This document shows, piece by piece, positions 1 through 64,000 of a stretch of 64,000 bases of DNA. Origin of the DNA: an uncultured Alphaproteobacteria bacterium. Its GTDB lineage: Bacteria > Pseudomonadota > Alphaproteobacteria > Rhizobiales > Aestuariivirgaceae. The number at the start of each line of letters is the position of its first letter. The stretch's first letter is position 1. A program made the translations under genes and the position numbers. Where the stretch lies: positions 1 through 64,000 of the forward strand of contig CALMWF010000039.1 in the NCBI GenBank assembly GCA_937873445.1. The letters run 5' to 3'. The notes beneath the pieces are model-generated. The model did no database searches. It was not told the origin of the DNA and saw only the letters and a program-made list of their open reading frames with translations.

Positions 1-461
1 ATCACGTCCTCGATCTGCTGGCGAATGCGCTCCGGCTCGGCGGCGGGCAGGTCCACCTTGTTCAGCACCGGCACAATCTCAAGATCGTTGTTGATGGCCT
101 GATAGACATTGGCCAGCGTCTGCGCCTCAACGCCCTGGCTGGCGTCCACCACCAGCAACGCCCCTTCGCAGGCGGCAAGCGAGCGTGACACCTCATAGGC
201 AAAGTCCACATGGCCCGGCGTGTCGATGAGGTTCAGCACATACTGTTCGCCGTTCTGCGCGGTGTAGTCGAGGCGCACCGTATTGGCCTTGATGGTGATG
301 CCGCGCTCGCGCTCCAGATCCATGGAATCGAGAATCTGGTCCACCATCTCGCGGCTGGACACGGCCCCGGTCAGCTGGATCAGCCGGTCGGCCAGGGTGG
401 ACTTGCCGTGGTCGATATGGGCGATGATGGAAAAATTGCGGATATGGGCGGTATCGGTCAT
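1..461 (-). CDS. lepA: Elongation factor 4 (LepA), 5' part only
   Basis: This is the first 153 codons of the ribosome back-translocase GTPase EF-4; the gene runs off the left edge of the window. The reverse-strand translation starts [20 protein letters not shown], so the P-loop (AHIDHGKST) lies near residues 14-22. The switch motifs ERERGITIK and DTPGHVDF and the guanine-specificity motif NKVD follow in the expected places. The stretch [20 protein letters not shown] is typical of LepA rather than of EF-G or TypA. The start ATG is at 461. It is divergent from the unknown gene at 640, with 178 bases between them that hold a C/G-rich tract near 532-560 and no promoter I can assign. Confidence 0.95.
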
Positions 462-639
462 GGGGAACGGGGTCAAATCACCGGTAGGGGGCGGGAAATC
501 ACGCCCGCCGCAGGGCTTTGCGGCTCTTTGACATTCCCCCCCTCCGGGGTCAAGGGGAGGGCAGGTCTGGGGTGCTTTTGCCCGATTGTGCCCAGGTGGA
601 ATTTGCACCACAGTGCCAGCGCAGGGGGGCGGACGGCCC

Positions 640-2313
640 ATGGCGCAGAAGATTGAAGTCAAGAGCAAGAAAGGTCTTGAAAAATGGCTGAACAACAGGC
701 CAGAGGCTGCCCGACGAAAGGAGGCCACGATCGTTACATCGCGGATTGCGCTTCGTCTTTTGCCGTTCATAGAACATGTTGGAGGCCTGCCCGCAAGTCA
801 GTTTGCCGAACTGAGCATGGCAGTATTCCGGGCAAACATGACCTCGCGGGCAGCAAGCGGGATTTTGCTGCTTGAAAATATCGGGTTGGAACATAGTGCC
901 GGTATCGGTCACATCAAACCAGCCTTTCATCTTGCTCAAAATTTGAGTGCTAGAGTTCGTTGGCTCAACGCCATGGCCGCGGGCGCAGGCTTAGTAGCCG
1001 CGTATTCAGCTGAATTGAGTTTTCCAGGATATTCGGATGGCAATTGTATTGAGGTGACAGCTAGCGCAGCGGCAAATTCTGCTAGAGTAGATACCGATAC
1101 ATGGATTACAGTTTCTCAAGATTTCGAATTTATGGCCTCTCAAGGGTTCGCAGCCCTATTTTATAGACCTCTCTGGCTCGGCAAAACACCTGACTGGTGG
1201 CCTGATGCGCTCCAGCGATTGAAGGCGCACCTTTCCGCCCGTCCCTCCAAGGAGCATTGGTCCGTCTGGACAGATTGGTATGAATCAGTCGCGCGGGGCG
1301 GCCCCGCCTTTGGCCTTCCTGCCGCCATCGCCGCCGACCTCGAAAAACGCATCGCCCTTGGCGACGGCCGAGATGACTTCTGGGACCGTCCCCCCGCCGC
1401 CATCAACGCCGAAATCGCTGGCTGGGTCGCCGCTGCGCGTCAGACAGTGTCCGAAGGTCTTGAACAGCAGATTGATGAACAGGCCTTAAGGGCGAAGCCA
1501 GCCTCCATTGAAACGGCCATTGAGGATGGGGTCATTGATCTCTCTCCGGCAATCCCCACCGCAACCCTCGACAAGAATTCATTGCGTGCTGCCGCGCGAG
1601 ACATGGCGAACGAACTTGGGCAACTGGCGGATTTGGCCAAGGCCAAGAATGCCGATCAGCGCCACGTCGGCCTTTTGACCGAGGCCGCAGAAAAGGTGCG
1701 GACCGCCCCCGACAACAGCGTCAACCTGTTTGCCAGCGGGCGGCTGCATGAGGCCCTCACAACCCTTTCCACACAAGTGAACGACGAGTGGGATGCTCCC
1801 TCTGCGGCCCGCTATCACTCTGCCCTTCTGCAATTTGATCGCACCCTCAAGAAGTTCCCGGAATGGCGCAAGTTCCTCGAACAGCCCAATCTGCCCACGT
1901 CAGCGCCGGATCGGGCACGGCTCATTGCAGCCGCACGGGACTTCATTGGCTCGCTTGAAGATATTCCATCAGTGGTGGCCAATCGTGTGCATGATGCCGC
2001 GAAAGATTTGCTTGATGAGCAAAACGCGCTCTCCGCCCTTGACGATCTTTATCTCGCCGATCTGGCCGAAAGCTGCCTGAACATTCTGCGCTCCGCCGCG
2101 CAAGGGTTTCTTGCCATTTATGGCAACGGCTTCGTCCAACAGTTTACGGCAAGATGGCCGGAGGTTCCGAAGGCCCACGCAGGCACGTTAATCACCATTC
2201 TCAAAGGTCCCAGCGCCAAGGTGTTGGCTGGCCTCATCGGAACGTGGTGGGCCGGTTCAACGGGCTGGCTTTCAGCCATTTGGGATTTCATCGCCAAACT
2301 TGCGCCCAGATAG
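640..2313 (+). CDS. Unrecognised 557-residue protein, compositionally mosaic
   Basis: I do not recognise a named family. The chosen start is ATG 640 ([12 protein letters not shown]); an upstream in-frame start at 586 is possible but would add 18 unconvincing residues. The protein is soluble-looking for most of its length. A tryptophan-rich patch ([15 protein letters not shown]) lies near residues 206-220, and a Gly/Trp-rich hydrophobic end near residues 535-557 could be a membrane tail. No P-loop, nuclease or HTH motif is evident. About 640-1250 is AT-richer than its surroundings: I count 51 G+C in the 120 bases 1021-1140. The 3' half has host-like composition. This suggests transfer or recombination inside the gene. 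It ends 20 bases from the convergent hrpB. Confidence 0.7.
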
Positions 2314-2333
2314 AAGCCTTGACGGGAGTCGGG

Positions 2334-4781
2334 TCATCTCACCCTTCTTGGCGGCACGGGCGGGGTTTCCAGCGGATTGTCCGGCCATTTGTGCTTGGGG
2401 TAGCGCCCGCGCATGTCGGCGCGCACATCCGGATAGGCATTGGTCCAGAAGGTTTCCAGCGACTGGGTGACGGCCAGCGGCCGGCCCGCCGGGGAGAGAA
2501 GTTCGATGCGCAAGTGCGCCCGGCCATCGGCAATGCTGGGCGTTGTGGCCAGGCCGAACATCTCCTGCAGGCGCACCCGCAGCGTCGGCCCCGCCTCGGC
2601 CCGGTAGTCAATGCGATAGGCCGCCCCCGACGGCACCTCGATTCGCGCGGGCGCCAGTTTCTCCATCCGCCGCAGCACATCATGCGGCACCATGGCGCGC
2701 AGGATGGCCAGCAGGTCGAGCCGGGACAGATGCCGCCGCGCCGAAATCCCGGCAAGATAGGGGGCCAGCCAGTCCTGAAGGCCCGTCAGCAGCGCCCCGT
2801 CCGACAGATCGGGCAGGCCCAGTTCCGGCATCACCCGGGCCACAAAACCGAGGCGGGCGCGAAATGCCTCCGCTTCCTCCGTCCACGGAAGACTGGCCAG
2901 CCCCATGCGCGCCACCCCCGTCACCATGGCCGCCGTCATGGCCTCGGGTGCAGCTGTGGGGAGTGGCCGTTCGGAGAGAATGAGCGCACCCAGAGTTTCA
3001 CGCCGCGCCGCCGACACGGCCTCGGTCTTCACGTCCCAATAGACATCTTCGCTGACGGTGATGAGGGCACTGAAATGCGCCTCCATCTCGGACCTGGACA
3101 GGGCGGCGGCCAGATGGATTTTCTGGTCGCCGGATGCGCCATCGGTCAGCGCCACGGCCAGAAAGTCCTGTTTTGCCAGTGCGTCATGGTCGGGCAGCAC
3201 CGCCCCGCCGCCGCCCGCAAGGCGATAGCGCCGGTCGCCGCCCCGGCGCTGGCCAATGCGGTCGGGCCAGGCGAGCGCCAGCATGACGCCGTGCGACAGC
3301 GTGCCCCGGTCGTCGGCTGGGATATCGGCAATCTGGCGGATTTGCCGGGCCGCCTGTTTGATGCGCTCGCGCGCCGCCCCGCGCACCATGAGAAGCCGCT
3401 GCTCAATGTCCACCCCTGCCTCGCGGGCAAGCCCGTCACGCTCGGAGATGAGGGCGGCCACCTCCGCCGCCTCGGCCCCGGCCCCATGCTCCTTCGCCCG
3501 CACCACCATGTGGGCAAGGCGCGGATGCAGCGGCAGCCGCGCCAACTGCCGCCCGTGCGGCGTGATCCGTCCCGCTGCGTCCACCGCCTCCAGCCGCTTC
3601 AGCAGGTCCTGCCCCTGGGCAAAATGGGCGGCGGGCGGCAATTCCAGCCAGGGCAGGCCCGCGGCCTCCGTCACCCCCCAGGCCGCCAGTTCCAGCACCA
3701 GCGGGGCAAGATCAGCCACGCGGATTTCCGGCGCATCATGGGCGGCAAGGGCCCTTGTCTCCTCCTCCGGCCACAGCCGGAAGCACACACCGGGGCCAAG
3801 GCGCCCCGCCCGCCCTCGGCGCTGGTCGGCGGCCGCCTGCGACACGCGCACCGTCTCCAGCGCCGTCATGCCCGAGGCGGGGTCAAAACGCGCCACCCGC
3901 TTGAAACCTGTATCGACAACTGCGCCAATGCCCTCGATGGTCAGCGAGGTTTCGGCAATGGTGGTGGCCAGCACCACCTTGCGGTGGCCCGCTGGCGGCG
4001 GCGCAATGGCGGCATCCTGCGCGGCCGCGGCTAGCGCCCCATAGAGTGGGTGCAGGCTGGTGTTGGCGGGCAGGCTCTCTGCGGCAAGCCGTTGTTCCAC
4101 GCGGCGGATTTCGCCTTCGCCGGGCAGAAACACCAGCACGCTCTGGGCGCTGGCGGCAAGGGCTGTATGGACAGCTTTGGCCGCATCCTCCACCAGCGCC
4201 TGCCGGGTGGTGCGGGGCAGGTGGCGGGTTGCCACCGGAAACATCCGGCCCGAGGCCGAAATGACCGGCGCCCCGCCAAGATGAGCCGACAGCCCCGCCG
4301 CATCCAGCGTGGCCGACATGATGAGGAGCCGCAAGTCAGGCCTGAGCGAAGCCCGGGCGTCCAGCGCCAGCGCCAGGCCGAGGTCGGCATCAAGGCTGCG
4401 CTCGTGGAATTCGTCGAAGATCAGAAGGCCCACATCGGCCAGTTCCGGGTCGTTCTGAAGGCGGCGGGTGAGAATGCCCTCGGTCACCACCTCGATCCGG
4501 CTGCGGGCCGAGACCCTGCGCTCCAGCCGCATGGCATAGCCCACCGTGCCGCCCGCCTCTTCACCCAGCGTGGCCGCCATGCGCCGGGCCGCCGCCCGGG
4601 TGGCCAGCCGCCGCGGCTCCAGCATCACGATTTTCCGGCCCTGAAGCCACGGCTGGTCCATCAGCGCCAGCGGCACGCGGGTGGTTTTGCCCGCCCCGGG
4701 TTCGGCCACCAGCACGGCAGCCCCGCCCGCCGCCAGGGCGGCGGCAAGCTCGGGCACCACGCTGTCCACCGGAAAAGCCAT
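2334..4781 (-). CDS. hrpB: ATP-dependent RNA helicase HrpB (DEAH family)
   Basis: An 815-residue DEAH-box helicase, the usual HrpB length. Walker A GAGKTT lies at residues 29-34, the DEFH box at 123-126 and SAT at 156-158. The motif VI segment QRRGRAGR lies near residue 320, followed by HA2/OB-like and HrpB C-terminal regions (PDVRADMRGRYPKHKWPDNP). The family binds RNA, but a cellular role is not established in most bacteria. The start at 4781 gives MAFPVDSVVPEL, which matches HrpB N-termini. It is divergent from zwf and convergent with the unknown gene on its left. Confidence 0.95.
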   Translation of the reverse strand: MAFPVDSVVPELAAALAAGGAAVLVAEPGAGKTTRVPLALMDQPWLQGRKIVMLEPRRLATRAAARRMAATLGEEAGGTVGYAMRLERRVSARSRIEVVTEGILTRRLQNDPELADVGLLIFDEFHERSLDADLGLALALDARASLRPDLRLLIMSATLDAAGLSAHLGGAPVISASGRMFPVATRHLPRTTRQALVEDAAKAVHTALAASAQSVLVFLPGEGEIRRVEQRLAAESLPANTSLHPLYGALAAAAQDAAIAPPPAGHRKVVLATTIAETSLTIEGIGAVVDTGFKRVARFDPASGMTALETVRVSQAAADQRRGRAGRLGPGVCFRLWPEEETRALAAHDAPEIRVADLAPLVLELAAWGVTEAAGLPWLELPPAAHFAQGQDLLKRLEAVDAAGRITPHGRQLARLPLHPRLAHMVVRAKEHGAGAEAAEVAALISERDGLAREAGVDIEQRLLMVRGAARERIKQAARQIRQIADIPADDRGTLSHGVMLALAWPDRIGQRRGGDRRYRLAGGGGAVLPDHDALAKQDFLAVALTDGASGDQKIHLAAALSRSEMEAHFSALITVSEDVYWDVKTEAVSAARRETLGALILSERPLPTAAPEAMTAAMVTGVARMGLASLPWTEEAEAFRARLGFVARVMPELGLPDLSDGALLTGLQDWLAPYLAGISARRHLSRLDLLAILRAMVPHDVLRRMEKLAPARIEVPSGAAYRIDYRAEAGPTLRVRLQEMFGLATTPSIADGRAHLRIELLSPAGRPLAVTQSLETFWTNAYPDVRADMRGRYPKHKWPDNPLETPPVPPRRVR

Positions 4782-4884
4782 GGCCTCACAGACCGAAACC
4801 GGCCCGGGAAGTCAAGAAAACTGGCAGACCGAGGGTTCAGGGCGTAGAAAACGCCGCAGGGGGAAGCGATTTTTGTTGCCTCGC

Positions 4885-4914
4885 GCGCTTGAGGGGCGTA
4901 CCTCAAGCGCCCCT
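4885..4914. promoter_or_regulatory. Competing inverted repeats upstream of zwf
   Basis: GCGCTTGAGG (4885-4894) is a perfect 10-base complement to CCTCAAGCGC (4901-4910) with a 6-base loop. A second, mutually exclusive pairing joins AGGGGCG (4892-4898) to CGCCCCT (4908-4914). The element ends about 20 bases before the zwf ATG in the hrpB/zwf divergent spacer. A smaller hairpin, GGCGT/ACGCC at 4841-4855, lies further upstream. No U-tract follows directly, so an operator or leader structure is more likely than a terminator. The function is inferred. Confidence 0.5.
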
Positions 4915-4933
4915 GACTGACCCGGACACCGGC

Positions 4934-6399
<1,466 letters not shown>

Positions 6400-6403
<4 letters not shown>

Positions 6404-7056
6404 TTGAACGCCGCTTCGACTTTGCCGACGGCGCCGCCCTGGCCGTGGCACTGGCCGGGGACGTGGCCGCCGAACTGGACCGCGCCATCGAGGCCCGTGG
6501 CCATGCGGCGCTGGCCGTTTCCGGTGGCACCACGCCCATTCAGTTCTTCAAGGCCCTGTCGCGGCGCAAGCTGTCGTGGAGCAGGGTCACCATCACCCTG
6601 GTGGATGAGCGTCAGGTGCCGCCCACCAGTGAGCGTTCCAACGCCCGGCTGGTGCGCGAAAACCTGCTGCAGAACGAAGCCGCCAAAGCGCGGTTTGAAC
6701 CGCTGCTCAACAACCCGGGGGCGGCTGCCGTGCCGCCCTTCGATGTGGTGGTGCTGGGCATGGGGCTGGATGGCCACACCGCCTCCTTCTTTCCGGCCAG
6801 CCCGGAACTGGCCGCCGTGACGGCCCCTGCCGCCGCTGCCAAGATCATGGCCGTCACCGCACCCGGCGTGCCGGAGCCACGCCTAACCTTCACCCTGCCC
6901 TGGCTGTTGCGCGCCGCCCTGTTGTGTCTGCACATTGAAGGAACCGGCAAGCAAAAGGTGTTGCAGCAGGCGCTGGGCGAGGGGCCGGTTGCCGCCATGC
7001 CCATTCGCGCCGTGCTCAACGCCGAAACCCCGCTGTCACTCTACTGGTGCCCCTGA
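6400..7056 (+). CDS. pgl: 6-phosphogluconolactonase
   Basis: Hydrolyses 6-phosphogluconolactone to 6-phosphogluconate. The 218 residues match the Pgl/DevB family. Visible motifs are [13 protein letters not shown] (near residue 41), the segment [15 protein letters not shown] and [16 protein letters not shown]. The start ATG overlaps the zwf stop, which implies translational coupling. The next gene edd begins 19 bases after the stop. Confidence 0.95.
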
Positions 7057-7075
7057 GCCGGGCAAGGAGACTGCC

Positions 7076-8896
7076 ATGGCCGTCACGGCTGTCATTGCCG
7101 CCGTCACCGAAAAGCTGGTGGCCCGCAGCCGCACCAGCCGACGCACCTATCTTGACCTGATGGACCGGCAGAAAAGCCGCAAGCCCGCCCGGCATCATCT
7201 GTCCTGCGCCTCGCTGGCCCATGGCTTTGCCGCCTGCGAAGCCCAGGACAAGGCGCGCCTGCGCCACGGCGACACGCCCAATCTCGGCATCGTCACCGCC
7301 TATAATGACATGCTCTCGGCCCACCAGCCCTACGAACATGTCCCGGATCTGATCCGCCGCGTGGCCCGCGCCGCCGGGGCCACGGCCCAGGTGGCAGGCG
7401 GCGTTCCCGCCATGTGTGATGGCGTCACCCAGGGCGAAGATGGCATGGACCTGTCGCTGTTCTCGCGCGAGGTCATCGCGCTTTCCACCGCCCTGGCCCT
7501 GTCGCATCAGATGTTCGACGCCGCGCTGTACCTTGGCGTCTGCGACAAGATCGTGCCCGGCCTGGTCATCGGCGCCCTGCGCTTCGGCCACCTTCCGGCG
7601 GTGTTTGTGCCCGCCGGTCCCATGCCCTCAGGGCTTCCTAATGACCAGAAGGCAAAGCTGCGCCAGCTCCATGCCGAGGGCAAGGTGGGCCGCGCCGAAC
7701 TGCTGGAGGCCGAGGCCCGGTCCTATCATGCGCCCGGCACCTGCACCTTCTATGGCACGGCCAATTCCAACCAGATGCTGATGGAGATCATGGGTCTTCA
7801 TCTGCCGGGATCAACCTTCATCAACCCCGGCTCGCCCCTGCGCCGGGCGCTGACGGAGGAGGCGGTGCGCCGGGCGCTGGCGCTGGCCGGGCCGGGCGAT
7901 CACCATGCGCCGCTGGCCAAAATCATTGACGAACGCGCCGTGGTGAACGGCGTGGTGGGCCTGCTCGCCACCGGCGGTTCCACCAATCACACCATGCATC
8001 TGGTGGCCATGGCGCGGGCGGCGGGCATTCATCTCACCTGGCATGATCTGGCCGAACTGTCGCGCGCCGTGCCGCTTCTGGCCCGCGTCTATCCCAATGG
8101 CGCGGCCGATGTGAACCACTTCCAGGCGGCGGGCGGCATGGGTTTTCTGATCCGTGAACTGATGAATGCGGGCCTGCTCCATGCCGATGTCACCACCATC
8201 ATGGGCGAGGGCCTGTCGCGCTACCTGGTGCAGCCACGCCTGGAAGGCGATCAGCTGGTGTGGACCGATGCTGCCAGAACCTCCGGTGATGAGGCCATTC
8301 TCCGCCCCGTGGCCCGGCCCTTTGACAGTGCGGGCGGCCTTGCCGTGCTCGAGGGCAATCTCGGCCGCGCCGTCATCAAGACCTCGGCCATCCCTGCTGA
8401 CCGACACGTGGTGGTGGCCCCTGCCGCCGTCTTTCCCGCGCAGGAAAGCGTGCTCGACGCCTTCAGGCGGGGCGAACTGGACCGTGACTGCGTGGTGGTG
8501 GTGCGGGGTCAGGGGCCCAAGGCCTGCGGCATGCCGGAACTGCACCGCCTCACCCCGCCGCTCGCCGTGCTGCAGAACCGGGGTTACCGCGTCGCCCTCA
8601 TCACCGATGGCCGCATGTCCGGTGCCTCGGGCAAGGTGCCCGCCGCCATTCACCTCACCCCGGAGGCCTTCGATGGCGGTGCCATTGCCAAAATCCGCGA
8701 TGGTGACCTGATCCGACTGGATGCCGATGAGGGCATTCTCGAAGTGCTGATTTCCGCCGATGAATGGTCCCGGCGCGAACCGGCACTGCCCGACGCTGTG
8801 TCGCATCACCATGGTGTTGGCCGTGAACTCTTTGCCCCCTTCCGTGCCCTTGTGGGCCGTGCCGATCACGGCGCCTCGGTCTTTTCATTGGAGTGA
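7076..8896 (+). CDS. edd: Phosphogluconate dehydratase
   Basis: Dehydrates 6-phosphogluconate to 2-keto-3-deoxy-6-phosphogluconate, the defining first step of the Entner-Doudoroff pathway. It is a member of the IlvD/Edd iron-sulfur dehydratases with 606 residues, the family's normal size. Hallmarks are [40 protein letters not shown] and [16 protein letters not shown]. An in-frame start at 6935 exists but overlaps pgl. ATG 7076, preceded by AAGGAGA, is the real start. eda follows after 3 bases. Confidence 0.97.
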
Positions 8897-8899
8897 ACC

Positions 8900-9556
8900 A
8901 TGGCTCAGTCACCACAGCGGGGTCTGGAATTGATCCTGAACCGGGCACCGGTGCTGCCGGTCATCGTCATTGACCGCCTGGCCGAGGCGGTGCCGCTGGC
9001 CCGTGCCCTGGTGGCGGGCGGCCTGCCGGTGCTGGAGGTGACCCTGCGCAGTGATGCCGCCCTAGATGGCATCCGCGCCATGCTGGCCGAGGTGGAAGGT
9101 GCCGTGGTGGGCGCCGGCACCGTTCTCACCCGCAAGCAGGTGAAGGCCTGCCGCAAGGCGGGTGCTGCCTTCGGTGTGTCGCCGGGGGCCACCGGAAAAC
9201 TGCTGGATGCCGTGGCGGGCGAGGGCCTGCCCTTCCTGCCCGGCGCCGCCACGGCCAGCGAAGCCATGGCGCTGCTGGAACAGGGCTATGCGCTGCAGAA
9301 ATTCTTCCCCGCCGCGGCGATCGGCGGGGCGAAGGCGGTGGCGGCCCTGGCCCAGCCGCTGCCCATGATCCGCTTCTGCCCCACCGGCGGCATCACGCCG
9401 GAAACGGCGCCTGACTATTTCCGCCTCGGCAATGTCATCACCCTCGGCGGCTCATGGATGGTGCCGCGTGCTCTCATTGCGGCAGGCGCATGGGATAAAA
9501 TCGAGGCGCTGGCGCGCGCCGCGGTCCAACTGCGCGCCCCCTTCCGCAAACTGTGA
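8900..9556 (+). CDS. eda: 2-keto-3-deoxy-6-phosphogluconate aldolase
   Basis: Cleaves KDPG to pyruvate and glyceraldehyde-3-phosphate. It is a class I aldolase of 218 residues. The Schiff-base lysine is K134 in [12 protein letters not shown]. The motifs [18 protein letters not shown] and [12 protein letters not shown] are those expected of a KDPG aldolase barrel. It is last in the zwf-pgl-edd-eda operon and converges on prfC, whose stop lies 9 bases away. No clear terminator hairpin separates them. Confidence 0.96.
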
Positions 9557-9565
9557 CCCGCAGCC

Positions 9566-11149
9566 TTACTTGGGCTTGTGCATTTCCTTGATCTCGAAGG
9601 AGGTGATGCCGGGGGCCCGTTCCAGCGCATAGTTCAGATTGAAGTTTGACGACGCCATGAACACCGGATCGCCGTCGAGATCATGGGCGATGGAAAACCG
9701 GTTGGCGGCCACGAAGTCTTCGAGCTTCTTCGGGTCAGTGCAGGAAATCCAGCGCAACACCTCGTTGCGGGTGGTCTCGAATTCCACCGGCACGCCATAT
9801 TCGGCATCAAGCCTGCCCTTCAGCACGTCAAGCTGAAGCGCACCCACCACGCCCACGATAGCGCCTGAGCCATCCACCGGAATGAACAGCTGTACCACCC
9901 CTTCCTCGGCCAGTTCCTCAAGGGCGGCGCGCAGCTTCTTGGCCTTCATGGGGTCATTGAGCTTTACCCGGCGCAGAATTTCCGGCGCGAAGGACGGCAC
10001 CCCCGTGAACACCAGATCCTCGCCCTCGGTAAGCGTGTCGCCGATGCGCAGCACGCCATGGTTCGGAATGCCCACCACATCGCCGGCAAAGGCCTCCTCG
10101 GCCAGCGACCGGTCCTGGGCGAAGAAGAACTGCGGCGCGTTGAGGGCCAGCGACTTTCCCGTGCGCACGATCTTCACCTTCATGCCGCGCGTCAGCTTGC
10201 CAGAGGCAAGCCGCATGAAGGCAATGCGGTCACGGTGGTTGGGGTCCATATTGGCCTGGATCTTGAAAACGATGCCGGTCATCTTCTCCTCCGTGGCGAG
10301 GACAAGACGGGCCGCCGCCTTCTGGTCGCGCGGCGGCGGCGCATGGGCAATGAGCGTGTCGAGCAGATCGCGCACGCCGAAGTTCCGCAGCGCCGACCCG
10401 AACAGCACCGGCGACAGGTGGCCCTCGCGGAAGGCCTGCACGTCAAAGCCATGGGCAAGATCGGACACGAGGGCAATTTCCTCGCGCCAGTGCTGGGCCG
10501 CGCCATGCGGCAGAAGGGCATCAATCACCGGATCCTCAGGGCCGGACAGCACGCTGCCTTCCGGGTCTTCGTCCAGCTTGCGCAGCCGGTGCTGGGTCAG
10601 GTCATAGGTGCCGGTGAAATTCTTGCCCAGCCCCACCGGCCACACCAGCGGCGCCACCGCCAGCGCCAGCCCCTTTTCAATCTCGTCAAGAAGGTCAAGC
10701 GGCTCGCGCGTTTCGCGGTCCATCTTGTTGATGAAGGTGATGATGGGAATGTCGCGCAGGCGGCAGATTTCAAAGAGCTTGCGGGTCCGGTCCTCAATGC
10801 CCTTGGCGCCGTCAATCACCATGACGGCGGCATCAACCGCCGTCAGGGTGCGATAGGTGTCCTCGGAAAAGTCTTCATGGCCCGGCGTGTCCAGCAGGTT
10901 GAATACGCAGCCGCCATATTCGAAGGTCATGACCGAGGTGACCACCGAAATGCCGCGCGCCCGCTCAATGGCCATCCAGTCCGAGCGGGTGCGGCGCCGG
11001 TCGCCCTTGGCCCGCACCTGACCCGCCAGCTGAATGGCGCCGCCGAACAGCAACAGCTTTTCGGTCAGCGTGGTCTTGCCCGCGTCGGGGTGGGAAATGA
11101 TGGCGAAGGTGCGCCGCCGCGCCACTTCGGAGTCGATCTGGCTGGTCAC
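9566..11149 (-). CDS. prfC: Peptide chain release factor 3
   Basis: A translational GTPase that recycles RF1/RF2 from the ribosome. Its 527 residues are the usual length. The P-loop DAGKTT lies at residues 22-27, DTPGHEDF at 87-94 and NKMDRE near 140. The RF3-typical stretch RRRTRSDWMAIERARGISV distinguishes it from EF-G. It lies between eda and glk on the opposite strand and so splits the glucose-catabolism genes. The promoter would lie in the 94-base spacer shared with glk. Confidence 0.96.
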   Translation of the reverse strand: MTSQIDSEVARRRTFAIISHPDAGKTTLTEKLLLFGGAIQLAGQVRAKGDRRRTRSDWMAIERARGISVVTSVMTFEYGGCVFNLLDTPGHEDFSEDTYRTLTAVDAAVMVIDGAKGIEDRTRKLFEICRLRDIPIITFINKMDRETREPLDLLDEIEKGLALAVAPLVWPVGLGKNFTGTYDLTQHRLRKLDEDPEGSVLSGPEDPVIDALLPHGAAQHWREEIALVSDLAHGFDVQAFREGHLSPVLFGSALRNFGVRDLLDTLIAHAPPPRDQKAAARLVLATEEKMTGIVFKIQANMDPNHRDRIAFMRLASGKLTRGMKVKIVRTGKSLALNAPQFFFAQDRSLAEEAFAGDVVGIPNHGVLRIGDTLTEGEDLVFTGVPSFAPEILRRVKLNDPMKAKKLRAALEELAEEGVVQLFIPVDGSGAIVGVVGALQLDVLKGRLDAEYGVPVEFETTRNEVLRWISCTDPKKLEDFVAANRFSIAHDLDGDPVFMASSNFNLNYALERAPGITSFEIKEMHKPK

Positions 11150-11243
11150 GATGAGGGGTCCCGATGAGTTGCCGGGCTTGTAACCCAGCGCCCTTGCCCC
11201 GTCCAGAAATCAGTGGCACATCAAGCCCAAAGGGGAGGGCACC

Positions 11244-12188
11244 ATGGCTGAACTGGCGCTGGTGGGCGACATTGGCGGCACCAATTCCCGCTTCGGCCTG
11301 GTCAGGCCCGGAAGCCAGACGATCCATGACATCGAGGCCCTGAAGAATGACCGCTTTGAAAGTCTGGAACAGGCGGTGCAGAGCTATCTCGGCAGCCGAA
11401 ACATTGCCGCCCTGCGTTCTGCCGCCATTGCCGTGGCGGGGCCGGTGCTGGGTGAGGCGGCCCAGCTCACCAACCGCAACTGGTCCTTCACCAGCACCAG
11501 CCTGAAGGCCGCCGCCCATGCCCGAAGCTTTCATCTGCTCAATGATTATGAGGCGCTGGCCCTGTCGCTGCCCCATCTGGCGGCGGCTGATCTGGAACAG
11601 GTGGGGGGCGAGGCTCCGGACGGAAAGCGCCTGAAACTGGTGCTCGGCCCCGGCACGGGCCTGGGCATGGCGGCCCTGGCACCCTTGCCCCGGGGCGGCT
11701 GGCTGGCCATTCCGGGCGAGGTCGGCCACATCACTCTGCCCATCGAAACCCAGGCGGAGTTTGACTGGCGCGAGGCCATGAAAACGCCGGGCCACACCTT
11801 CACCACGGAGGATGCCATCACCGGCGGCGGGCTGCTGCGCATGTATCGCGCCCGGGCGGCAAGACCCACCCTTGCCACGCCGGAGGCGGTGTTGCAGGCC
11901 GGTCTTGCCGGCAGCGATGCCGATGCGCTGGCCACCCTCAACCAGTTCGTCATCTGGCTTGCCCGCATTGCCGGCGATGCCGCCATGGCCATGCAGGCCA
12001 AGGGCGGCGTCTATCTGGCGGGCGGCATCGCGCCGTCACTGGTGGCAAAGCTGCGCGAAGGCCCCTTCCGTGCTGTGTTTGAAGACAAGGGCAAGATCGC
12101 CCATGTCATGAAGCCCATTCCCGTTTATGTCATCGTGGACCGGTTCCCGGCCCTCAAGGGCTGTGCCGCCGCCCTCACTCAGGAGTAA
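11244..12188 (+). CDS. glk: Glucokinase
   Basis: Phosphorylates glucose with ATP to feed zwf. It is a bacterial Glk (ROK-independent, E. coli type) of 314 residues. The phosphate-binding motif GDIGGTNSRFGL lies at residues 8-19, FHLLNDYEALALSLP carries the catalytic Asp, and VLGPGTGLGMA follows. The start ATG 11244 is preceded by the strong ribosome-binding site GGGGAGGG. It appears to lead glk-pncA-FAH-DMT, since pncA begins 3 bases after its stop. Confidence 0.95.
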   Translation: MAELALVGDIGGTNSRFGLVRPGSQTIHDIEALKNDRFESLEQAVQSYLGSRNIAALRSAAIAVAGPVLGEAAQLTNRNWSFTSTSLKAAAHARSFHLLNDYEALALSLPHLAAADLEQVGGEAPDGKRLKLVLGPGTGLGMAALAPLPRGGWLAIPGEVGHITLPIETQAEFDWREAMKTPGHTFTTEDAITGGGLLRMYRARAARPTLATPEAVLQAGLAGSDADALATLNQFVIWLARIAGDAAMAMQAKGGVYLAGGIAPSLVAKLREGPFRAVFEDKGKIAHVMKPIPVYVIVDRFPALKGCAAALTQE

Positions 12189-12190
12189 TC

Positions 12191-12796
12191 ATGTCCTCAC
12201 CCAAGACGCTGCTGCTGGTCATCGACGTGCAGAATGATTTCTGCCCCGGCGGCAACCTTGCCGTGGCCGGCGGCGACAAGGTGGTGCCGGTCATCAACCA
12301 GCTGGCGCGCGAATTTCCCCATGTGGTGCTGACCCAGGACTGGCACCCCAGGGGTCACTCCTCCTTTGCCTCGCAACATGAGGGGGCCGCCCCCTTCAGC
12401 CAGATCACCATGCCCTATGGCCCGCAAACCCTGTGGCCCGACCACTGCGTGCAGGGAACCGAAGGCGCTGCCTTCCACCGGGGTCTCGACATTCCCCATG
12501 CCGAAATGATCCTGCGCAAGGGTTTCCGGCGCGCCATCGATTCCTATTCCGCCTTCTTTGAAAATGACCACCAGACGCCCACCGGCCTTGGCAGCTATCT
12601 GAAGGAGCGCGGCTTCAAGAAGATCACCATGGTGGGCCTCGCCTTTGATTATTGCGTGCGCTACTCGGCCGAGGATGCGCGCACGCTGGGCTTTGATGTC
12701 ACGGTGATCGAGCGCGCCACCCGTGCCATTGATCTCAATGGTTCGGCGGCGGCCACCCGCGAGGTCTTTGCCAGGCGCGGCATCGTGCTGTCATGA
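12191..12796 (+). CDS. pncA: Nicotinamidase
   Basis: Converts nicotinamide to nicotinic acid for NAD+ salvage. It is a member of the isochorismatase-like hydrolases with 201 residues. The catalytic triad is visible: D12 (LLVIDVQNDFCPGG), K110 (ILRKGF) and C155 (FDYCVRYSAEDA). The metal-binding segment TQDWHPRGHSSFAS is present. It overlaps the next gene by 4 bases, so the two are probably co-translated. It lies directly downstream of glk. Confidence 0.94.
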   Translation: MSSPKTLLLVIDVQNDFCPGGNLAVAGGDKVVPVINQLAREFPHVVLTQDWHPRGHSSFASQHEGAAPFSQITMPYGPQTLWPDHCVQGTEGAAFHRGLDIPHAEMILRKGFRRAIDSYSAFFENDHQTPTGLGSYLKERGFKKITMVGLAFDYCVRYSAEDARTLGFDVTVIERATRAIDLNGSAAATREVFARRGIVLS

Positions 12797-13440
12797 CGCT
12801 GGCCTTCCTGCCGCCGCCCCCCGTCACCCTCGCCATTGCCGGCAGCCACGCCCGCTTTCCCGTGCACCGGATCTATTGCGTGGGCCGCAACTATGCCGAC
12901 CATGCCGCCGAAATGGGCGGCGATGCGGCCCGTGAACCGCCGTTCTTTTTCATGAAACCGGCGGACGCCGCCACCCAGGCGGGCCTCTTTCCCTATCCCC
13001 CGGCTTCCGCCGATGTCCACCATGAGGTGGAACTGGTGGTGGCGCTGGGCGAGGGGGCAAGAATTTTCGCCTATGCGGTGGGGATCGACATGACCCGCCG
13101 CGACCGTCAGGCCGAGGCCAAGAAGATGGGCCGCCCCTGGGATGTGGCCAAGGGCTTTGACCATTCGGCTCCGCTCTCGGTTCTTCATCCATCCACGGAG
13201 GTTCTGCGCCGGGGTGCCATCACCCTTGATGTCAACGGTGTCCGCCGCCAGTCGGGCGACATTGCCCAGATGATCTGGCCGGTGGACGGCATCATCAGCG
13301 AACTGGGCAAGCTCTATGCCCTGCAGCCGGGTGATCTCATCTTCACCGGAACACCCGCCGGGGTCGGCGCCGTGGTGCCGGGCGATCAGCTCTCCGCCGC
13401 CATTGCCGGGGTTGGCACCCTGCGCCTGACGGTGGCGTGA
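12793..13440 (+). CDS. Fumarylacetoacetate hydrolase family protein
   Basis: A 215-residue single-domain FAH-fold protein. The signature IYCVGRNYADHAAEMG is followed by PPFFFMKPADA and, near the middle, DVHHEVELVVALGEG with the metal-binding Glu residues. The tail GDLIFTGTPAGVGAVVPGD is typical. Members act as fumarylpyruvate hydrolases, acylpyruvases or oxaloacetate decarboxylases; which of these applies cannot be told from sequence alone. The start ATGA overlaps pncA. Confidence 0.88.
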   Translation: MTLAFLPPPPVTLAIAGSHARFPVHRIYCVGRNYADHAAEMGGDAAREPPFFFMKPADAATQAGLFPYPPASADVHHEVELVVALGEGARIFAYAVGIDMTRRDRQAEAKKMGRPWDVAKGFDHSAPLSVLHPSTEVLRRGAITLDVNGVRRQSGDIAQMIWPVDGIISELGKLYALQPGDLIFTGTPAGVGAVVPGDQLSAAIAGVGTLRLTVA

Positions 13441-13462
13441 GGGCCAGCGGTGACAGGCCACC

Positions 13463-13502
13463 CGCCATGACCACCCGCCATGACCACCCCGCCATGACCA
13501 CC
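13463..13502 (+). repeat. 13-bp tandem repeat x3 containing three ATG codons
   Basis: The unit CGCCATGACCACC occurs at 13463-13475, 13476-13488 and 13490-13502, with one extra base before the third copy. Each copy carries an ATG (13467, 13480, 13494). The first and third are in frame with the DMT transporter and the second is not. The third ATG is always in frame whatever the copy number. Confidence 0.85.
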
Positions 13503-14399
13503 GCGCCATCGGCCCGCACCGGCCCGCTTCTTGCCGTGGCTCTTGCCGCCGCCGTCTGGGGCCTGTTGTGGCTGCCGCTCCGCCTCATCCGCGAAAGCGG
13601 TCTGGGGCCGGGCTTCGTCACCCTCGGTCAGTTCGCCGTGCCGGTGGTGCTGTTGCTGCCGCTCGCCCTGTGGCGGTGGTGGCGCGCCAGGCCCACCGGG
13701 GCCAGCCGGGTGGTGGCCGGGCTGCTGACGGGCGGTGCCGTGGCGCTCTACTCCGACAGCGTGCTGCTCACCGATGTGGCGCGGGCCTTGATCCTGTTTT
13801 ACGTGGCCCCGGTGTGGAGCACGCTTCTGGAAATCACGGTGATGGGCAGAAGCCTCAGTGCCGCGCGGGTTTTGTCACTGGTCCTCGGCCTTGCCGGATT
13901 GTTCGTCATCCTCGGCGGCGCCGGCGGCATCTCCCGGCCGCCCAATGCGGGTGACATCATGGCCCTGATGGCGGGCCTCATCTGGGCCCTGGGCACCACG
14001 CGGGTGCGTACCGCGCCCGACACCGGCACCTTTGAAAATGTCTTTGCCTTCTTTCTCTATGGCAGCGCTCTTGCCCTGCTGGTGGCTCTGCTGCCGGTGG
14101 CCGCCCTGGGCGCTCCACCCTCAGCCGCCCAGATGACCGCGGCTCTGCCCTGGCTCACCCTCACGGCGGCCGGTTTTCTCATCCCCGTCACCTGGGGCCT
14201 GCTCTGGGGCTCCTCGGTCATTGACCCCGGCCGCCTCAACATCATCCTCCAGCTTGAGGCGGTGGTGGGCATCGGCAGTGCCGCCCTGCTCACCAGCGAA
14301 CCCTTCGGCTGGGTCGAGATCACGGGTGCCCTGCTGGTGGTGGCGGCGGGCCTCGTTGATGTGCTGGGCCACCGGCCGCCGCCGCCAGTCACGGATTGA
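13467..14399 (+). CDS. DMT-superfamily transporter (EamA)
   Basis: An inner-membrane protein of about 310 residues with ten predicted hydrophobic segments in two EamA repeats, starting with LLAVALAAAVWGLLWLPLRL. Members of this superfamily export amino acids, nucleobases or other metabolites; the substrate is unknown here. The start is ambiguous: ATG 13467 or 13494 (301 residues) both lie in a triple repeat. The later start sits closer to the first membrane segment. It is last in glk-pncA-FAH-DMT, and its stop overlaps the convergent aldehyde dehydrogenase by 11 bases. Confidence 0.88.
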   Translation: MTTRHDHPAMTTAPSARTGPLLAVALAAAVWGLLWLPLRLIRESGLGPGFVTLGQFAVPVVLLLPLALWRWWRARPTGASRVVAGLLTGGAVALYSDSVLLTDVARALILFYVAPVWSTLLEITVMGRSLSAARVLSLVLGLAGLFVILGGAGGISRPPNAGDIMALMAGLIWALGTTRVRTAPDTGTFENVFAFFLYGSALALLVALLPVAALGAPPSAAQMTAALPWLTLTAAGFLIPVTWGLLWGSSVIDPGRLNIILQLEAVVGIGSAALLTSEPFGWVEITGALLVVAAGLVDVLGHRPPPPVTD

Positions 14400-15822
14400 T
14401 ATAGGCCGTCTTGATGGCGGTGTAGAACTCCACCGCATGGCGGCCCTGTTCGCGCGCCCCATAGCTTGAGCCCTTGCGCCCGCCGAAGGGCACATGATAG
14501 TCGACCCCCGCCGTGGCCAGATTGACCATCACCATGCCCGCCGCCGATTTCTTGCGGAAGTCGGTGGCAAGCCTGAGCGACCGGGTGAAGATGGCCGACG
14601 ACAGGCCGAAGCTGGTGTCATTGGCAACCGCAACCGCCTCGTCATAGTCGGCCACCCTGATGACCGAGGCCACCGGGCCGAACACCTCCTCGCGGTTGAT
14701 GCGCATGGAATTTTTGGTGCGGGTGATGAGGGCGGGCGAGAAATAGAAGCCCGGCGTTTCACGGTTCAGGCGCTCGCCGCCCATCACCAGCTCGCCGCCT
14801 TCCTCCTGCGCCACGCGCACATACATTTCATCCTGTCTGAGCTGGCCTTCATCCACCACCGGCCCCACCACCGTGCCCGCCTCCAGCGCATGGGCCACCT
14901 TCAGCCCCTTCATCAGCGCCACCACCCTGTCAACAAAGGCGTCGTGGATTTTCTCATGCACCACAAGGCGCGAATTGGCGGTGCAGCGCTGGCCCGTCTG
15001 ATAGAAGGCGCCATCTACGGCTGCCAGTGCCGCGGCATCAAGGTCGGCATCATCCATGACAATGAGCGGGCTCTTGCCGCCCATTTCCAGCTGGTATTTG
15101 GCGCCGCGCGCCGCACAGCACGCCGCCACCCGCGCCCCCGTCTCCACCGAGCCGGTGAAGGAAATGGCGTTGACATCACGATGGTCAAGCAGCGTCTGCC
15201 CCACCACCGAGCCCCGCCCCATGACCAGGTTCAGAACCCCCGGCGGCAGGCCGGAGCGCGAGGCGATTTCAATCAGCGCCCAGGCCGAGGCCGGCACCAG
15301 ATCGGCGGGCTTGAACACCACCGTATTGCCAAAGGCCAGCGCCGGGGCGATCTTCCAGGCCGGAATGGCGATGGGGAAATTCCACGGGCTGATGATGCCC
15401 ACCACCCCCAGCGGCTCGCGGGTGATGATGACATCCACACCGGGCCTGACCGAGGGAATGGACACACCCTCCTGCCGCAGCGCCTCCTGGGCGTAGAATT
15501 TGAAAATCTGCCCCGCCCGCAGCGCCTCGCCCACGCCGAAGGAGAGCGGCTTGCCCTCCTCGCGTGACAAAAGCTGCCCCAGCTCATCCTTGCGCGCCAC
15601 AATCTCGATGCCGATCCTTTCCAGAATATCGGCGCGCTGCTGCGGCGTGGTGCCAGCCCAGCCGGGGAAGGCGGCCCTGGCCGCGGCAATGGCTGTTTCG
15701 GTCTGGGCCGCATCGCCCTGGCTGTAGCGGCCCACCACCTCGCGCGTGTCCGAGGGGTTGATGTTGTCTTTGACAGCAACACCCTCAACCCATTCGCCAT
15801 TGATGAAATTCTTGTGCAGCAT
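14389..15822 (-). CDS. NAD(P)-dependent aldehyde dehydrogenase
   Basis: A 477-residue ALDH-superfamily enzyme that oxidises an aldehyde to an acid. The catalytic Cys is C280 (TGQRCTANSRL) and the general base is E246 (QLEMGGKSPL). The cofactor segment ISPWNFPIAIPAWK and the coupling motif EEVFGPV are present. Its sequence most resembles alpha-ketoglutaric-semialdehyde (2,5-dioxovalerate) dehydrogenases, but no sugar-acid genes adjoin it, so the substrate is tentative. The start ATG 15822 has a good AGGAG seven bases upstream. Confidence 0.92.
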   Translation of the reverse strand: MLHKNFINGEWVEGVAVKDNINPSDTREVVGRYSQGDAAQTETAIAAARAAFPGWAGTTPQQRADILERIGIEIVARKDELGQLLSREEGKPLSFGVGEALRAGQIFKFYAQEALRQEGVSIPSVRPGVDVIITREPLGVVGIISPWNFPIAIPAWKIAPALAFGNTVVFKPADLVPASAWALIEIASRSGLPPGVLNLVMGRGSVVGQTLLDHRDVNAISFTGSVETGARVAACCAARGAKYQLEMGGKSPLIVMDDADLDAAALAAVDGAFYQTGQRCTANSRLVVHEKIHDAFVDRVVALMKGLKVAHALEAGTVVGPVVDEGQLRQDEMYVRVAQEEGGELVMGGERLNRETPGFYFSPALITRTKNSMRINREEVFGPVASVIRVADYDEAVAVANDTSFGLSSAIFTRSLRLATDFRKKSAAGMVMVNLATAGVDYHVPFGGRKGSSYGAREQGRHAVEFYTAIKTAYINP

Positions 15823-15903
15823 GATGATCTCCTGTTGGCGGCAAACCTAATCCTCCGCCCGTCCCGGAGCAAAGGACAGGCCTCAGCCCTTCATGGCACC
15901 AGA

Positions 15904-16746
15904 TCAGGCCAGCCGGAGCAGCATGGCGCCTGCCACCACCAGAAGCCCGCCCAGCCCGCGCGCCAGGGTGATCTTCTCTTTGAGAAACAGGGCCGAGAGC
16001 ACCATGACAAACAGGATCGATGTTTCCCGCAGGGCGGCCACCGCCGCAATGGGGGCAAGCGTCATGGCCCACAGCACGATCCAGTAGGCGGCCAGCGACA
16101 GGGCGGCCGCCGCCAGCCCGCTTCGCCAATGGGGCAGAACGGCGGTGAAAATGCCGGGTCCGCGCAGGCTGAGCGTCGCCAGGGTCATGAACAGGGCATC
16201 AAACAGGAACACCGTGGCCGTGTAGCCGGAGGGTGCTTGCGAGATGCGCGCCCCCATGCCGTCCACCACCGTATAGACGCCGATGAACAGCGAGGTACCC
16301 AGCGCAAAGAACAGGCTGTTGCGGTCAAGCGCCAGCCTTCGCCGGCCGCCCGAGGCAATGAGCCAGATACCTGCCACCACAATGATGAGACCGGCAAGGG
16401 CGGCAGGCGCCAGCCGGTCACCCGCGAACAGCGAGGCGCCCAGCAGCGTCACCAGAGGCGCCGTGCCGCGCGCAATGGGATAGATCTGCGACAGGTCTGC
16501 CGTCTGATAGGCGCGGGCCAGAAACACATTGTAGCCGGCGTGCAGCAAACCTGTGCTAACGGCAAAGGGCAGGGCCGCGGCGGCGGGCCAGGGAAACACC
16601 GCCAGCATGACCAGCGCCATGCCGCCGATCATCACCTGCAGCAGAAACAGCGCCAGCAGCCGGTCGAGCTTCATCTTGACCAGCAGGTTCCAGCCTGCAT
16701 GGCAGAAGGCCGCGGCCAAAACAGCGAAAAAGACGGTGAGACTCAA
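15904..16746 (-). CDS. EamA/DMT family transporter
   Basis: A 280-residue multispanning inner-membrane protein starting MSLTVFFAVLAAAFCHAGWN, a typical first helix of EamA proteins. About ten hydrophobic segments form two repeats. The C-terminal half shows AAVAALRETSILFVMVLSAL, the conserved EamA glutamate region. The substrate is unknown. It lies upstream of the aldehyde dehydrogenase on the same strand (81-base gap) and is divergent from the copper-type ATPase. Confidence 0.87.
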   Translation of the reverse strand: MSLTVFFAVLAAAFCHAGWNLLVKMKLDRLLALFLLQVMIGGMALVMLAVFPWPAAAALPFAVSTGLLHAGYNVFLARAYQTADLSQIYPIARGTAPLVTLLGASLFAGDRLAPAALAGLIIVVAGIWLIASGGRRRLALDRNSLFFALGTSLFIGVYTVVDGMGARISQAPSGYTATVFLFDALFMTLATLSLRGPGIFTAVLPHWRSGLAAAALSLAAYWIVLWAMTLAPIAAVAALRETSILFVMVLSALFLKEKITLARGLGGLLVVAGAMLLRLA

Positions 16747-16797
16747 GGGCAGGCTCCGTGCGTGTCATGACCATAGCCGCGACCATGGTGAAAATGA

Positions 16798-16833
16798 AAG
16801 CCGCCCTCACGCGGAACTGAAGGGCGGCGGCTT
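16798..16833. promoter_or_regulatory. GC-rich inverted repeat in the DMT/P-ATPase divergent spacer
   Basis: AAGCCGCC (16798-16805) is complementary to GGCGGCTT (16826-16833). An alternative pairing is CCGCCCT (16801-16807) with AGGGCGG (16821-16827). Read on the minus strand, the hairpin is followed by CTTTCATTTTC, a weak U-rich tail. It could be a leader attenuator for the DMT gene or simply a structured 5' region. Its role is inferred. Confidence 0.3.
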
Positions 16834-16885
16834 GCGCTCAACCCGTCCCCCGCCCAATATGCGCCCAATCTCATATGGATCGGTC

Positions 16886-19411
16886 ATGACCCAGTTTACC
16901 CTTGCTCCCGGTGCCTTTCCCCAGCCCGCGCCCATGAAAAAACCCAGGCCCACGGTGATCCGTGACGTCATCTGCGGCATGACGGTGGACCCCAATGCCG
17001 GCAAGCCCACCCGCGAGTGGCAGGGCCGCACCTTCCACTTCTGCTGTGCCAGATGCGCCGAGAAATTTGCCGCCGAGCCGGAAGCCCATGTCACCGCCAT
17101 CGACCCCGTCTGCCGCATGACGGTGGACAAGGCTTCGGCCCCATGGATGTCAAAACATGAGGGGCAGAAGGTCTATTTCTGCTGCGAGGGCTGCCAGAAG
17201 AAGTTCGAAGCTGATCCTTCGGCCTATCTTGGCGATGCGCCGAAGCCCGCCGCCGTGACCGCGCCGCCCGGCAGCAAATGGGGCTGCCCCATGGACCCGG
17301 AGGTGGAGAGCGATGGTCCCGGCGACTGCCCCATCTGCGGCATGGCGCTGGAACCCATGACACCCTCGCTGGAGAACCAGGGCCCCAATCCCGAACTCGT
17401 GGACATGACGCGGCGCTTCTGGTTTTCCGCGCTGTTTGTCGTGCCTCTGCTGGTCATCGCCATGGCGCCCCACCTCGGCCTGTTCCTGGGCCATTGGAGC
17501 CATGGGCCCACAGGTCAGTGGGTGCAGGCAGCGCTGGCCGCACCCGTGGTACTGTGGGCGGGCCTGCCCATCTTCAAACGCGCCCTTCTTTCCTTCCAGA
17601 CCATGAATCTCAACATGTGGTCGCTCATCGGCGTGGGCACGGTGGCGGCCTTTCTCTACAGTGTGGTGGCCCTGCTGGCGCCCGGCCTCTTCCCCGACGG
17701 TTTGCGCGCCGCCGACGGCACGGTGGGCGTCTATTTTGAAAGTGCGGCCGTCATCATCGCGCTGGTGCTGCTGGGCCAGGTGCTGGAACTCTCGGCCCGC
17801 GCCAAGACCGGTGCAGCCCTGATGGCGCTGCTGCGGCGGGTGCCGGACACGGCCCACCGCATCGGTGCCGACGGCAGCGAGCACGATGTGCCGCTTGCCG
17901 AGGTCAAGGTGGGTGACCGGCTGGTGGTGCGCGCCCATGAACGGGTGCCGGTCGATGGCGAAATCATCACCGGAAACGCCCTGATCGAGGAATCCATGCT
18001 GACGGGTGAGGCCGTTCCCGTGGCCAAGGCGGCGGGCAGTGCTGTTCATGCCGGCACCTTCAACGGCGACACCGCCTTCACCATGCAGGCCAGGCGGGTG
18101 GGGCTGGACACCACGCTGTCGCGCATCGTGCTGGCGGTCAGCGAAGCCCAGCGCTCCAAGGCCCCCATCCAGTCTCTGGCCGACCGCATCGCCCGCTGGT
18201 TCGTGCCCACCGTCATCGCCATTGCCGCACTGGCCTTCGTGCTCTGGCTTGTCATCGGGCCGGAACCGAAGCTGGCCTATGCCAGTGCCGCTTTCATCAG
18301 TGTGCTGATTATTGCCTGCCCCTGCGCGCTTGGTCTGGCCACGCCCATGTCGGTCATGGTGGCGGCGGGCCGGGGCGCTGCCAATGGCATTCTGATCCGC
18401 AAGGCGCCCGCCCTTGAGGCCATGGCCGAGGCCGATACGCTGGTCATCGACAAGACCGGCACCCTGACCGAAGGTAAACCGCGTGTGATCGATATCGTCA
18501 CGGCCGACGGTGGCGCACACACCGCTGTGCTGGCGCTGGCCGCCGGGCTGGAAGCCTCAGGCACCCATCCGCTGGCCGAGGCCATCCGCACCGCTGCCAG
18601 GCTCGAGACTCTCGCACCCGCCCCCGTCAGCCAGGTGAAAAGCCTGCCCGGTCTGGGTCTGGCGGGCATGCAGGGCAGCGACGCCGTGCTGCTTGGCAAC
18701 CAGCGCCTGATGGAAAGCCGTGGGTTTGCGCTTCCGGCGCCACTCATCGCTGCTGCTGAAGCGGCGACGGGCCGTGGTGAAACCCCGGTCTTCGTGGCCA
18801 GGGGCAGCACCGTGCAGGGCCTCATCACCGCTGCCGATCCGCTGAAGCCAGCCGCCGCCGCCGCCGTGGCCAGCCTCAAGGCCCAGGGTCTGCGCATCAT
18901 CATGGCCACCGGTGATGACGAGCGTGTGGCCCAGACCGTGGCCAGAACGCTCGGCATTGATGAGGTGAAGTCCCGTATCCTACCCGAGGACAAACTGGCT
19001 CTGGTGAAGCAGCTTCAGGCCGAGGGCCGCAAGGTCATCATGGCAGGCGACGGCATCAACGATGCCGCCGCTCTCGCTCAGGCTGATTGCGGCGTGGCCA
19101 TGGCCACCGGCACCGATCTCGCCATGGAGAATGCCGGACTGACCCTCCTCAACGGCGACATCACGGGCCTCACCCGGGCCCGTCACCTTGCCCGCGCCAC
19201 GCTCGCCAATATCAAGCAGAACCTGTTCTTTGCCTTCGCCTATAATGCCATCGGCATTCCCCTGGCGGCAGGCATTCTCTATCCCCTGCTGGGATTGCTG
19301 CTCACGCCAGCCGTTGCGGCCCTGGCGATGAGCCTGTCATCGGTGTCGGTCATCAGCAATGCGCTGCGCCTGCGCCGTCAGCCGGTGCCCATGGTCATGA
19401 CCGGGGGCTGA
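16886..19411 (+). CDS. Copper-type P1B ATPase with two N-terminal YHS domains
   Basis: An 841-residue heavy-metal exporter of the inner membrane. Domains in order are YHS 1 (about residues 22-68, FHFCCARCAEKF), YHS 2 (about 70-117, VYFCCEGCQKKF), a heavy-metal binding segment (about 131-156, CPMDPEV to CPICGMAL), then the P-type core. The membrane metal site is CPC at C478-P-C480. The phosphorylated Asp is D522 in DKTGTLTEGKP, and GDGINDAA is near residue 722. ATG 16886 is chosen because the longer in-frame extension to 16553 runs antisense into the DMT gene. The usual HMA domains are absent. Copper(I) is the likely substrate; no regulator gene adjoins it. Confidence 0.94.
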   Translation: MTQFTLAPGAFPQPAPMKKPRPTVIRDVICGMTVDPNAGKPTREWQGRTFHFCCARCAEKFAAEPEAHVTAIDPVCRMTVDKASAPWMSKHEGQKVYFCCEGCQKKFEADPSAYLGDAPKPAAVTAPPGSKWGCPMDPEVESDGPGDCPICGMALEPMTPSLENQGPNPELVDMTRRFWFSALFVVPLLVIAMAPHLGLFLGHWSHGPTGQWVQAALAAPVVLWAGLPIFKRALLSFQTMNLNMWSLIGVGTVAAFLYSVVALLAPGLFPDGLRAADGTVGVYFESAAVIIALVLLGQVLELSARAKTGAALMALLRRVPDTAHRIGADGSEHDVPLAEVKVGDRLVVRAHERVPVDGEIITGNALIEESMLTGEAVPVAKAAGSAVHAGTFNGDTAFTMQARRVGLDTTLSRIVLAVSEAQRSKAPIQSLADRIARWFVPTVIAIAALAFVLWLVIGPEPKLAYASAAFISVLIIACPCALGLATPMSVMVAAGRGAANGILIRKAPALEAMAEADTLVIDKTGTLTEGKPRVIDIVTADGGAHTAVLALAAGLEASGTHPLAEAIRTAARLETLAPAPVSQVKSLPGLGLAGMQGSDAVLLGNQRLMESRGFALPAPLIAAAEAATGRGETPVFVARGSTVQGLITAADPLKPAAAAAVASLKAQGLRIIMATGDDERVAQTVARTLGIDEVKSRILPEDKLALVKQLQAEGRKVIMAGDGINDAAALAQADCGVAMATGTDLAMENAGLTLLNGDITGLTRARHLARATLANIKQNLFFAFAYNAIGIPLAAGILYPLLGLLLTPAVAALAMSLSSVSVISNALRLRRQPVPMVMTGG

Positions 19412-19426
19412 GCGAACCGTTGTGTT

Positions 19427-19443
19427 TGATCGGGCGCCGATCA
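19427..19443. terminator. Weak convergent hairpin between the P-ATPase and the TadE pair
   Basis: TGATCGG and CCGATCA form a perfect 7-base stem with a GCG loop. It lies across the end of the TadE-like gene and just after the ATPase stop. No U-tract follows on either strand, so intrinsic termination is uncertain. Confidence 0.3.
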
Positions 19444-20133
19444 GGGATTGGCAAGATTGGTGCACGCCGCCGTATTCGAAGCGGTCAGCTGGCAGCCAAG
19501 TTTCATGGACGCGCGCGGCCGCTGAATGGTGTCCTGCGTCAGCTTCATGGTCTGGCTTGGCATGATCTTCTTGCCGAACAGGGTGAAGATCCAGGGCTTG
19601 AAGTTCACACAGACGCGGGCCAGAACCAGGTCGTTGTATTTCGTCGTGTCGTTCAGGCTGTTGGCCCCCATCAGGGCGGAATAGTTGGTATTGATGTTTT
19701 CGGCTGTTGGCGTCGTGGTGGCAGGCGCGGTGTTGCTTCCGCACACCGAATTGCTGCTCTTGACGCTCCACGCCACGGACGCCGTGTATTTGTCATCCCA
19801 GCTTGTGCTGCCCTGATTGGGAGCCGAGGCATTATAGGTCTTGGTAAGGCCGTAGAACTCGACACCAATGTCGGCTGTGGGGGTGTTTCCAATGATCATG
19901 AACACCGCGTTCCGGTAATCTTCAAGATCCGTTTTCAAGACCACATTCTTGTTCTGGGTTACCAGGTCGGCCATCACGCCCGAGGCATAGGTCACCTGGC
20001 GGTTGACCGAAATCAGCGATGTCACATCGACCATGCCGAAGAACAGCAGCATGAGCATGGGCATGATCAGAGCAAATTCAATTGCCGCCATGCCGCGTGT
20101 ATTGCGCAGATACTGGGCAAGGGAGTGTTTCAT
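19441..20133 (-). CDS. TadE/TadG-like minor pilin (second of the pair)
   Basis: A 230-residue pseudopilin-like protein of the Tad pilus. Its N-terminus has the TadE signature RGMAAIEFALIMPMLMLLFF, with the prepilin-like Glu followed by a membrane helix. The rest is a predicted periplasmic domain with several Cys residues. ATG 20133 overlaps the stop of the upstream TadE-like gene (ATGA), which favours it over GTG 20145. It is probably processed by the CpaA-type peptidase encoded nearby and acts in pilus initiation or adhesion. Confidence 0.87.
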   Translation of the reverse strand: MKHSLAQYLRNTRGMAAIEFALIMPMLMLLFFGMVDVTSLISVNRQVTYASGVMADLVTQNKNVVLKTDLEDYRNAVFMIIGNTPTADIGVEFYGLTKTYNASAPNQGSTSWDDKYTASVAWSVKSSNSVCGSNTAPATTTPTAENINTNYSALMGANSLNDTTKYNDLVLARVCVNFKPWIFTLFGKKIMPSQTMKLTQDTIQRPRASMKLGCQLTASNTAACTNLANP

Positions 20134-20750
20134 GTGGCCGAACACGAATTGGAGGTTGCGAAGGGTTCGTTTCGGAAAACCGAAATGCCGCGCAGCCGCC
20201 GGTAATTGATGCTGATCGGCTTGTTGTCCTTGTCCTTGGTGTTGAGCGTGAAATTGCCCAAGACCTTGTCCATGAAGGGGAAGGCAAAATTGTAATCATA
20301 GGTGGCGATGATCGCCATCGGCTTGGACTTGTCACCACAGGAAAAGGAACTGTTCTTGACGCCGCTGTTATCAGCCTTCAGGCCGATGTCGAGCGAATTT
20401 GGGGTGGAACTCTTGAGCGCGGCGAAGGTGTTGGCGGGCGCCACATAAACCGTGACTTTGGAACAGTCCATGAGAAACCGCGCCACGCCGTTGGCGCAGA
20501 TGGAATTCTTGAAAACGGTGGGGCTAGTCTTGGTGTCCTGGGCGTTGCCGGTGCGGATCGCCCGTGAAGCCTTCTGCACCGCCGCCTGCAGGGTATATTC
20601 GGTAAACAGCATGACCCCGGTTTCAAACATGCAACCGAGAAACAGCAGGAAGGGCCCACCCACGAAGGCGAACTCAACGGCGGAAAATCCGCTTTCCGAT
20701 ACACCAAACCGCCTGGCTGCAGCGCGCAGACCGGCCCTGAACCGTCCCAT
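20130..20750 (-). CDS. TadE-like minor pilin (first of the pair)
   Basis: A 206-residue protein with the prepilin-like segment ESGFSAVEFAFVGGPFLLFL near residues 19-38 and then a periplasmic region. I chose ATG 20750 (MGRFRAGLRAA). The in-frame extension to 20843 would reach into an AT-rich promoter-like region and adds no family sequence. It is coupled to the next TadE-like gene by an ATGA overlap. A perfect 14-base palindrome lies about 77 bases upstream of the start. Confidence 0.85.
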   Translation of the reverse strand: MGRFRAGLRAAARRFGVSESGFSAVEFAFVGGPFLLFLGCMFETGVMLFTEYTLQAAVQKASRAIRTGNAQDTKTSPTVFKNSICANGVARFLMDCSKVTVYVAPANTFAALKSSTPNSLDIGLKADNSGVKNSSFSCGDKSKPMAIIATYDYNFAFPFMDKVLGNFTLNTKDKDNKPISINYRRLRGISVFRNEPFATSNSCSAT

Positions 20751-20826
20751 GTGGGTCTCCGCTGGGCAATAAACCTCTGACGGCTCAGAAATATCAGCCG
20801 GAATTTTATAAAACTCTAACGGCTTT

Positions 20827-20840
20827 GCTAAAATTTTAGC
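20827..20840. promoter_or_regulatory. Perfect 14-bp AT-rich palindrome upstream of the TadE pair
   Basis: GCTAAAATTTTAGC is fully self-complementary. It lies in the 111-base spacer between the stand-alone pilus-domain gene and the TadE pair, a local AT-rich island. It could be an operator for a dimeric regulator or part of a promoter; neither is shown. Confidence 0.4.
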
Positions 20841-20861
20841 CAATCCCGGGCAGCGGCAAAT

Positions 20862-21356
20862 TTACTGCGGGGCGGCACCATCGGCAGGCGGCGGCGGCGC
20901 AACCGTTGTGGGCGTGCTGCGGCCCTGGCCCAGGTTCTGCTTCTGGTTAAAGGTATTGGCGATGGCGCTCATATGGCTCGGGTCGTCGCCAACCCGCACA
21001 ATGGACTGGCAATCCGGCATGCAGCTGCTGCTGTAGCGCTTTCCGGCCTTGTAGACCGACACGGTGGCGTCGTTCTCGCGTTCCTTCACCATCACCTCGA
21101 AATTGGCAATCTGATTGCCTTCGGTGTCGAGAATGATCATGTCAGTTTCGCCATAGGCACGGCCATGCACGAAAATCTGCTGCCCCTGAACGGTCACGTC
21201 GGCGATGAAGGGATCGCCAATGACAATGGCGCCCGGCGGGGTCGAAACGCTGAGAAGCTGAGTCCGGTCGGCACTGAGAACGAGCGGCTCGGCGGCGGCA
21301 GCCGGCAGGGCCGACAGGGCAAACAGGGCAGCAGCCACGCACAGGCGGTATTTCAT
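20862..21356 (-). CDS. Stand-alone pilus-assembly N-terminal-domain protein
   Basis: A 164-residue exported protein. The signal peptide KYRLCVAAALFALSALPAAA ends near residue 22. The body (residues about 23-90, GAIVIGDPFIADVTVQGQ to DMIILDTEGNQI) matches the N-terminal domain found at the start of CpaC-type secretins. A Cys-containing segment and a Pro-rich tail follow. ATG 21356 is chosen over the 21380 start because it places the signal peptide at the N-terminus. It has no secretin domain. It probably assists secretin or pilus assembly in the periplasm. Confidence 0.82.
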   Translation of the reverse strand: MKYRLCVAAALFALSALPAAAAEPLVLSADRTQLLSVSTPPGAIVIGDPFIADVTVQGQQIFVHGRAYGETDMIILDTEGNQIANFEVMVKERENDATVSVYKAGKRYSSSCMPDCQSIVRVGDDPSHMSAIANTFNQKQNLGQGRSTPTTVAPPPPADGAAPQ

Positions 21357-21504
21357 GGGTCCAGATCCTCGCAACCTCATCCCCCGTAACTCTTAAGGGG
21401 GCATGACTCGTCGTGCGACAATGCCACGTAAATGGTGAATCAACTGTTTACGATCTGGTCCGGGGCCGGTCGCCCGCCTCGGCCCGGCCGCCAGCGGCAT
21501 ACGG

Positions 21505-21519
21505 TTAACTCCACCTTTA
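21505..21519 (+). promoter_or_regulatory. CtrA-like site upstream of cpaA
   Basis: TTAA-N7-TTTA, followed by C, 58 bases before the cpaA ATG. The CtrA consensus in Caulobacter and relatives is TTAA-N7-TTAA, so there is one mismatch. A weaker TGAA-N7-TTTAC lies at 21436-21450 in the same divergent spacer. Confidence 0.45.
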
Positions 21520-21576
21520 CGGTCGCCGTGGAAAGGTCTGTCCGGCTCCGCCTTGGGCCGAAGGGACGTTTTGATC

Positions 21577-22077
21577 ATGCTTCAGTCATTGTCGCTTTAC
21601 CTGCTGCCATCACTGCTGATGGTCGCCGCCGCCAGCGATGCGCTTTATCTGCGCATTCCCAATTGGTTGACGATTCTGACGGCGCTCGCCTTTTTCCCCA
21701 TGGCCCTGATGACCGGCATGCCCATGGCAGAGCTCGGCTGGCATGTTGTGGCGGGCCTCATCCTGTTCTTCGTCGGCTTTGCGTTTTTCCAGCTGCGGCT
21801 GTTTGGCGGCGGTGACGCCAAACTCATGGCCGCCGCCGGCCTGTGGTTTGGCACGGCGCAGCTGGTGCCCTTTCTTTTCTATACGGTTCTCGCGGGCGGC
21901 ATTCTGGCGGCGGGCGTTGCCTTTCTGTCCATGGTGGGCCTCCATCTCGAGATGAAAGCCGAAGAATTCAGCAAGAAAATCAGCGGCATAAAGCCCTCCG
22001 TGCCCTACGGCATAGCGCTGGCGGCGGGTGGCATTCTGGCGTTGCGCGACAGTTGGTGGCTGCAGGTCGCTGGTTAA
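21577..22077 (+). CDS. cpaA: Prepilin peptidase CpaA/TadV
   Basis: An inner-membrane aspartic protease of 166 residues that cleaves Flp-type prepilins and TadE/F pseudopilins. The first active-site Asp lies in AAASDALYLRIPNWLT. The second is in the conserved GGGDAKLMAAAGLWFG, near residue 78. About five hydrophobic segments are present. ATG 21577 was chosen over the TTG at 21553. It is first in the plus-strand cpa/tad operon. No flp pilin precedes it, which is unusual for this arrangement. Confidence 0.93.
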   Translation: MLQSLSLYLLPSLLMVAAASDALYLRIPNWLTILTALAFFPMALMTGMPMAELGWHVVAGLILFFVGFAFFQLRLFGGGDAKLMAAAGLWFGTAQLVPFLFYTVLAGGILAAGVAFLSMVGLHLEMKAEEFSKKISGIKPSVPYGIALAAGGILALRDSWWLQVAG

Positions 22078-22102
22078 CGGAAAGCCAACCCCATGCCGGG
22101 CA

Positions 22103-22117
22103 TTAACCTAAATTTGA
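22103..22117 (+). promoter_or_regulatory. CtrA-like site upstream of cpaB
   Basis: TTAA-N7-TTGA, followed by C, in the 95-base gap between cpaA and cpaB, 56 bases before the cpaB ATG. It has the same spacing and flanking C as the sites before cpaA, tadD and the podJL-like gene. It suggests a second promoter inside the operon. Confidence 0.45.
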
Positions 22118-22172
22118 CCATTACAGCCGAATCTTGGCGGAGCGACCATGCCGCCTGGCGTGAAGTGAGGGA

Positions 22173-23015
22173 ATGAATATGAGTAAGATGCGCATCATCA
22201 TCCTGGCTGCGGCAGTGGGGTCGGCGGCCATGGCGGCCATGCTGGCCAATGGCATGATCGGCAAAAAGCCTGAAAAGCAGGTGGTCGAAGTCAACAAGGT
22301 TGAAACCATTCCGGTTCTCGTGGCGGCCAAGGATATCGGGCTGGGCGACAAGCTGGTGGCCGGCACCGTGATCTGGAAGGACTGGCCCAAGGCCAATGTC
22401 ACCGGCTCCATGATCACCCAGGATGCCATGCCGGACGCAATCAGCGCCATGGAAAAGAATCGCGCCCGCTCGGCCTTCGCCAGCGGTGAAACCATCATGG
22501 AACAGAAGCTCCTGAAGGCCGGGGATGCAGGCTTCATGAGCGCCATCGTGCGCAAGGGCATGCGGGCCATTTCGGTCGGCATCTCGGTCACCTCCTCGGC
22601 GGGCGGCTTCATCCTGCCCAATGACAAGGTTGATGTCCTGCTCACCCGCCAGCTTGATGGGCAGAGCCCGTCCGGCGGCAAGAACGTGGTCAGCGAAACC
22701 GTGCTGACCAATGTGCGCGTGCTCGCCATCAATCAGACCTACAAGCAGGATCCCACCGGTGAAAAGGTGGCGCTGGAAGATGGCAAGACCGCCACTCTCG
22801 AACTGACGCCGCAACAGGCTGAGGTCATTTCCACCATCGAATCGGTTGGTGAACTGTCTCTGGCGCTCCGGTCCATCGCCGACAGCGAAGGCAAGACGCC
22901 TGATACCGATCTTCCCGCCCTGAGCGACCGCTTCTCCGGGGGCAAAAACAACAAGAAGGGCACTGATCTCATGATCATGCGCTATGGCGTCCCGTCCTAT
23001 ACGGCGTATCGCTGA
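22173..23015 (+). CDS. cpaB: Pilus assembly protein CpaB/RcpC
   Basis: A 280-residue protein anchored by an N-terminal membrane segment (RIIILAAAVGSAAMAAMLAN). An SAF-type domain follows (IPVLVAAKDIGLGDKLVAGT), and then the RcpC/CpaB domain (GMRAISVGISVTSSAGGFIL). The family is periplasmic and thought to aid the secretin. ATG 22173 is used; ATG 22179 is also possible. The cpaC frame starts 9 bases after the stop. Confidence 0.93.
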   Translation: MNMSKMRIIILAAAVGSAAMAAMLANGMIGKKPEKQVVEVNKVETIPVLVAAKDIGLGDKLVAGTVIWKDWPKANVTGSMITQDAMPDAISAMEKNRARSAFASGETIMEQKLLKAGDAGFMSAIVRKGMRAISVGISVTSSAGGFILPNDKVDVLLTRQLDGQSPSGGKNVVSETVLTNVRVLAINQTYKQDPTGEKVALEDGKTATLELTPQQAEVISTIESVGELSLALRSIADSEGKTPDTDLPALSDRFSGGKNNKKGTDLMIMRYGVPSYTAYR

Positions 23016-23024
23016 GAAAGGCTG

Positions 23025-24449
23025 ATGGCAATGTCGTCCGTTTCATTTAAACCAGCCGGTTACGCCAAGAAGGCCAATCGCTTTGCTGTTCTCGCCGCCC
23101 TGTCGGTAGCGGCCATAACGGGCCTGTGGCTGGCGGGTGTGCCCTCGGGCCATGCCTCCGACCTTGATGTCTCGGTGGCCGATCAGGCGTCGGGCGCCCA
23201 CTTCCTGCGCATCGGGCTGAACAAGTCGGTGGTCATTCGCCTGCCGGCCGAGGCCAAGGACGTTCTGGTTGGCAATCCTGACATCGTTGATGCCGTGGTG
23301 CGCACCAAGAACACGGCCTATCTGTTTGCCCGCGCCATCGGCCAGACCAACATCTTCTTCTTCGATGGCAGCGGCTAGCAGATCCTCAATCTCGATCTTG
23401 AGGTTGCCCAGGATACCACTGCCATCCAGAAACTGATCAAGCGCACCCTGCCGGGTTCGCGCATCACGGTTGACACCGTCGGCAACAGCGTTGTGCTCGG
23501 TGGTGTGGCGGCCAATGCGGCCGAAGCCAAGACCGCTGAAGATCTGGCCAAGAAGTTTGGTGGCGACGTTCTGAACACCATCAAGCTTGCCGGTGATGAC
23601 CAGGTCATTCTCAAGGTGCGCATTGCCGAAGTGCAGCGTGATGTCATGAAGCAACTGGGCGTGGACCTGTCGAAGACAGCGCTCACCCTGGGCAAATTCG
23701 CCTTTGGCATCAACGGCATGTATCCCTTCACCAACGGCTACAGCGGCGCCGTCCTGTCGTCCAGCTATGACGGCAAGAAATTTGATATCAACGCCGCTGT
23801 CGCCGCTCTGGAAGGCAACGGCCTGATGCGCACTCTGGCCGAACCCACCCTGACCGCCATTTCCGGCCAGGGCGCCCAGTTCCATGCCGGTGGCGAATAC
23901 CCCTACACGGTCTGCGATGCCTCCGCCGCCGTGCGTCAGTGCACCGTAGAATTCAAGAAATACGGTGTCCAGCTTGACTTTACCCCGGTGGTGCTCAACG
24001 AGGGCCGGATCAATATGAAGATCCACACCGAGGTATCGGAACTGGCGTCCATTTCCGGCGCCGGTGTGCCGGTGATCAATACCCGCAACGCCGAAACCAC
24101 GCTGGAAATGCCCTCCGGCGGCTCCATGATGCTGGCTGGCCTGATCAAGGACAGCGTCCGCCAGAATCTCAACGGCGCGCCGGGGTTGAAGCAGTTGCCG
24201 GTTCTCGGCGCCCTGTTCCGCAGCCGTGACTACGTTCAGAACGAAACCGAACTGGTGGTTCTGGTGACACCCTACATTGTGGGTCCGACCAGCGAGAAGC
24301 AGATGACACTGCCGACCGACCGGCTCAACCCCGCCACCGAAAAGGACCAGCTTCTGTTCGGCCGTCTGAACAAGATTTATGGCGCCCCCGGCAGTCAGGC
24401 GGATCCCTCCGCCGCCTATACCGGCAGCGTCGGTCACATCATCGAGTGA
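23025..24449 (+). pseudogene. cpaC: Secretin cpaC interrupted by an in-frame TAG
   Basis: The outer-membrane secretin of the Tad pilus, present as one frame of 475 codons including the final stop, but broken at codon 118 by TAG (23376-23378). The first part (117 residues) has a signal peptide-like start, then the pilus N-terminal domain ending IFFFDGSG. The frame resumes at once (QILNLDLEVAQDT) and carries the whole secretin domain to 24449, including VPVINTRNAETTLEMPSGG. A single change from AAG, CAG or GAG would explain it. TAG is an ordinary stop elsewhere here (cpaF, tadC, the 640-2313 gene). It could be a recent null mutation, a sequencing error or readthrough. An internal GTG at 23493 would give a secretin without export signal. 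Confidence 0.85.
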
Positions 24450-24469
24450 TGAGCGTCGTGGAGACAGAC

Positions 24470-25141
24470 ATGTTGAACCCTTTGAAATCCTCTCTCCTCC
24501 GCGGCCTCGCCCTGCCAGCCATTCTGGCTGGCTTTCTGGGCGGCTGCGCCCTGACCACGCCCGACCCGCTGGAAAACGCCTATGTGCCCTTCTCCGGGTC
24601 CGAGAAATTTCCCATTGAGATGGCCAGCGGCCCGGTGACGCTCGCCGTTCCGGCCAGCCGGGGCGGTCTTCAGCCGGCCCAGGTGAATACCGTGGCAGGC
24701 TTTGCCCGCCAGGCCTTGGGCAATGCCACGTCCACCATCACGGTGCGGCGTCCCTCCTCCGGCGGCCAGGCCACGGCCCGCAGCATTGTTGACGTGATGA
24801 CCGCCCAGGGCATTTCCCGCAGCCGCATTAAGCTGGCCACCTATCCCGGCCCGGCTTCGGCACCGGTGGAAGTCTCCTATGTCCGCACCTATGCCAGGAC
24901 CGCCCCGTGCGGCGACTGGTCGCGCGATCTGAACAGCACCTGGAATAACGAGACGGCGCCCAACCACGGCTGCGCGCTCCACTCCAATATTGCCGCCATG
25001 ATCGTCAATCCTGAAAATGTTGTGACGCCAGCACCCGTGAGCACGGCACCGGCCGCCTCGCGCATGTCCGGCATCCAGCGCGTGATGGACGTGACGAGCA
25101 TGGTTTCCACCTCCGCGCCGTCGGCCGGCGGCACGCCCTGA
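24470..25141 (+). CDS. cpaD: Pilus assembly lipoprotein CpaD
   Basis: A 223-residue outer-membrane lipoprotein of the Tad system. The signal peptide ends in the lipobox LGGC (near residue 24). A CpaD-type domain follows, with RPSSGGQATARSIVDVMTAQ and, further on, CGDWSRDLNSTWNNE and NHGCALHSNIAAMIVNPENV, the conserved CpaD core. ATG 24470 has GGAG seven bases upstream and places the signal peptide correctly. The alternative at 24446 overlaps the cpaC stop. Confidence 0.92.
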   Translation: MLNPLKSSLLRGLALPAILAGFLGGCALTTPDPLENAYVPFSGSEKFPIEMASGPVTLAVPASRGGLQPAQVNTVAGFARQALGNATSTITVRRPSSGGQATARSIVDVMTAQGISRSRIKLATYPGPASAPVEVSYVRTYARTAPCGDWSRDLNSTWNNETAPNHGCALHSNIAAMIVNPENVVTPAPVSTAPAASRMSGIQRVMDVTSMVSTSAPSAGGTP

Positions 25142-25164
25142 TTTTGTCCACAGGATCGCCTGAA

Positions 25165-26430
25165 ATGACCGCTTCAGCTCATAGTTTCTCCGCCCACGGT
25201 TCTGACCAGCACCCGGTGGTCATGGTGCCGCATGTGAACATTCACAACTTCTGCGACAATCAGCAGACCGGTGAAGTCTTGCAGCAGGCGGCGATGGACC
25301 GGCGCATGGGCCATGCCCATGTTTCCATCCAGCTCGGCGGTCTTGCGGCGGCCATCCAGGTCTACCAGCATCAGCCCACCCCCAATGTGCTGGTGGTGGA
25401 AACCCACGCCGGGCGCGAACAGCTTCTGGCCGAACTGGGCAAGCTGGCCGAAGTCTGCCAGCCCACCACCAAGGTCATCATCATCGGCCACGTCAATGAC
25501 GTGATTCTCTATCGCGAACTGATGCGCCAGGGCATCAGCGAATACATTGTGGCGCCGGTCAGCGCCCTGCATTACATCGAGTCCATTGCCAGCCTTTACA
25601 AGGATCCCAAGAGCGACCCCCTCGGCCGCATCTTTGCCTTTGTCGGCTCCAAGGGCGGTGTGGGGTCATCCACCATCGCCCACAACATCGCCTATCGGCT
25701 GTCCGGCAAGCACAGTGTCGAAACCGTCATCACCGACCTCGACCTTGCCTTCGGCACCGCCGGGCTCAATTTCAATCAGGATGCCAACGGTGGCATGATT
25801 GAAGCCCTTGGTTCGCCCGACCGCGTTGACTCCACCCTCATTGACCGGCTGCTGACCAAGCTGGGCGGCAAGCTGAGCCTGCTCGGCGGCCCCTGTCAGG
25901 TGGACCGTGAATTTGCCATTGAAGCCCACTCCATGGAAATCGTCCTCAATGCCCTGCGCCGCAGTGTGCCGTGCATCGTGGTTGACGTGCCCAATGTCTG
26001 GGCACCCTGGGTGCGCTACACCCTGATCAATGCCGATGAGGTCATCATCACCGCGACCCCGGAACTGGCCAGCCTGCGCAATACCAAGAACATTGTCGAT
26101 CTTCTGAAACAGGCCCGGCCCAACGATCACCTGCCGCGCATCATTCTCAACCAGGTGGGCGTGCCCAAGCGGCCGGAAGTCTCGGCAGCCGATTTTGCCA
26201 AGGCCGTGGGCATCACGCCAGAGCTTGTCATTCCCTATGACCCCATGGTGTTCGGCACGGCCCAGAGCAACGGCCAGATGCTGTTTGAGGTTGGTCCCAA
26301 GTCCAAGTCCGCCGAACAGCTTGATGTTCTGGCCGACATTCTCTCCGGCAACAACAAGACCGCTCCCAAGAGCGGAAAATTCAATCTCAATGAAATCTTT
26401 CAGAAGCTGCCCAGCCTGAGGAAGAAATAA
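25165..26430 (+). CDS. cpaE: Pilus assembly ATPase-like protein CpaE/TadZ
   Basis: A 421-residue cytoplasmic localisation factor for the Tad machine. A degenerate receiver-like domain (about residues 15-135, with VIIIGHVNDVILYRELMRQG) precedes a MinD/ParA-type domain. The P-loop there is a variant, SKGGVGSSTIAHNIA. DLDLAFGTAGLNF and VVDVPNVWAPW form the following switch-like motifs. ATG 25165 is preferred to the TTG at 25144. cpaF starts 3 bases downstream. Confidence 0.93.
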   Translation: MTASAHSFSAHGSDQHPVVMVPHVNIHNFCDNQQTGEVLQQAAMDRRMGHAHVSIQLGGLAAAIQVYQHQPTPNVLVVETHAGREQLLAELGKLAEVCQPTTKVIIIGHVNDVILYRELMRQGISEYIVAPVSALHYIESIASLYKDPKSDPLGRIFAFVGSKGGVGSSTIAHNIAYRLSGKHSVETVITDLDLAFGTAGLNFNQDANGGMIEALGSPDRVDSTLIDRLLTKLGGKLSLLGGPCQVDREFAIEAHSMEIVLNALRRSVPCIVVDVPNVWAPWVRYTLINADEVIITATPELASLRNTKNIVDLLKQARPNDHLPRIILNQVGVPKRPEVSAADFAKAVGITPELVIPYDPMVFGTAQSNGQMLFEVGPKSKSAEQLDVLADILSGNNKTAPKSGKFNLNEIFQKLPSLRKK

Positions 26431-26433
26431 GCG

Positions 26434-27960
26434 ATGTTCGGCAAGAGAAGCGATAGTGGCGTTTCTGCCCCGGTGCCTCAGGCTCCGGTCCCGGCTGCGC
26501 CTGCGGTCCCGGCCTCGGGCCTGGCCCCCCCCGCTGCCCCCGGTTTCATTCCCGACCTGCCCATGCCGCAGCAGGGCCAGGCGCCGGGTCAGTTCCCCGG
26601 CAGCCCGCAGCCGCCGCGCCCCGCGCCCCAGCCTGCTGCGCCGCGCGCGCCCGCCATGATGCGGCATCGCTCTGAAAACTACTATGACATCAAGGGCACC
26701 ATCTTCAACGCCCTGATCGACGCCATCGACCTCACCCAGCTGGGGCAGCTCGACCGCGATGCCGCCCGCGACGAAATCCGCGACATCGTCAATGAGATCA
26801 TCACCCTCAAGGATGTGGTGATGTCCATTGCCGAGCAGGAAGAACTGCTTGAGGACATCTGCAACGACGTGCTTGGCTATGGCCCGCTCGAGCCGCTGCT
26901 CGCCCGCGATGACATCGCCGACATCATGGTCAACGGCGCCGCCACCACCTTCATCGAAGTCGGCGGCAAGATGGAGAAAACCGGTGTGCGCTTCCGCGAC
27001 AACACCCAGCTTCTCAACATCTGCCAGCGCATCGTGAGCCAGGTGGGCCGCCGCGTCGACGAGGCAAGCCCCATCTGCGACGCCCGCCTGCCGGACGGTT
27101 CCCGTGTCAACGTCATCGTTGGCCCCCTGGCCATTGACGGCCCCGCCCTCACCATTCGTAAATTCAAGCGCGACCGCCTGAAACTCTCCGACCTGGTGAA
27201 GTTCAAGTCGATCACGCCGGAAGGTGCCACCATCCTCGAGATCATTGGCCGGGTGCGCTGTAACGTCCTGATCTCCGGCGGTACCGGTTCCGGTAAGACC
27301 ACGCTGCTCAACTGTCTCACCGGTCACATCGATCACGACGAACGCATCATCACCTGCGAAGATGCCGCCGAACTGCAATTGCAGCAGCCCCATGTGGTGC
27401 GCCTTGAAACCCGCCCGCCCAACCTTGAGGGCGAGGGCGCCATTTCCATGCGCGATCTGGTCAAGAACTGTCTGCGCATGCGTCCCGAGCGGATCATCGT
27501 CGGCGAAGTCCGCGGCCCGGAGGCCTTCGACCTCCTCCAGGCCATGAACACCGGTCACGACGGTTCCATGGGCACCCTCCACGCCAACAGCCCGCGTGAA
27601 GCCCTGTCGCGTCTCGAATCCATGATCACCATGGGCGGCTTCTCGCTGCCGTCCAAGACCATCAAGGAAATGATCACCGGTTCCATTGACGTGATCGTCC
27701 AGGCGGCGCGCCTGCGTGACGGTTCGCGCCGCATCACCCACATCACCGAAGTGATCGGCATGGAAGGTGATGTCATCATCACCCAGGATCTCTTCGTCTA
27801 TGAAATCACCGGTGAAGACGCGGCCGGCAAGATCATTGGCCGTCACCGCTCCACCGGCATTGCCCGGCCGCATTTCTGGGACCGTGCCCGCTATTACAAT
27901 GAAGAGCGCCGTCTCGCCGAGGCCCTTGAAAAGGCCGAAATGCGCAACGACCAGGATTAG
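26434..27960 (+). CDS. cpaF: Pilus assembly/secretion ATPase CpaF/TadA
   Basis: A hexameric type II/IV secretion ATPase that powers Tad pilus assembly, 508 residues. A Pro/Ala-rich N-terminus of about 75 residues precedes the N-domain ([20 protein letters not shown]). Walker A is [13 protein letters not shown] (about residue 280). The Asp box and Walker B region are [10 protein letters not shown] and [19 protein letters not shown], followed by [19 protein letters not shown]. It ends in TAG, which shows that this stop codon is used normally. Confidence 0.96.
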
Positions 27961-27985
27961 TCTGCAGGGTTTGGAGTGAGGGCAC

Positions 27986-28981
27986 ATGAATTTCGGCGGC
28001 GATCTGCAAAATACAGCCTTCGTCGTGATGGTCGCCATCGCGGTGGGCGGTGTCGCGCTGGCGCTGCTCTATCCGCTCTTTGCCAACGAAGCCAAGAATG
28101 AGCGCATCAAGGCGGTTGCCAACAGCCGCAATGCCAGTTCCAACCTGCGCAACCGGGTGGAAAACGAAAGCAAGGAACGCCGCAAGCAGGTTCAGGAATC
28201 CCTGAAACAGATCGAAGAGCGCGAGCGCAAGCGCAAGAAGATCACGTTGCGCACCCTCATTGCCCAGTCGGGTCTCGACATTTCGGTGCGCCAGTTCTGG
28301 ATATTTTCCGCGGCCCTGGGTGCCGGCATGGCCATTGTCCCGGCGGTGTTCGGCCTGCCTCTGCTCATTTCCGCAGGCCTTGCCTTTGTCTTCACCTTCG
28401 GCTTTCCCCGCTGGTTTCTGGGCTTCCTGCGCCGCCGCCGGCAGGACATCTTCCTGCGCGATTTCGCCGACGCCATCGACGTGATGGTGCGTGGTCTCAA
28501 GGCCGGCCTGCCGGTGTCAGACGCCATGAAGGTGATTGCCAACGAAACCGGTCCGCCCGTCGGGCCTGAATTCACTGAAGTGGTGGAAGGTCAGCGCGTC
28601 GGCATTTCCATCGATCAGGGCATTGAACGCATGGTCGAGCGCATGCCCCTGGCCGAGGTCAACTTTCTTGCCATCGTCATGGCCATCCAGTCCAAGACCG
28701 GCGGCAACCTGTCAGAAGCGCTGGGCAATCTGTCCAAGGTTTTGCGCGACCGCAAGAAAATGAAGGCCAAGATCAAGTCGGTCAGCCAGGAAGCAAAATC
28801 CTCTGCCGCCATCATCGGTGCCCTGCCGTTCTTCATCATGGGCATGATGACCTTCCTGAATCCGACCTATCTGGCACCCATGTTCAACACCTCCATCGGC
28901 CACATGCTGATGATCGGCAGCGGTGTGTGGATGCTGATGGGCGTTCTGGTCATGCGTAAAATGATCAATTTCGATTTCTGA
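27986..28981 (+). CDS. tadB: Inner-membrane platform protein TadB
   Basis: A 331-residue GspF-domain protein, one of the paired inner-membrane platform proteins of the Tad system. An N-terminal membrane helix and a charged cytoplasmic stretch (RKQVQESLKQIEERERKRKK) come first. Two more hydrophobic segments, the GspF domain (DFADAIDVMVRGLKAGLPVS) and C-terminal helices follow. tadC starts 12 bases downstream. Confidence 0.94.
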   Translation: MNFGGDLQNTAFVVMVAIAVGGVALALLYPLFANEAKNERIKAVANSRNASSNLRNRVENESKERRKQVQESLKQIEERERKRKKITLRTLIAQSGLDISVRQFWIFSAALGAGMAIVPAVFGLPLLISAGLAFVFTFGFPRWFLGFLRRRRQDIFLRDFADAIDVMVRGLKAGLPVSDAMKVIANETGPPVGPEFTEVVEGQRVGISIDQGIERMVERMPLAEVNFLAIVMAIQSKTGGNLSEALGNLSKVLRDRKKMKAKIKSVSQEAKSSAAIIGALPFFIMGMMTFLNPTYLAPMFNTSIGHMLMIGSGVWMLMGVLVMRKMINFDF

Positions 28982-28993
28982 CCGGGAAATATC

Positions 28994-29965
28994 ATGGATC
29001 TGGTTCAGCACTATCTGCAGATGGAAACCGCCATCACCCTTCTGGTGGCGGTGGCTACCTTTGCAACGGTGCTGACCATCGCCATGCCGTATTTTGAAGG
29101 CGACCGGCTGAACAGCCGCATCAAGGGCGTGGTTCAGGAGCGGGAACGCCTGCGCCAGGCCCAGAAGGCGGCCCTTGCCGCCGGTGCCGAAGGCAAGCTG
29201 CGCGACAAGAGCAAGGGCAGCCTGTTCCGCCAGCTCGTCGATCTGTTGAACCTGCGCAAGGTTTTCGAAGCCGAAAGTTCGCGCGAGTTTCTGCGCAAGG
29301 CCGGCCTGCGCAGTGAAAGCCATCTCTTCACCTATCTGGTGATGCGCATGGTCACGCCCATTGCCCTGGGCATTCTTGTGTTCAGCTATTCCTCGGCCTT
29401 CTATGCCGACCGGGTCTCCACCTCCATGCGTCTGGCCATGTCCATGGGTGGTGTCATCGCCGGTTTCTATGTGCCTGCGCTGGTGCTGAAGAACATGATT
29501 TCAAAGCGCCAGGAATCAATCCGGCGCGCCTGGTCCGATGCCCTTGACCTGTTGCTGATCTGCGTTGAATCCGGCATGTCCATCGAGCCCGCCATGACCC
29601 GCGTGGCCCGCGAGATCGGCCGTCAGTCAGTGCCTCTGTCCGAAGAAATGACGCTGACTGTGGCAGAACTGTCCTTCCTGCAGGACCGCCGCAAGGCCTT
29701 TGAAAATCTCGGCAAGCGCGTTGACATCGACACGGTGCGTTCAGTGGTCACCTCGCTCATCCAGGCCGAACGCTACGGCACGCCGCTTGGCACGGCGCTG
29801 CGCGTGCTCGCCCAGGAAAACCGGGAAGCGCGCATGCAGCACGCCGAAAAGAAGGCCGCTGCCCTGCCGCCCAAGCTCACCGTGCCGATGATTCTGTTCT
29901 TCCTGCCGGTGATCTTCGTGGTCATTCTCGGCCCCTCCATCATCATGGTCATGGGCGTGAAATAG
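28994..29965 (+). CDS. tadC: Inner-membrane platform protein TadC
   Basis: A 323-residue partner of TadB. The N-terminal helix (ITLLVAVATFATVLTIAMPY) precedes a charged linker, two membrane helices and the GspF domain (SDALDLLLICVESGMSIEPA). A C-terminal helix ends PVIFVVILGPSIIMVMGVK. It is the last gene of the plus-strand operon and is followed within about 20 bases by a strong hairpin terminator. Confidence 0.94.
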   Translation: MDLVQHYLQMETAITLLVAVATFATVLTIAMPYFEGDRLNSRIKGVVQERERLRQAQKAALAAGAEGKLRDKSKGSLFRQLVDLLNLRKVFEAESSREFLRKAGLRSESHLFTYLVMRMVTPIALGILVFSYSSAFYADRVSTSMRLAMSMGGVIAGFYVPALVLKNMISKRQESIRRAWSDALDLLLICVESGMSIEPAMTRVAREIGRQSVPLSEEMTLTVAELSFLQDRRKAFENLGKRVDIDTVRSVVTSLIQAERYGTPLGTALRVLAQENREARMQHAEKKAAALPPKLTVPMILFFLPVIFVVILGPSIIMVMGVK

Positions 29966-29984
29966 GCTCCCCGCCACAGGCAAC

Positions 29985-30014
29985 AAAAAACGCCGGACCA
30001 CTGCCGGCGTTTTT
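29985..30014. terminator. Bidirectional intrinsic terminator between tadC and tadD
   Basis: CGCCGG (29991-29996) pairs with CCGGCG (30004-30009) around a 7-base loop. It is flanked by six A before and five T after, so the stem can extend and a U-tract exists on both strands. It serves the convergent tadC and tadD. Confidence 0.85.
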
Positions 30015-30030
30015 CTTTCTGCGGAAGCGA

Positions 30031-30831
30031 TCAGTTGCCGGGGTTGGTGCCGGAAGCCAGCTGCTGCCAGGTGTTGGGCTGGGCCAGCATCTTCTGCAGA
30101 TAGGCCATGTTGGCATCCACCTGGTCGGGTGGCAGGTCGGTGCTGGCAATCTGGCGCGCCTCGTCAAACCGGCCCTGCAGGCCCACGGCCAGTGCCAGGT
30201 TCTGCCGGATCTTCGGATAGGCGCCACTGTTCGGCTGGGCCAGCGCCTGGCGCAGGGTTACCTCGCCGCTCTTGAGGTCGCCGGCCAGCGTCTGTGACAT
30301 GCCCAGATTGTTCAGAACCTGAACCTGACGGGGGCTCATGGCCAAAGCCTTCTGATAGGCGGCCTGCGCTGCCGCATACTGGCCCTGGTCGTCATAGGCT
30401 GACCCCAGGGCATTTTGAACCTGCCAGGTGGCGCCTTGCATGCTGGCGGCCTTTTCCAGCGCGGTCACCGCGCCGCCGCTGTCGCCGGCAGCCAGCAGCT
30501 TCTTGCCATAAAGGGCCTGAACGGTGCCGTCTTCGGGGTGCAGGCTGGCAAGTTTGCCCAGCACCTCGACCTGCCGGTCGCTCTGCCCGATCCGTTCCAG
30601 GGCAGCCACATAGGCAAGGCCGGTGCGCGTGTCGCCGGGGTTTTTCTGCCAGGCATCGCCCAGTTTCACCGTGTCGGACAGTGACGCCTGACTGGTGCTG
30701 GCGGTGTTGACCGGGTCCGGTGAAAGCTGTCCGGCGGTGCGCGACTGGCAGGCCGACAGCGCCATGGCTGCCAGCACAAGCACCATGGCCGCGGAACCCC
30801 GGCGGGGAAGGGCGCTGGCACAGGCACGCAT
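30031..30831 (-). CDS. tadD: Tetratricopeptide lipoprotein TadD
   Basis: A 266-residue protein with a lipoprotein signal ending LSACQ (near residue 28) and several TPR units. Examples are GNL-like VLGKLASLHPEDGTVQALYG and ALGSAYDDQGQYAAAQAAYQ. It is the pilotin-like accessory factor for the Tad secretin in known systems. It converges on tadC. A CtrA-like site lies 55 bases upstream of its start, in the spacer shared with the aminopeptidase. Confidence 0.88.
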   Translation of the reverse strand: MRACASALPRRGSAAMVLVLAAMALSACQSRTAGQLSPDPVNTASTSQASLSDTVKLGDAWQKNPGDTRTGLAYVAALERIGQSDRQVEVLGKLASLHPEDGTVQALYGKKLLAAGDSGGAVTALEKAASMQGATWQVQNALGSAYDDQGQYAAAQAAYQKALAMSPRQVQVLNNLGMSQTLAGDLKSGEVTLRQALAQPNSGAYPKIRQNLALAVGLQGRFDEARQIASTDLPPDQVDANMAYLQKMLAQPNTWQQLASGTNPGN

Positions 30832-30885
30832 GGCAATCTCCGGTGAATCGTGGGATAGAGTGGCCCGATCTTGTGATCCCTATGG

Positions 30886-30900
30886 TCAACAAACTGTTAA
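30886..30900 (-). promoter_or_regulatory. CtrA-like site upstream of tadD
   Basis: On the minus strand this reads TTAA-N7-TTGA followed by C, the same form as the site before cpaB. It lies 55 bases before the tadD start and 33 bases before the plus-strand aminopeptidase ATG, so it could act on either. Confidence 0.45.
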
Positions 30901-30932
30901 CTATGGGGCGTTGCCGCCAGAATGGATGTCCC

Positions 30933-32348
30933 ATGACCGACCCTGCCCGCCTGCTGCTGCCCGCCGCCACCCGCTCCGCCGTGCCCATCCGGCTCATCTC
31001 TGCCGACAACTGGGCCGCCGAGGAGCGCAAGCTGCCCCCGGCTCAGCGCGCCTGGGCCAGGGCGCAGGGCTTTGCCGCCGCGCCCCTGGCGCTACTGCCG
31101 CTGCCCGGTGATCAGGGCGGCATGAGTGCCGTTCTGGTGGGCGCCCCCAGGCCTGAGGCCGACCCCTTCAGCCTGGGCCGCCTGGTCTGGCTGCTGCCGG
31201 CAGGGCGCTATCGTTTCGAGGGCGAATCCGAAGGGCAGGAACTGGCCGCGCTGGGCTGGCTGCTGGAAGCCTATGGCTATGACCCGTTCCGCCCGGTCAA
31301 GCAGGCCAAGGCCGCCCTGGTCTGTCCGGCGGGGATTGACCGCGGCCGCCTTCTCCGCATCGCCGCCGCGGTCTATGGGGTGCGTGATCTGGTCAACACG
31401 CCGGCCAATCTGCTGGGGCCTGCCGAACTGGAGCGCGCGGTGAAAACCGTGGCCCGCCCGCACCGCGGCCGCGTCAGGGTGACAACGGGTGCCCGCCTTG
31501 CCCGGCAGTTTCCGCTCATTCAGGTGGTGGGCCAGGCCAGCCCCCGGGCGCCGCGCCTCATCGACCTCACCTGGGGCAGCCCGCGCCACCCCAGGGTGAC
31601 GCTGGTGGGCAAGGGCGTGTGCTTTGATTCAGGCGGCCTTGACCTGAAGCCCGCCGCCGGCATGGCGCTGATGAAAAAGGACATGGGCGGTGCTGCCACC
31701 GTGCTGGGTCTTGCCCGGCTGATCATGGAGGAAAAGCTGCCGCTGCGCCTCCGGGTGCTCATCCCGGCGGTGGAGAATGCCGTATCCGGCAACGCCTTCC
31801 GCCCCGGTGACGTGTTCAGGACCCGCAAGGGCCTCACCGTCGAGATCGGCAACACCGATGCCGAAGGAAGGCTCATCCTGTGTGAGGCGCTGGCGCTGGC
31901 CGATGAGGAAAAGCCGGACCTCCTCATCAACATGGCCACGCTGACGGGGGCCGCCCGCGTGGCGCTGGGGCCCGACCTGCCGCCATTTTACACTGATGAT
32001 GAGGAACTGGCCGCCGCCGTCGCGCGCCATGCCATGGCCGAGAACGATCCGCTGTGGCGCCTGCCGCTGTGGCGGCCCTATGACGCGCTCTATGACAGCC
32101 CCCTTGCCGACATGAACAACAACGGCACCTCGGGTTTTGCCGGGTCCATTCAGGCGGCCCTGTTCCTGCGCCGCTTTGTTGACCGCGCCCGGTCCTTCAT
32201 CCATTTCGATCTCTTCGCCTGGGTGCCAAAGGCCAGGCCGGGCCGCCCGCTGGGGGCCGAGGCCCAGGCGCTGCGCGCCCTGTTTGCCCTTCTCGCCGAA
32301 CGCTACGGCAAGCGGGTTGCAGGGAAGCGGCGTTCGCGGCACAATTGA
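30933..32348 (+). CDS. M17 leucyl aminopeptidase family protein
   Basis: A 471-residue dimetal exopeptidase. The metal and catalytic segment is VGKGVCFDSGGLDLK (near residue 230), and the family signature NTDAEGRL lies near residue 308. MNNNGTSGFAGSIQAALFLRR completes the active-site region when read as MNNNGT plus GFAGSIQ. ATG 30933 is the start; the upstream in-frame extension runs antisense over tadD. It probably trims peptides, perhaps from the cell wall given the NlpC/P60 gene two genes downstream. Confidence 0.92.
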   Translation: MTDPARLLLPAATRSAVPIRLISADNWAAEERKLPPAQRAWARAQGFAAAPLALLPLPGDQGGMSAVLVGAPRPEADPFSLGRLVWLLPAGRYRFEGESEGQELAALGWLLEAYGYDPFRPVKQAKAALVCPAGIDRGRLLRIAAAVYGVRDLVNTPANLLGPAELERAVKTVARPHRGRVRVTTGARLARQFPLIQVVGQASPRAPRLIDLTWGSPRHPRVTLVGKGVCFDSGGLDLKPAAGMALMKKDMGGAATVLGLARLIMEEKLPLRLRVLIPAVENAVSGNAFRPGDVFRTRKGLTVEIGNTDAEGRLILCEALALADEEKPDLLINMATLTGAARVALGPDLPPFYTDDEELAAAVARHAMAENDPLWRLPLWRPYDALYDSPLADMNNNGTSGFAGSIQAALFLRRFVDRARSFIHFDLFAWVPKARPGRPLGAEAQALRALFALLAERYGKRVAGKRRSRHN

Positions 32349-32371
32349 TCCGCATCCGAAACGAAGCGAGG

Positions 32372-32725
32372 ATGAACGTGGCCGACGGCCTCACCCCCGG
32401 AAAGGCGCTGGAACTGTGGCATGCCGTGTCGCTGCAGCAGGTTCTGGATGACGCGCCCGACCTGTCGCTGCGCCAACTCACCATTCTGCTGACCATCTAT
32501 CTTGAATCACCGCCGCACACCGTGCGTGATCTGGCGGCAAGGCTCCATGTCACCAAGCCGGTCATCACCCGGGCGCTGGATTCCATGGGCAAGCACCGGC
32601 TGGTGAACCGCCGCCGCGATGAAAAGGACCGGCGCAATGTGCTGATCCAACGCACGGTGGAAGGTGCGCTCTATCTCGAACGTCTGGGTGATGTGGTGTC
32701 AGCCCAGAGCAGGAAGGGACGCTGA
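32372..32725 (+). CDS. MarR-type winged-helix regulator
   Basis: A short, 117-residue DNA-binding protein. The winged helix is visible: LSLRQLTILLTIYLE, then TVRDLAARLHVTKPVITRAL as the recognition region, then the wing RRRDEKDRRNVLIQ. It is shorter than typical MarR proteins (about 140-150), with reduced dimerisation helices at both ends. ATG 32372 has GCGAGG just upstream. It lies between an aminopeptidase and an NlpC/P60 hydrolase in one operon, possibly regulating it. Confidence 0.85.
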   Translation: MNVADGLTPGKALELWHAVSLQQVLDDAPDLSLRQLTILLTIYLESPPHTVRDLAARLHVTKPVITRALDSMGKHRLVNRRRDEKDRRNVLIQRTVEGALYLERLGDVVSAQSRKGR

Positions 32726-32728
32726 GCC

Positions 32729-33571
32729 ATGGCCCTTGATGGCAGACGTTACGCCGTCCGCCCGGATCTTGCCGATGCACGCCTTCGTGGTCAGGTTGAG
32801 GCGCTGCGCTTTGAGGTGGGGGTTGTCATGCAGGTGCAGGCCTTCTCCGCCCCCCTGCGCAAGGCCCCGCGTGATGATGCCATGCAGTTGAGTGAGGCGC
32901 TGTTTGGCGAGACGCTGCGGGTCTTCGATGTGAGGGAGGGCTATGCCTGGGGGCAATTGGCGCGTGATGGCTATGTCGGCTACGTGCCGGTGGCGGCCCT
33001 GGCGGGCCGGGCCGTGGCGCCCAGCCATCGCGTTGCCGTTCCGTCCACGCTCATCTATCCGCAAGCCAATCTCAAGACCACGCCGCACCGCTTTCTGCCG
33101 CTCAATGCCGAGGTGACGGTGACGGGGCATGAGGGAAATTATGCCGCACTGGCGGGCGGCGGCTTTGTCTTTGCCGCCCATCTTCGTCCGTTGACGGATC
33201 ATAACGGCGATTTCGTCGCCGTGGCCGAGCAGTTTCTCGCCACCCCCTATCTGTGGGGCGGCAAGACCGTGCATGGCCTTGACTGTTCCGGCCTGGTGCA
33301 GGTGGCGCTGCAGGCCTGTGGCGGTAATTGCCTGCGCGACAGCGACATGCAGGAACAAACCCTGGGCAAGCCCGTGCCGGAAAATGACCTGGCCCAGTTG
33401 CGGCGCGGCGATCTGGTCTTCTGGGATGGCCATGTCGGCATCATGACCGATGGCGAAACCCTGCTGCATGCCAATGGCCATCACATGATGGTGGCCAAGG
33501 AACCGCTGGCCGATGCGGTGGCCCGCATTGCCGCCTCCGGCAAGCCCATCACGGCCATCAGAAGGCTGTAG
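32729..33571 (+). CDS. NlpC/P60 peptidoglycan endopeptidase with SH3-like domains
   Basis: A 280-residue cell-wall hydrolase-like protein. Two bacterial SH3-like regions (about residues 30-90 and 95-155) precede the NlpC/P60 domain. The catalytic Cys is C186 (HGLDCSGLVQ) and the His is H235 (WDGHVGIM); a further His lies in LHANGHHM. No signal peptide is visible, so it may act on recycled muropeptides in the cytoplasm or leave by another route. It starts 3 bases after the MarR stop. Confidence 0.9.
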   Translation: MALDGRRYAVRPDLADARLRGQVEALRFEVGVVMQVQAFSAPLRKAPRDDAMQLSEALFGETLRVFDVREGYAWGQLARDGYVGYVPVAALAGRAVAPSHRVAVPSTLIYPQANLKTTPHRFLPLNAEVTVTGHEGNYAALAGGGFVFAAHLRPLTDHNGDFVAVAEQFLATPYLWGGKTVHGLDCSGLVQVALQACGGNCLRDSDMQEQTLGKPVPENDLAQLRRGDLVFWDGHVGIMTDGETLLHANGHHMMVAKEPLADAVARIAASGKPITAIRRL

Positions 33572-33630
33572 CGCGGATTGTGTTGGGGTGGATAAAGCCG
33601 CCGCTCTCACGGATGGTTGGTGAGACGGCT

Positions 33631-34578
33631 CTAATAGCCGCGCTGGCGGTCCACCACATTCTGCAGGGCCTCGCAGCGCTCAAGCCGGGCAATTTGCCCG
33701 GCGATATAGCGGCAGATGGCAGCGGGGTCGGAATCCGCCGCCGCATGGGGCGTCACCACCACCCGCGGATGGGTCCACAGTGGCGAGTGGGCGGGCAGGG
33801 GCTCGGTCTCAAACACATCGAGAGTGGCGGCATGCAGTGTGCCGTCATCAAGGGCGCGGAGAATGTCCGCTTCCACCTGCTGTGCGCCCCTCCCGGCATT
33901 GATCAGAATGGGCGCGCCGAAGGGTCCGTTGCGCGCCAGCTTGCGCAAGGTGGCATAATTGATGATGCCGCGCGTCTCCGCCGTTGCCGGCAGCAGCGAC
34001 ACCAGCACATCGCTCCGCGCCAGAAAGGCGTCGAACTCGTCCCAACCGGCAAAACTCTGCACCCCGGCAATCTGCTTTCGCGTGCGGCTCCAACCCGCCA
34101 CGGCAAAACCCATCATGGCCAGTTTGCCCGCCGCATCACTGCCCAGAACGCCAAGCCCCATGACGCCGACCCTGAGATCACCCGCCGCATGGGTGGCAAA
34201 ACTGTCCCACACCTTGCGGCGCTGGTTGTCATCAATTCGCCGCTGCTGGCGGTGATGCCACAGCACCTGAAGCACGACATATTCACTCATGCGCTGGGTC
34301 AGGTCAGCATCACTCACCCGAACCAGCGGCACATTCCGGGGCAGCGTCTCATCGCGCAGCAGCGCATCCACCCCCGCCCCGAGCGAGAACATCACCCGCA
34401 ACCGGGGAAGGCCAGCCAGCACGCCTGGCGGCGGCAGCCATGCCCCCGCATAGGAGATATCCTCTGGCGCACCCATGTCCGGCCACACGCGAACGTCCAG
34501 GGCGGGGGCCGCCGTCATCATCGCCTGCCGCCAGATGTCCGTGGGCCAGCTGGGCGCCACAATCAGAAACGCCGTCAC
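33631..34578 (-). CDS. Glyoxylate/hydroxypyruvate reductase-like D-2-hydroxyacid dehydrogenase
   Basis: A 315-residue NAD(P)H-dependent reductase of the GhrA type. The Rossmann motif GVMGLGVLGSDAA lies near residue 139. The catalytic Arg is in LINAGRGAQQVEAD, the Glu in DVFETEPLP and the His in VVVTPHAAAD. Its start overlaps the yejF stop by 4 bases, so it is translated with the peptide importer. The natural substrate is not certain. Confidence 0.9.
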   Translation of the reverse strand: MTAFLIVAPSWPTDIWRQAMMTAAPALDVRVWPDMGAPEDISYAGAWLPPPGVLAGLPRLRVMFSLGAGVDALLRDETLPRNVPLVRVSDADLTQRMSEYVVLQVLWHHRQQRRIDDNQRRKVWDSFATHAAGDLRVGVMGLGVLGSDAAGKLAMMGFAVAGWSRTRKQIAGVQSFAGWDEFDAFLARSDVLVSLLPATAETRGIINYATLRKLARNGPFGAPILINAGRGAQQVEADILRALDDGTLHAATLDVFETEPLPAHSPLWTHPRVVVTPHAAADSDPAAICRYIAGQIARLERCEALQNVVDRQRGY

Positions 34579-36203
34579 TGCTTCACCGCTTCCGTGTTCA
34601 CGGTCTTGAGGTTCAGGGCAGCGGCAATGAGGGCCACGGTATAATCCGTCTGCGGATGATCGAAGATCTGCCGCGCCGGGCCGTGCTCCACCGCCACGCC
34701 ATTGCGCATCACGATCACCTCATTGGCCAGCGCCCGCACCACCTTCAGGTCATGACTGATGAACAGATAGGCCAGATTGTGCTTCTGCTGCAGGCTGCGC
34801 AATAGATCGACCACCTGCGCCTGCACCGACATGTCAAGCGCCGAGGTGGGCTCGTCCAGCATGATGAATTTGGGTTCCAGCGCCAGTGCCCGGGCAATGG
34901 CAATGCGCTGCCGCTGGCCACCGGAAAACTCATGCGGATAGCGGTCCATGGCATCGGGGTCTATGCCCACTTCAGTCAGGGCCTGGGCCACCTTCTCGCG
35001 CCGCTGCGCTGCCGACAATTCCGGGTTCTGGATCAGCAGACCTTCTTCCACAATGCCGAGAATGGAAAGCCGCGGCGACAGCGAGCCAAAGGGATCCTGA
35101 AAGACGATCTGCATGTCATGGCGCAGGGGCCGCATGGCGCGCGAGGGAACGCCGTCAATGCGCGCGCCGTTGAACAGGATTTCGCCCCTGGACGCGATGA
35201 GCCGCAGAATGGCGAGGCCCAGTGTGGTCTTGCCGGAGCCGGACTCGCCCACAATGCCCAAAGTCTGCCCGGCGCGAAGCTCAAGGGAAATGCCGTCCAC
35301 CGCCTTGATATGGCCCACCGTCTTGCGGAAGAAGCCGCGCCTGATGGGAAACCACACCTTGAGGTCGCGCGTCTCCACCACCACCGGTGCAGAAGTATCA
35401 GCCGCCGGCGGCTTGCCCTTGGGTTCGGCCGCCAGCAGCATCTTGGTATAGGCGTGCTGCGGCGCGCCGAACACATCGCCGGTCTTGCCCTGCTCGACAA
35501 TCCGGCCCCGCTGCATCACCGCCACGCGGTCGGCCATGCGCCGCACAATGCCCAGATCATGAGTGATGAGCAGCAGCGCCATGCCGCTTTCCTGCTGCAA
35601 TTCCTTCAGCAGCTTCAGGATCTGCGCCTGCACCGTCACATCAAGCGCGGTGGTCGGCTCATCGGCAATCAGCAGGTCGGGATTATTGGCCAGCGCCATG
35701 GCAATCATCACGCGCTGGCGCTGCCCGCCCGACAACTGGTGGGGATAATCCTGCAACCGCGTTTCCGGGTCGCGGATGCCCACCTTGCTCAGAAGCTCGA
35801 TGATGCGCGGCCGCGCCGCCTCCAGCTTCAGGCCCTGATGCAGTTCCAGGATTTCGCCAATCTGCCGCTCCACCGAATGCAGCGGATTGAGCGAGGTCAT
35901 GGGCTCCTGAAAGATCATGGTGATGTCGTTGCCGCGCACCTCGCGCAGATCGGCCTCATCCTGATCAAGCAGATTGCGGCCCTTGAACCACACCTCGCCC
36001 GAAGGGTGCGAGGCCGCCGGATAGGGCAGTAGCTTCAGGATGGACAGCGCCGACACCGATTTGCCCGATCCTGACTCGCCCACCAGAGCCAGCGTCTCGC
36101 CCCTGGCGATGGTGAAGGATACATGATCGACGGCAATCGCTTCGCGGCCCTCCTGGCGGAAGGCCACCGACAGATCCTTCACCTCAAGAAGCGTGTCGCT
36201 CAT
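34575..36203 (-). CDS. yejF: Duplicated ABC ATPase, YejF-like
   Basis: The ATPase subunit of a peptide/microcin C-type importer, 542 residues with two complete nucleotide-binding domains. Walker A motifs are GESGSGKS (about residue 38) and GESGSGKT (about residue 317). The signatures are LSGGQRQRV and FSGGQRQRI. The Walker B segments [12 protein letters not shown] and [12 protein letters not shown] are both intact. It is joined by 4-base overlaps to yejE upstream and the reductase downstream. Confidence 0.95.
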
Positions 36204-37312
36204 GTGAAGGTCTTTCTGGGATCAAGGGCATCGCGCACCGCCTCGCCGATGAACACGAGCAGCGTCAGCATGATGGAGGTGACGAGAAAGCCGGTGATGC
36301 CAAGCCACGGCGCCTGCAGATTGGTCTTGCCCTGGGCCAGCAGTTCACCGAGCGACGGTGAGCCGGGCGGCAGGCCGAAGCCGAGGAAGTCGAGCGCCGT
36401 CAGCGTGGTCACCGAGGCCGAGACAATGAAGGGCATGAAGGTGATGGTGGAGACAACCGCATTGGGCAGAAGGTGCTTCACCATGATCCGGGTGTCGGAC
36501 AGGCCGAGTGCCCGCGCCGCCCGCACATATTCAAAATTCCGCGCCCGCAGGAATTCGGCGCGCACCACGCCCACCAGCGACGTCCAGGAAAACAGCACCA
36601 GAATGAGCAGCAGCAGCCAGAAATTGGGGGTGATGAAGGCCGACAGGATGATGAGCAGATAGAGCGTCGGCATGGACGACCAGATGTCGATGAAACGCTG
36701 GAACAGAAGATCGGTCCAGCCGCCGAAATAACCCTGCACCGCGCCCGCCGCCACGCCGATGATGGACGAGAACAGCGCCAGAATGAGACCGAAGGTGACG
36801 GAGAGACGGAAGCCCCAGATGAGACGCGCCACCACATCGCGGCCCTGATCATCGGTGCCGAGCCAGTTCAGATTGCCCACCACGCATTGCGGGTCGTCAA
36901 CCCCTTGCGGATATTTGGCGCAGGCCTCGGTGCGCGAAAGACTGAAGGCCGGCGGCGACGGTGCGGGCCTCGGCAGTTCCAGGTTGACCGTATCGTAGGA
37001 ATAGCGGATGGGCGGCCAGACCAGCCAGCCATTGGCGGAAATTTCATCCGTGTTCAGAGGATTGCGGTAATCCGTCTGGGCCAGAAAGCCGCCGAACTTG
37101 GCTTCCGGATAATCCACCAGCGTGGGAAACAGCAGTTCGCCCTTGTAATAGGCAAGAATGGGCCGGTCATTGGCAATGAGCGGTGCTGCCCAACTGAACA
37201 CGGTCAGAAAAATGAAGATCCATAGCGACCAGAAGCCCCGGCGGTGACGCTTGAACAGCGACCAGCGTTTTTCATTCAGTCGGCTGAGGTTGAAAAACGC
37301 CACGGTCCTCAA
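36200..37312 (-). CDS. yejE: ABC permease, YejE-like
   Basis: A 370-residue inner-membrane permease. The N-terminal helix (FWSLWIFIFLTVFSWAAPLI) is followed by a long periplasmic segment with the YejE-typical NWLGTDDQGRDVVARLIWG. Five further helices carry the EAA-like loop (EYVRAARALGLSDTRIMVKH). The length and the large N-terminal insert match YejE rather than DppC. It overlaps both neighbours by 4 bases. Confidence 0.94.
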   Translation of the reverse strand: MRTVAFFNLSRLNEKRWSLFKRHRRGFWSLWIFIFLTVFSWAAPLIANDRPILAYYKGELLFPTLVDYPEAKFGGFLAQTDYRNPLNTDEISANGWLVWPPIRYSYDTVNLELPRPAPSPPAFSLSRTEACAKYPQGVDDPQCVVGNLNWLGTDDQGRDVVARLIWGFRLSVTFGLILALFSSIIGVAAGAVQGYFGGWTDLLFQRFIDIWSSMPTLYLLIILSAFITPNFWLLLLILVLFSWTSLVGVVRAEFLRARNFEYVRAARALGLSDTRIMVKHLLPNAVVSTITFMPFIVSASVTTLTALDFLGFGLPPGSPSLGELLAQGKTNLQAPWLGITGFLVTSIMLTLLVFIGEAVRDALDPRKTFT

Positions 37313-38415
37313 ACCTCCCGCGATTCAAAATCGATGCGCGGATCGATCCACGTATAGGTGAGATCGGAAATCAGCCCGACGATGAGGCCGAACAGCGTCA
37401 TGATGTAGAGATTGGCGAAGACAATGGCATAGTCGCGGTCGATGGCCGCCTTGAACATCAGATAGCCCAGGCCGTCGAGCGAGAAGATGGTTTCGATGAG
37501 CAGCGACCCGGCAAAGAAGGCCGACAGAAAGGCACCGGGAAAACCGGAGATCACCAGCAGCATGGCATTGCGGAACACATGGCCATAGAGCACCTGCCGC
37601 TCGGTCAGCCCCTTGGCGCGCGCCGTCGTCACATATTGCTTGCGGATTTCATCAAGGAAGGAATTCTTGGTGAGCAGCGTCATGGTGGCAAAGCTGGAAA
37701 TGCCCATGGCGGTCAGGGGCAGGACTAGATGCCAGGCATAGTCGAGAATCTTGCCGCCCCAGCTCAGGCTGGCGAAATTGTCGGAGGTGAGGCCGCGCAA
37801 CGGAAACCACGAAAAATAGCTGCCGCCCGCAAACACCACCACCAGCATGATGGCGAAGATGAAGCCCGGAATGGCATAGCCGATGATGATGAAGGCCGAG
37901 GACCAGATGTCGAAGGACGAGCCGTCGCGCACCGCCTTGGCAATGCCCAGCGGAATGGACACGAAATAGGTGATGAGCGTCAGCCACAGGCCCAGCGAAA
38001 TCGACACCGGCATTTTCTCGATGATGAGGTCAATGACCGGCCGCCCGCGGAAATAGCTCTGGCCGAAATTGAAGGTGGCGTAGTCGCGCACCATCAGCAG
38101 AAAGCGCGTGGCGGGCGGCTTGTCGAATCCGAACTGCCTCTCCAGATCCTTGATGAGTTCGGGATCCAGCCCCTGGGCACCGCGATATTTTCCGGTGACA
38201 TCGCTGCCCGCGCCCACCTGCGCGGCCCCTCCCGCCTCGTTGCCGGTGTTGCCGGAAACGCGGCCCGCCGCATCCTGGCCGGTGCCCTGAATGTCGGAGA
38301 TGATTTTTTCAATGGGGCCGCCGGGCACGAACTGAATGACCACAAAGGTCATCAGCATGATGCCGAGCAGCGTCGGGATCATCAGCAGCAGACGCTTGAG
38401 AATATAGGCGCCCAT
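37309..38415 (-). CDS. yejB: ABC permease, YejB-like
   Basis: A 368-residue inner-membrane permease starting MGAYILKRLLLMIPTLLGIM. The periplasmic insert (about residues 40-95, QFGFDKPPATRFLLMV at its end) is typical of YejB. The permease loop QYVTTARAKGLTERQVLYGH follows. The partner is yejE. It starts 25 bases after the yejA stop. Confidence 0.94.
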   Translation of the reverse strand: MGAYILKRLLLMIPTLLGIMLMTFVVIQFVPGGPIEKIISDIQGTGQDAAGRVSGNTGNEAGGAAQVGAGSDVTGKYRGAQGLDPELIKDLERQFGFDKPPATRFLLMVRDYATFNFGQSYFRGRPVIDLIIEKMPVSISLGLWLTLITYFVSIPLGIAKAVRDGSSFDIWSSAFIIIGYAIPGFIFAIMLVVVFAGGSYFSWFPLRGLTSDNFASLSWGGKILDYAWHLVLPLTAMGISSFATMTLLTKNSFLDEIRKQYVTTARAKGLTERQVLYGHVFRNAMLLVISGFPGAFLSAFFAGSLLIETIFSLDGLGYLMFKAAIDRDYAIVFANLYIMTLFGLIVGLISDLTYTWIDPRIDFESREV

Positions 38416-38440
38416 CAGTTGCCCGCCGCCCCCGTTGCCC

Positions 38441-40294
38441 TCACGGTGTCACCGTTCGCGCCTTGTCCGCGTCATACCACCAGGCCGCCGGAATGGGCAG
38501 GTCATATTGCGGCAATTTTTCGGGCATGCCGAACCGGTTCCAGTAGGCCAGCCTGATCTTGGGCATATACCACTGCGGCACCACAAACTGCGACCAGATG
38601 AGGGCCCGGTCCAGTGCCCGCACGGCGGTGGTCAGCCCGGCGCGGTCCTTGGCGAAGATCACCTGATCGATGAGCTTGTCGATGGCGGCATTCCTGATGC
38701 CGGCCATATTGTCGCTGCCCGCCGTGTCGGCAGCGGCGCTGCCCCACTGGTCGCGTTGCTCATTGCCGGGTGAAAGCGACTCGCCCCAGCTGTGCACCAG
38801 AATGTCAAAATCGAAATTCTGTTTCTGCCGTTCGTATTGCGACGAATCCACTGTGCGCACCGTGACGGTGAAGCCCAGCATTTCCAGCTGCTTCTGATAG
38901 GGCAGGGTGATGCGCTCGAACAGGGGAGAGTCGAGCAGGAAGGTCAGCGTGAAGGGTTCGCCCTTGGCATTCTTCAGAAGGTTGCGTCCACCCTGGCTGG
39001 CGATGGTCCAGCCCGCCTGGGCCAGAAGGTCGGCCGCCTCCTTCAGGTTCCGGCGCCGGTCCTGTGCTGTCGCATTGACCGGGTTCTGGTATTCGCTGGT
39101 GAACACTTCGGGCGGCAGATCGGCCTTCAGCGGTTCCAGCAGCGCCAGTTCCTCCGGCGTTGGCAGGCCCTTCGCCTCCATCTCCGAATTGTTGAAGAAG
39201 GAGCGCGCGCGGGTGTACTGGCCATAGAACAGATTGGCATTGGCCCATTCGAAATCGAAGGCGAGGTTGAGCGCGCGCCGCACCCGCACATCCTTGAACT
39301 TGTCGCGGCGCAGGTTCATCACATAGCCCTGCATGCCGTTGACCGCGTGAATCTCCAGTTCCTTCTTCAGGCAGCGCCCGTCCTTCACGGCCGGTATGTC
39401 ATAGCCCGTGGCCCACAGCTTGGACGAGCTTTCCGCCCGATAGTCATACTGGTCGGCCTTGAAGGCTTCAAAGGCGACATTGGCATCGCGGAAAAAGATG
39501 AACTCCATCCGGTCGAAATTGTTCTGGCCGACATTGACCGGCAGCTTCTCGCCCCAGTAGTCCTTGACCCGTTCGACGCTGATGGTGGCGCCGGGCTTGA
39601 AATCCACCACCCGATAGGGACTGGAGGTGAGGACGGGCTCCAGCGCGATTTCCGCAATGTTGCGCGCCTTGCCCTGTGCGTCCTTGCCCGTCCACCACGC
39701 CTTGCTCAAAACCGAAAGCTCGCCGGTGATGGACGGCAGTTCGCGGTTGCCGCTCTGCGAGAAGCTGAAGGTCACCTCATGCTCACCGGTTGCCTCGGCC
39801 TTCACCACATTGCGGTAATAGGCCTCAAGCCGCGGGTTCACGTCCTTCAGCGTCATCATGCTCCAGGCCACGTCTTCAGCCGTCACCGGCGTGCCGTCGT
39901 GAAAGCGCGCCTCGGGCCTGAGCCGGAACACCACCAGCGACCGGTCCTCCGGGTGCCAGACCGATTCCGCCAGAAGGCCGTATTGGGTTGACGGCTCATC
40001 CATGGCTCTGACCATCAGGGTTTCGGCAGGCGCGCCACTGGCGGCTTCACCCTTGTAGGTGTAGGGGTTGAGACTGTCGAAGGAACCAACCACGCCCACG
40101 CGCACCACGCCGCCCTTGGGTGCTGCCGCATTGACATAGTCGAAGTGGGCGAAATCCGCCGGATACTTGATGTCGTCAAACAGGGTGAGGGCGTGGGTGA
40201 AGCGGCGCTCCTCGGCCAGGGCGCGCAGCGGCAACGCGGAAACGGCAAGGGGGGCAGCAGCAAGCGTGATGAAACGGCGGCGGTCGATCGGCAT
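38441..40294 (-). CDS. yejA: Extracellular solute-binding protein, YejA-like
   Basis: A 617-residue periplasmic oligopeptide-binding protein (SBP family 5), first gene of yejABEF. The signal segment RRRFITLAAAPLAVSALPLR has paired arginines and may be a Tat-type signal. Family motifs include KYPADFAHFDYVNAAAPKGG and FRLRPEARFHDGTPVTAEDV. In enterobacteria, YejABEF imports microcin C and oligopeptides. Here the substrate is inferred. A strong terminator isolates it from the cytochrome gene upstream. Confidence 0.94.
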   Translation of the reverse strand: MPIDRRRFITLAAAPLAVSALPLRALAEERRFTHALTLFDDIKYPADFAHFDYVNAAAPKGGVVRVGVVGSFDSLNPYTYKGEAASGAPAETLMVRAMDEPSTQYGLLAESVWHPEDRSLVVFRLRPEARFHDGTPVTAEDVAWSMMTLKDVNPRLEAYYRNVVKAEATGEHEVTFSFSQSGNRELPSITGELSVLSKAWWTGKDAQGKARNIAEIALEPVLTSSPYRVVDFKPGATISVERVKDYWGEKLPVNVGQNNFDRMEFIFFRDANVAFEAFKADQYDYRAESSSKLWATGYDIPAVKDGRCLKKELEIHAVNGMQGYVMNLRRDKFKDVRVRRALNLAFDFEWANANLFYGQYTRARSFFNNSEMEAKGLPTPEELALLEPLKADLPPEVFTSEYQNPVNATAQDRRRNLKEAADLLAQAGWTIASQGGRNLLKNAKGEPFTLTFLLDSPLFERITLPYQKQLEMLGFTVTVRTVDSSQYERQKQNFDFDILVHSWGESLSPGNEQRDQWGSAAADTAGSDNMAGIRNAAIDKLIDQVIFAKDRAGLTTAVRALDRALIWSQFVVPQWYMPKIRLAYWNRFGMPEKLPQYDLPIPAAWWYDADKARTVTP

Positions 40295-40361
40295 GGCGCT
40301 CGGGGCTCTGAACTGATTCGGCGAGTATAGTCAGGTGCTTGCATCTGCAAACATAAAACAA

Positions 40362-40389
40362 GACACCGGCGGATGGCTCCGCCGGTGTC
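40362..40389 (-). terminator. Intrinsic terminator of the cytochrome c gene
   Basis: GACACCGGCGGA (40362-40373) pairs perfectly with TCCGCCGGTGTC (40378-40389) around a 4-base loop. On the minus strand the stem is followed by TTGTTTTATG, a U-rich tract. It ends the cytochrome transcript before yejA. Confidence 0.85.
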
Positions 40390-40413
40390 TCATCAAACAG
40401 GCGATTGTGTCGC

Positions 40414-41073
40414 TTACGGGGCCGGCAGCGGCAGCGGCGCGTCCGACTGGGCGTTCAGCCAGGCGATGACGTTGGCGCGCTGCTGGGCGTCCTTGATGCC
40501 GGCAAAGGCCATCTTGGAACCCTTCACGAAGTCCTTGGGCGAGACCAGATAGACGTCGAGGTTTTCGAGCGTCCAGGTTTCGCCGGCAGCACCCTTGGCC
40601 TTCAGGTCTTCGGAATAGCCCTTGAAGTCGGCAACCGAGCCCATGACGCGGCCCGCCACACCCCACTGGTGCGGACCGACCTTGTTCTTGCCTTCCTTGG
40701 CGAAGTCGTGGCAGGCCACGCACACCTTGGCGGCCTTTTCGCCGGCCGCCATATCGGCCTTGGCCAGGCGGGCGCCGAGGGACTCGCCAGCCGCCGGAGC
40801 CGCAGCCGGAGCAGCCGGAGCCGCAGGCTCTGCCGCCGGAGCCGCCGGGGTGGTCTGGGCCACCTGGGTTTCCGCCGCCGGAGCGGGCGCCGCCGCTTCA
40901 GCCGGGGCCGGAGCCGCCGGTGCTGCCGCTTCCGCGGTCGGGATCAAAAAGCCCGGCGTGGCCGGAGTGGTGGTGCTGTAAAGGCTGGAGCCGAGAGCAT
41001 TGATGCCGACGACCATGGCAGCCGCGCCAACCGCCGAAAGGGCGGACTTGGACAGAAAGGGAATGATGTTCAT
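40414..41073 (-). CDS. cycM: Membrane-anchored cytochrome c (CycM type)
   Basis: A 219-residue class I cytochrome c that carries electrons in the periplasm while tethered to the inner membrane. An uncleaved N-terminal helix (about residues 11-30) is followed by an Ala/Pro/Glu-rich linker (about 42-97) and the haem domain. Haem attachment is C118-x-x-C121-H122 and the likely axial Met is M188 (GSKMAFAGI). The family links the bc1 complex to cytochrome oxidase in alphaproteobacteria. It is a lone transcription unit. Confidence 0.9.
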   Translation of the reverse strand: MNIIPFLSKSALSAVGAAAMVVGINALGSSLYSTTTPATPGFLIPTAEAAAPAAPAPAEAAAPAPAAETQVAQTTPAAPAAEPAAPAAPAAAPAAGESLGARLAKADMAAGEKAAKVCVACHDFAKEGKNKVGPHQWGVAGRVMGSVADFKGYSEDLKAKGAAGETWTLENLDVYLVSPKDFVKGSKMAFAGIKDAQQRANVIAWLNAQSDAPLPLPAP

Positions 41074-41181
41074 GCGACGCTATCCTTGTTGGGACATATT
41101 AGCGGGGTCTTACCTAAAGCTTTCCCGGCTCCCACGCAACCGGTATAAGCAGCCCACCAAAGCAATTAGACTTTTTTGCGA

Positions 41182-41931
41182 ATGATCGAACTTGCCAATA
41201 CCATAGTTGTCATTCCGGCCCGGCTGGCATCAACCCGCCTGCCTGGAAAACCGCTGGCCGACATCAACGGCCAGCCGATGATTGTCCATGTCTGGCGGCG
41301 GGCCCTGGCGGCCAATGTCGGCCAGGTGCTGGTGGCCGCCGCCGAGAACGAGATTGCCGAGGTCATCCGCCGCCAGGGCGGTGACGCCATGGCCACCGAC
41401 CCCGGCCTGCCCTCCGGCTCCGACCGCATTGCCCAGGCGCTGGCCCTGCGTGATCCCGCCCGCAAATTCAAATATGTGGTGAATGTTCAGGGCGACCTGC
41501 CGACCATTGACCCGCTCGCCATTCAGCGCTGCCTTGCCGGGCTGGCCAATGACCAGGTTGATATTTCCACCATCGCCGCCCCCATCTCCAGTGCTGCCGA
41601 GCGCGACAATGCCAATGTGGTCAAGGCCATTGCCCCCTTGAGCGAAACACGCGAAGTGGCCTTTGCCCGCGATTTCGTGCGTGACCTTGGGCCGGACCAT
41701 GAGCCGCCATTCTGGCACCACATCGGCGTCTATGCCTATCGCCGCGACGTGCTGGAGCGCTTCGTTGCCCTGCCGGTGAGCGAGCGCGAGCGCCACCGCC
41801 GGCTGGAACAGATGCGCGCCCTCGACAACGGCATGAAGATAGCCGTGGTGCGGGTGGACAGTGTGCCGCTGGGTGTGGATGCACCGGAAGACCTGGAACA
41901 GGCCCGGAAAATGCTGAAACCGGACAAGTGA
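41182..41931 (+). CDS. kdsB: 3-deoxy-manno-octulosonate cytidylyltransferase
   Basis: Activates Kdo as CMP-Kdo for lipopolysaccharide inner-core synthesis, so the organism very probably makes LPS. It has 249 residues. The nucleotide-binding motif is VIPARLASTRLPGKPL at residues 10-25, and VVNVQGDLPTIDP and HIGVYAYRRDVLERF are family hallmarks. ATG 41182 is chosen over the TTG at 41176. pheA follows after 7 bases. Confidence 0.95.
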   Translation: MIELANTIVVIPARLASTRLPGKPLADINGQPMIVHVWRRALAANVGQVLVAAAENEIAEVIRRQGGDAMATDPGLPSGSDRIAQALALRDPARKFKYVVNVQGDLPTIDPLAIQRCLAGLANDQVDISTIAAPISSAAERDNANVVKAIAPLSETREVAFARDFVRDLGPDHEPPFWHHIGVYAYRRDVLERFVALPVSERERHRRLEQMRALDNGMKIAVVRVDSVPLGVDAPEDLEQARKMLKPDK

Positions 41932-41938
41932 GAGGACC

Positions 41939-42799
41939 ATGACCGCCAAGATTGCCTATCAGGGCGAACCCGGAGCCAATTCCCACATTGCCTGTCTGGA
42001 AGCCTTCACGGACCACGAGCCCATGCCCTGCCGCACCTTCGAGGATGCCTTTCAGGCGGTGCGTGACGGTCAGGCGCAACTGGCCATGATCCCCATCGAC
42101 AATTCGGTGGCGGGCCGCGTGGCCGACATCCATCACCTCATGCCCGCCACCAACCTCGCCATCATCGGCGAACACTTTCTGCGTGTGCATCACCAGCTTC
42201 TGGTCATGCCCGGCGCCGACCGGGCCAAGCTCAAGACCGTGCACAGCCATGTCCACGCCCTGGGCCAGTGCCGCAAGCTGATCCGTGAACAGGGCCTGAC
42301 GCCGGTGGTGGCGGTCGACACCGCCGGGGCAGCCCGCGAACTGTCGGAAATCCGCGACCCCACCCGGGCCGCCATCGCCACCAGGCTGGCCGGCGAAATC
42401 TACGGCCTGGAACTGGCGCGCGAAAACATCGAGGATGAGGCCCACAATACCACCCGCTTCGTGGTGCTGGCGCCGGAGCGGCGCGACGCCGCCCAGGGCA
42501 ATGGTCCGGTGGTGACAAGCTTCGTCTTCCGGGTGCGCAATGTGCCCGCCGCCCTCTACAAGGCCATGGGTGGCTTTGCCACCAACGGCGTCAACATGAC
42601 CAAGCTGGAAAGCTACCAGCTTGAAGGCCAGTTCTCGGCCACCCAGTTCTATGCCGACATCGACGGCCACCCGGACGACCGCAATGTCCGTCTGGCCCTG
42701 GAGGAGCTGGCGTTCTTTACCTCTCACCTGCGCATCCTCGGCGTTTATCCGGCCCATCCGCACCGCGACGAGATCAGGAACCGGCTTCAGGCTGAATAG
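41939..42799 (+). CDS. pheA: Prephenate dehydratase
   Basis: Converts prephenate to phenylpyruvate for phenylalanine synthesis. It is a monofunctional enzyme of 286 residues with no chorismate mutase domain. The catalytic domain starts KIAYQGEPGANSHIA, and the TRF motif lies in NTTRFVVLA near residue 170. The C-terminal ACT domain (PAALYKAMGGFATNGVNMTK, then LESYQ) is the site of feedback inhibition by phenylalanine in this family. It is probably co-transcribed with kdsB. Confidence 0.95.
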   Translation: MTAKIAYQGEPGANSHIACLEAFTDHEPMPCRTFEDAFQAVRDGQAQLAMIPIDNSVAGRVADIHHLMPATNLAIIGEHFLRVHHQLLVMPGADRAKLKTVHSHVHALGQCRKLIREQGLTPVVAVDTAGAARELSEIRDPTRAAIATRLAGEIYGLELARENIEDEAHNTTRFVVLAPERRDAAQGNGPVVTSFVFRVRNVPAALYKAMGGFATNGVNMTKLESYQLEGQFSATQFYADIDGHPDDRNVRLALEELAFFTSHLRILGVYPAHPHRDEIRNRLQAE

Positions 42800-43090
42800 C
42801 CGGAAGCCGACCTCGGCAAGGCTGCCGGAAGCCCGCCGGTCCGCCTGCGGAATTGCGAATCAGCTGTAATTTTCCGGCGTGAACGGAAGGCGGCCCGATC
42901 CTTGGGGGCCGCCATTCCCCCGGCCTGTCGCAGGCCATACGGCGTTTTTCCACACCGATTGCACCGGGCTGAGCCAGCCCAGGCCGAGGCCTGCGGCTTA
43001 ACCGAATATTTACCAAAGCCGTTAACTTTTGGCCCTGAATGGCAGAGCCCCGCCTTGGCCTTCGGGTTGGCGCGGCGGCGAGAATAATGG
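42800..43090. other. 291-base intergenic region before the podJL-like gene
   Basis: It holds a hairpin GCGGCCC/GGGCCGC (42890-42912) and GGCCTG/CAGGCC (42922-42936), followed by a T-run near 42944-42949. These may end the kdsB-pheA transcript. The right third is AT-richer and contains a CtrA-like site and a GTTAAC (43021-43026). I see no gene in it. Confidence 0.6.
42998..43012 (+). promoter_or_regulatory. CtrA-like site upstream of the podJL-like gene
   Basis: TTAA-N7-TTTA followed by C, 79 bases before the ATG. It has the same layout as the cpaA site, with one mismatch to TTAA-N7-TTAA. In Caulobacter, podJ is under cell-cycle control, which makes the location plausible. Confidence 0.45.
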
Positions 43091-46000
43091 ATGGCAGCGA
43101 TGAAGCCGGGTATCCCATGGAGCGTGAAGGGCATTGAGCCGGAGGTGCGCGAGGCCGCCAAGGTCGCCGCCCGCCGTTCCGGCATGACGCTGGGCGAATG
43201 GCTGAACAACGTCATCCTCGAACAGTCCGACGATGCGCCCCCCGCCCCGGTGCGGCCCGCGCCGCGCCTTGAGGAGCCGCGCTCTGCCGTCCGGCTTGAG
43301 GATATTGCCGAACAGCTGGCCCGCATTGCCCGCCGCGAGCACGACACCACGCCAAGCCCCTATGCGGGCAGCCGCCAGGCTGATCAGGAGGCGCTGAGCC
43401 GCATTCTGAACCGGGTGGAAAGCAACGAACGCCAGACGGTTGAGGCCTTCTCCGCCGTCAATGAGCGGCTTTCGGCCATGGGCCGCCAGATCAGCCGCGC
43501 AGCCCCCGCCGCCCCGGCGCTGAAGCCCGAGGAAACCCCCGCCTTCCAGTCGCTGGAAAAGGCGGTGCGCAACATCATCGAGCACATTGAAACCGGCGAG
43601 CGCCGCACCCGCGACAGCCTGAAGACCATGCAGGACCGCATGGCCGAAATGGCCAGCCGGGCGGCTGGTTCGGTCAATGAGCAGGTGCTGCAGCAGGCCC
43701 CGGCCATCCGCAGCCTGGAAGCAAGGATCAGCGAACTCGCCAGCCGCATTGACCGCAGCGAAACCGGCCATGCCATGGCGCTCCCCGATATTCTGCAGCG
43801 CGAACTGGCTGACCTTGCCGGCCGCATTGACGGGGTGCGCAATGATTCCGAGGCCCTGGCCTCACGCGCCCAGACGGCTGCCGTGCAGGCCAGCCAGAAG
43901 GAACTGCGCACCATCGAGACCCGCATCCTCAGTCTGCTCAAGGATGCCCAGGTCACCTTCGCCAGCCACAACAGCACGCCCGCCGAAATGCAGCGTCTGC
44001 GCGGCGAGGTTGACACCCTCAACAAGCGCATCGACAGCGCCCGCACCGGCCTTGCCTCCGATCGTGATGTGACCGCCCTGCGCGCCGCGGTAGAGCAGCT
44101 TTCCACCCGCGTGGCCCAGGGTCAGGACATGCGGCCTCTGGCCGACCTCGACCGGCGGGTCAGCGAAATTCACCAGCGCCTTGAGCAAACCCAGGGCAGC
44201 ATGGCCCAGAAGCCCCAGCTGGTGGAACTTGAACGCCGCATGGCCGAAATGGACCGCCGCCTGAGCGAGGCCATGACCACGGGAGCTTCGCCCACCGCCC
44301 AGTCCGCCCTCGAAAACCAGATTGCCGCCGTGGCCGAGCGCCTTGCCCGCACCGAAAGCCAGCTGGCCAGCCTCGACACCATCGAGCGCGCCGTCAACCA
44401 GCTTTATGATGCCATGGAGCAGAGCCGCACCACCACCGCCCGCGTGGCCGAGGAAACGGCCCGCCGGGTGGCCGGGGAAGCCGGCTTGCACGCTGCCGCG
44501 CCGCTTTCGGCCATGGATCCCGCGCCGGAAATCCAGGCCCTGCAGGATGGCCTGCGTGCCGTGCGCGACAGCGCCGCCACCGCCGATCAGCGCAATCAGG
44601 AAACCCTCACCGCCGTTCACGACACGCTTGAGCAGATCGTCAGCAAGCTTGCCGAACTGGAAAACAATGCCGTTGGCCAGCAGATGGCCAGCGCCATGGC
44701 CGCCCATGCCATGGTCCAGCCGGCGCTGGAAGATGCCCCGGAACTGCCGCCAGCCTCGGAAATCTTCGCCGAGCCAGCGCCCTTTGAAAACAACCCCTTC
44801 ACCGCCCCGGCAGCAGTGGAAACGGCTTCCGAAACGGCCAATCCCTTTGCCGCCGCCGAGGTGCCGCCCGCGCCGGAACCGGGCTCGGTCGATGACATTA
44901 TTGCCGCCGCCCGGCGCATGGCCCAGTCCTCCTCCGCGCACAAGAGCGTTCTCACCGGCCTGACCCCCGGCAGCGACAAGACCGTCGCCCAGGCGGGCAA
45001 GAAGTTCTGGGAAAAATTGCCCTTCCTGAACCGCAAGCCCAAGGACCCCAAGGCCGCCAGGCCCGCCAAGGCGGAAAAGCAGGCAAAGCCGCTGAAGGGC
45101 AGCAAGGTGGTGCCGGGCGTAAAGCCCGATGGCGCCAGGCAGCCGCCGGAAATCAAGCCCGCTGCCAATGACAATGATGCCCGCCGCAAGCGCCTCATGC
45201 TGATGGGCCTGCTGCTTCTGGCGGCGGCCTCGGCCTACACCATGAATATTCTGGGCAAGCCCAAGTCCACGCCCGTCACTCCGGCAGCCATTGAGCAGCC
45301 GGCTCCGACCCCCGAAGCGCCCCCGGCCGCCGCCCCGGCCCAGCCGGTCATTGACGGGCCGCAGAGCCAGCCCTCGACCGAAGGCAGCCTGAATGCCCCG
45401 GCGCCCGGCATTGACGCCGCCGCCCCCGCCAACGGCACGATGAGCCCGCCGGCGGACACGGTTTCGCCACCGCCCGCCACCGGCGAGGTGCACGGCAGCC
45501 TCAATCCCGGCAAGGCCCAGAGCATTGCTGACCTTCTGGCCAGTAACACTTTGACCACGGCCACCATGACCCCGCCCGCCGTGGTCGAAAATGGCGCTCC
45601 CCCCATGGAAATGCCGCCCGCCGAACTGGGCGCCACGCCCTTGCGCCAGTCTGCCCGCGACGGTGACGCCACGGCGCAATTCGTCATCGCCTCCCGCTAT
45701 CTCGACGGCAAGGTGGTGGCGCAAGATTATGCCAAGGCGGCGGAATGGTATGAGCGCGCCGCCATGAGCGGCCTTGCCCCTGCCCAATACCGCCTGGCCA
45801 CTCTCTATGAACGCGGCAATGGTGTGGCCCGTGATCTTGCCAAGGCCCTGTCCTGGTATGAGAAGGCCGCCCGCCAGGGCAATGTGCGCGCCATGCACAA
45901 TGCCGCCGTCATTGTGGCCGGCGATGGTTTGGGCAAGCCCGACTATACCCGCGCCGTCTACTGGTTTCGCCAGGCCGCCGACCATGGCCTGAAGGACAGC

Positions 46001-46477
46001 CAGTTCAATCTTGCCGTTCTGATCGAGCGCGGCCTGGGCACGGTGCCGTCCTCGTCTGACGCGCTGTTCTGGTACACTTTGGCCGGCCAGCAGAAGGATA
46101 ATGATGCGGCCAGCCGGGCTGCGGTTCTGGCGCGCAGCCTGTCACCGGCCATGGTGGATGACACCAAGCGCCGGGTGGCCAGCTGGCAGCCCCGCCGCTC
46201 GCTCGATGCCGCCAATGTGGTGTCGGTCACGCGCGGCGACTGGCAGGCCGCCTCGGCCCCGGCCGAGCCTGCGTCTGCCACGGCTGTTGCCAACCCCGAC
46301 ATTGCTGAAATCCAGACCCTGCTCAACGGTCTGGGCTACAAGATCGGCACGCCTGACGGCCGCATGGGCAACCGCACCGCCAATGCCATCCGCCTCTTCC
46401 AGATGCAGAACGGCTTCAAGGTGACGGGTGAGGCCACACCGGAACTGGTGGCCGCGCTGAAGGCAAAACAGAGCTGA
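43091..46477 (+). CDS. PodJL-like polar localisation protein with Sel1 repeats
   Basis: An 1128-residue protein. A conserved N-terminal segment (GIPWSVKGIEPEVREAAKVA) is followed by a long coiled-coil region (about residues 90-500) and an acidic, Pro/Ala-rich stretch. A single membrane helix lies near 700-720 (LMLMGLLLLAAASAYTMNIL). The periplasmic part has Sel1-like repeats (about 850-1000, VIASRYLDGKVVAQDYAKAA) and a C-terminal peptidoglycan-binding domain (about 1070-1125). This layout matches PodJ/PodJL-type polar organisers that link the cytoplasmic pole to the wall. It stands alone, with a CtrA-like site upstream. Confidence 0.87.
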   Translation: MAAMKPGIPWSVKGIEPEVREAAKVAARRSGMTLGEWLNNVILEQSDDAPPAPVRPAPRLEEPRSAVRLEDIAEQLARIARREHDTTPSPYAGSRQADQEALSRILNRVESNERQTVEAFSAVNERLSAMGRQISRAAPAAPALKPEETPAFQSLEKAVRNIIEHIETGERRTRDSLKTMQDRMAEMASRAAGSVNEQVLQQAPAIRSLEARISELASRIDRSETGHAMALPDILQRELADLAGRIDGVRNDSEALASRAQTAAVQASQKELRTIETRILSLLKDAQVTFASHNSTPAEMQRLRGEVDTLNKRIDSARTGLASDRDVTALRAAVEQLSTRVAQGQDMRPLADLDRRVSEIHQRLEQTQGSMAQKPQLVELERRMAEMDRRLSEAMTTGASPTAQSALENQIAAVAERLARTESQLASLDTIERAVNQLYDAMEQSRTTTARVAEETARRVAGEAGLHAAAPLSAMDPAPEIQALQDGLRAVRDSAATADQRNQETLTAVHDTLEQIVSKLAELENNAVGQQMASAMAAHAMVQPALEDAPELPPASEIFAEPAPFENNPFTAPAAVETASETANPFAAAEVPPAPEPGSVDDIIAAARRMAQSSSAHKSVLTGLTPGSDKTVAQAGKKFWEKLPFLNRKPKDPKAARPAKAEKQAKPLKGSKVVPGVKPDGARQPPEIKPAANDNDARRKRLMLMGLLLLAAASAYTMNILGKPKSTPVTPAAIEQPAPTPEAPPAAAPAQPVIDGPQSQPSTEGSLNAPAPGIDAAAPANGTMSPPADTVSPPPATGEVHGSLNPGKAQSIADLLASNTLTTATMTPPAVVENGAPPMEMPPAELGATPLRQSARDGDATAQFVIASRYLDGKVVAQDYAKAAEWYERAAMSGLAPAQYRLATLYERGNGVARDLAKALSWYEKAARQGNVRAMHNAAVIVAGDGLGKPDYTRAVYWFRQAADHGLKDSQFNLAVLIERGLGTVPSSSDALFWYTLAGQQKDNDAASRAAVLARSLSPAMVDDTKRRVASWQPRRSLDAANVVSVTRGDWQAASAPAEPASATAVANPDIAEIQTLLNGLGYKIGTPDGRMGNRTANAIRLFQMQNGFKVTGEATPELVAALKAKQS

Positions 46478-46501
46478 AACCAAAGGCTTGCCGCGCAACG
46501 C

Positions 46502-47182
46502 TCAGCTCACGCGCGAGCGCGGGAAGGCGTGCATCGTCGTGCCCGTCAGCCACACCTGGCAGGTTTCCTCTTCAAACAGCCCTTTAAAAGCGCGGGATGA
46601 AACACTTAAAGCACCGGTGTAGCTGCCGAAGGCGGGCATGATCAAGCGGCGCTGATCGGCAATGAAGCATTTGCGCTTCACCGCCACGTTGCGCTGCACC
46701 ACCGTGGCGCCGGGGTGCAGGTGGCCGGCAATCTCAAAGCCTTGTGAAAGCCGTGCTGAGGGAATGTGGCGCAACGTCACCGGCCCCAGCGCCATGCTGT
46801 CCACCCCGCTTCCCGAAAGCCCCTGAGGGGCTTCCGGGTCATGGTTGCCGGTAATCCAGATGGTGTCATGGCCATCGGTCAGCGCCTTGAGGCGCGCCCG
46901 GTCGGCCCCGTCCATCCGGGCCGCACCCTTGCCGTCATGAAACGTGTCGCCGAGAAAGATGAGACGCCGGGGCCGGTGTGTTGCAATGACCGCTTCGAGC
47001 AGTGCGAGGGAAGCCCGGCTGTCATAGGGCGGCACATGCACACCCCGCCGGGCAAAGGCAGCCCCGGTTTCAAGGTGCAGGTCGGCCACCAGCAGGGCGG
47101 CAAACTCCGGCACAATGAGTGCCCCCGATAGATCGGGGATGAGGGAGAGCCCGCCCAGCGTGATCCTGTGTTGCCTAGACAA
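46502..47182 (-). CDS. pdeM: Ligase-associated DNA damage response endonuclease PdeM
   Basis: A metallophosphoesterase of about 226 residues. All metal motifs are present: VADLHLE (DxH), GDTFHDG, GNHDP and AGHLHPG. The likely start is TTG 47182, which overlaps the helicase stop by 8 bases. Longer in-frame starts lie inside the helicase and give unrelated sequence. Family knowledge places PdeM beside an Lhr-type helicase in a DNA-repair cluster. The ligase and exonuclease partners are not in this window. Confidence 0.87.
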   Translation of the reverse strand: MSRQHRITLGGLSLIPDLSGALIVPEFAALLVADLHLETGAAFARRGVHVPPYDSRASLALLEAVIATHRPRRLIFLGDTFHDGKGAARMDGADRARLKALTDGHDTIWITGNHDPEAPQGLSGSGVDSMALGPVTLRHIPSARLSQGFEIAGHLHPGATVVQRNVAVKRKCFIADQRRLIMPAFGSYTGALSVSSRAFKGLFEEETCQVWLTGTTMHAFPRSRVS

Positions 47183-49658
47183 GCCGCATGGCCTCGTCGA
47201 TGAGGTCGTCGGCGGCTTCGGCGAGAAGGGCATCATGGGCCTCGCCGTAAATGGATTCGCGGCCGATCTCAAGCAGCACCGGCACCGCCAGCGGCGACAC
47301 CTGATCGAGCGCCCGATGCACGATCTGGCCCTTGATCCGGCGCAGCAGCTCGCCGAGGCGGTGAATGTCAATGAGGCCCGAGGCGGCATCATCCCAGGCC
47401 GCGCGCAGCAGAATGTGATCGGGCTGGTGGCTGCGCAGCGCGTCATAGATGAGGTCGGTGTTCACCGTCACCTGCCGCCCGGTCTTTTCCTTGCCGGGGT
47501 GGCGGCGCTCAATCAGCCCGGCAATCAGGGCGGCATCGCGGAAGGTCCGTTTCATCAGCGCACTTTCAGAAAGCCACGCCTCCAGATCATCGCCCAGCAT
47601 GTCCTCGTCAAACAGTTCGGCAAGCGACAAGCGTCCGCGCGCAATGAGCGAAGACAGATCGGCCACCGTCCAGATGACCAGGGCATATTCCGACGCGACA
47701 AAACCCAGCGGCCGCGCCCCCCGCCGCTCCAGCCGCCGCGTCAGCAGCATGCCCAGTGTCTGCTGCGCCAGCCGCCCCTCAAAGGGATAGCACACCAGAT
47801 AATGCTTGCTGGCCCGCGGAAAGGTCTCCACCAGCATCTGGCTGGCGCCCGGCACCACCGACTTCCACTTCTGCACCGACAGCCAGTCGCGCACCTGGGC
47901 TGGCAGATGCTGCCACTGGCCGGGGTCGGCCAGCATGGCCCGCACCCGCGCAGCCAGATAGGTGGACAGCGGAAACCGGCCGCCCTGATAGGACGGCACC
48001 ATGGGATCGCGGCCCGCCGCCCGCGTCACCAGCGCGCCGAATTCATCAAGCCCCTCGAAGCGCAACACCTCGCCGGAAAACAGGAAGGTATCGCCATGGG
48101 CCAGCTGCGACAGGAAATATTCCTCAAGTTCCCCCAGCACCCGCCCGCCGGTGAGCACCCGGCGGCTGGCCCGTGATTTGACCGAGGCCAGCCTGACCTT
48201 CAGCATCGGGCTTTCCACAATGGTGCCGACATTGAGCCGGTATTGCTGGCCGATGCGCGGATGCGCCAGCCGCCAGCGCCCGTCGCTCATGCGCTTCAGC
48301 CTGGCATAGCGCTCATAGGATTTGAGCGCATAGCCGCCGGTGGCCACATAATCGAGGGCCTGATCAAAGAGTTCGCGCGTCAGCCGGCGATAGGTGAAGG
48401 CGGAGGTCACTTCGGCATAGAGGTCATCGGCGAAAAACGGCCCCGCCACGGCCCGGCCCAGAATGTGCTGGGCCAGCACGTCAAGCTTCATGATGGCCGG
48501 ATAATCCGTGTCCTGAGCATTTTCCGCCGCCGCCAGGGCCGCCGCCTCGCATTCCAGCACCTCGAACCGGTTGGACGGCACCAGCAGCGCCCGGCTTGGC
48601 TCATCAAGTCGGTGGTTCGCCCGCCCGATCCGCTGCAGCAACCGGCTTGACCCCTTGGGTGCGCCCACCTGAATGACCAGATCCACCGTTCCCCAGTCAA
48701 TGCCGAGATCAAGGGTGGAGGTGGCAACGACCGCGCGCAGCCTGCCCGCCGCCATGGCGGCTTCCACCTTGCGGCGCTGGCCAATGTCGAGCGAGCCATG
48801 GTGAAGCGCAATGGCAAGGTGATCCTCGTTCGCCTCCCACAGATCCTGAAACAGCCGTTCGGCCTGCGAGCGCGTGTTGACGAAGATGATGGCAAGCCCC
48901 GCCTGTTTCAGCGCCGCATAAATCTCCGGCACGGCATAGCGCGCCGAATGCCCCGCCCAGGGTACGCGCTCCTCCGATTGCAGGATGCGGATGTCGGGTT
49001 GCGCCCCGGCGCTGCCCTTCACCAGCGCCACGGCAGCGGCCCCCGCCGGGGCCAGCCAGGCGCGCAGCGCATCCTCATCGGCCACCGTGGCCGACAGGCC
49101 CACCAGGCGTGCCGCAGGGGCGTGGGCCCTGATGCGGGTGAGCGCCAGCGACAACAGCGCCCCCCGCTTGCTGGGCACCAGCGCATGCAGTTCATCAAGA
49201 ATGACACAGCGCACATGGGCCAGAAGTTTTCCGGCCTCGGGGTCGGCCACCAGCAGCGACACCTGTTCCGGCGTGGTGATGAGAATGTCGGGCGGCTTGC
49301 GGCGCTGGCGCTGGCGGCGGTCGTGCGGCGTGTCGCCGGTCCGCGTTTCCACCGAAATGGCAAGGCCCATCTCGGCAATGGGCGCCTCCAGATTGCGGGC
49401 AATGTCCACCGCCAGCGCCTTCAGCGGCGACACATAGAGCGTGTGGATGCCCTGGGTCTTGTGGGCCTGCTGCAATTCCACCAGCGACGCCAGAAAACCG
49501 GCCAGCGTCTTGCCGCCGCCGGTGGGCGAAATGAGCAGCGCGCTCTCCCCGGCCAGCCCATGCGCCAGCATGGCCAGCTGGTGCGGCCGGGCCTGCCAGC
49601 CGCGCTGGGCAAACCACCGGGAAAAAACCTCCGGCAGCATCTGGTCTGCTGTGTTCAT
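47175..49658 (-). CDS. Ligase-associated Lhr-type DEXH helicase
   Basis: An 827-residue superfamily 2 DNA helicase. Walker A is SPTGGGKTLAGFL (near residue 45), the DEXH box reads DELHAL and SAT is in LVGLSATVAD. The motif VI region is LQRIGRANHR. The C-terminal Lhr-specific domains follow. ATG 49658 (MNTADQMLPEVFSRW) fits the family better than 49697. It is coupled to pdeM downstream and divergent from the MATE gene, 47 bases apart. Confidence 0.93.
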   Translation of the reverse strand: MNTADQMLPEVFSRWFAQRGWQARPHQLAMLAHGLAGESALLISPTGGGKTLAGFLASLVELQQAHKTQGIHTLYVSPLKALAVDIARNLEAPIAEMGLAISVETRTGDTPHDRRQRQRRKPPDILITTPEQVSLLVADPEAGKLLAHVRCVILDELHALVPSKRGALLSLALTRIRAHAPAARLVGLSATVADEDALRAWLAPAGAAAVALVKGSAGAQPDIRILQSEERVPWAGHSARYAVPEIYAALKQAGLAIIFVNTRSQAERLFQDLWEANEDHLAIALHHGSLDIGQRRKVEAAMAAGRLRAVVATSTLDLGIDWGTVDLVIQVGAPKGSSRLLQRIGRANHRLDEPSRALLVPSNRFEVLECEAAALAAAENAQDTDYPAIMKLDVLAQHILGRAVAGPFFADDLYAEVTSAFTYRRLTRELFDQALDYVATGGYALKSYERYARLKRMSDGRWRLAHPRIGQQYRLNVGTIVESPMLKVRLASVKSRASRRVLTGGRVLGELEEYFLSQLAHGDTFLFSGEVLRFEGLDEFGALVTRAAGRDPMVPSYQGGRFPLSTYLAARVRAMLADPGQWQHLPAQVRDWLSVQKWKSVVPGASQMLVETFPRASKHYLVCYPFEGRLAQQTLGMLLTRRLERRGARPLGFVASEYALVIWTVADLSSLIARGRLSLAELFDEDMLGDDLEAWLSESALMKRTFRDAALIAGLIERRHPGKEKTGRQVTVNTDLIYDALRSHQPDHILLRAAWDDAASGLIDIHRLGELLRRIKGQIVHRALDQVSPLAVPVLLEIGRESIYGEAHDALLAEAADDLIDEAMRLV

Positions 49659-49705
49659 GCCGGGCTGGAGCTTGACCGAGCCCGTTCCGTTGCGCAACAG
49701 GGCTC

Positions 49706-51034
49706 ATGGCTCAAGCCCAGGCCCTTCCGCTGACCCACCGCTCGGTTCTTGCCATTGCGGTGCCCATCATGCTGTCCAACGTCACCGAACCGCTGATCGG
49801 CGTGGTGAACACTGCCGTCATCGGCCGCCTGCCGGACGCCTACTACATCGGCGCCATCGCCGTGGGCGCCCTCATCTTTTCCTTCCTGTTCTGGGGCTTC
49901 GGCTTTCTCCGCCTGTCCACCGGCGGCCTCTCCGCCCAGGCCACCGGGGCGGGTGATGCAGCCGAACTGGCGGCGGTGTTCTTCCGTGCCGCACTCATGG
50001 CGCTGGGCTTCGGCCTTGCCATTGTGGTGCTGTCGCCGGTCATCGGCAGATTTGCCTTTCGCCTCATCGGCGGCTCGGCCGAGGTCACCGCCCATGCCCA
50101 AACCTATTTCTCATGGCGGGTACTCTCCGCCCCGGCGGCGCTGGTCAATTTTGTCATTCTGGGCTGGCTCACCGGGCAGGGCCGGGCCACCGCCGCCTTC
50201 GTCACCCAGGTGGTGCTCAACCTCACCAACATGGCGCTGTCAGCTCTGTTCGTGCTGGTGCTGCACAAAACCTCGGACGGGGTGGGGCAGGCGGCCCTGA
50301 TCGCCGAATATGGCGCAGCCGCCCTTGGCCTCGCCATCGTTTTGCAGCGCCTTGGCGCCCTGGGTCAGGGCTTCGATGCGGCACGCGTGCTCAATCTCCA
50401 GGCCTACCGCAGAACGCTCGCCGCCAATTTCGACATCATGGTGCGCACCCTCTGTCTCATCTTCGCCTTCGGTTGGTTCACGGCGCGGGGTGCAAGGCTG
50501 GGGGACACGGTGGTGGCCGCCAATGCCGTGCTCATGAACCTGTTTGAGGTCTCGGCCTATCTCATCGATGGTTTTGCCTATGCCTCCGAGGCGCTGGTCG
50601 GCCAGTCGGCGGGCGCGGGCCAGCGCCAGCGCTTCAACGACGCCATCTGGCTGACCTCAAGCTGGGCGGTGGCGGTGGGCGCCCTCTGTTCGCTGACGCT
50701 TGTGGTGGCGGGACCGTGGTTCATCGATCTGCTGACGCTGAACCCCGACGTGCGGATGATGGCCCGGGCCTCGCTGTGGCTGGCTGCGGCCACACCGCTG
50801 CTCGGCTCCGTCGCCTTCCAGTTTGACGGCATCTATACCGGGGCACTGGCCACCCGCGACATGCGCAACACCATGCTGATTTCGCTCGCCGTGTTCATGG
50901 CCCTGTGGTGGGTGCTGGAGCCGCGCTACGGCATCACCGGCCTGTGGCTGGCACTGTGCGCCTTCTTCATTGCCCGCGGGGTCACCATGGCGCTGCGCCT
51001 GCCCGCGATCGAGCGCCGCCTGTTCACGCCGTGA
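49706..51034 (+). CDS. MATE family efflux transporter
   Basis: A 442-residue inner-membrane cation-coupled exporter with about twelve hydrophobic segments. The N-terminus SVLAIAVPIMLSNVTEPLIG, with GVVNTAVIGRL next, is a MATE (DinF-like) signature. The substrate is unknown; drugs and metabolites are typical for the family. It overlaps the convergent DinG-type helicase by 11 bases. Confidence 0.92.
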   Translation: MAQAQALPLTHRSVLAIAVPIMLSNVTEPLIGVVNTAVIGRLPDAYYIGAIAVGALIFSFLFWGFGFLRLSTGGLSAQATGAGDAAELAAVFFRAALMALGFGLAIVVLSPVIGRFAFRLIGGSAEVTAHAQTYFSWRVLSAPAALVNFVILGWLTGQGRATAAFVTQVVLNLTNMALSALFVLVLHKTSDGVGQAALIAEYGAAALGLAIVLQRLGALGQGFDAARVLNLQAYRRTLAANFDIMVRTLCLIFAFGWFTARGARLGDTVVAANAVLMNLFEVSAYLIDGFAYASEALVGQSAGAGQRQRFNDAIWLTSSWAVAVGALCSLTLVVAGPWFIDLLTLNPDVRMMARASLWLAAATPLLGSVAFQFDGIYTGALATRDMRNTMLISLAVFMALWWVLEPRYGITGLWLALCAFFIARGVTMALRLPAIERRLFTP

Positions 51035-53816
51035 AGCGCGCGTCAAAGGCCCGTACGGCGTCAATGGCATCCGCCAGCCCCATGCGCTGAATGGCAAGGC
51101 CCGGCGGAAAGGCGGTGGCAAAGCGCGAGGCGAGCCGCGGGTCCAGCACCACGAAGGAGCCATGGTCGCTGGCCTGGCGGATAAGCCGGCCGAAGCCCTG
51201 CCGCAGCCTGAGGCGCACCACCATGTCGGTATGGGCCTGGCCGCCAAAGGCCTCGCGCCGCGCCCGCTCCAATATGGTGGGGGTGGGCCAGGGCACCCGG
51301 TCCAGCACCATGAGGCGGAGTGAGCGCCCCGGCACATCAACCCCGTCGCGCACCGCATCGGTGCCGAGCAGGCAGGCGTCCGGTTCGGCCCGGAACATGT
51401 CAACCAGTGTGGCCGTGTCCATGGGGTCGGCATGCTGGGCATAGAGCGTCAGCCCCGCGGCAGCCAGCGGCGTCAGCAGCCGCTTGTGCACCGCGCGCAG
51501 CCGGGCAATGGCGGTGAACAGGCCCAGCGCCCCGCCGCCCGTGGCCAGAAACAGTTCGCGATAGGCCGCCGCCACCTGATCCATGTCGGCGCGGTTCACG
51601 TCATTCACCACGATCACCTGGGCGCGCGCCGGATAATCAAAGGGCGAGGCAAAGCCCGCGCGCTTGACCGGCCAGGGCAGATGCACCACCCCGGTGCGCA
51701 GTTCCGCACTCTCCCAGTCATCCGGCACATCGGGCGGCTGGTCCTTCAGTGTGGCCGAGGTGATGATGATGCCATCGGCGGGTCTGAGCACCGACAGCGC
51801 CAGCGGTTCCGTGGGGTCCAGCCAGTGTGAATAGAGACCGACATCGGCCTCGCGGCCAAAGGCCTGCTCAATGGCAAACCAGTCCACATGGAGTCCGCCC
51901 CCGGCCTCCGGCAGATGGTCGAGCATGGTGATCCAGCCGGAGAGCATGAGGTCGCCCCGCCGCCGCAGCGAGCGTGACAGGGCCTCGATCCGTCCGCGCT
52001 CGGCCGAAGTGAGGTCTTCAGCCTCGCTGTCGAGCTTGGCCGCCAGCCGCTTGGCCAGCGCCACCAGCGGCCGCTTCAGATCAGCCAGCGCCTCGGCCAG
52101 TTCCACCGCCTGTTCCGCCAGACCATCCACCAGCGGCAGGCAATCCGTCTCGAGCGCCCCGACCCCTTCCTGACTGTCGGCCCGGGCCAGAACCTGCTGC
52201 CGCACCAGCGCCAGAAATTCCTCCGCCGCCCCCTCCGGGCTTCCCGCCTGCACGCGCCGTGTCCAGCCCGGCCCCGGCAGGGCCAGCGCGGCACGCAGCG
52301 CCTGCTGGGTCAGGCGCTCCATCTCGTCATCCTGGGCGGCAAGGTCACCCAGCCGCTCAGCCAGCCCGCGCCCGCGCCTGCGGCTGTCCTCAGGCCCGCG
52401 CAGCCAGCGCCGGAGTTCCGAGGTTTCCAGCGCCGTGAGATGGCTGGCAAAGGCGCTGTCGGCGGCATCAAACAGGTGGTGGCCCTCGTCAAAGACGATG
52501 CGGCGCAGGCCGCCGGGGGCGGCTTCCTCTTCCTCCGTCTGGGCCGCCCCCAGCAGGTGGTCCATGGCCGCCTGATGCAGCACCAGCGCATGGTTGGCGA
52601 TGACGAGAGCGGCATTGCGCGCCGCCCGCTGCGATTTCTCGATGAAGCATTTGCGGTAATGCGGGCAGGCCACATAGATGCATTCGCCGCGCCGGTCGGT
52701 CAGGCCGAGGCTTGCCGGGCTGGGCGCGCCCTCGCCCTCGCCGAACAGGGCAAAGAGCCAGGACGGAAAATCGCCGCCCACCATGTCGCCATCGCGCGTC
52801 GCCCTGGCCCAGCGGGCAATGAGCGTGGCCAGGGCCGCCCCGCGCCCGCCGCTCAGCCGCCCGAAGGCCTCCTGCATGTTGAGCAGGCAGGCATAGTTTT
52901 CCCGCCCCTTGCGGATGACGATTTGGCGGCGGCGCAGGGCGGGGTCATCAATCAGGCGATGGCTTTCCTGATCGAGCTGGCGCTGGAGATTTTTGGTATA
53001 GGTGGAAATCCACACCGGCCCCCGGTTGCGCCGGGCATAGAGATGGGCCGGTGCCAGATAGCCCAGCGTCTTGCCCAGGCCCGTTCCGGCCTCTGCCAGA
53101 AGGATATGGTTGAAGGCCCGGTTGTCACGCGGCTGAAAGGCATGGGCGGCCGCCGCCGCATAATCGCGCTGGGCGGGCCGCGCCTCGGCATGGGGGCCAA
53201 GCGCCTGCATCAGTTCAGCCCGCGCCTCATCGGGCGAGACGGCCTCCTGCGTGGGCGGCGGGCGCGGCCCCTCATCCTCCCAGTCCTCCAGCCGGTCCCA
53301 CACATTGAGCCCGGTGGCAAAACGCGGCACCTCCAGCCTCGGGTGGCCGTGGCGCAGCGCCTTCAGCACCGGTTCCGCCCAGGGCCAGTTGGCGTGGGCC
53401 AGATAGGTGGCGGCCTCGGCGGTTTCGCGCAAATGCGGATAATGCCGGCTGGCCAGCCGCTGCAACAGTTCCGCCGCCACGGCGCGCAGCGTGTCATCAT
53501 CGGTGGCCGCCGGATCAAGGGCCAGCGCCCGCGCCAGTCCGGCGGGGCTTGGAATGGCCAGTTGCGCCGGGCAGACAAAGGCAAAAAGTTCGGCCACGTC
53601 GAAGTGCTTCTGCTCGGCGGCAGCCCGCACCGCGCCGCGCGTGGCCCGCGCCGCCGCGCCCAGCCTGGCCGTCACGAAATGCGCATGACAGAGAAGATGC
53701 GGTGCAGCCGCCAGCCGCCGCAGGCCTTCGCCCGCTTCCAGCATCAGGCCGTCCACGGCAAGCCCCAGGCCGGAAAGGGCCGCCGAGGCGCACGCGATTG
53801 TGAAGGTCTGGGTCAT
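51024..53816 (-). CDS. DinG/XPD-type iron-sulfur DNA helicase
   Basis: A 930-residue superfamily 2 helicase. Walker A is GTGLGKT (residues 244-250) and the DEGH box is at 443-446. Four cysteines that can bind a 4Fe-4S cluster lie between them: C310, C379, C384 and C390. The first 190 residues resemble a decayed DEDD exonuclease: LLCHAHFVTARLG and FDVAELFAFVCP sit where the acidic motifs would be, but the acids are largely missing. ATG 53816 (MTQTFTIACA) is chosen over 53834. A role in repair or R-loop removal is inferred from the family. Confidence 0.9.
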   Translation of the reverse strand: MTQTFTIACASAALSGLGLAVDGLMLEAGEGLRRLAAAPHLLCHAHFVTARLGAAARATRGAVRAAAEQKHFDVAELFAFVCPAQLAIPSPAGLARALALDPAATDDDTLRAVAAELLQRLASRHYPHLRETAEAATYLAHANWPWAEPVLKALRHGHPRLEVPRFATGLNVWDRLEDWEDEGPRPPPTQEAVSPDEARAELMQALGPHAEARPAQRDYAAAAAHAFQPRDNRAFNHILLAEAGTGLGKTLGYLAPAHLYARRNRGPVWISTYTKNLQRQLDQESHRLIDDPALRRRQIVIRKGRENYACLLNMQEAFGRLSGGRGAALATLIARWARATRDGDMVGGDFPSWLFALFGEGEGAPSPASLGLTDRRGECIYVACPHYRKCFIEKSQRAARNAALVIANHALVLHQAAMDHLLGAAQTEEEEAAPGGLRRIVFDEGHHLFDAADSAFASHLTALETSELRRWLRGPEDSRRRGRGLAERLGDLAAQDDEMERLTQQALRAALALPGPGWTRRVQAGSPEGAAEEFLALVRQQVLARADSQEGVGALETDCLPLVDGLAEQAVELAEALADLKRPLVALAKRLAAKLDSEAEDLTSAERGRIEALSRSLRRRGDLMLSGWITMLDHLPEAGGGLHVDWFAIEQAFGREADVGLYSHWLDPTEPLALSVLRPADGIIITSATLKDQPPDVPDDWESAELRTGVVHLPWPVKRAGFASPFDYPARAQVIVVNDVNRADMDQVAAAYRELFLATGGGALGLFTAIARLRAVHKRLLTPLAAAGLTLYAQHADPMDTATLVDMFRAEPDACLLGTDAVRDGVDVPGRSLRLMVLDRVPWPTPTILERARREAFGGQAHTDMVVRLRLRQGFGRLIRQASDHGSFVVLDPRLASRFATAFPPGLAIQRMGLADAIDAVRAFDARFTA

Positions 53817-53872
53817 GGTGACGGCGGGAATCACTGGTTAGCCTTGACCTTAAAGCATGAAGGAGGCCCGCC

Positions 53873-54730
53873 ATGCAGGACAAACTGGACCCGAAATTCA
53901 TCACCCTGTTTGACCGCTTCACCCATGGCGGCATGACCAGGCGCGACTTCATGGAACGGCTTGGTGCCATGGCGGGTTCCGCCGCCGCCGCCCAGTCGCT
54001 ACTTGCCGTGCTGGAAAACAATTATGCCCAGGCCGCCACGGTGGCCGAGGATGATCCGCGCCTTGCCGCCGCCGATCAGCGCTTTGACGGCACGGCAGGC
54101 TATCTGGTGCGGCCTGCGGCGGCGGCCACAGTGCCGGGGGCGGTCATTGTCATTCATGAAAACCGCGGCCTTAACGCCCATATCCGCGATGTGGCGCGTC
54201 GGCTGGCGCTGGAGAATTTCGTGGTCTATGCGCCCGATTACCTGGCAGCACTGGGCGGCACACCGGCGGACGCCGATCAGGCCCGCGACATGATCGGCAC
54301 GCTGAAGCCCGAGGCCGTGCTGGCCACCTCGCGCGCCGCCTTCACGGCCCTTGCCGCGCTCAACGCCACCACCGGCAGGGTGGGGGCCATGGGCTTCTGC
54401 TGGGGCGGCGGCGAGGTGAACCGGCTGGCCGTGGTCGAGCCCATGCTGGCCGCCGGCGTGGTCTATTACGGCATGCAGCCCAAGGCGGGCATTGAGAACA
54501 TCCGGGCGCCGCTGCTGCTCCATTATGCCGGGCTGGATGACCGCATCAACGCCGACATGGCGGGCTTCGAGGCCGCCCTCAAGGCCGGTGGCAAGGTCTT
54601 CGAGGCCCATGTCTATGAGGGGGTGAACCACGCCTTCAACAATGATACCAATGCCGCCCGCTATGACAGGGCCGCAGCCGACCGCGCCTGGAGCCGCACC
54701 ATCGCCTTTTTCAGGAAATATCTCGCCTGA
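53873..54730 (+). CDS. Dienelactone hydrolase family protein with Tat-like leader
   Basis: A 285-residue alpha/beta hydrolase. The nucleophile is Cys176 in GFCWGGGEVN. The Asp lies in AGLDDRIN and the His in GVNHAFNND, giving the Cys-Asp-His triad of carboxymethylenebutenolidases. Near residues 20-50 the motif TRRDFME is followed by an Ala-rich stretch that looks like a Tat signal, so it may be periplasmic. GAAGGAGG precedes the ATG. No aromatic-degradation genes adjoin it, so the substrate is unknown. Confidence 0.9.
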   Translation: MQDKLDPKFITLFDRFTHGGMTRRDFMERLGAMAGSAAAAQSLLAVLENNYAQAATVAEDDPRLAAADQRFDGTAGYLVRPAAAATVPGAVIVIHENRGLNAHIRDVARRLALENFVVYAPDYLAALGGTPADADQARDMIGTLKPEAVLATSRAAFTALAALNATTGRVGAMGFCWGGGEVNRLAVVEPMLAAGVVYYGMQPKAGIENIRAPLLLHYAGLDDRINADMAGFEAALKAGGKVFEAHVYEGVNHAFNNDTNAARYDRAAADRAWSRTIAFFRKYLA

Positions 54731-54791
54731 CATTGACCCCGCCGGGTGAGCTTCCTAAACAGGCGCCACATTGCAACTGTGGAAGCCTGAA

Positions 54792-56414
54792 ATGACCGTT
54801 TCTCCCGCGCTCCGCGCCGCCGCCCTCGACAGCAAGGCCTGGCCCTTTGAGGAAGCCCGCAAGCTTCTCGACCGCGTGAGCCGGGCGGGCAAACGCGAAG
54901 TGCTGTTCGAGACGGGCTATGGCCCCTCGGGCCTCCCCCACATCGGCACCTTCGGCGAGGTGGCGCGCACCACCATGATCCGCCGCGCCTTTGAATTGAT
55001 TTCCGACATTCCAACCCGCCTTCTGTGCTTCTCCGACGACATGGACGGCATGCGCAAGGTGCCGGAAAACGTGCCGAACCAGGACATGCTGCGCGCCAAT
55101 CTGCACAAGCCCCTGACCGTGGTGCCCGATCCCTTCGGCGAGTTTGAAAGCTTCGGCCACCACAACAACGCCATGCTCAGGCGCTTCCTCGACCACTTTA
55201 ACTTCCAGTATGAATTTGCCAGCGCCACCGATTATTACAGGCAGGGCCGCTTCGACGATATGCTGATCCGGGCGCTGGAAAAGTTCGATGACATCATGGC
55301 CGTCATGCTGCCCACCCTGGGGGAGGAGCGCCAGGCCACCTACAGTGTCTTCCTGCCCATCTCGCCGTCGACGGGCCGGGTGCTCTATGTGCCCATGAAG
55401 GACGTGAACGCCAAGGCGGGCACCATCACCTTCGCCGATGAGGACGGCACCGATGTGACCCTTGATGTGCGCGGCGGCCGCACCAAGCTGCAATGGAAGC
55501 CCGACTTCGGCATGCGCTGGGCGGCCCTTGGCGTGGACTTTGAAATGTTCGGCAAGGACCACCAGACCAACGCGCCCATCTATGACCGGATCTGCGAAAT
55601 CCTCGGCGCCCCCGCGCCGCAGCATTACGTCTATGAACTGTTCCTCGACGACAAGGGCCAGAAGATTTCCAAGTCCAAGGGCAATGGGCTGACCATTGAC
55701 GAATGGCTCACCTATGCCGATCCGGAGTCGCTGGCGCTGTTCATGTATAACAAGCCGCGCGAGGCAAAGCGGCTTTACTTCGACGTGATCCCCCGCGCCG
55801 TTGATGATTACGCGGCCTTCCTCTCGGCCTTCCAGCGGCAGGCCGACAAGCCCGCCGACCTCCTCATGAATCCCGCCTGGCACATTCACGGCGGCCGCCC
55901 GCCCGCCCCGGAGGAGGGCGGCATTTCCTTTGCCCTGCTGCTGAACCTGGCGAGCGTCGCCAATGCCCATGACAAATCGGCCCTGTGGGGCTTCATCCGC
56001 CGCTATGAGCCGCACCTGTCACCGGAGAAGAACCCGCGCCTTGATGCACTCACCGGCTATGCGCTCCGCTATTTCGATGACTTCGTGAAGCCCAAGAAGC
56101 ACTATCGTCCGCCCACGGAGGATGAGGCCAGGGCGCTTTCTGATCTGTCGGACAGGCTGGCCACGCTGGCCCCCCACACCCCGCCGGAGGACATTCAGAA
56201 GGCGGTCTATGACGTGGGCCGCAGGGAACCCTACACGGTGACCCAGAAGGACGGCACCACCGGCGTGGGCCAGGGCTTCTTCAACATGCTCTATCAGGTT
56301 CTGCTGGGCGAGGAGAAGGGCCCGCGCTTCGGTTCCTTCGTGGCGCTCTACGGCCTGGACAATACCCAGAGCCTCATCGCCAAGGCCCTCAAGGGCGAAT
56401 TGCTGAAGGGCTAA
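54792..56414 (+). CDS. lysK: Lysyl-tRNA synthetase, class I
   Basis: Charges tRNA-Lys. This is the class I form (540 residues), found in archaea and many alphaproteobacteria, and is unrelated to the common class II enzyme. The HIGH motif appears as [12 protein letters not shown] (near residue 44) and the KMSKS motif as [12 protein letters not shown] 54792 is used because the TTG at 54771 adds seven residues not expected in the family. Its last codons overlap a convergent small gene by 4 bases. Confidence 0.95.
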
Positions 56415-56593
56415 CCGGCAGCGCGCAGCGGCGCGGCTTTGCGGCCTTGCGCCTCATGCCAGGCTTTAAGCGTCTCGGTGTGGATTCCCTGGCCTGCCAG
56501 CGATAATTCCTGTGCCGTCAGATTGAGCCCCGCGGCGGAAACCATCCCGTCGCGCGCCAGGCGGCGTTGCAGAAGCTCAGCGGTAATGCGCAT
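56411..56593 (-). CDS. Unrecognised 60-residue small protein
   Basis: A short protein, [16 protein letters not shown] at its start, ending with a basic [11 protein letters not shown] tail. It is supported by an excellent ribosome-binding site (GGAGG seven bases before ATG 56593) and a helical, charged composition. The family is unknown. It converges on lysK with a 4-base overlap and lies downstream of the S24 regulator on the same strand, with a 133-base gap. An in-frame start at 56629 lacks such a site. Confidence 0.6.
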
Positions 56594-56726
56594 GCATGTC
56601 CCTCCGGAGTTGAGGCAGCATCGGCGCACCGGGCCTTCGTCACCATCGGCAAGTCTTGCCGCTTTCCGTCACGGCCTGATCGGTCCGGGAGGTTTTCGGC
56701 AACTCTGTGCAGAATTTTCCGTAAGG

Positions 56727-57362
56727 CTACTGGCTCGCCCAGATGATGCGGGCCATCCAGTCCACATCCCTGAGGTCAATGACCTTGGTGGGGTGTTCGG
56801 GATTGAGCGAAGCCAGTTCCACCGTCCTCGCCGTCTGCCGCTGCATCACCTTGGCCATCACCTGGCCGTCTCTGGTTTTCACCACCACGCGGTCACCCTT
56901 GCGCACCGTGGCCTCGGGCGAGACGACGATGCGGTCACCCTCGCGGTAGAGCGGCAGCATGGACTCACCCGTGATCTCCAGCGCATAGGCCGTGGTGTCG
57001 GTGACGCCCGGCACCGCCACCGCCTCCCAGCCCTGACCCGCCGGAAAACCGGAATCGTCAAAGAAGCCGCCCTGGCCCGCCTGCGCCAGACCGAGCAGCG
57101 GCAGGGTGCGCAGCCGGGGTTTTTCGCCCCTGCGCCCGGACAGCAGCTCCATGAATTCATCAACACTGGCCCCCGATGCCTCCAGCACACGCGACAGGCT
57201 TTCCAGCGTCGGCCAGCGCGGCCGTCCGTCCGGGCCCATGCGCTTCGACGGGTTGAAGGAGGTGGGGTCCAGCCCCGCCCTTTTGGCCAGGCCCGAGGCC
57301 GAAAAGCCATAGCGTTCGGCAATGGTGTCAATGGCGCCCCACACCTGCTTGTGCGAAAACAT
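56727..57362 (-). CDS. HTH/S24 LexA-like transcriptional regulator
   Basis: A 211-residue phage-repressor-type regulator. The N-terminal HTH (about residues 5-70, SASGLAKRAGLDPTSFNPSK) is followed by an S24 peptidase-like domain. Ser134 (ITGESMLPLY) and Lys171 (VMAKVMQ) form the usual dyad. An AG dipeptide at 95-96 could be the self-cleavage site. ATG 57362 has AGGAG six bases upstream; ATG 57368 is too close to it. No prophage genes are nearby. It is divergent from the DUF952 gene and has a dyad in the spacer. Confidence 0.88.
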   Translation of the reverse strand: MFSHKQVWGAIDTIAERYGFSASGLAKRAGLDPTSFNPSKRMGPDGRPRWPTLESLSRVLEASGASVDEFMELLSGRRGEKPRLRTLPLLGLAQAGQGGFFDDSGFPAGQGWEAVAVPGVTDTTAYALEITGESMLPLYREGDRIVVSPEATVRKGDRVVVKTRDGQVMAKVMQRQTARTVELASLNPEHPTKVIDLRDVDWMARIIWASQ

Positions 57363-57423
57363 GGGCATCTCCTGTCGAATCGGGGTTCGGTTCAGGCACG
57401 GCGAATAGGAAATAATACCTTTT

Positions 57424-57437
57424 ACAGGATTGTCTGT
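57424..57437. promoter_or_regulatory. ACAG-N6-CTGT dyad in the S24 regulator/DUF952 spacer
   Basis: ACAG (57424-57427) and CTGT (57434-57437) are inverted around 6 bases, next to an AT-rich stretch (57408-57423). It is a candidate operator for the divergent regulator. Binding is inferred. Confidence 0.35.
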
Positions 57438-57440
57438 CCA

Positions 57441-57791
57441 GTGGTGGAAAACAGGCTGGTGTTCAAGATCGTGCCGGAGACGGACTGGCAGAAGGCCGTG
57501 CGCGCCGGTCGCTTCGCGGGTTCGCCCATTGATGTGCAGGACGGTTTCATCCACCTCTCTGCGGCCCATCAGGCGAAGGAAACGGCCCGCCGCCACTTCG
57601 CCGGTCAGACGGGCCTGCTGCTGGTGGCGTTCCGCGCCGCCGATCTCTCTGCCCTGCGCTGGGAACCCTCGCGCGGCGGCGATCTTTTCCCCCACCTCCA
57701 CGCCGCCCTTGACCCCGGCCTTGCCCTGTGGGCAAAGCCCCTGCCATGGCGCGGCGACGGCCATGACTTTCCGGAAGGTTTTGCGGCATGA
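57441..57791 (+). CDS. DUF952 family protein
   Basis: A 116-residue protein of a widespread family of unknown function. The core is VFKIVPETDWQKAVRAG, then GSPIDVQDGFIHLSAA and ETARRHFAGQTGLLLVAF. It begins with GTG 57441 (or the adjacent GTG 57444). The upstream in-frame extension is antisense to the S24 gene. Its stop overlaps the pyrD start by 4 bases, suggesting co-translation with pyrD. Confidence 0.85.
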   Translation: MVENRLVFKIVPETDWQKAVRAGRFAGSPIDVQDGFIHLSAAHQAKETARRHFAGQTGLLLVAFRAADLSALRWEPSRGGDLFPHLHAALDPGLALWAKPLPWRGDGHDFPEGFAA

Positions 57792-58918
57792 CGCTTTCAT
57801 CCCTGGGTTTTTCCCTGGCCCGCCCTGTGCTGCACCGGCTTGATGCCGAAACGGCCCACGGCCTCACCATCAGCCTGCTGAAGACCGGCCTGGCGCCGCG
57901 CACCCCCTTCTCAAATCCCGCCCTGCGCCAGACCATTGCCGGCCTGGATTTCCCCAATCCCGTGGGCCTTGCGGCGGGCTTTGACAAGAATGCCGAAGTG
58001 CCGGACGCCATGCTGGGTCTGGGCTTCGGCTTTGTGGAAGTGGGCACGCTGACGCCCCGGCCGCAGGCGGGCAATCCCAAACCCCGCCTGTTCCGCCTCA
58101 GCAAGGATGAGGCCGTCATCAACCGCATGGGCTTCAACAATGACGGCCATGCCGCCGCCCTGAAGCGCCTGGAAGCGCGGGCCAGCCGCGGCGGCATTGT
58201 CGGCGTCAACCTTGGCGCCAACAAGGATTCGGAAGACCGCATGGCCGACTATGTGGCGGGCCTGTCGGCCTTCGCCGCTGTGGCGGGCTTTTATGTCATC
58301 AACATTTCCTCGCCCAACACGCCGGGCCTGCGCGGCCTGCAGTCCCGGGAGGAATTGCAGCAACTGCTCGACCGGCTGAATGAGGCGCGCGCCAGGCTTT
58401 CCCGCCGGGTGCCCATGGTCCTCAAGGTGGCGCCCGATCTCAGAAATGATGAGATGGAGGATATTGTCCTGTGCTGCGGCCATGGCGCGGTCGATGCGCT
58501 CATGGTGTCCAACACCACACTGGCCCGGCCACCGCTGAAGTCAGCCCAGGCCACCGAGCAGGGCGGTCTTTCCGGCAAGCCGCTGTTTGCCATGTCGACC
58601 TCGCGGCTCGCCAATTTCTGGCTGATGAGCGAGGGCAAGATCCCCCTGATCGGCGTCGGCGGCATTCATGATGCCGACAGCGCCTGGACCAAGATCCGCG
58701 CCGGCGCCTCGCTGATCGAGCTTTACTCGGCCCTCATCTATGGCGGGCCGCAGCTGGTGGCCGAAATTCTGGCCGGGCTGGAACAGCGTTTGAAAATCCA
58801 CCGCCTCAGCCATATCAGTGAAGCCGTGGGGGCCGAGGCTCACCAGATTGCCGAGGGCAGATACCGGCCGAAAATGGCCCCCGTCTCGCCCGTCTCCTGC
58901 AACCGGTCGAGCGCGTAA
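57788..58918 (+). CDS. pyrD: Dihydroorotate dehydrogenase (quinone)
   Basis: A class 2, membrane-associated FMN enzyme of pyrimidine synthesis, 376 residues. The motifs NPVGLAAGFDKNAEVPDAML, NRMGFNNDGHA, INISSPNTPGLRGLQ and VGGIHDADSAWTKIRAGASL are intact. The N-terminal helix region fits the quinone-dependent class. The last 20 or so residues after HISEAVGAEA are a tail that I do not expect in the family. They are read from sequence antisense to the end of the next gene (79-base overlap). Confidence 0.94.
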   Translation: MTLSSLGFSLARPVLHRLDAETAHGLTISLLKTGLAPRTPFSNPALRQTIAGLDFPNPVGLAAGFDKNAEVPDAMLGLGFGFVEVGTLTPRPQAGNPKPRLFRLSKDEAVINRMGFNNDGHAAALKRLEARASRGGIVGVNLGANKDSEDRMADYVAGLSAFAAVAGFYVINISSPNTPGLRGLQSREELQQLLDRLNEARARLSRRVPMVLKVAPDLRNDEMEDIVLCCGHGAVDALMVSNTTLARPPLKSAQATEQGGLSGKPLFAMSTSRLANFWLMSEGKIPLIGVGGIHDADSAWTKIRAGASLIELYSALIYGGPQLVAEILAGLEQRLKIHRLSHISEAVGAEAHQIAEGRYRPKMAPVSPVSCNRSSA

Positions 58919-59715
58919 TCGAAATTGAGGCGCAGCGCCTCATCGTCATTGCGGGTGAGGAAGGAGAGGCTGGCGGAAATGGTCTCGGGGTCCATGAAGG
59001 TTGCGCCCAGCGCCTGGCAGCAGCCGCCGGAAGCCTCGCCATTGAACCAGTAGGCGAGATGCAGACTGTCGCCAAAGGCGGCGTCAATCTTGCCGTCCTT
59101 CAGTGCCGCCAGCATTTCCGCCTCGCTGACAAAGCCCTGCACCGCCGACCGGCTGAAGTAGGCGTTGAGGAAGGCTTCATGGCGGCTGCCCGACACCACG
59201 CCGACGCGACGGCCCGCCAGGGTCGGCACATCGGGCCTTTCCAGCGGGCTTCCCTTCTTCACCGCAAAGCGCCCGCCGGAGCGGAAATAGGGCCGCGTCA
59301 TGGCAGCCCGCTCCAGCATCACCGCATCAAGTCTGAGGCCGGTGATGATGGCATCGCCCTCCCTGGCCAAAAGCGACGGCATCAGACTGGCAAAGGGCTT
59401 TGCCTCAACCTCGCAGGTGAGCCGCTGCCGGGTGCAGGCCGCCAGGGCCAGATCAACCGAAATGCCCGTCATCTTTCCGGCGGAGTCGACAAAGCTGAAG
59501 GGCGGATAGTCCTGATCCGCCAGCAGACGGACCGTGGGCCGCGTCACCGGTGGTGGACCCGTCAATCCTCTGTCTATGTGCCGAAAATAGGGAAAAACTC
59601 CCTCATTTCCACCTTCTTGCGCAACTGCAGGGAGAGCATGGAACAGGAAGTTCATCCCTGAGACTATTGCCAAGACAGCGATCAGGAATTTCTTTGGAAG
59701 GCGGTGAACGGTCAT
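58840..59715 (-). CDS. Periplasmic solute-binding protein (family 3)
   Basis: A 291-residue protein with a signal peptide (FLIAVLAIVSGMNFLFHALP, cleaved near AVAQ). The binding domain includes LLADQDYPPFSFVDSAGKMT, GISVDLALAACTRQRL and AGRRVGVVSGSRHEAFL. It resembles amino-acid ABC binding proteins, but no permease or ATPase is adjacent, so it may be a sensor or accessory. Its start is 15 bases from the most likely start of the divergent glycosyltransferase. Confidence 0.86.
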   Translation of the reverse strand: MTVHRLPKKFLIAVLAIVSGMNFLFHALPAVAQEGGNEGVFPYFRHIDRGLTGPPPVTRPTVRLLADQDYPPFSFVDSAGKMTGISVDLALAACTRQRLTCEVEAKPFASLMPSLLAREGDAIITGLRLDAVMLERAAMTRPYFRSGGRFAVKKGSPLERPDVPTLAGRRVGVVSGSRHEAFLNAYFSRSAVQGFVSEAEMLAALKDGKIDAAFGDSLHLAYWFNGEASGGCCQALGATFMDPETISASLSFLTRNDDEALRLNFDYALDRLQETGETGAIFGRYLPSAIW

Positions 59716-59730
59716 TTTCTGGGGACGTCA

Positions 59731-61461
59731 ATGGATGGGGCCGGCGTGTTGGTGCCGGATCGGGAGAGGTCAGTTGGGGCCCGCGCCCGTTCCGGTCCAA
59801 CCATCATAGACGCAGGCGCGGGCGCTGTCTTGCCTCTCCTGCCGCGGCGCATTGTGCACCAGTGCCTGGAGCGTCTGCCGTTCGGCCAGTTGGCGGCGGT
59901 CCTGCGTGACCGGTTGCTGCCGGTGGCGCTGCTGCCGGATCTGGTTCTCTACGCCGCGCAGGATGAAGCCTCCCTCACACTGGCTCAAAGCCGCGGCTGG
60001 ACCGTGGTGGCGCTCATGGACAAGCACAGCTTTCTGGGGGCGGTTCATCACATCTGGGGCCGCCGTCTGGTCCTTGAGGCCACTTCCCGTCTGCGCACGG
60101 GCCAGCCGCATTTTTCTGCCCATCACCGTTTTGGCCGCGGCCAGCTTGGCGCCATGGCGGGCGGTGTGGTGCTGGTGCTGCTCAGCCTGCTGCTGCTGCC
60201 CGAAGCCGAGCGCCTGCCGATGGCCAGCCTGGGGCTTGGCATCTTCTTCATGTCGGTCATTGGCCTGCGCATTCTGGCCCTGCTGCCGGCCGACCGGGAA
60301 AAACCGCCCCCGCGCCTCAGGGATGAGGCGCTTCCCCCCTATACCGTGCTGGTGCCGCTGTTCCGCGAAGTGAGTGTTCTTGATCAACTGCTGACAGGTC
60401 TTGCCGCCATCGACTATCCCGCCGACCGCCTCGACATCAAGCTGCTGCTGGAGGAGTGCGACGTGCCCATGCACAAGGCATTGGCGGCGCGTCCTCTGCC
60501 CGATCATTTCGAGGTGCTGGTGGTGCCCGCGGGCCAGCCCCAGACCAAGCCCAGGGCCCTCAGCTTTGCCTTGCCCTTCGCGCGCGGCAGCCTGCTCACC
60601 ATATATGATGCCGAAGACATCCCCGAACCCGGTCAGTTGCGCCGCGCCGCCGAGGTCTTTGCCTCTCACCCGCCGGAACTGGCCTGCCTTCAGGCCAGGC
60701 TGTCCTTCTATAATCCGGGTGAGAACTGGCTGACCCGGCAATGCACCCTGGAATATGCCGTGCTGTTTGGTCTGCTGCTGCCGGCCTTCGCCCGCGAGGG
60801 CCTGCCGCTTCCGCTGGGCGGCACTTCAAACCACTTCCGCATTGCGGCGCTGCGCCATGCCGGGGCGTGGGATCCCTTCAATGTCACCGAGGATGCCGAT
60901 CTCGGCATGCGCTTTGCCCGCCTTGGCTATCGCTGCGGCGTCATCTCCAGCACCACCTATGAAGAGGCCAATTCGCGCCTGCCCAACTGGCTGCGTCAGC
61001 GCGCCCGCTGGCTCAAGGGCTATCTGCAAACCTGGCTGGTGCACATGCGTGAACCCGCCATGCTGAGGCGTGAGCTGGGCTGGGCCGGCTTCGTCACCAT
61101 GCAGGCGCAGTTTCTCGGCCTGCTGATTTCGTCGCTGTTCCATCCGCTGTTTCTGGTGACGGCCCTGTGGCTGGCCATGACGGCGGATTTCTCCACCCCC
61201 TTTGCGTCGCTGGCGGCTTTGCTGGTGGCCAGCCTGTCGAGCGTGATTTTCGTGACCGGCCACATTGTGTCCATGCTGGCCGGCAGCGTGGCCCTCCGTC
61301 ACATCGGCATCATGGGCTGGCTGTCCACCGTTCTCACCATGCCCTTCTACTGGCTGCTCATCAGCCTCGCCGCCTGGCTGGCCCTGTGGCAGTTTGTGTG
61401 GGCGCCCTTTCACTGGAACAAGACCGAACACGGCCTGTCCAGTTTCCAGCGCCGGGCATGA
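59731..61461 (+). CDS. Family 2 membrane glycosyltransferase
   Basis: A processive-type GT2 of about 576 residues. An N-terminal region of about 140 residues (LPDLVLYAAQDEASLTLAQS, then GWTVVALMDKHSFLGAVHH) precedes two membrane helices. The GT-A domain follows with YDAEDIPEP (near residue 292), VTEDADLGMRF (near 386) and QRARWLKGYLQ (near 423). Four C-terminal helices complete it. ATG 59731 has GGGGA five bases upstream; GTG 59704 would overlap the divergent gene. The polymer made is unknown. Confidence 0.88.
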   Translation: MDGAGVLVPDRERSVGARARSGPTIIDAGAGAVLPLLPRRIVHQCLERLPFGQLAAVLRDRLLPVALLPDLVLYAAQDEASLTLAQSRGWTVVALMDKHSFLGAVHHIWGRRLVLEATSRLRTGQPHFSAHHRFGRGQLGAMAGGVVLVLLSLLLLPEAERLPMASLGLGIFFMSVIGLRILALLPADREKPPPRLRDEALPPYTVLVPLFREVSVLDQLLTGLAAIDYPADRLDIKLLLEECDVPMHKALAARPLPDHFEVLVVPAGQPQTKPRALSFALPFARGSLLTIYDAEDIPEPGQLRRAAEVFASHPPELACLQARLSFYNPGENWLTRQCTLEYAVLFGLLLPAFAREGLPLPLGGTSNHFRIAALRHAGAWDPFNVTEDADLGMRFARLGYRCGVISSTTYEEANSRLPNWLRQRARWLKGYLQTWLVHMREPAMLRRELGWAGFVTMQAQFLGLLISSLFHPLFLVTALWLAMTADFSTPFASLAALLVASLSSVIFVTGHIVSMLAGSVALRHIGIMGWLSTVLTMPFYWLLISLAAWLALWQFVWAPFHWNKTEHGLSSFQRRA

Positions 61462-61465
61462 GGGA

Positions 61466-63037
61466 TCAGGCGGCGGCGGTGGTTTTCTTCCGGCGCGCCC
61501 TGGCGTCCTCGGCCTCCTGCTCGGCAATCCAGTTGGGCAGGAAGGTAAAGGCCTCCTCCAGCACATGCGGGGTGTGCAGGCCGGGTGAAAAACCGAGCGC
61601 CCGCAGATAATACTCCTGCAGGGCGGGGCGGAATTTCGGATGCACGCAGTTCTTGATGATGAGTTCGGCGCGCTGTCTCGGCGCCAGCCCGCGCAGATCG
61701 GCCAGGCCCTGTTCCGTCACCACCACCATCACGTCATGTTCGGTGTGGTCCACATGCGTCACCATGGGCACAATGCACGAGATCGAGCCGTTCTTGCGGG
61801 TCGACGGTGTCATGAAGAAATTGAGATAGGCATTGCGGGTGAAATCACCCGAACCGCCAATGCCGTTCATCATTGATGTGCCCTGAATGTGGGTCGAGTT
61901 CACATTGCCATAGATGTCGGCTTCGACCATACCGTTCATGGCGATGACGCCAAGCCGGCGGATGACTTCAGGATGATTGGAAATGCCCTGCGAGCGCAGG
62001 ATGATGCGTTCGCGGTAGAAGTCGATGTTGTCGAGGAAGTCGGCCAGGGCCGCGCGTGACAGCGACAGTGCCGAAGCCGAGGCCGACACCATCTTGCCCG
62101 AGCGGATGAGCCGCAGCATGCCGTCCTGCAGAACTTCGGTGAAGGCCGTAAGGTTTTCAAACGGGCCGTCCTCAAGACCGGCCATGACCGCATTGGCCAC
62201 ATTGCCCACGCCCGATTGCAGCGGCAGCAGGTCCTTCGGCATGCGGCCCTTCTTCACCTCCTGCGCCAGGAACTCCAGCATATGGCCGGCGATGGCATGC
62301 GAGGCGTCATCCGGCGGGGTGAATTCATTGTTGCGGTCGGGGTGGTGGGTTTCGACAATGGCCACCACCTTAGCGGGGTCACAACGCAGATAGGCCTCGC
62401 CGATGCGGTCGGCAGGCCCGATGATGGGAATGGGCTTGCGGTTGGGCGGCAGGGCGGCATTGTAGTAGATGTCGTGCATGCCCTCGAGGCGCGGATCCTG
62501 CCAGGAGTTGACCTCCAGAATGATCCTGTCGGCCAGGTCCACCCAGGTCTTGTTGTTGCCCACGGCGGTGGTGGGAATGAGGCTGCCGTCAGGGCGAATG
62601 CCGGTCACTTCAACCACCGCGAAATCGAGCTTGCCGAGGAAGCCGAACCAGGCGTCCTGCGCCACATGCGACAGGTGCATGTCATTGTAATACATCTGCC
62701 CGGCATTGATGCGCTGGCGGCAGATGGGGTCGGACTGATAGGGCAGCCGCATGGCAATGCCGTCGGCCCTGGCCAGTGCGCCATCCAGTTCCGGCGCGGT
62801 GGAAGCCCCCGTCCACACCGACACCTTGTAATCCTGGCCCGCCGCATGGGCGGCATTGATCCGGTCGGCCAGTGCCAGCGGCACCAGCTTGGGGTGGCCC
62901 GAGCCGGTAAAGCCGCTCATGCCGATGGTGGCACCGGGGTGAATCAGGCGGGCGGCATCCTCTGCCGACATCACACGGGATTTGAGACGGTCGCACTGGA
63001 TGCGGTCGCCCGGGGTGAAGCGTTCATTCATCATCAT
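61466..63037 (-). CDS. Acetyl-CoA hydrolase/succinate-CoA transferase family protein
   Basis: A 523-residue class I CoA-transferase. Motifs are GATIGMSGFTGSGHPKLVPL, LQSGVGNVANAVMAGL and VVVTEQGLADLRGLAP. It is closest to succinyl-CoA:acetate CoA-transferases, which move CoA between acetate and succinate in the cytoplasm. ATG 63037 is chosen: GGAG lies eight bases upstream, and three ATGs in a row follow. The longer frame to 63286 runs over the tRNA. The family includes propionyl-CoA:succinate enzymes, so specificity is open. Confidence 0.9.
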   Translation of the reverse strand: MMMNERFTPGDRIQCDRLKSRVMSAEDAARLIHPGATIGMSGFTGSGHPKLVPLALADRINAAHAAGQDYKVSVWTGASTAPELDGALARADGIAMRLPYQSDPICRQRINAGQMYYNDMHLSHVAQDAWFGFLGKLDFAVVEVTGIRPDGSLIPTTAVGNNKTWVDLADRIILEVNSWQDPRLEGMHDIYYNAALPPNRKPIPIIGPADRIGEAYLRCDPAKVVAIVETHHPDRNNEFTPPDDASHAIAGHMLEFLAQEVKKGRMPKDLLPLQSGVGNVANAVMAGLEDGPFENLTAFTEVLQDGMLRLIRSGKMVSASASALSLSRAALADFLDNIDFYRERIILRSQGISNHPEVIRRLGVIAMNGMVEADIYGNVNSTHIQGTSMMNGIGGSGDFTRNAYLNFFMTPSTRKNGSISCIVPMVTHVDHTEHDVMVVVTEQGLADLRGLAPRQRAELIIKNCVHPKFRPALQEYYLRALGFSPGLHTPHVLEEAFTFLPNWIAEQEAEDARARRKKTTAAA

Positions 63038-63258
63038 TTCACTCGCTCCGGCGCGAGAAGGCGGTTCGTCAGGCAGTCTGCGCCCAATTGGTTGCGCCAT
63101 TCTTTCCGCGCCGCAGAAAATCATGCTGCAATGCGGAATATAGGACGCCGAAGCGGAATTAAGAAGATGTTTGTGAAGGAAAAATGACTGTGCGCGCCTG
63201 CAAAATGGACGGCCCCGGCCAAGGCCTGGGGAAAAGTCCGGTGCGGGCGCTGGAAAAC

Positions 63259-63333
63259 TGGAGCGGGCGATGGGAATCGAACCCACGACATGCAGCTTGG
63301 GAAGCTACCGTTCTACCACTGAACTACGCCCGC
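63259..63333 (-). tRNA. tRNA-Gly (anticodon CCC)
   Basis: On the minus strand the 75 bases fold as a cloverleaf. The acceptor GCGGGCG/CGCCCGC is followed by discriminator T and an encoded CCA. The D arm is GTTC...GAAC. The anticodon stem GTAGC/GCTGC has loop TTCCCAA, giving CCC for codon GGG. The T arm is GTGGG-TTCGATT-CCCAT. Confidence 0.93.
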
Positions 63334-63432
63334 GCTCCTGTGGCTGTTACAGCGTGACGGCTGCTTCCTGTCAAGCCGGGGGGCCAGCAACTTCCCGGTG
63401 GCAAAGGCCTTGGCCTGGGCTAGGATGGCGCC

Positions 63433-63825
63433 ATGTACCGGCAGATCACACGCCAGATCCGGGTGGCCGTCACCCCCGCCTATGTCGCCAGCCAGTCCGC
63501 GCCGGAGGAGGGCCGCTTTCTCTGGTCCTACACGGTCACCCTGGAAAATCTGGGGCAGGAGACGGTGCAGCTCCTCACCCGCCACTGGATCATCACCGAT
63601 GGCCGTGGCCAGGTGCAGCATGTGAAGGGTGAAGGCGTGGTGGGCGACCAGCCGGTGCTGGCCCCCGGCGACCGCTATCAATATTCCTCCGGCTGCCCCC
63701 TGCCCACGCCGTCCGGCATCATGTCCGGCAGCTATCAGATGAAAACCCTGGAGGGTGAAATCTTCGACATCGCCATTCCCGCCTTCTCCCTCGACAGTCC
63801 CCACGCCGAACACAGCGTCAATTGA
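63433..63825 (+). CDS. apaG: ApaG family protein
   Basis: A 130-residue fibronectin-fold protein. The signature FLWSYTVTLENLGQETVQLL is followed by HWIITDGRGQVQHVKGEGVV, and the end PTPSGIMSGSYQMKTLEG is typical. ApaG is linked to cobalt/magnesium and diadenosine tetraphosphate phenotypes in enterobacteria, with no firm activity. Its stop overlaps the next start (TGATG). Confidence 0.93.
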   Translation: MYRQITRQIRVAVTPAYVASQSAPEEGRFLWSYTVTLENLGQETVQLLTRHWIITDGRGQVQHVKGEGVVGDQPVLAPGDRYQYSSGCPLPTPSGIMSGSYQMKTLEGEIFDIAIPAFSLDSPHAEHSVN

Positions 63826-64000
63826 TGTCCCTGCCCACGCTTTCCGACATTGAGGCCATGCTGGCCCGTCTGGTGGCCTTTGACACCACCTTCGATCAGG
63901 GCACCGGCGCCATTGCCGCCGTCATCGAGGCCCACCTCGACCGCTTTGGCGTGCCCCATCAGCGCGTCGATTACGAGGCCGGCTTCAAGACCAATCTGTT
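63825..64000 (+). CDS. argE: Acetylornithine deacetylase-like M20 protein, 5' part
   Basis: The first 58 codons of an M20-family amidohydrolase, cut by the right edge. The N-terminus reads MSLPTLSDIEAMLARLVAFD, then HLDRFGVPHQRVDYEAGFKT, which is the start of ArgE-type proteins. The metal-binding residues lie beyond the window, so ArgE versus another M20 peptidase is a judgement from the N-terminus only. It is coupled to apaG by a TGATG overlap. Confidence 0.7.
   Translation, partial: MSLPTLSDIEAMLARLVAFDTTFDQGTGAIAAVIEAHLDRFGVPHQRVDYEAGFKTNL

Follow-up and report, generated by a model that had tools for sequence, protein, structure and literature searches.

A single in-frame amber codon interrupts the Tad secretin gene cpaC in a draft alphaproteobacterial genome

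The Tad pilus cluster described here contains a secretin gene, cpaC, with a stop codon in its middle, and we asked whether this is a true lesion of the gene, an error of the draft sequence, or a stop that the cell works around. The window analyzed comprises the first 64,000 nucleotides of contig C39, which measures 155,480 bases. The genome is a 2.58 Mb draft in 47 contigs, estimated to be 98% complete, and its nearest CpaC relatives mark it as Aestuariivirga-like. As the preliminary description stated, the cpaC frame is otherwise open: it spans 475 codons including the stop, begins with ATG, ends with TGA, and carries one internal stop, a TAG at codon 118. The codon-usage score per codon is similar on both sides of the TAG, at 0.485 before it and 0.555 after it. 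The gene is interrupted by one codon, with a frame that is open beyond chance. See Table 1 for the coordinates of cpaC, its parts, and the neighboring genes.

Table 1. Features of the tad cluster in the window
Feature	Coordinates	Strand	Remarks
TadE-like minor pilin	19441..20145	-	intact
TadE-like minor pilin	20130..20843	-	intact
Stand-alone secretin-N-domain protein, CpaI-like	20862..21380	-	intact; Pfam PF13629; CpaI identity inferred
cpaA prepilin peptidase	21553..22077	+	intact
cpaB	22173..23015	+	intact
cpaC, Tad/type IVc pilus secretin	23025..24449	+	475 codons with stop; one internal TAG
Product if TAG terminates, N-terminal leader and truncated N-domain	23025..23375	+	117 residues; PF13629 positions 3-61/72
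In-frame amber codon 118	23376..23378	+	sense residue at 109/109 other loci
Post-stop part, BON and secretin domains	23379..24449	+	earliest in-frame start GTG 23493
cpaD	24470..25141	+	intact
cpaE	25144..26430	+	intact; named from position and ATPase domain
cpaF ATPase	26434..27960	+	intact; TAG terminator
tadB	27986..28981	+	intact
tadC	28994..29965	+	intact; TAG terminator
tadD-like TPR protein	30031..30831	-	intact; named from position and TPR content

The protein read through the stop, with the TAG entered as X, has three recognizable domains. The Pfam family T2SS-T3SS_pil_N (PF13629; 5.6e-20) covers residues 60-127 and spans the TAG, a BON domain scores 2.7e-7, and the Secretin domain (PF00263; 3.5e-42) lies wholly behind the TAG. 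The best solved relatives of CpaC by sequence are 8odn (RcpA) and 8jvb. Read through, the protein matches positions 4-71 of the 72-position PF13629 profile, and the 117-residue product matches positions 3-61; the TAG therefore cuts the N-domain. The product had been described as an exported N-domain of 117 residues. Its length stands and its N-terminal leader was judged by eye, but the domain is incomplete, with about ten profile positions lying beyond the stop. A boundary between two genes at the TAG was rejected, as the N-domain match continues across it and the nearest start codon behind it is 38 codons away. We also considered an antisense gene of 464 codons (23043-24437, minus strand) that covers nearly all of cpaC; it scores 163 compared with 254 for cpaC and is probably a shadow frame.

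The eleven other listed genes of the cluster are open, and their alignments with those of the nearest relative, genome G014, are free of stops and cover most or all of each gene, which bears out the earlier view that the rest of the tad genes are intact. The stand-alone N-domain protein next to the minor pilins is probably CpaI. In the accessible part of a Caulobacter study, CpaI is a small periplasmic protein that has a predicted likeness to the N-terminal domain of RcpA and is modelled against that of CpaC, and CpaC itself is regarded as the pore for the Tad pilus in the outer membrane (PMC13170226). Short frames resembling this protein give weak matches a few kb from cpaC in many relatives. 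Away from the tad cluster, the genome has a TadG-like protein with Tad and VWA domains (locus L172, 3487-4974, minus strand) and two Flp-type pilins (contigs C40:69827-69961 and C17:11557-11688).

Next, we compared cpaC with its relatives. Among the matches listed, 59 of the 61 genomes searched have a CpaC match, this genome included, and the nearest relative, G014, has a CpaC that is 69% identical. No second CpaC was found in this genome at E 0.001 among the matches listed, so a further copy covering for the loss was rejected. Likewise, no internal stop occurs in the best CpaC match of the 58 other genomes, among the matches listed; these best matches include some fragments or other secretins (G009, G031, and G033). 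Stops were present in two weak secondary CpaC match rows, from G054 and G057, again among the matches listed.

An alignment of CpaC from relatives at codon 118 had been proposed as a check, and it returned a sense residue in all 109 other loci: Arg in 35, Gln in 30, Lys in 30, Asn in 7, Thr, Gly, and Asp in 2 each, and His in 1. These 109 are not independent species, as the loci L002-L030 and L061-L140 overlap (L002 and L061, for example), and 14 minus-strand loci of the 110-locus comparison contribute a residue only and no codon. Within the genus, Gln occupies the position in 17 of 29 loci, and the nearest relative has Gln as well. TAG lies a single change away from the sense codons seen in relatives, in agreement with the earlier statement that one substitution would explain it. 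A single step would turn 91 of the 474 codons of the cpaC frame into a stop, and a nonsense change therefore requires no special site.

A few irregularities were seen in the relatives. The cpaC locus L079 has an in-frame stop near its C-terminal end (aligned residue 451) and nowhere else, and locus L136 shows a frame change. One TAA is marked inside each of three matches to other Tad proteins, namely a CpaF match (G035 C80:3069-4523) and two CpaD matches (G005 C76:24137-24745 and G016 C77:16588-17178), which may be mere alignment ends. In genome G031, a member of the same genus that is 93% complete, CpaC and CpaF each gave only a weak partial match, and CpaD gave no match. Judged from these sequence matches, Tad was possibly lost in G031.

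We then scanned 675,480 bases, or 26% of the genome, for mid-gene stops. Each of 28,208 stops was tested for coding-like sequence in the same frame over 40 codons on either side, using codon weights trained on the long frames of a 275 kb sample that probably include the part of cpaC behind the stop. The scan is blind to all frameshifts and to stops that lie no more than 30-40 codons from a gene end. Forty-five stops passed, with the cpaC TAG ranked second (24.7 compared with 25.1 for the first). For 38 of these stops, a potential start codon lies 10 codons or fewer downstream, as in tandem genes, and among the seven with no start codon in that interval the cpaC TAG has the top score. It also ranked first in a smaller scan with a local filter, in which 14 of 11,359 stops passed.

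The 44 other passing stops were assessed in several ways. Fourteen were scanned against Pfam on both sides, including all six others with no start codon within 10 codons, and in none of the 14 was the same Pfam family found on both sides. A further 29 were judged by a nearby start codon and the flanking residues, and for L169:5070 the upstream side alone was scanned. From the 30-codon run, L152:8630 was Pfam-scanned on both sides and L184:10547 was read by eye. Across the 675 kb sample (26% of the genome), these checks upheld no further stop inside a gene.

To gauge the age of the lesion, we counted positions where a 70% outgroup consensus is broken in a single lineage, a weak test that would miss a young lesion. 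Behind the TAG, this genome has 13 lineage-specific changes and G014 has 10; before it, the counts are 0 and 2. Of the 65 outgroup-invariant columns behind the TAG, this genome has lost 2 and G014 has lost 1. With each row left out in turn, this genome has lost 1 of 64 invariant columns, and the range over 30 rows is 0-6. One result leans toward decay: this genome's 13 changes all fall after the TAG, which has a chance of 0.026 if changes are evenly spread along the gene, but their split does not differ from that of G014 (Fisher 0.22). Both the column losses (2 and 1 of 65) and the change counts (13 and 10) fit a young lesion. In this weak comparison with G014, the sequence of the post-stop part gives no clear sign of relaxed selection or decay. 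The amber change is private and very recent, or else it is a consensus error, and a very recent lesion and a read error were among the options in the preliminary description: the stop is absent from 109 other loci and no clear decay accompanies it.

Our preferred explanation, to which we give about an even chance, is a private and very recent nonsense substitution in the sole cpaC, that is, a loss-of-function variant of the strain or population. Under this explanation the ribosome would halt at the TAG through the ordinary release factor 1. The cell would then yield an exported fragment of 117 residues whose N-domain is cut short, and it would have no secretin in the outer membrane; the secretin part would be unmade, or made only from the internal GTG listed in Table 1. 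The Tad pilus would be unable to exit the cell until the allele is removed by reversion or recombination. We infer in this case that the base is real and that Tad pili are lost. One may further speculate that the truncated protein interferes at the joint between CpaI and CpaC.

In favor of a real allele, the rest of the cpaC frame is open, the genome has a single CpaC match among those listed, all 109 other loci carry a sense residue, the scan upheld no further stop inside a gene, and TAG is a working terminator in this genome. In the 275 kb sample, 192 long frames end with TAG in 33 cases, TGA in 128, and TAA in 31, and release factor 1 is present and full-length. Absence of Tad may also be tolerated in the genus, judging from the sequence matches of G031. 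In-frame stops in bacterial genes are common and short-lived, according to the accessible part of PMC7918605. Against a real allele, a base error would yield an identical sequence, and the open genes of a costly machine are equally expected were cpaC whole. Our slight lean toward a real allele, relative to an error, is a judgement and was not computed.

The strongest rival, which we place somewhat short of an even chance, is a consensus error: a wrong or minority base in the draft, while the organism, or most of its population, would carry an intact cpaC. The draft state (47 contigs) fits such an error, and 75 of the 80 nearest named loci, which are mostly Hyphomicrobiales and include Aestuariivirga, come from metagenome assemblies by title. 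The eleven open cluster genes and the lack of clear decay behind the stop are also as expected if cpaC is whole. A stretch of 3,083 bases, including tRNA-Leu(caa), is identical in two contigs (loci L059 and L060; C42 near 10776 and C44 near 10791), which is either an assembly flaw or a true duplication. Furthermore, the cpaC of genus member G033 (L163, C201:1-3970) is split over three frames, both joints containing ambiguous letters, and this broken gene is likely an assembly artefact. Low coverage is documented to create false internal stops, in the part of PMC11017572 available. The scan of 675 kb stands against a consensus error: it upheld no further stop inside a gene, so the assembly does not look error-ridden by this measure, although a lone miscall may have occurred and frameshifts lie outside the scan.

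The next alternative is readthrough, in which the TAG is decoded at some rate, giving enough full-length CpaC for pili while the stop dampens expression. The frame, the codon bias, and the conserved residues all persist beyond the TAG, and the codon after it is CAG, which the preliminary description had taken as a partly leaky context. CARYYA is a leaky stop context from eukaryotic viruses, but the bases after this TAG are CAG ATC and fit its first half only. The proposed search for an amber-suppressor tRNA found none with a CTA anticodon among 39 tRNAs. This set is incomplete, as tRNAs for Trp, His, Ile(gat), Ala(tgc), Gly(gcc), and Arg(ccg) were likewise not found in a draft estimated to be 98% complete; a 40th weak candidate (C30:11086-11161) was rejected, as ARAGORN finds no tRNA there. 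Release factor 1 is intact, the stop is absent from 109 other loci, and a very young lesion also accounts for the lack of clear decay. Readthrough is unlikely, and the earlier suggestion of a readthrough site was not upheld. We regard as very unlikely a more specific version, in which the TAG is kept as a leaky switch: cells would make mostly truncated N-domain that disturbs the CpaI-CpaC joint, with an occasional full secretin, such that few cells would be piliated and offer the receptor for pilus phages.

A working split gene, with the N-domain fragment and a restarted secretin acting as two proteins, is less probable still. Stand-alone CpaI-like N-domain proteins do occur beside Tad loci, as they do here, but the fragment lacks the end of its N-domain, the earliest in-frame start is a GTG 38 codons on with no leader seen after it by eye, and none of the 109 other loci has a stop at this position. 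Least probable of all, to the point of being negligible, is reassignment of TAG to an amino acid, for which nothing speaks but the codon itself, given that release factor 1 is present, that checking upheld no further TAG-interrupted gene among the scan candidates, and that TAG terminates 33 of the 192 long frames. Whole-genome recoding was rejected on this terminator use and release factor 1, as the preliminary description had anticipated; its observation that TAG normally ends cpaF, tadC, and the gene at 640-2313 also holds.

Returning to a real nonsense allele, the locus would be a snapshot of a Tad pilus being lost by one substitution; another member of the genus, G031, has no Tad orthologue in the CpaC, CpaF, and CpaD searches. 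Tad pili serve phage adsorption in Caulobacter, in the accessible parts of PMC11067988 and PMC12607857, and cpaC loss alleles may for this reason be selected. If the base is instead an error, one base of a draft genome makes a whole machine look broken. Either outcome would be unsurprising to a specialist; a nonsense codon private to one genome, or a wrong base, is an ordinary thing in a known gene. A literature search of paper listings found no published report of an amber lesion in cpaC.

In general, the locus resembles the known CpaC/RcpA Tad secretins. It shares their domain order (N-domain, BON, secretin), the gene order cpaB-cpaC-cpaD-cpaE-cpaF-tadB-tadC, and sequence matches to the solved structures 8odn (RcpA) and 8jvb. 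Unlike them, it has one internal amber codon that interrupts the reading frame; as assembled, cpaC is a broken member of the CpaC/RcpA family. The amber product is, like CpaI in the portion of PMC13170226 that describes it, short, presumably exported, and N-domain-like. However, it lacks the end of the domain, and the CpaI-like gene of this cluster is separate and intact. False pseudogenes from assembly error, to the extent that PMC11017572 was accessible, offer a parallel in showing one internal stop in a draft with open neighbors, whereas no high density of internal stops was seen in the 675 kb sampled here. Nonsense-interrupted bacterial genes, which include strain-level pseudogenes and the short-lived stops in the available part of PMC7918605, likewise have a single in-frame TAG in a frame that is otherwise conserved, and the example given there is also a polymorphism between TAG and a sense codon; the cpaC TAG, in contrast, is known from one genome only.
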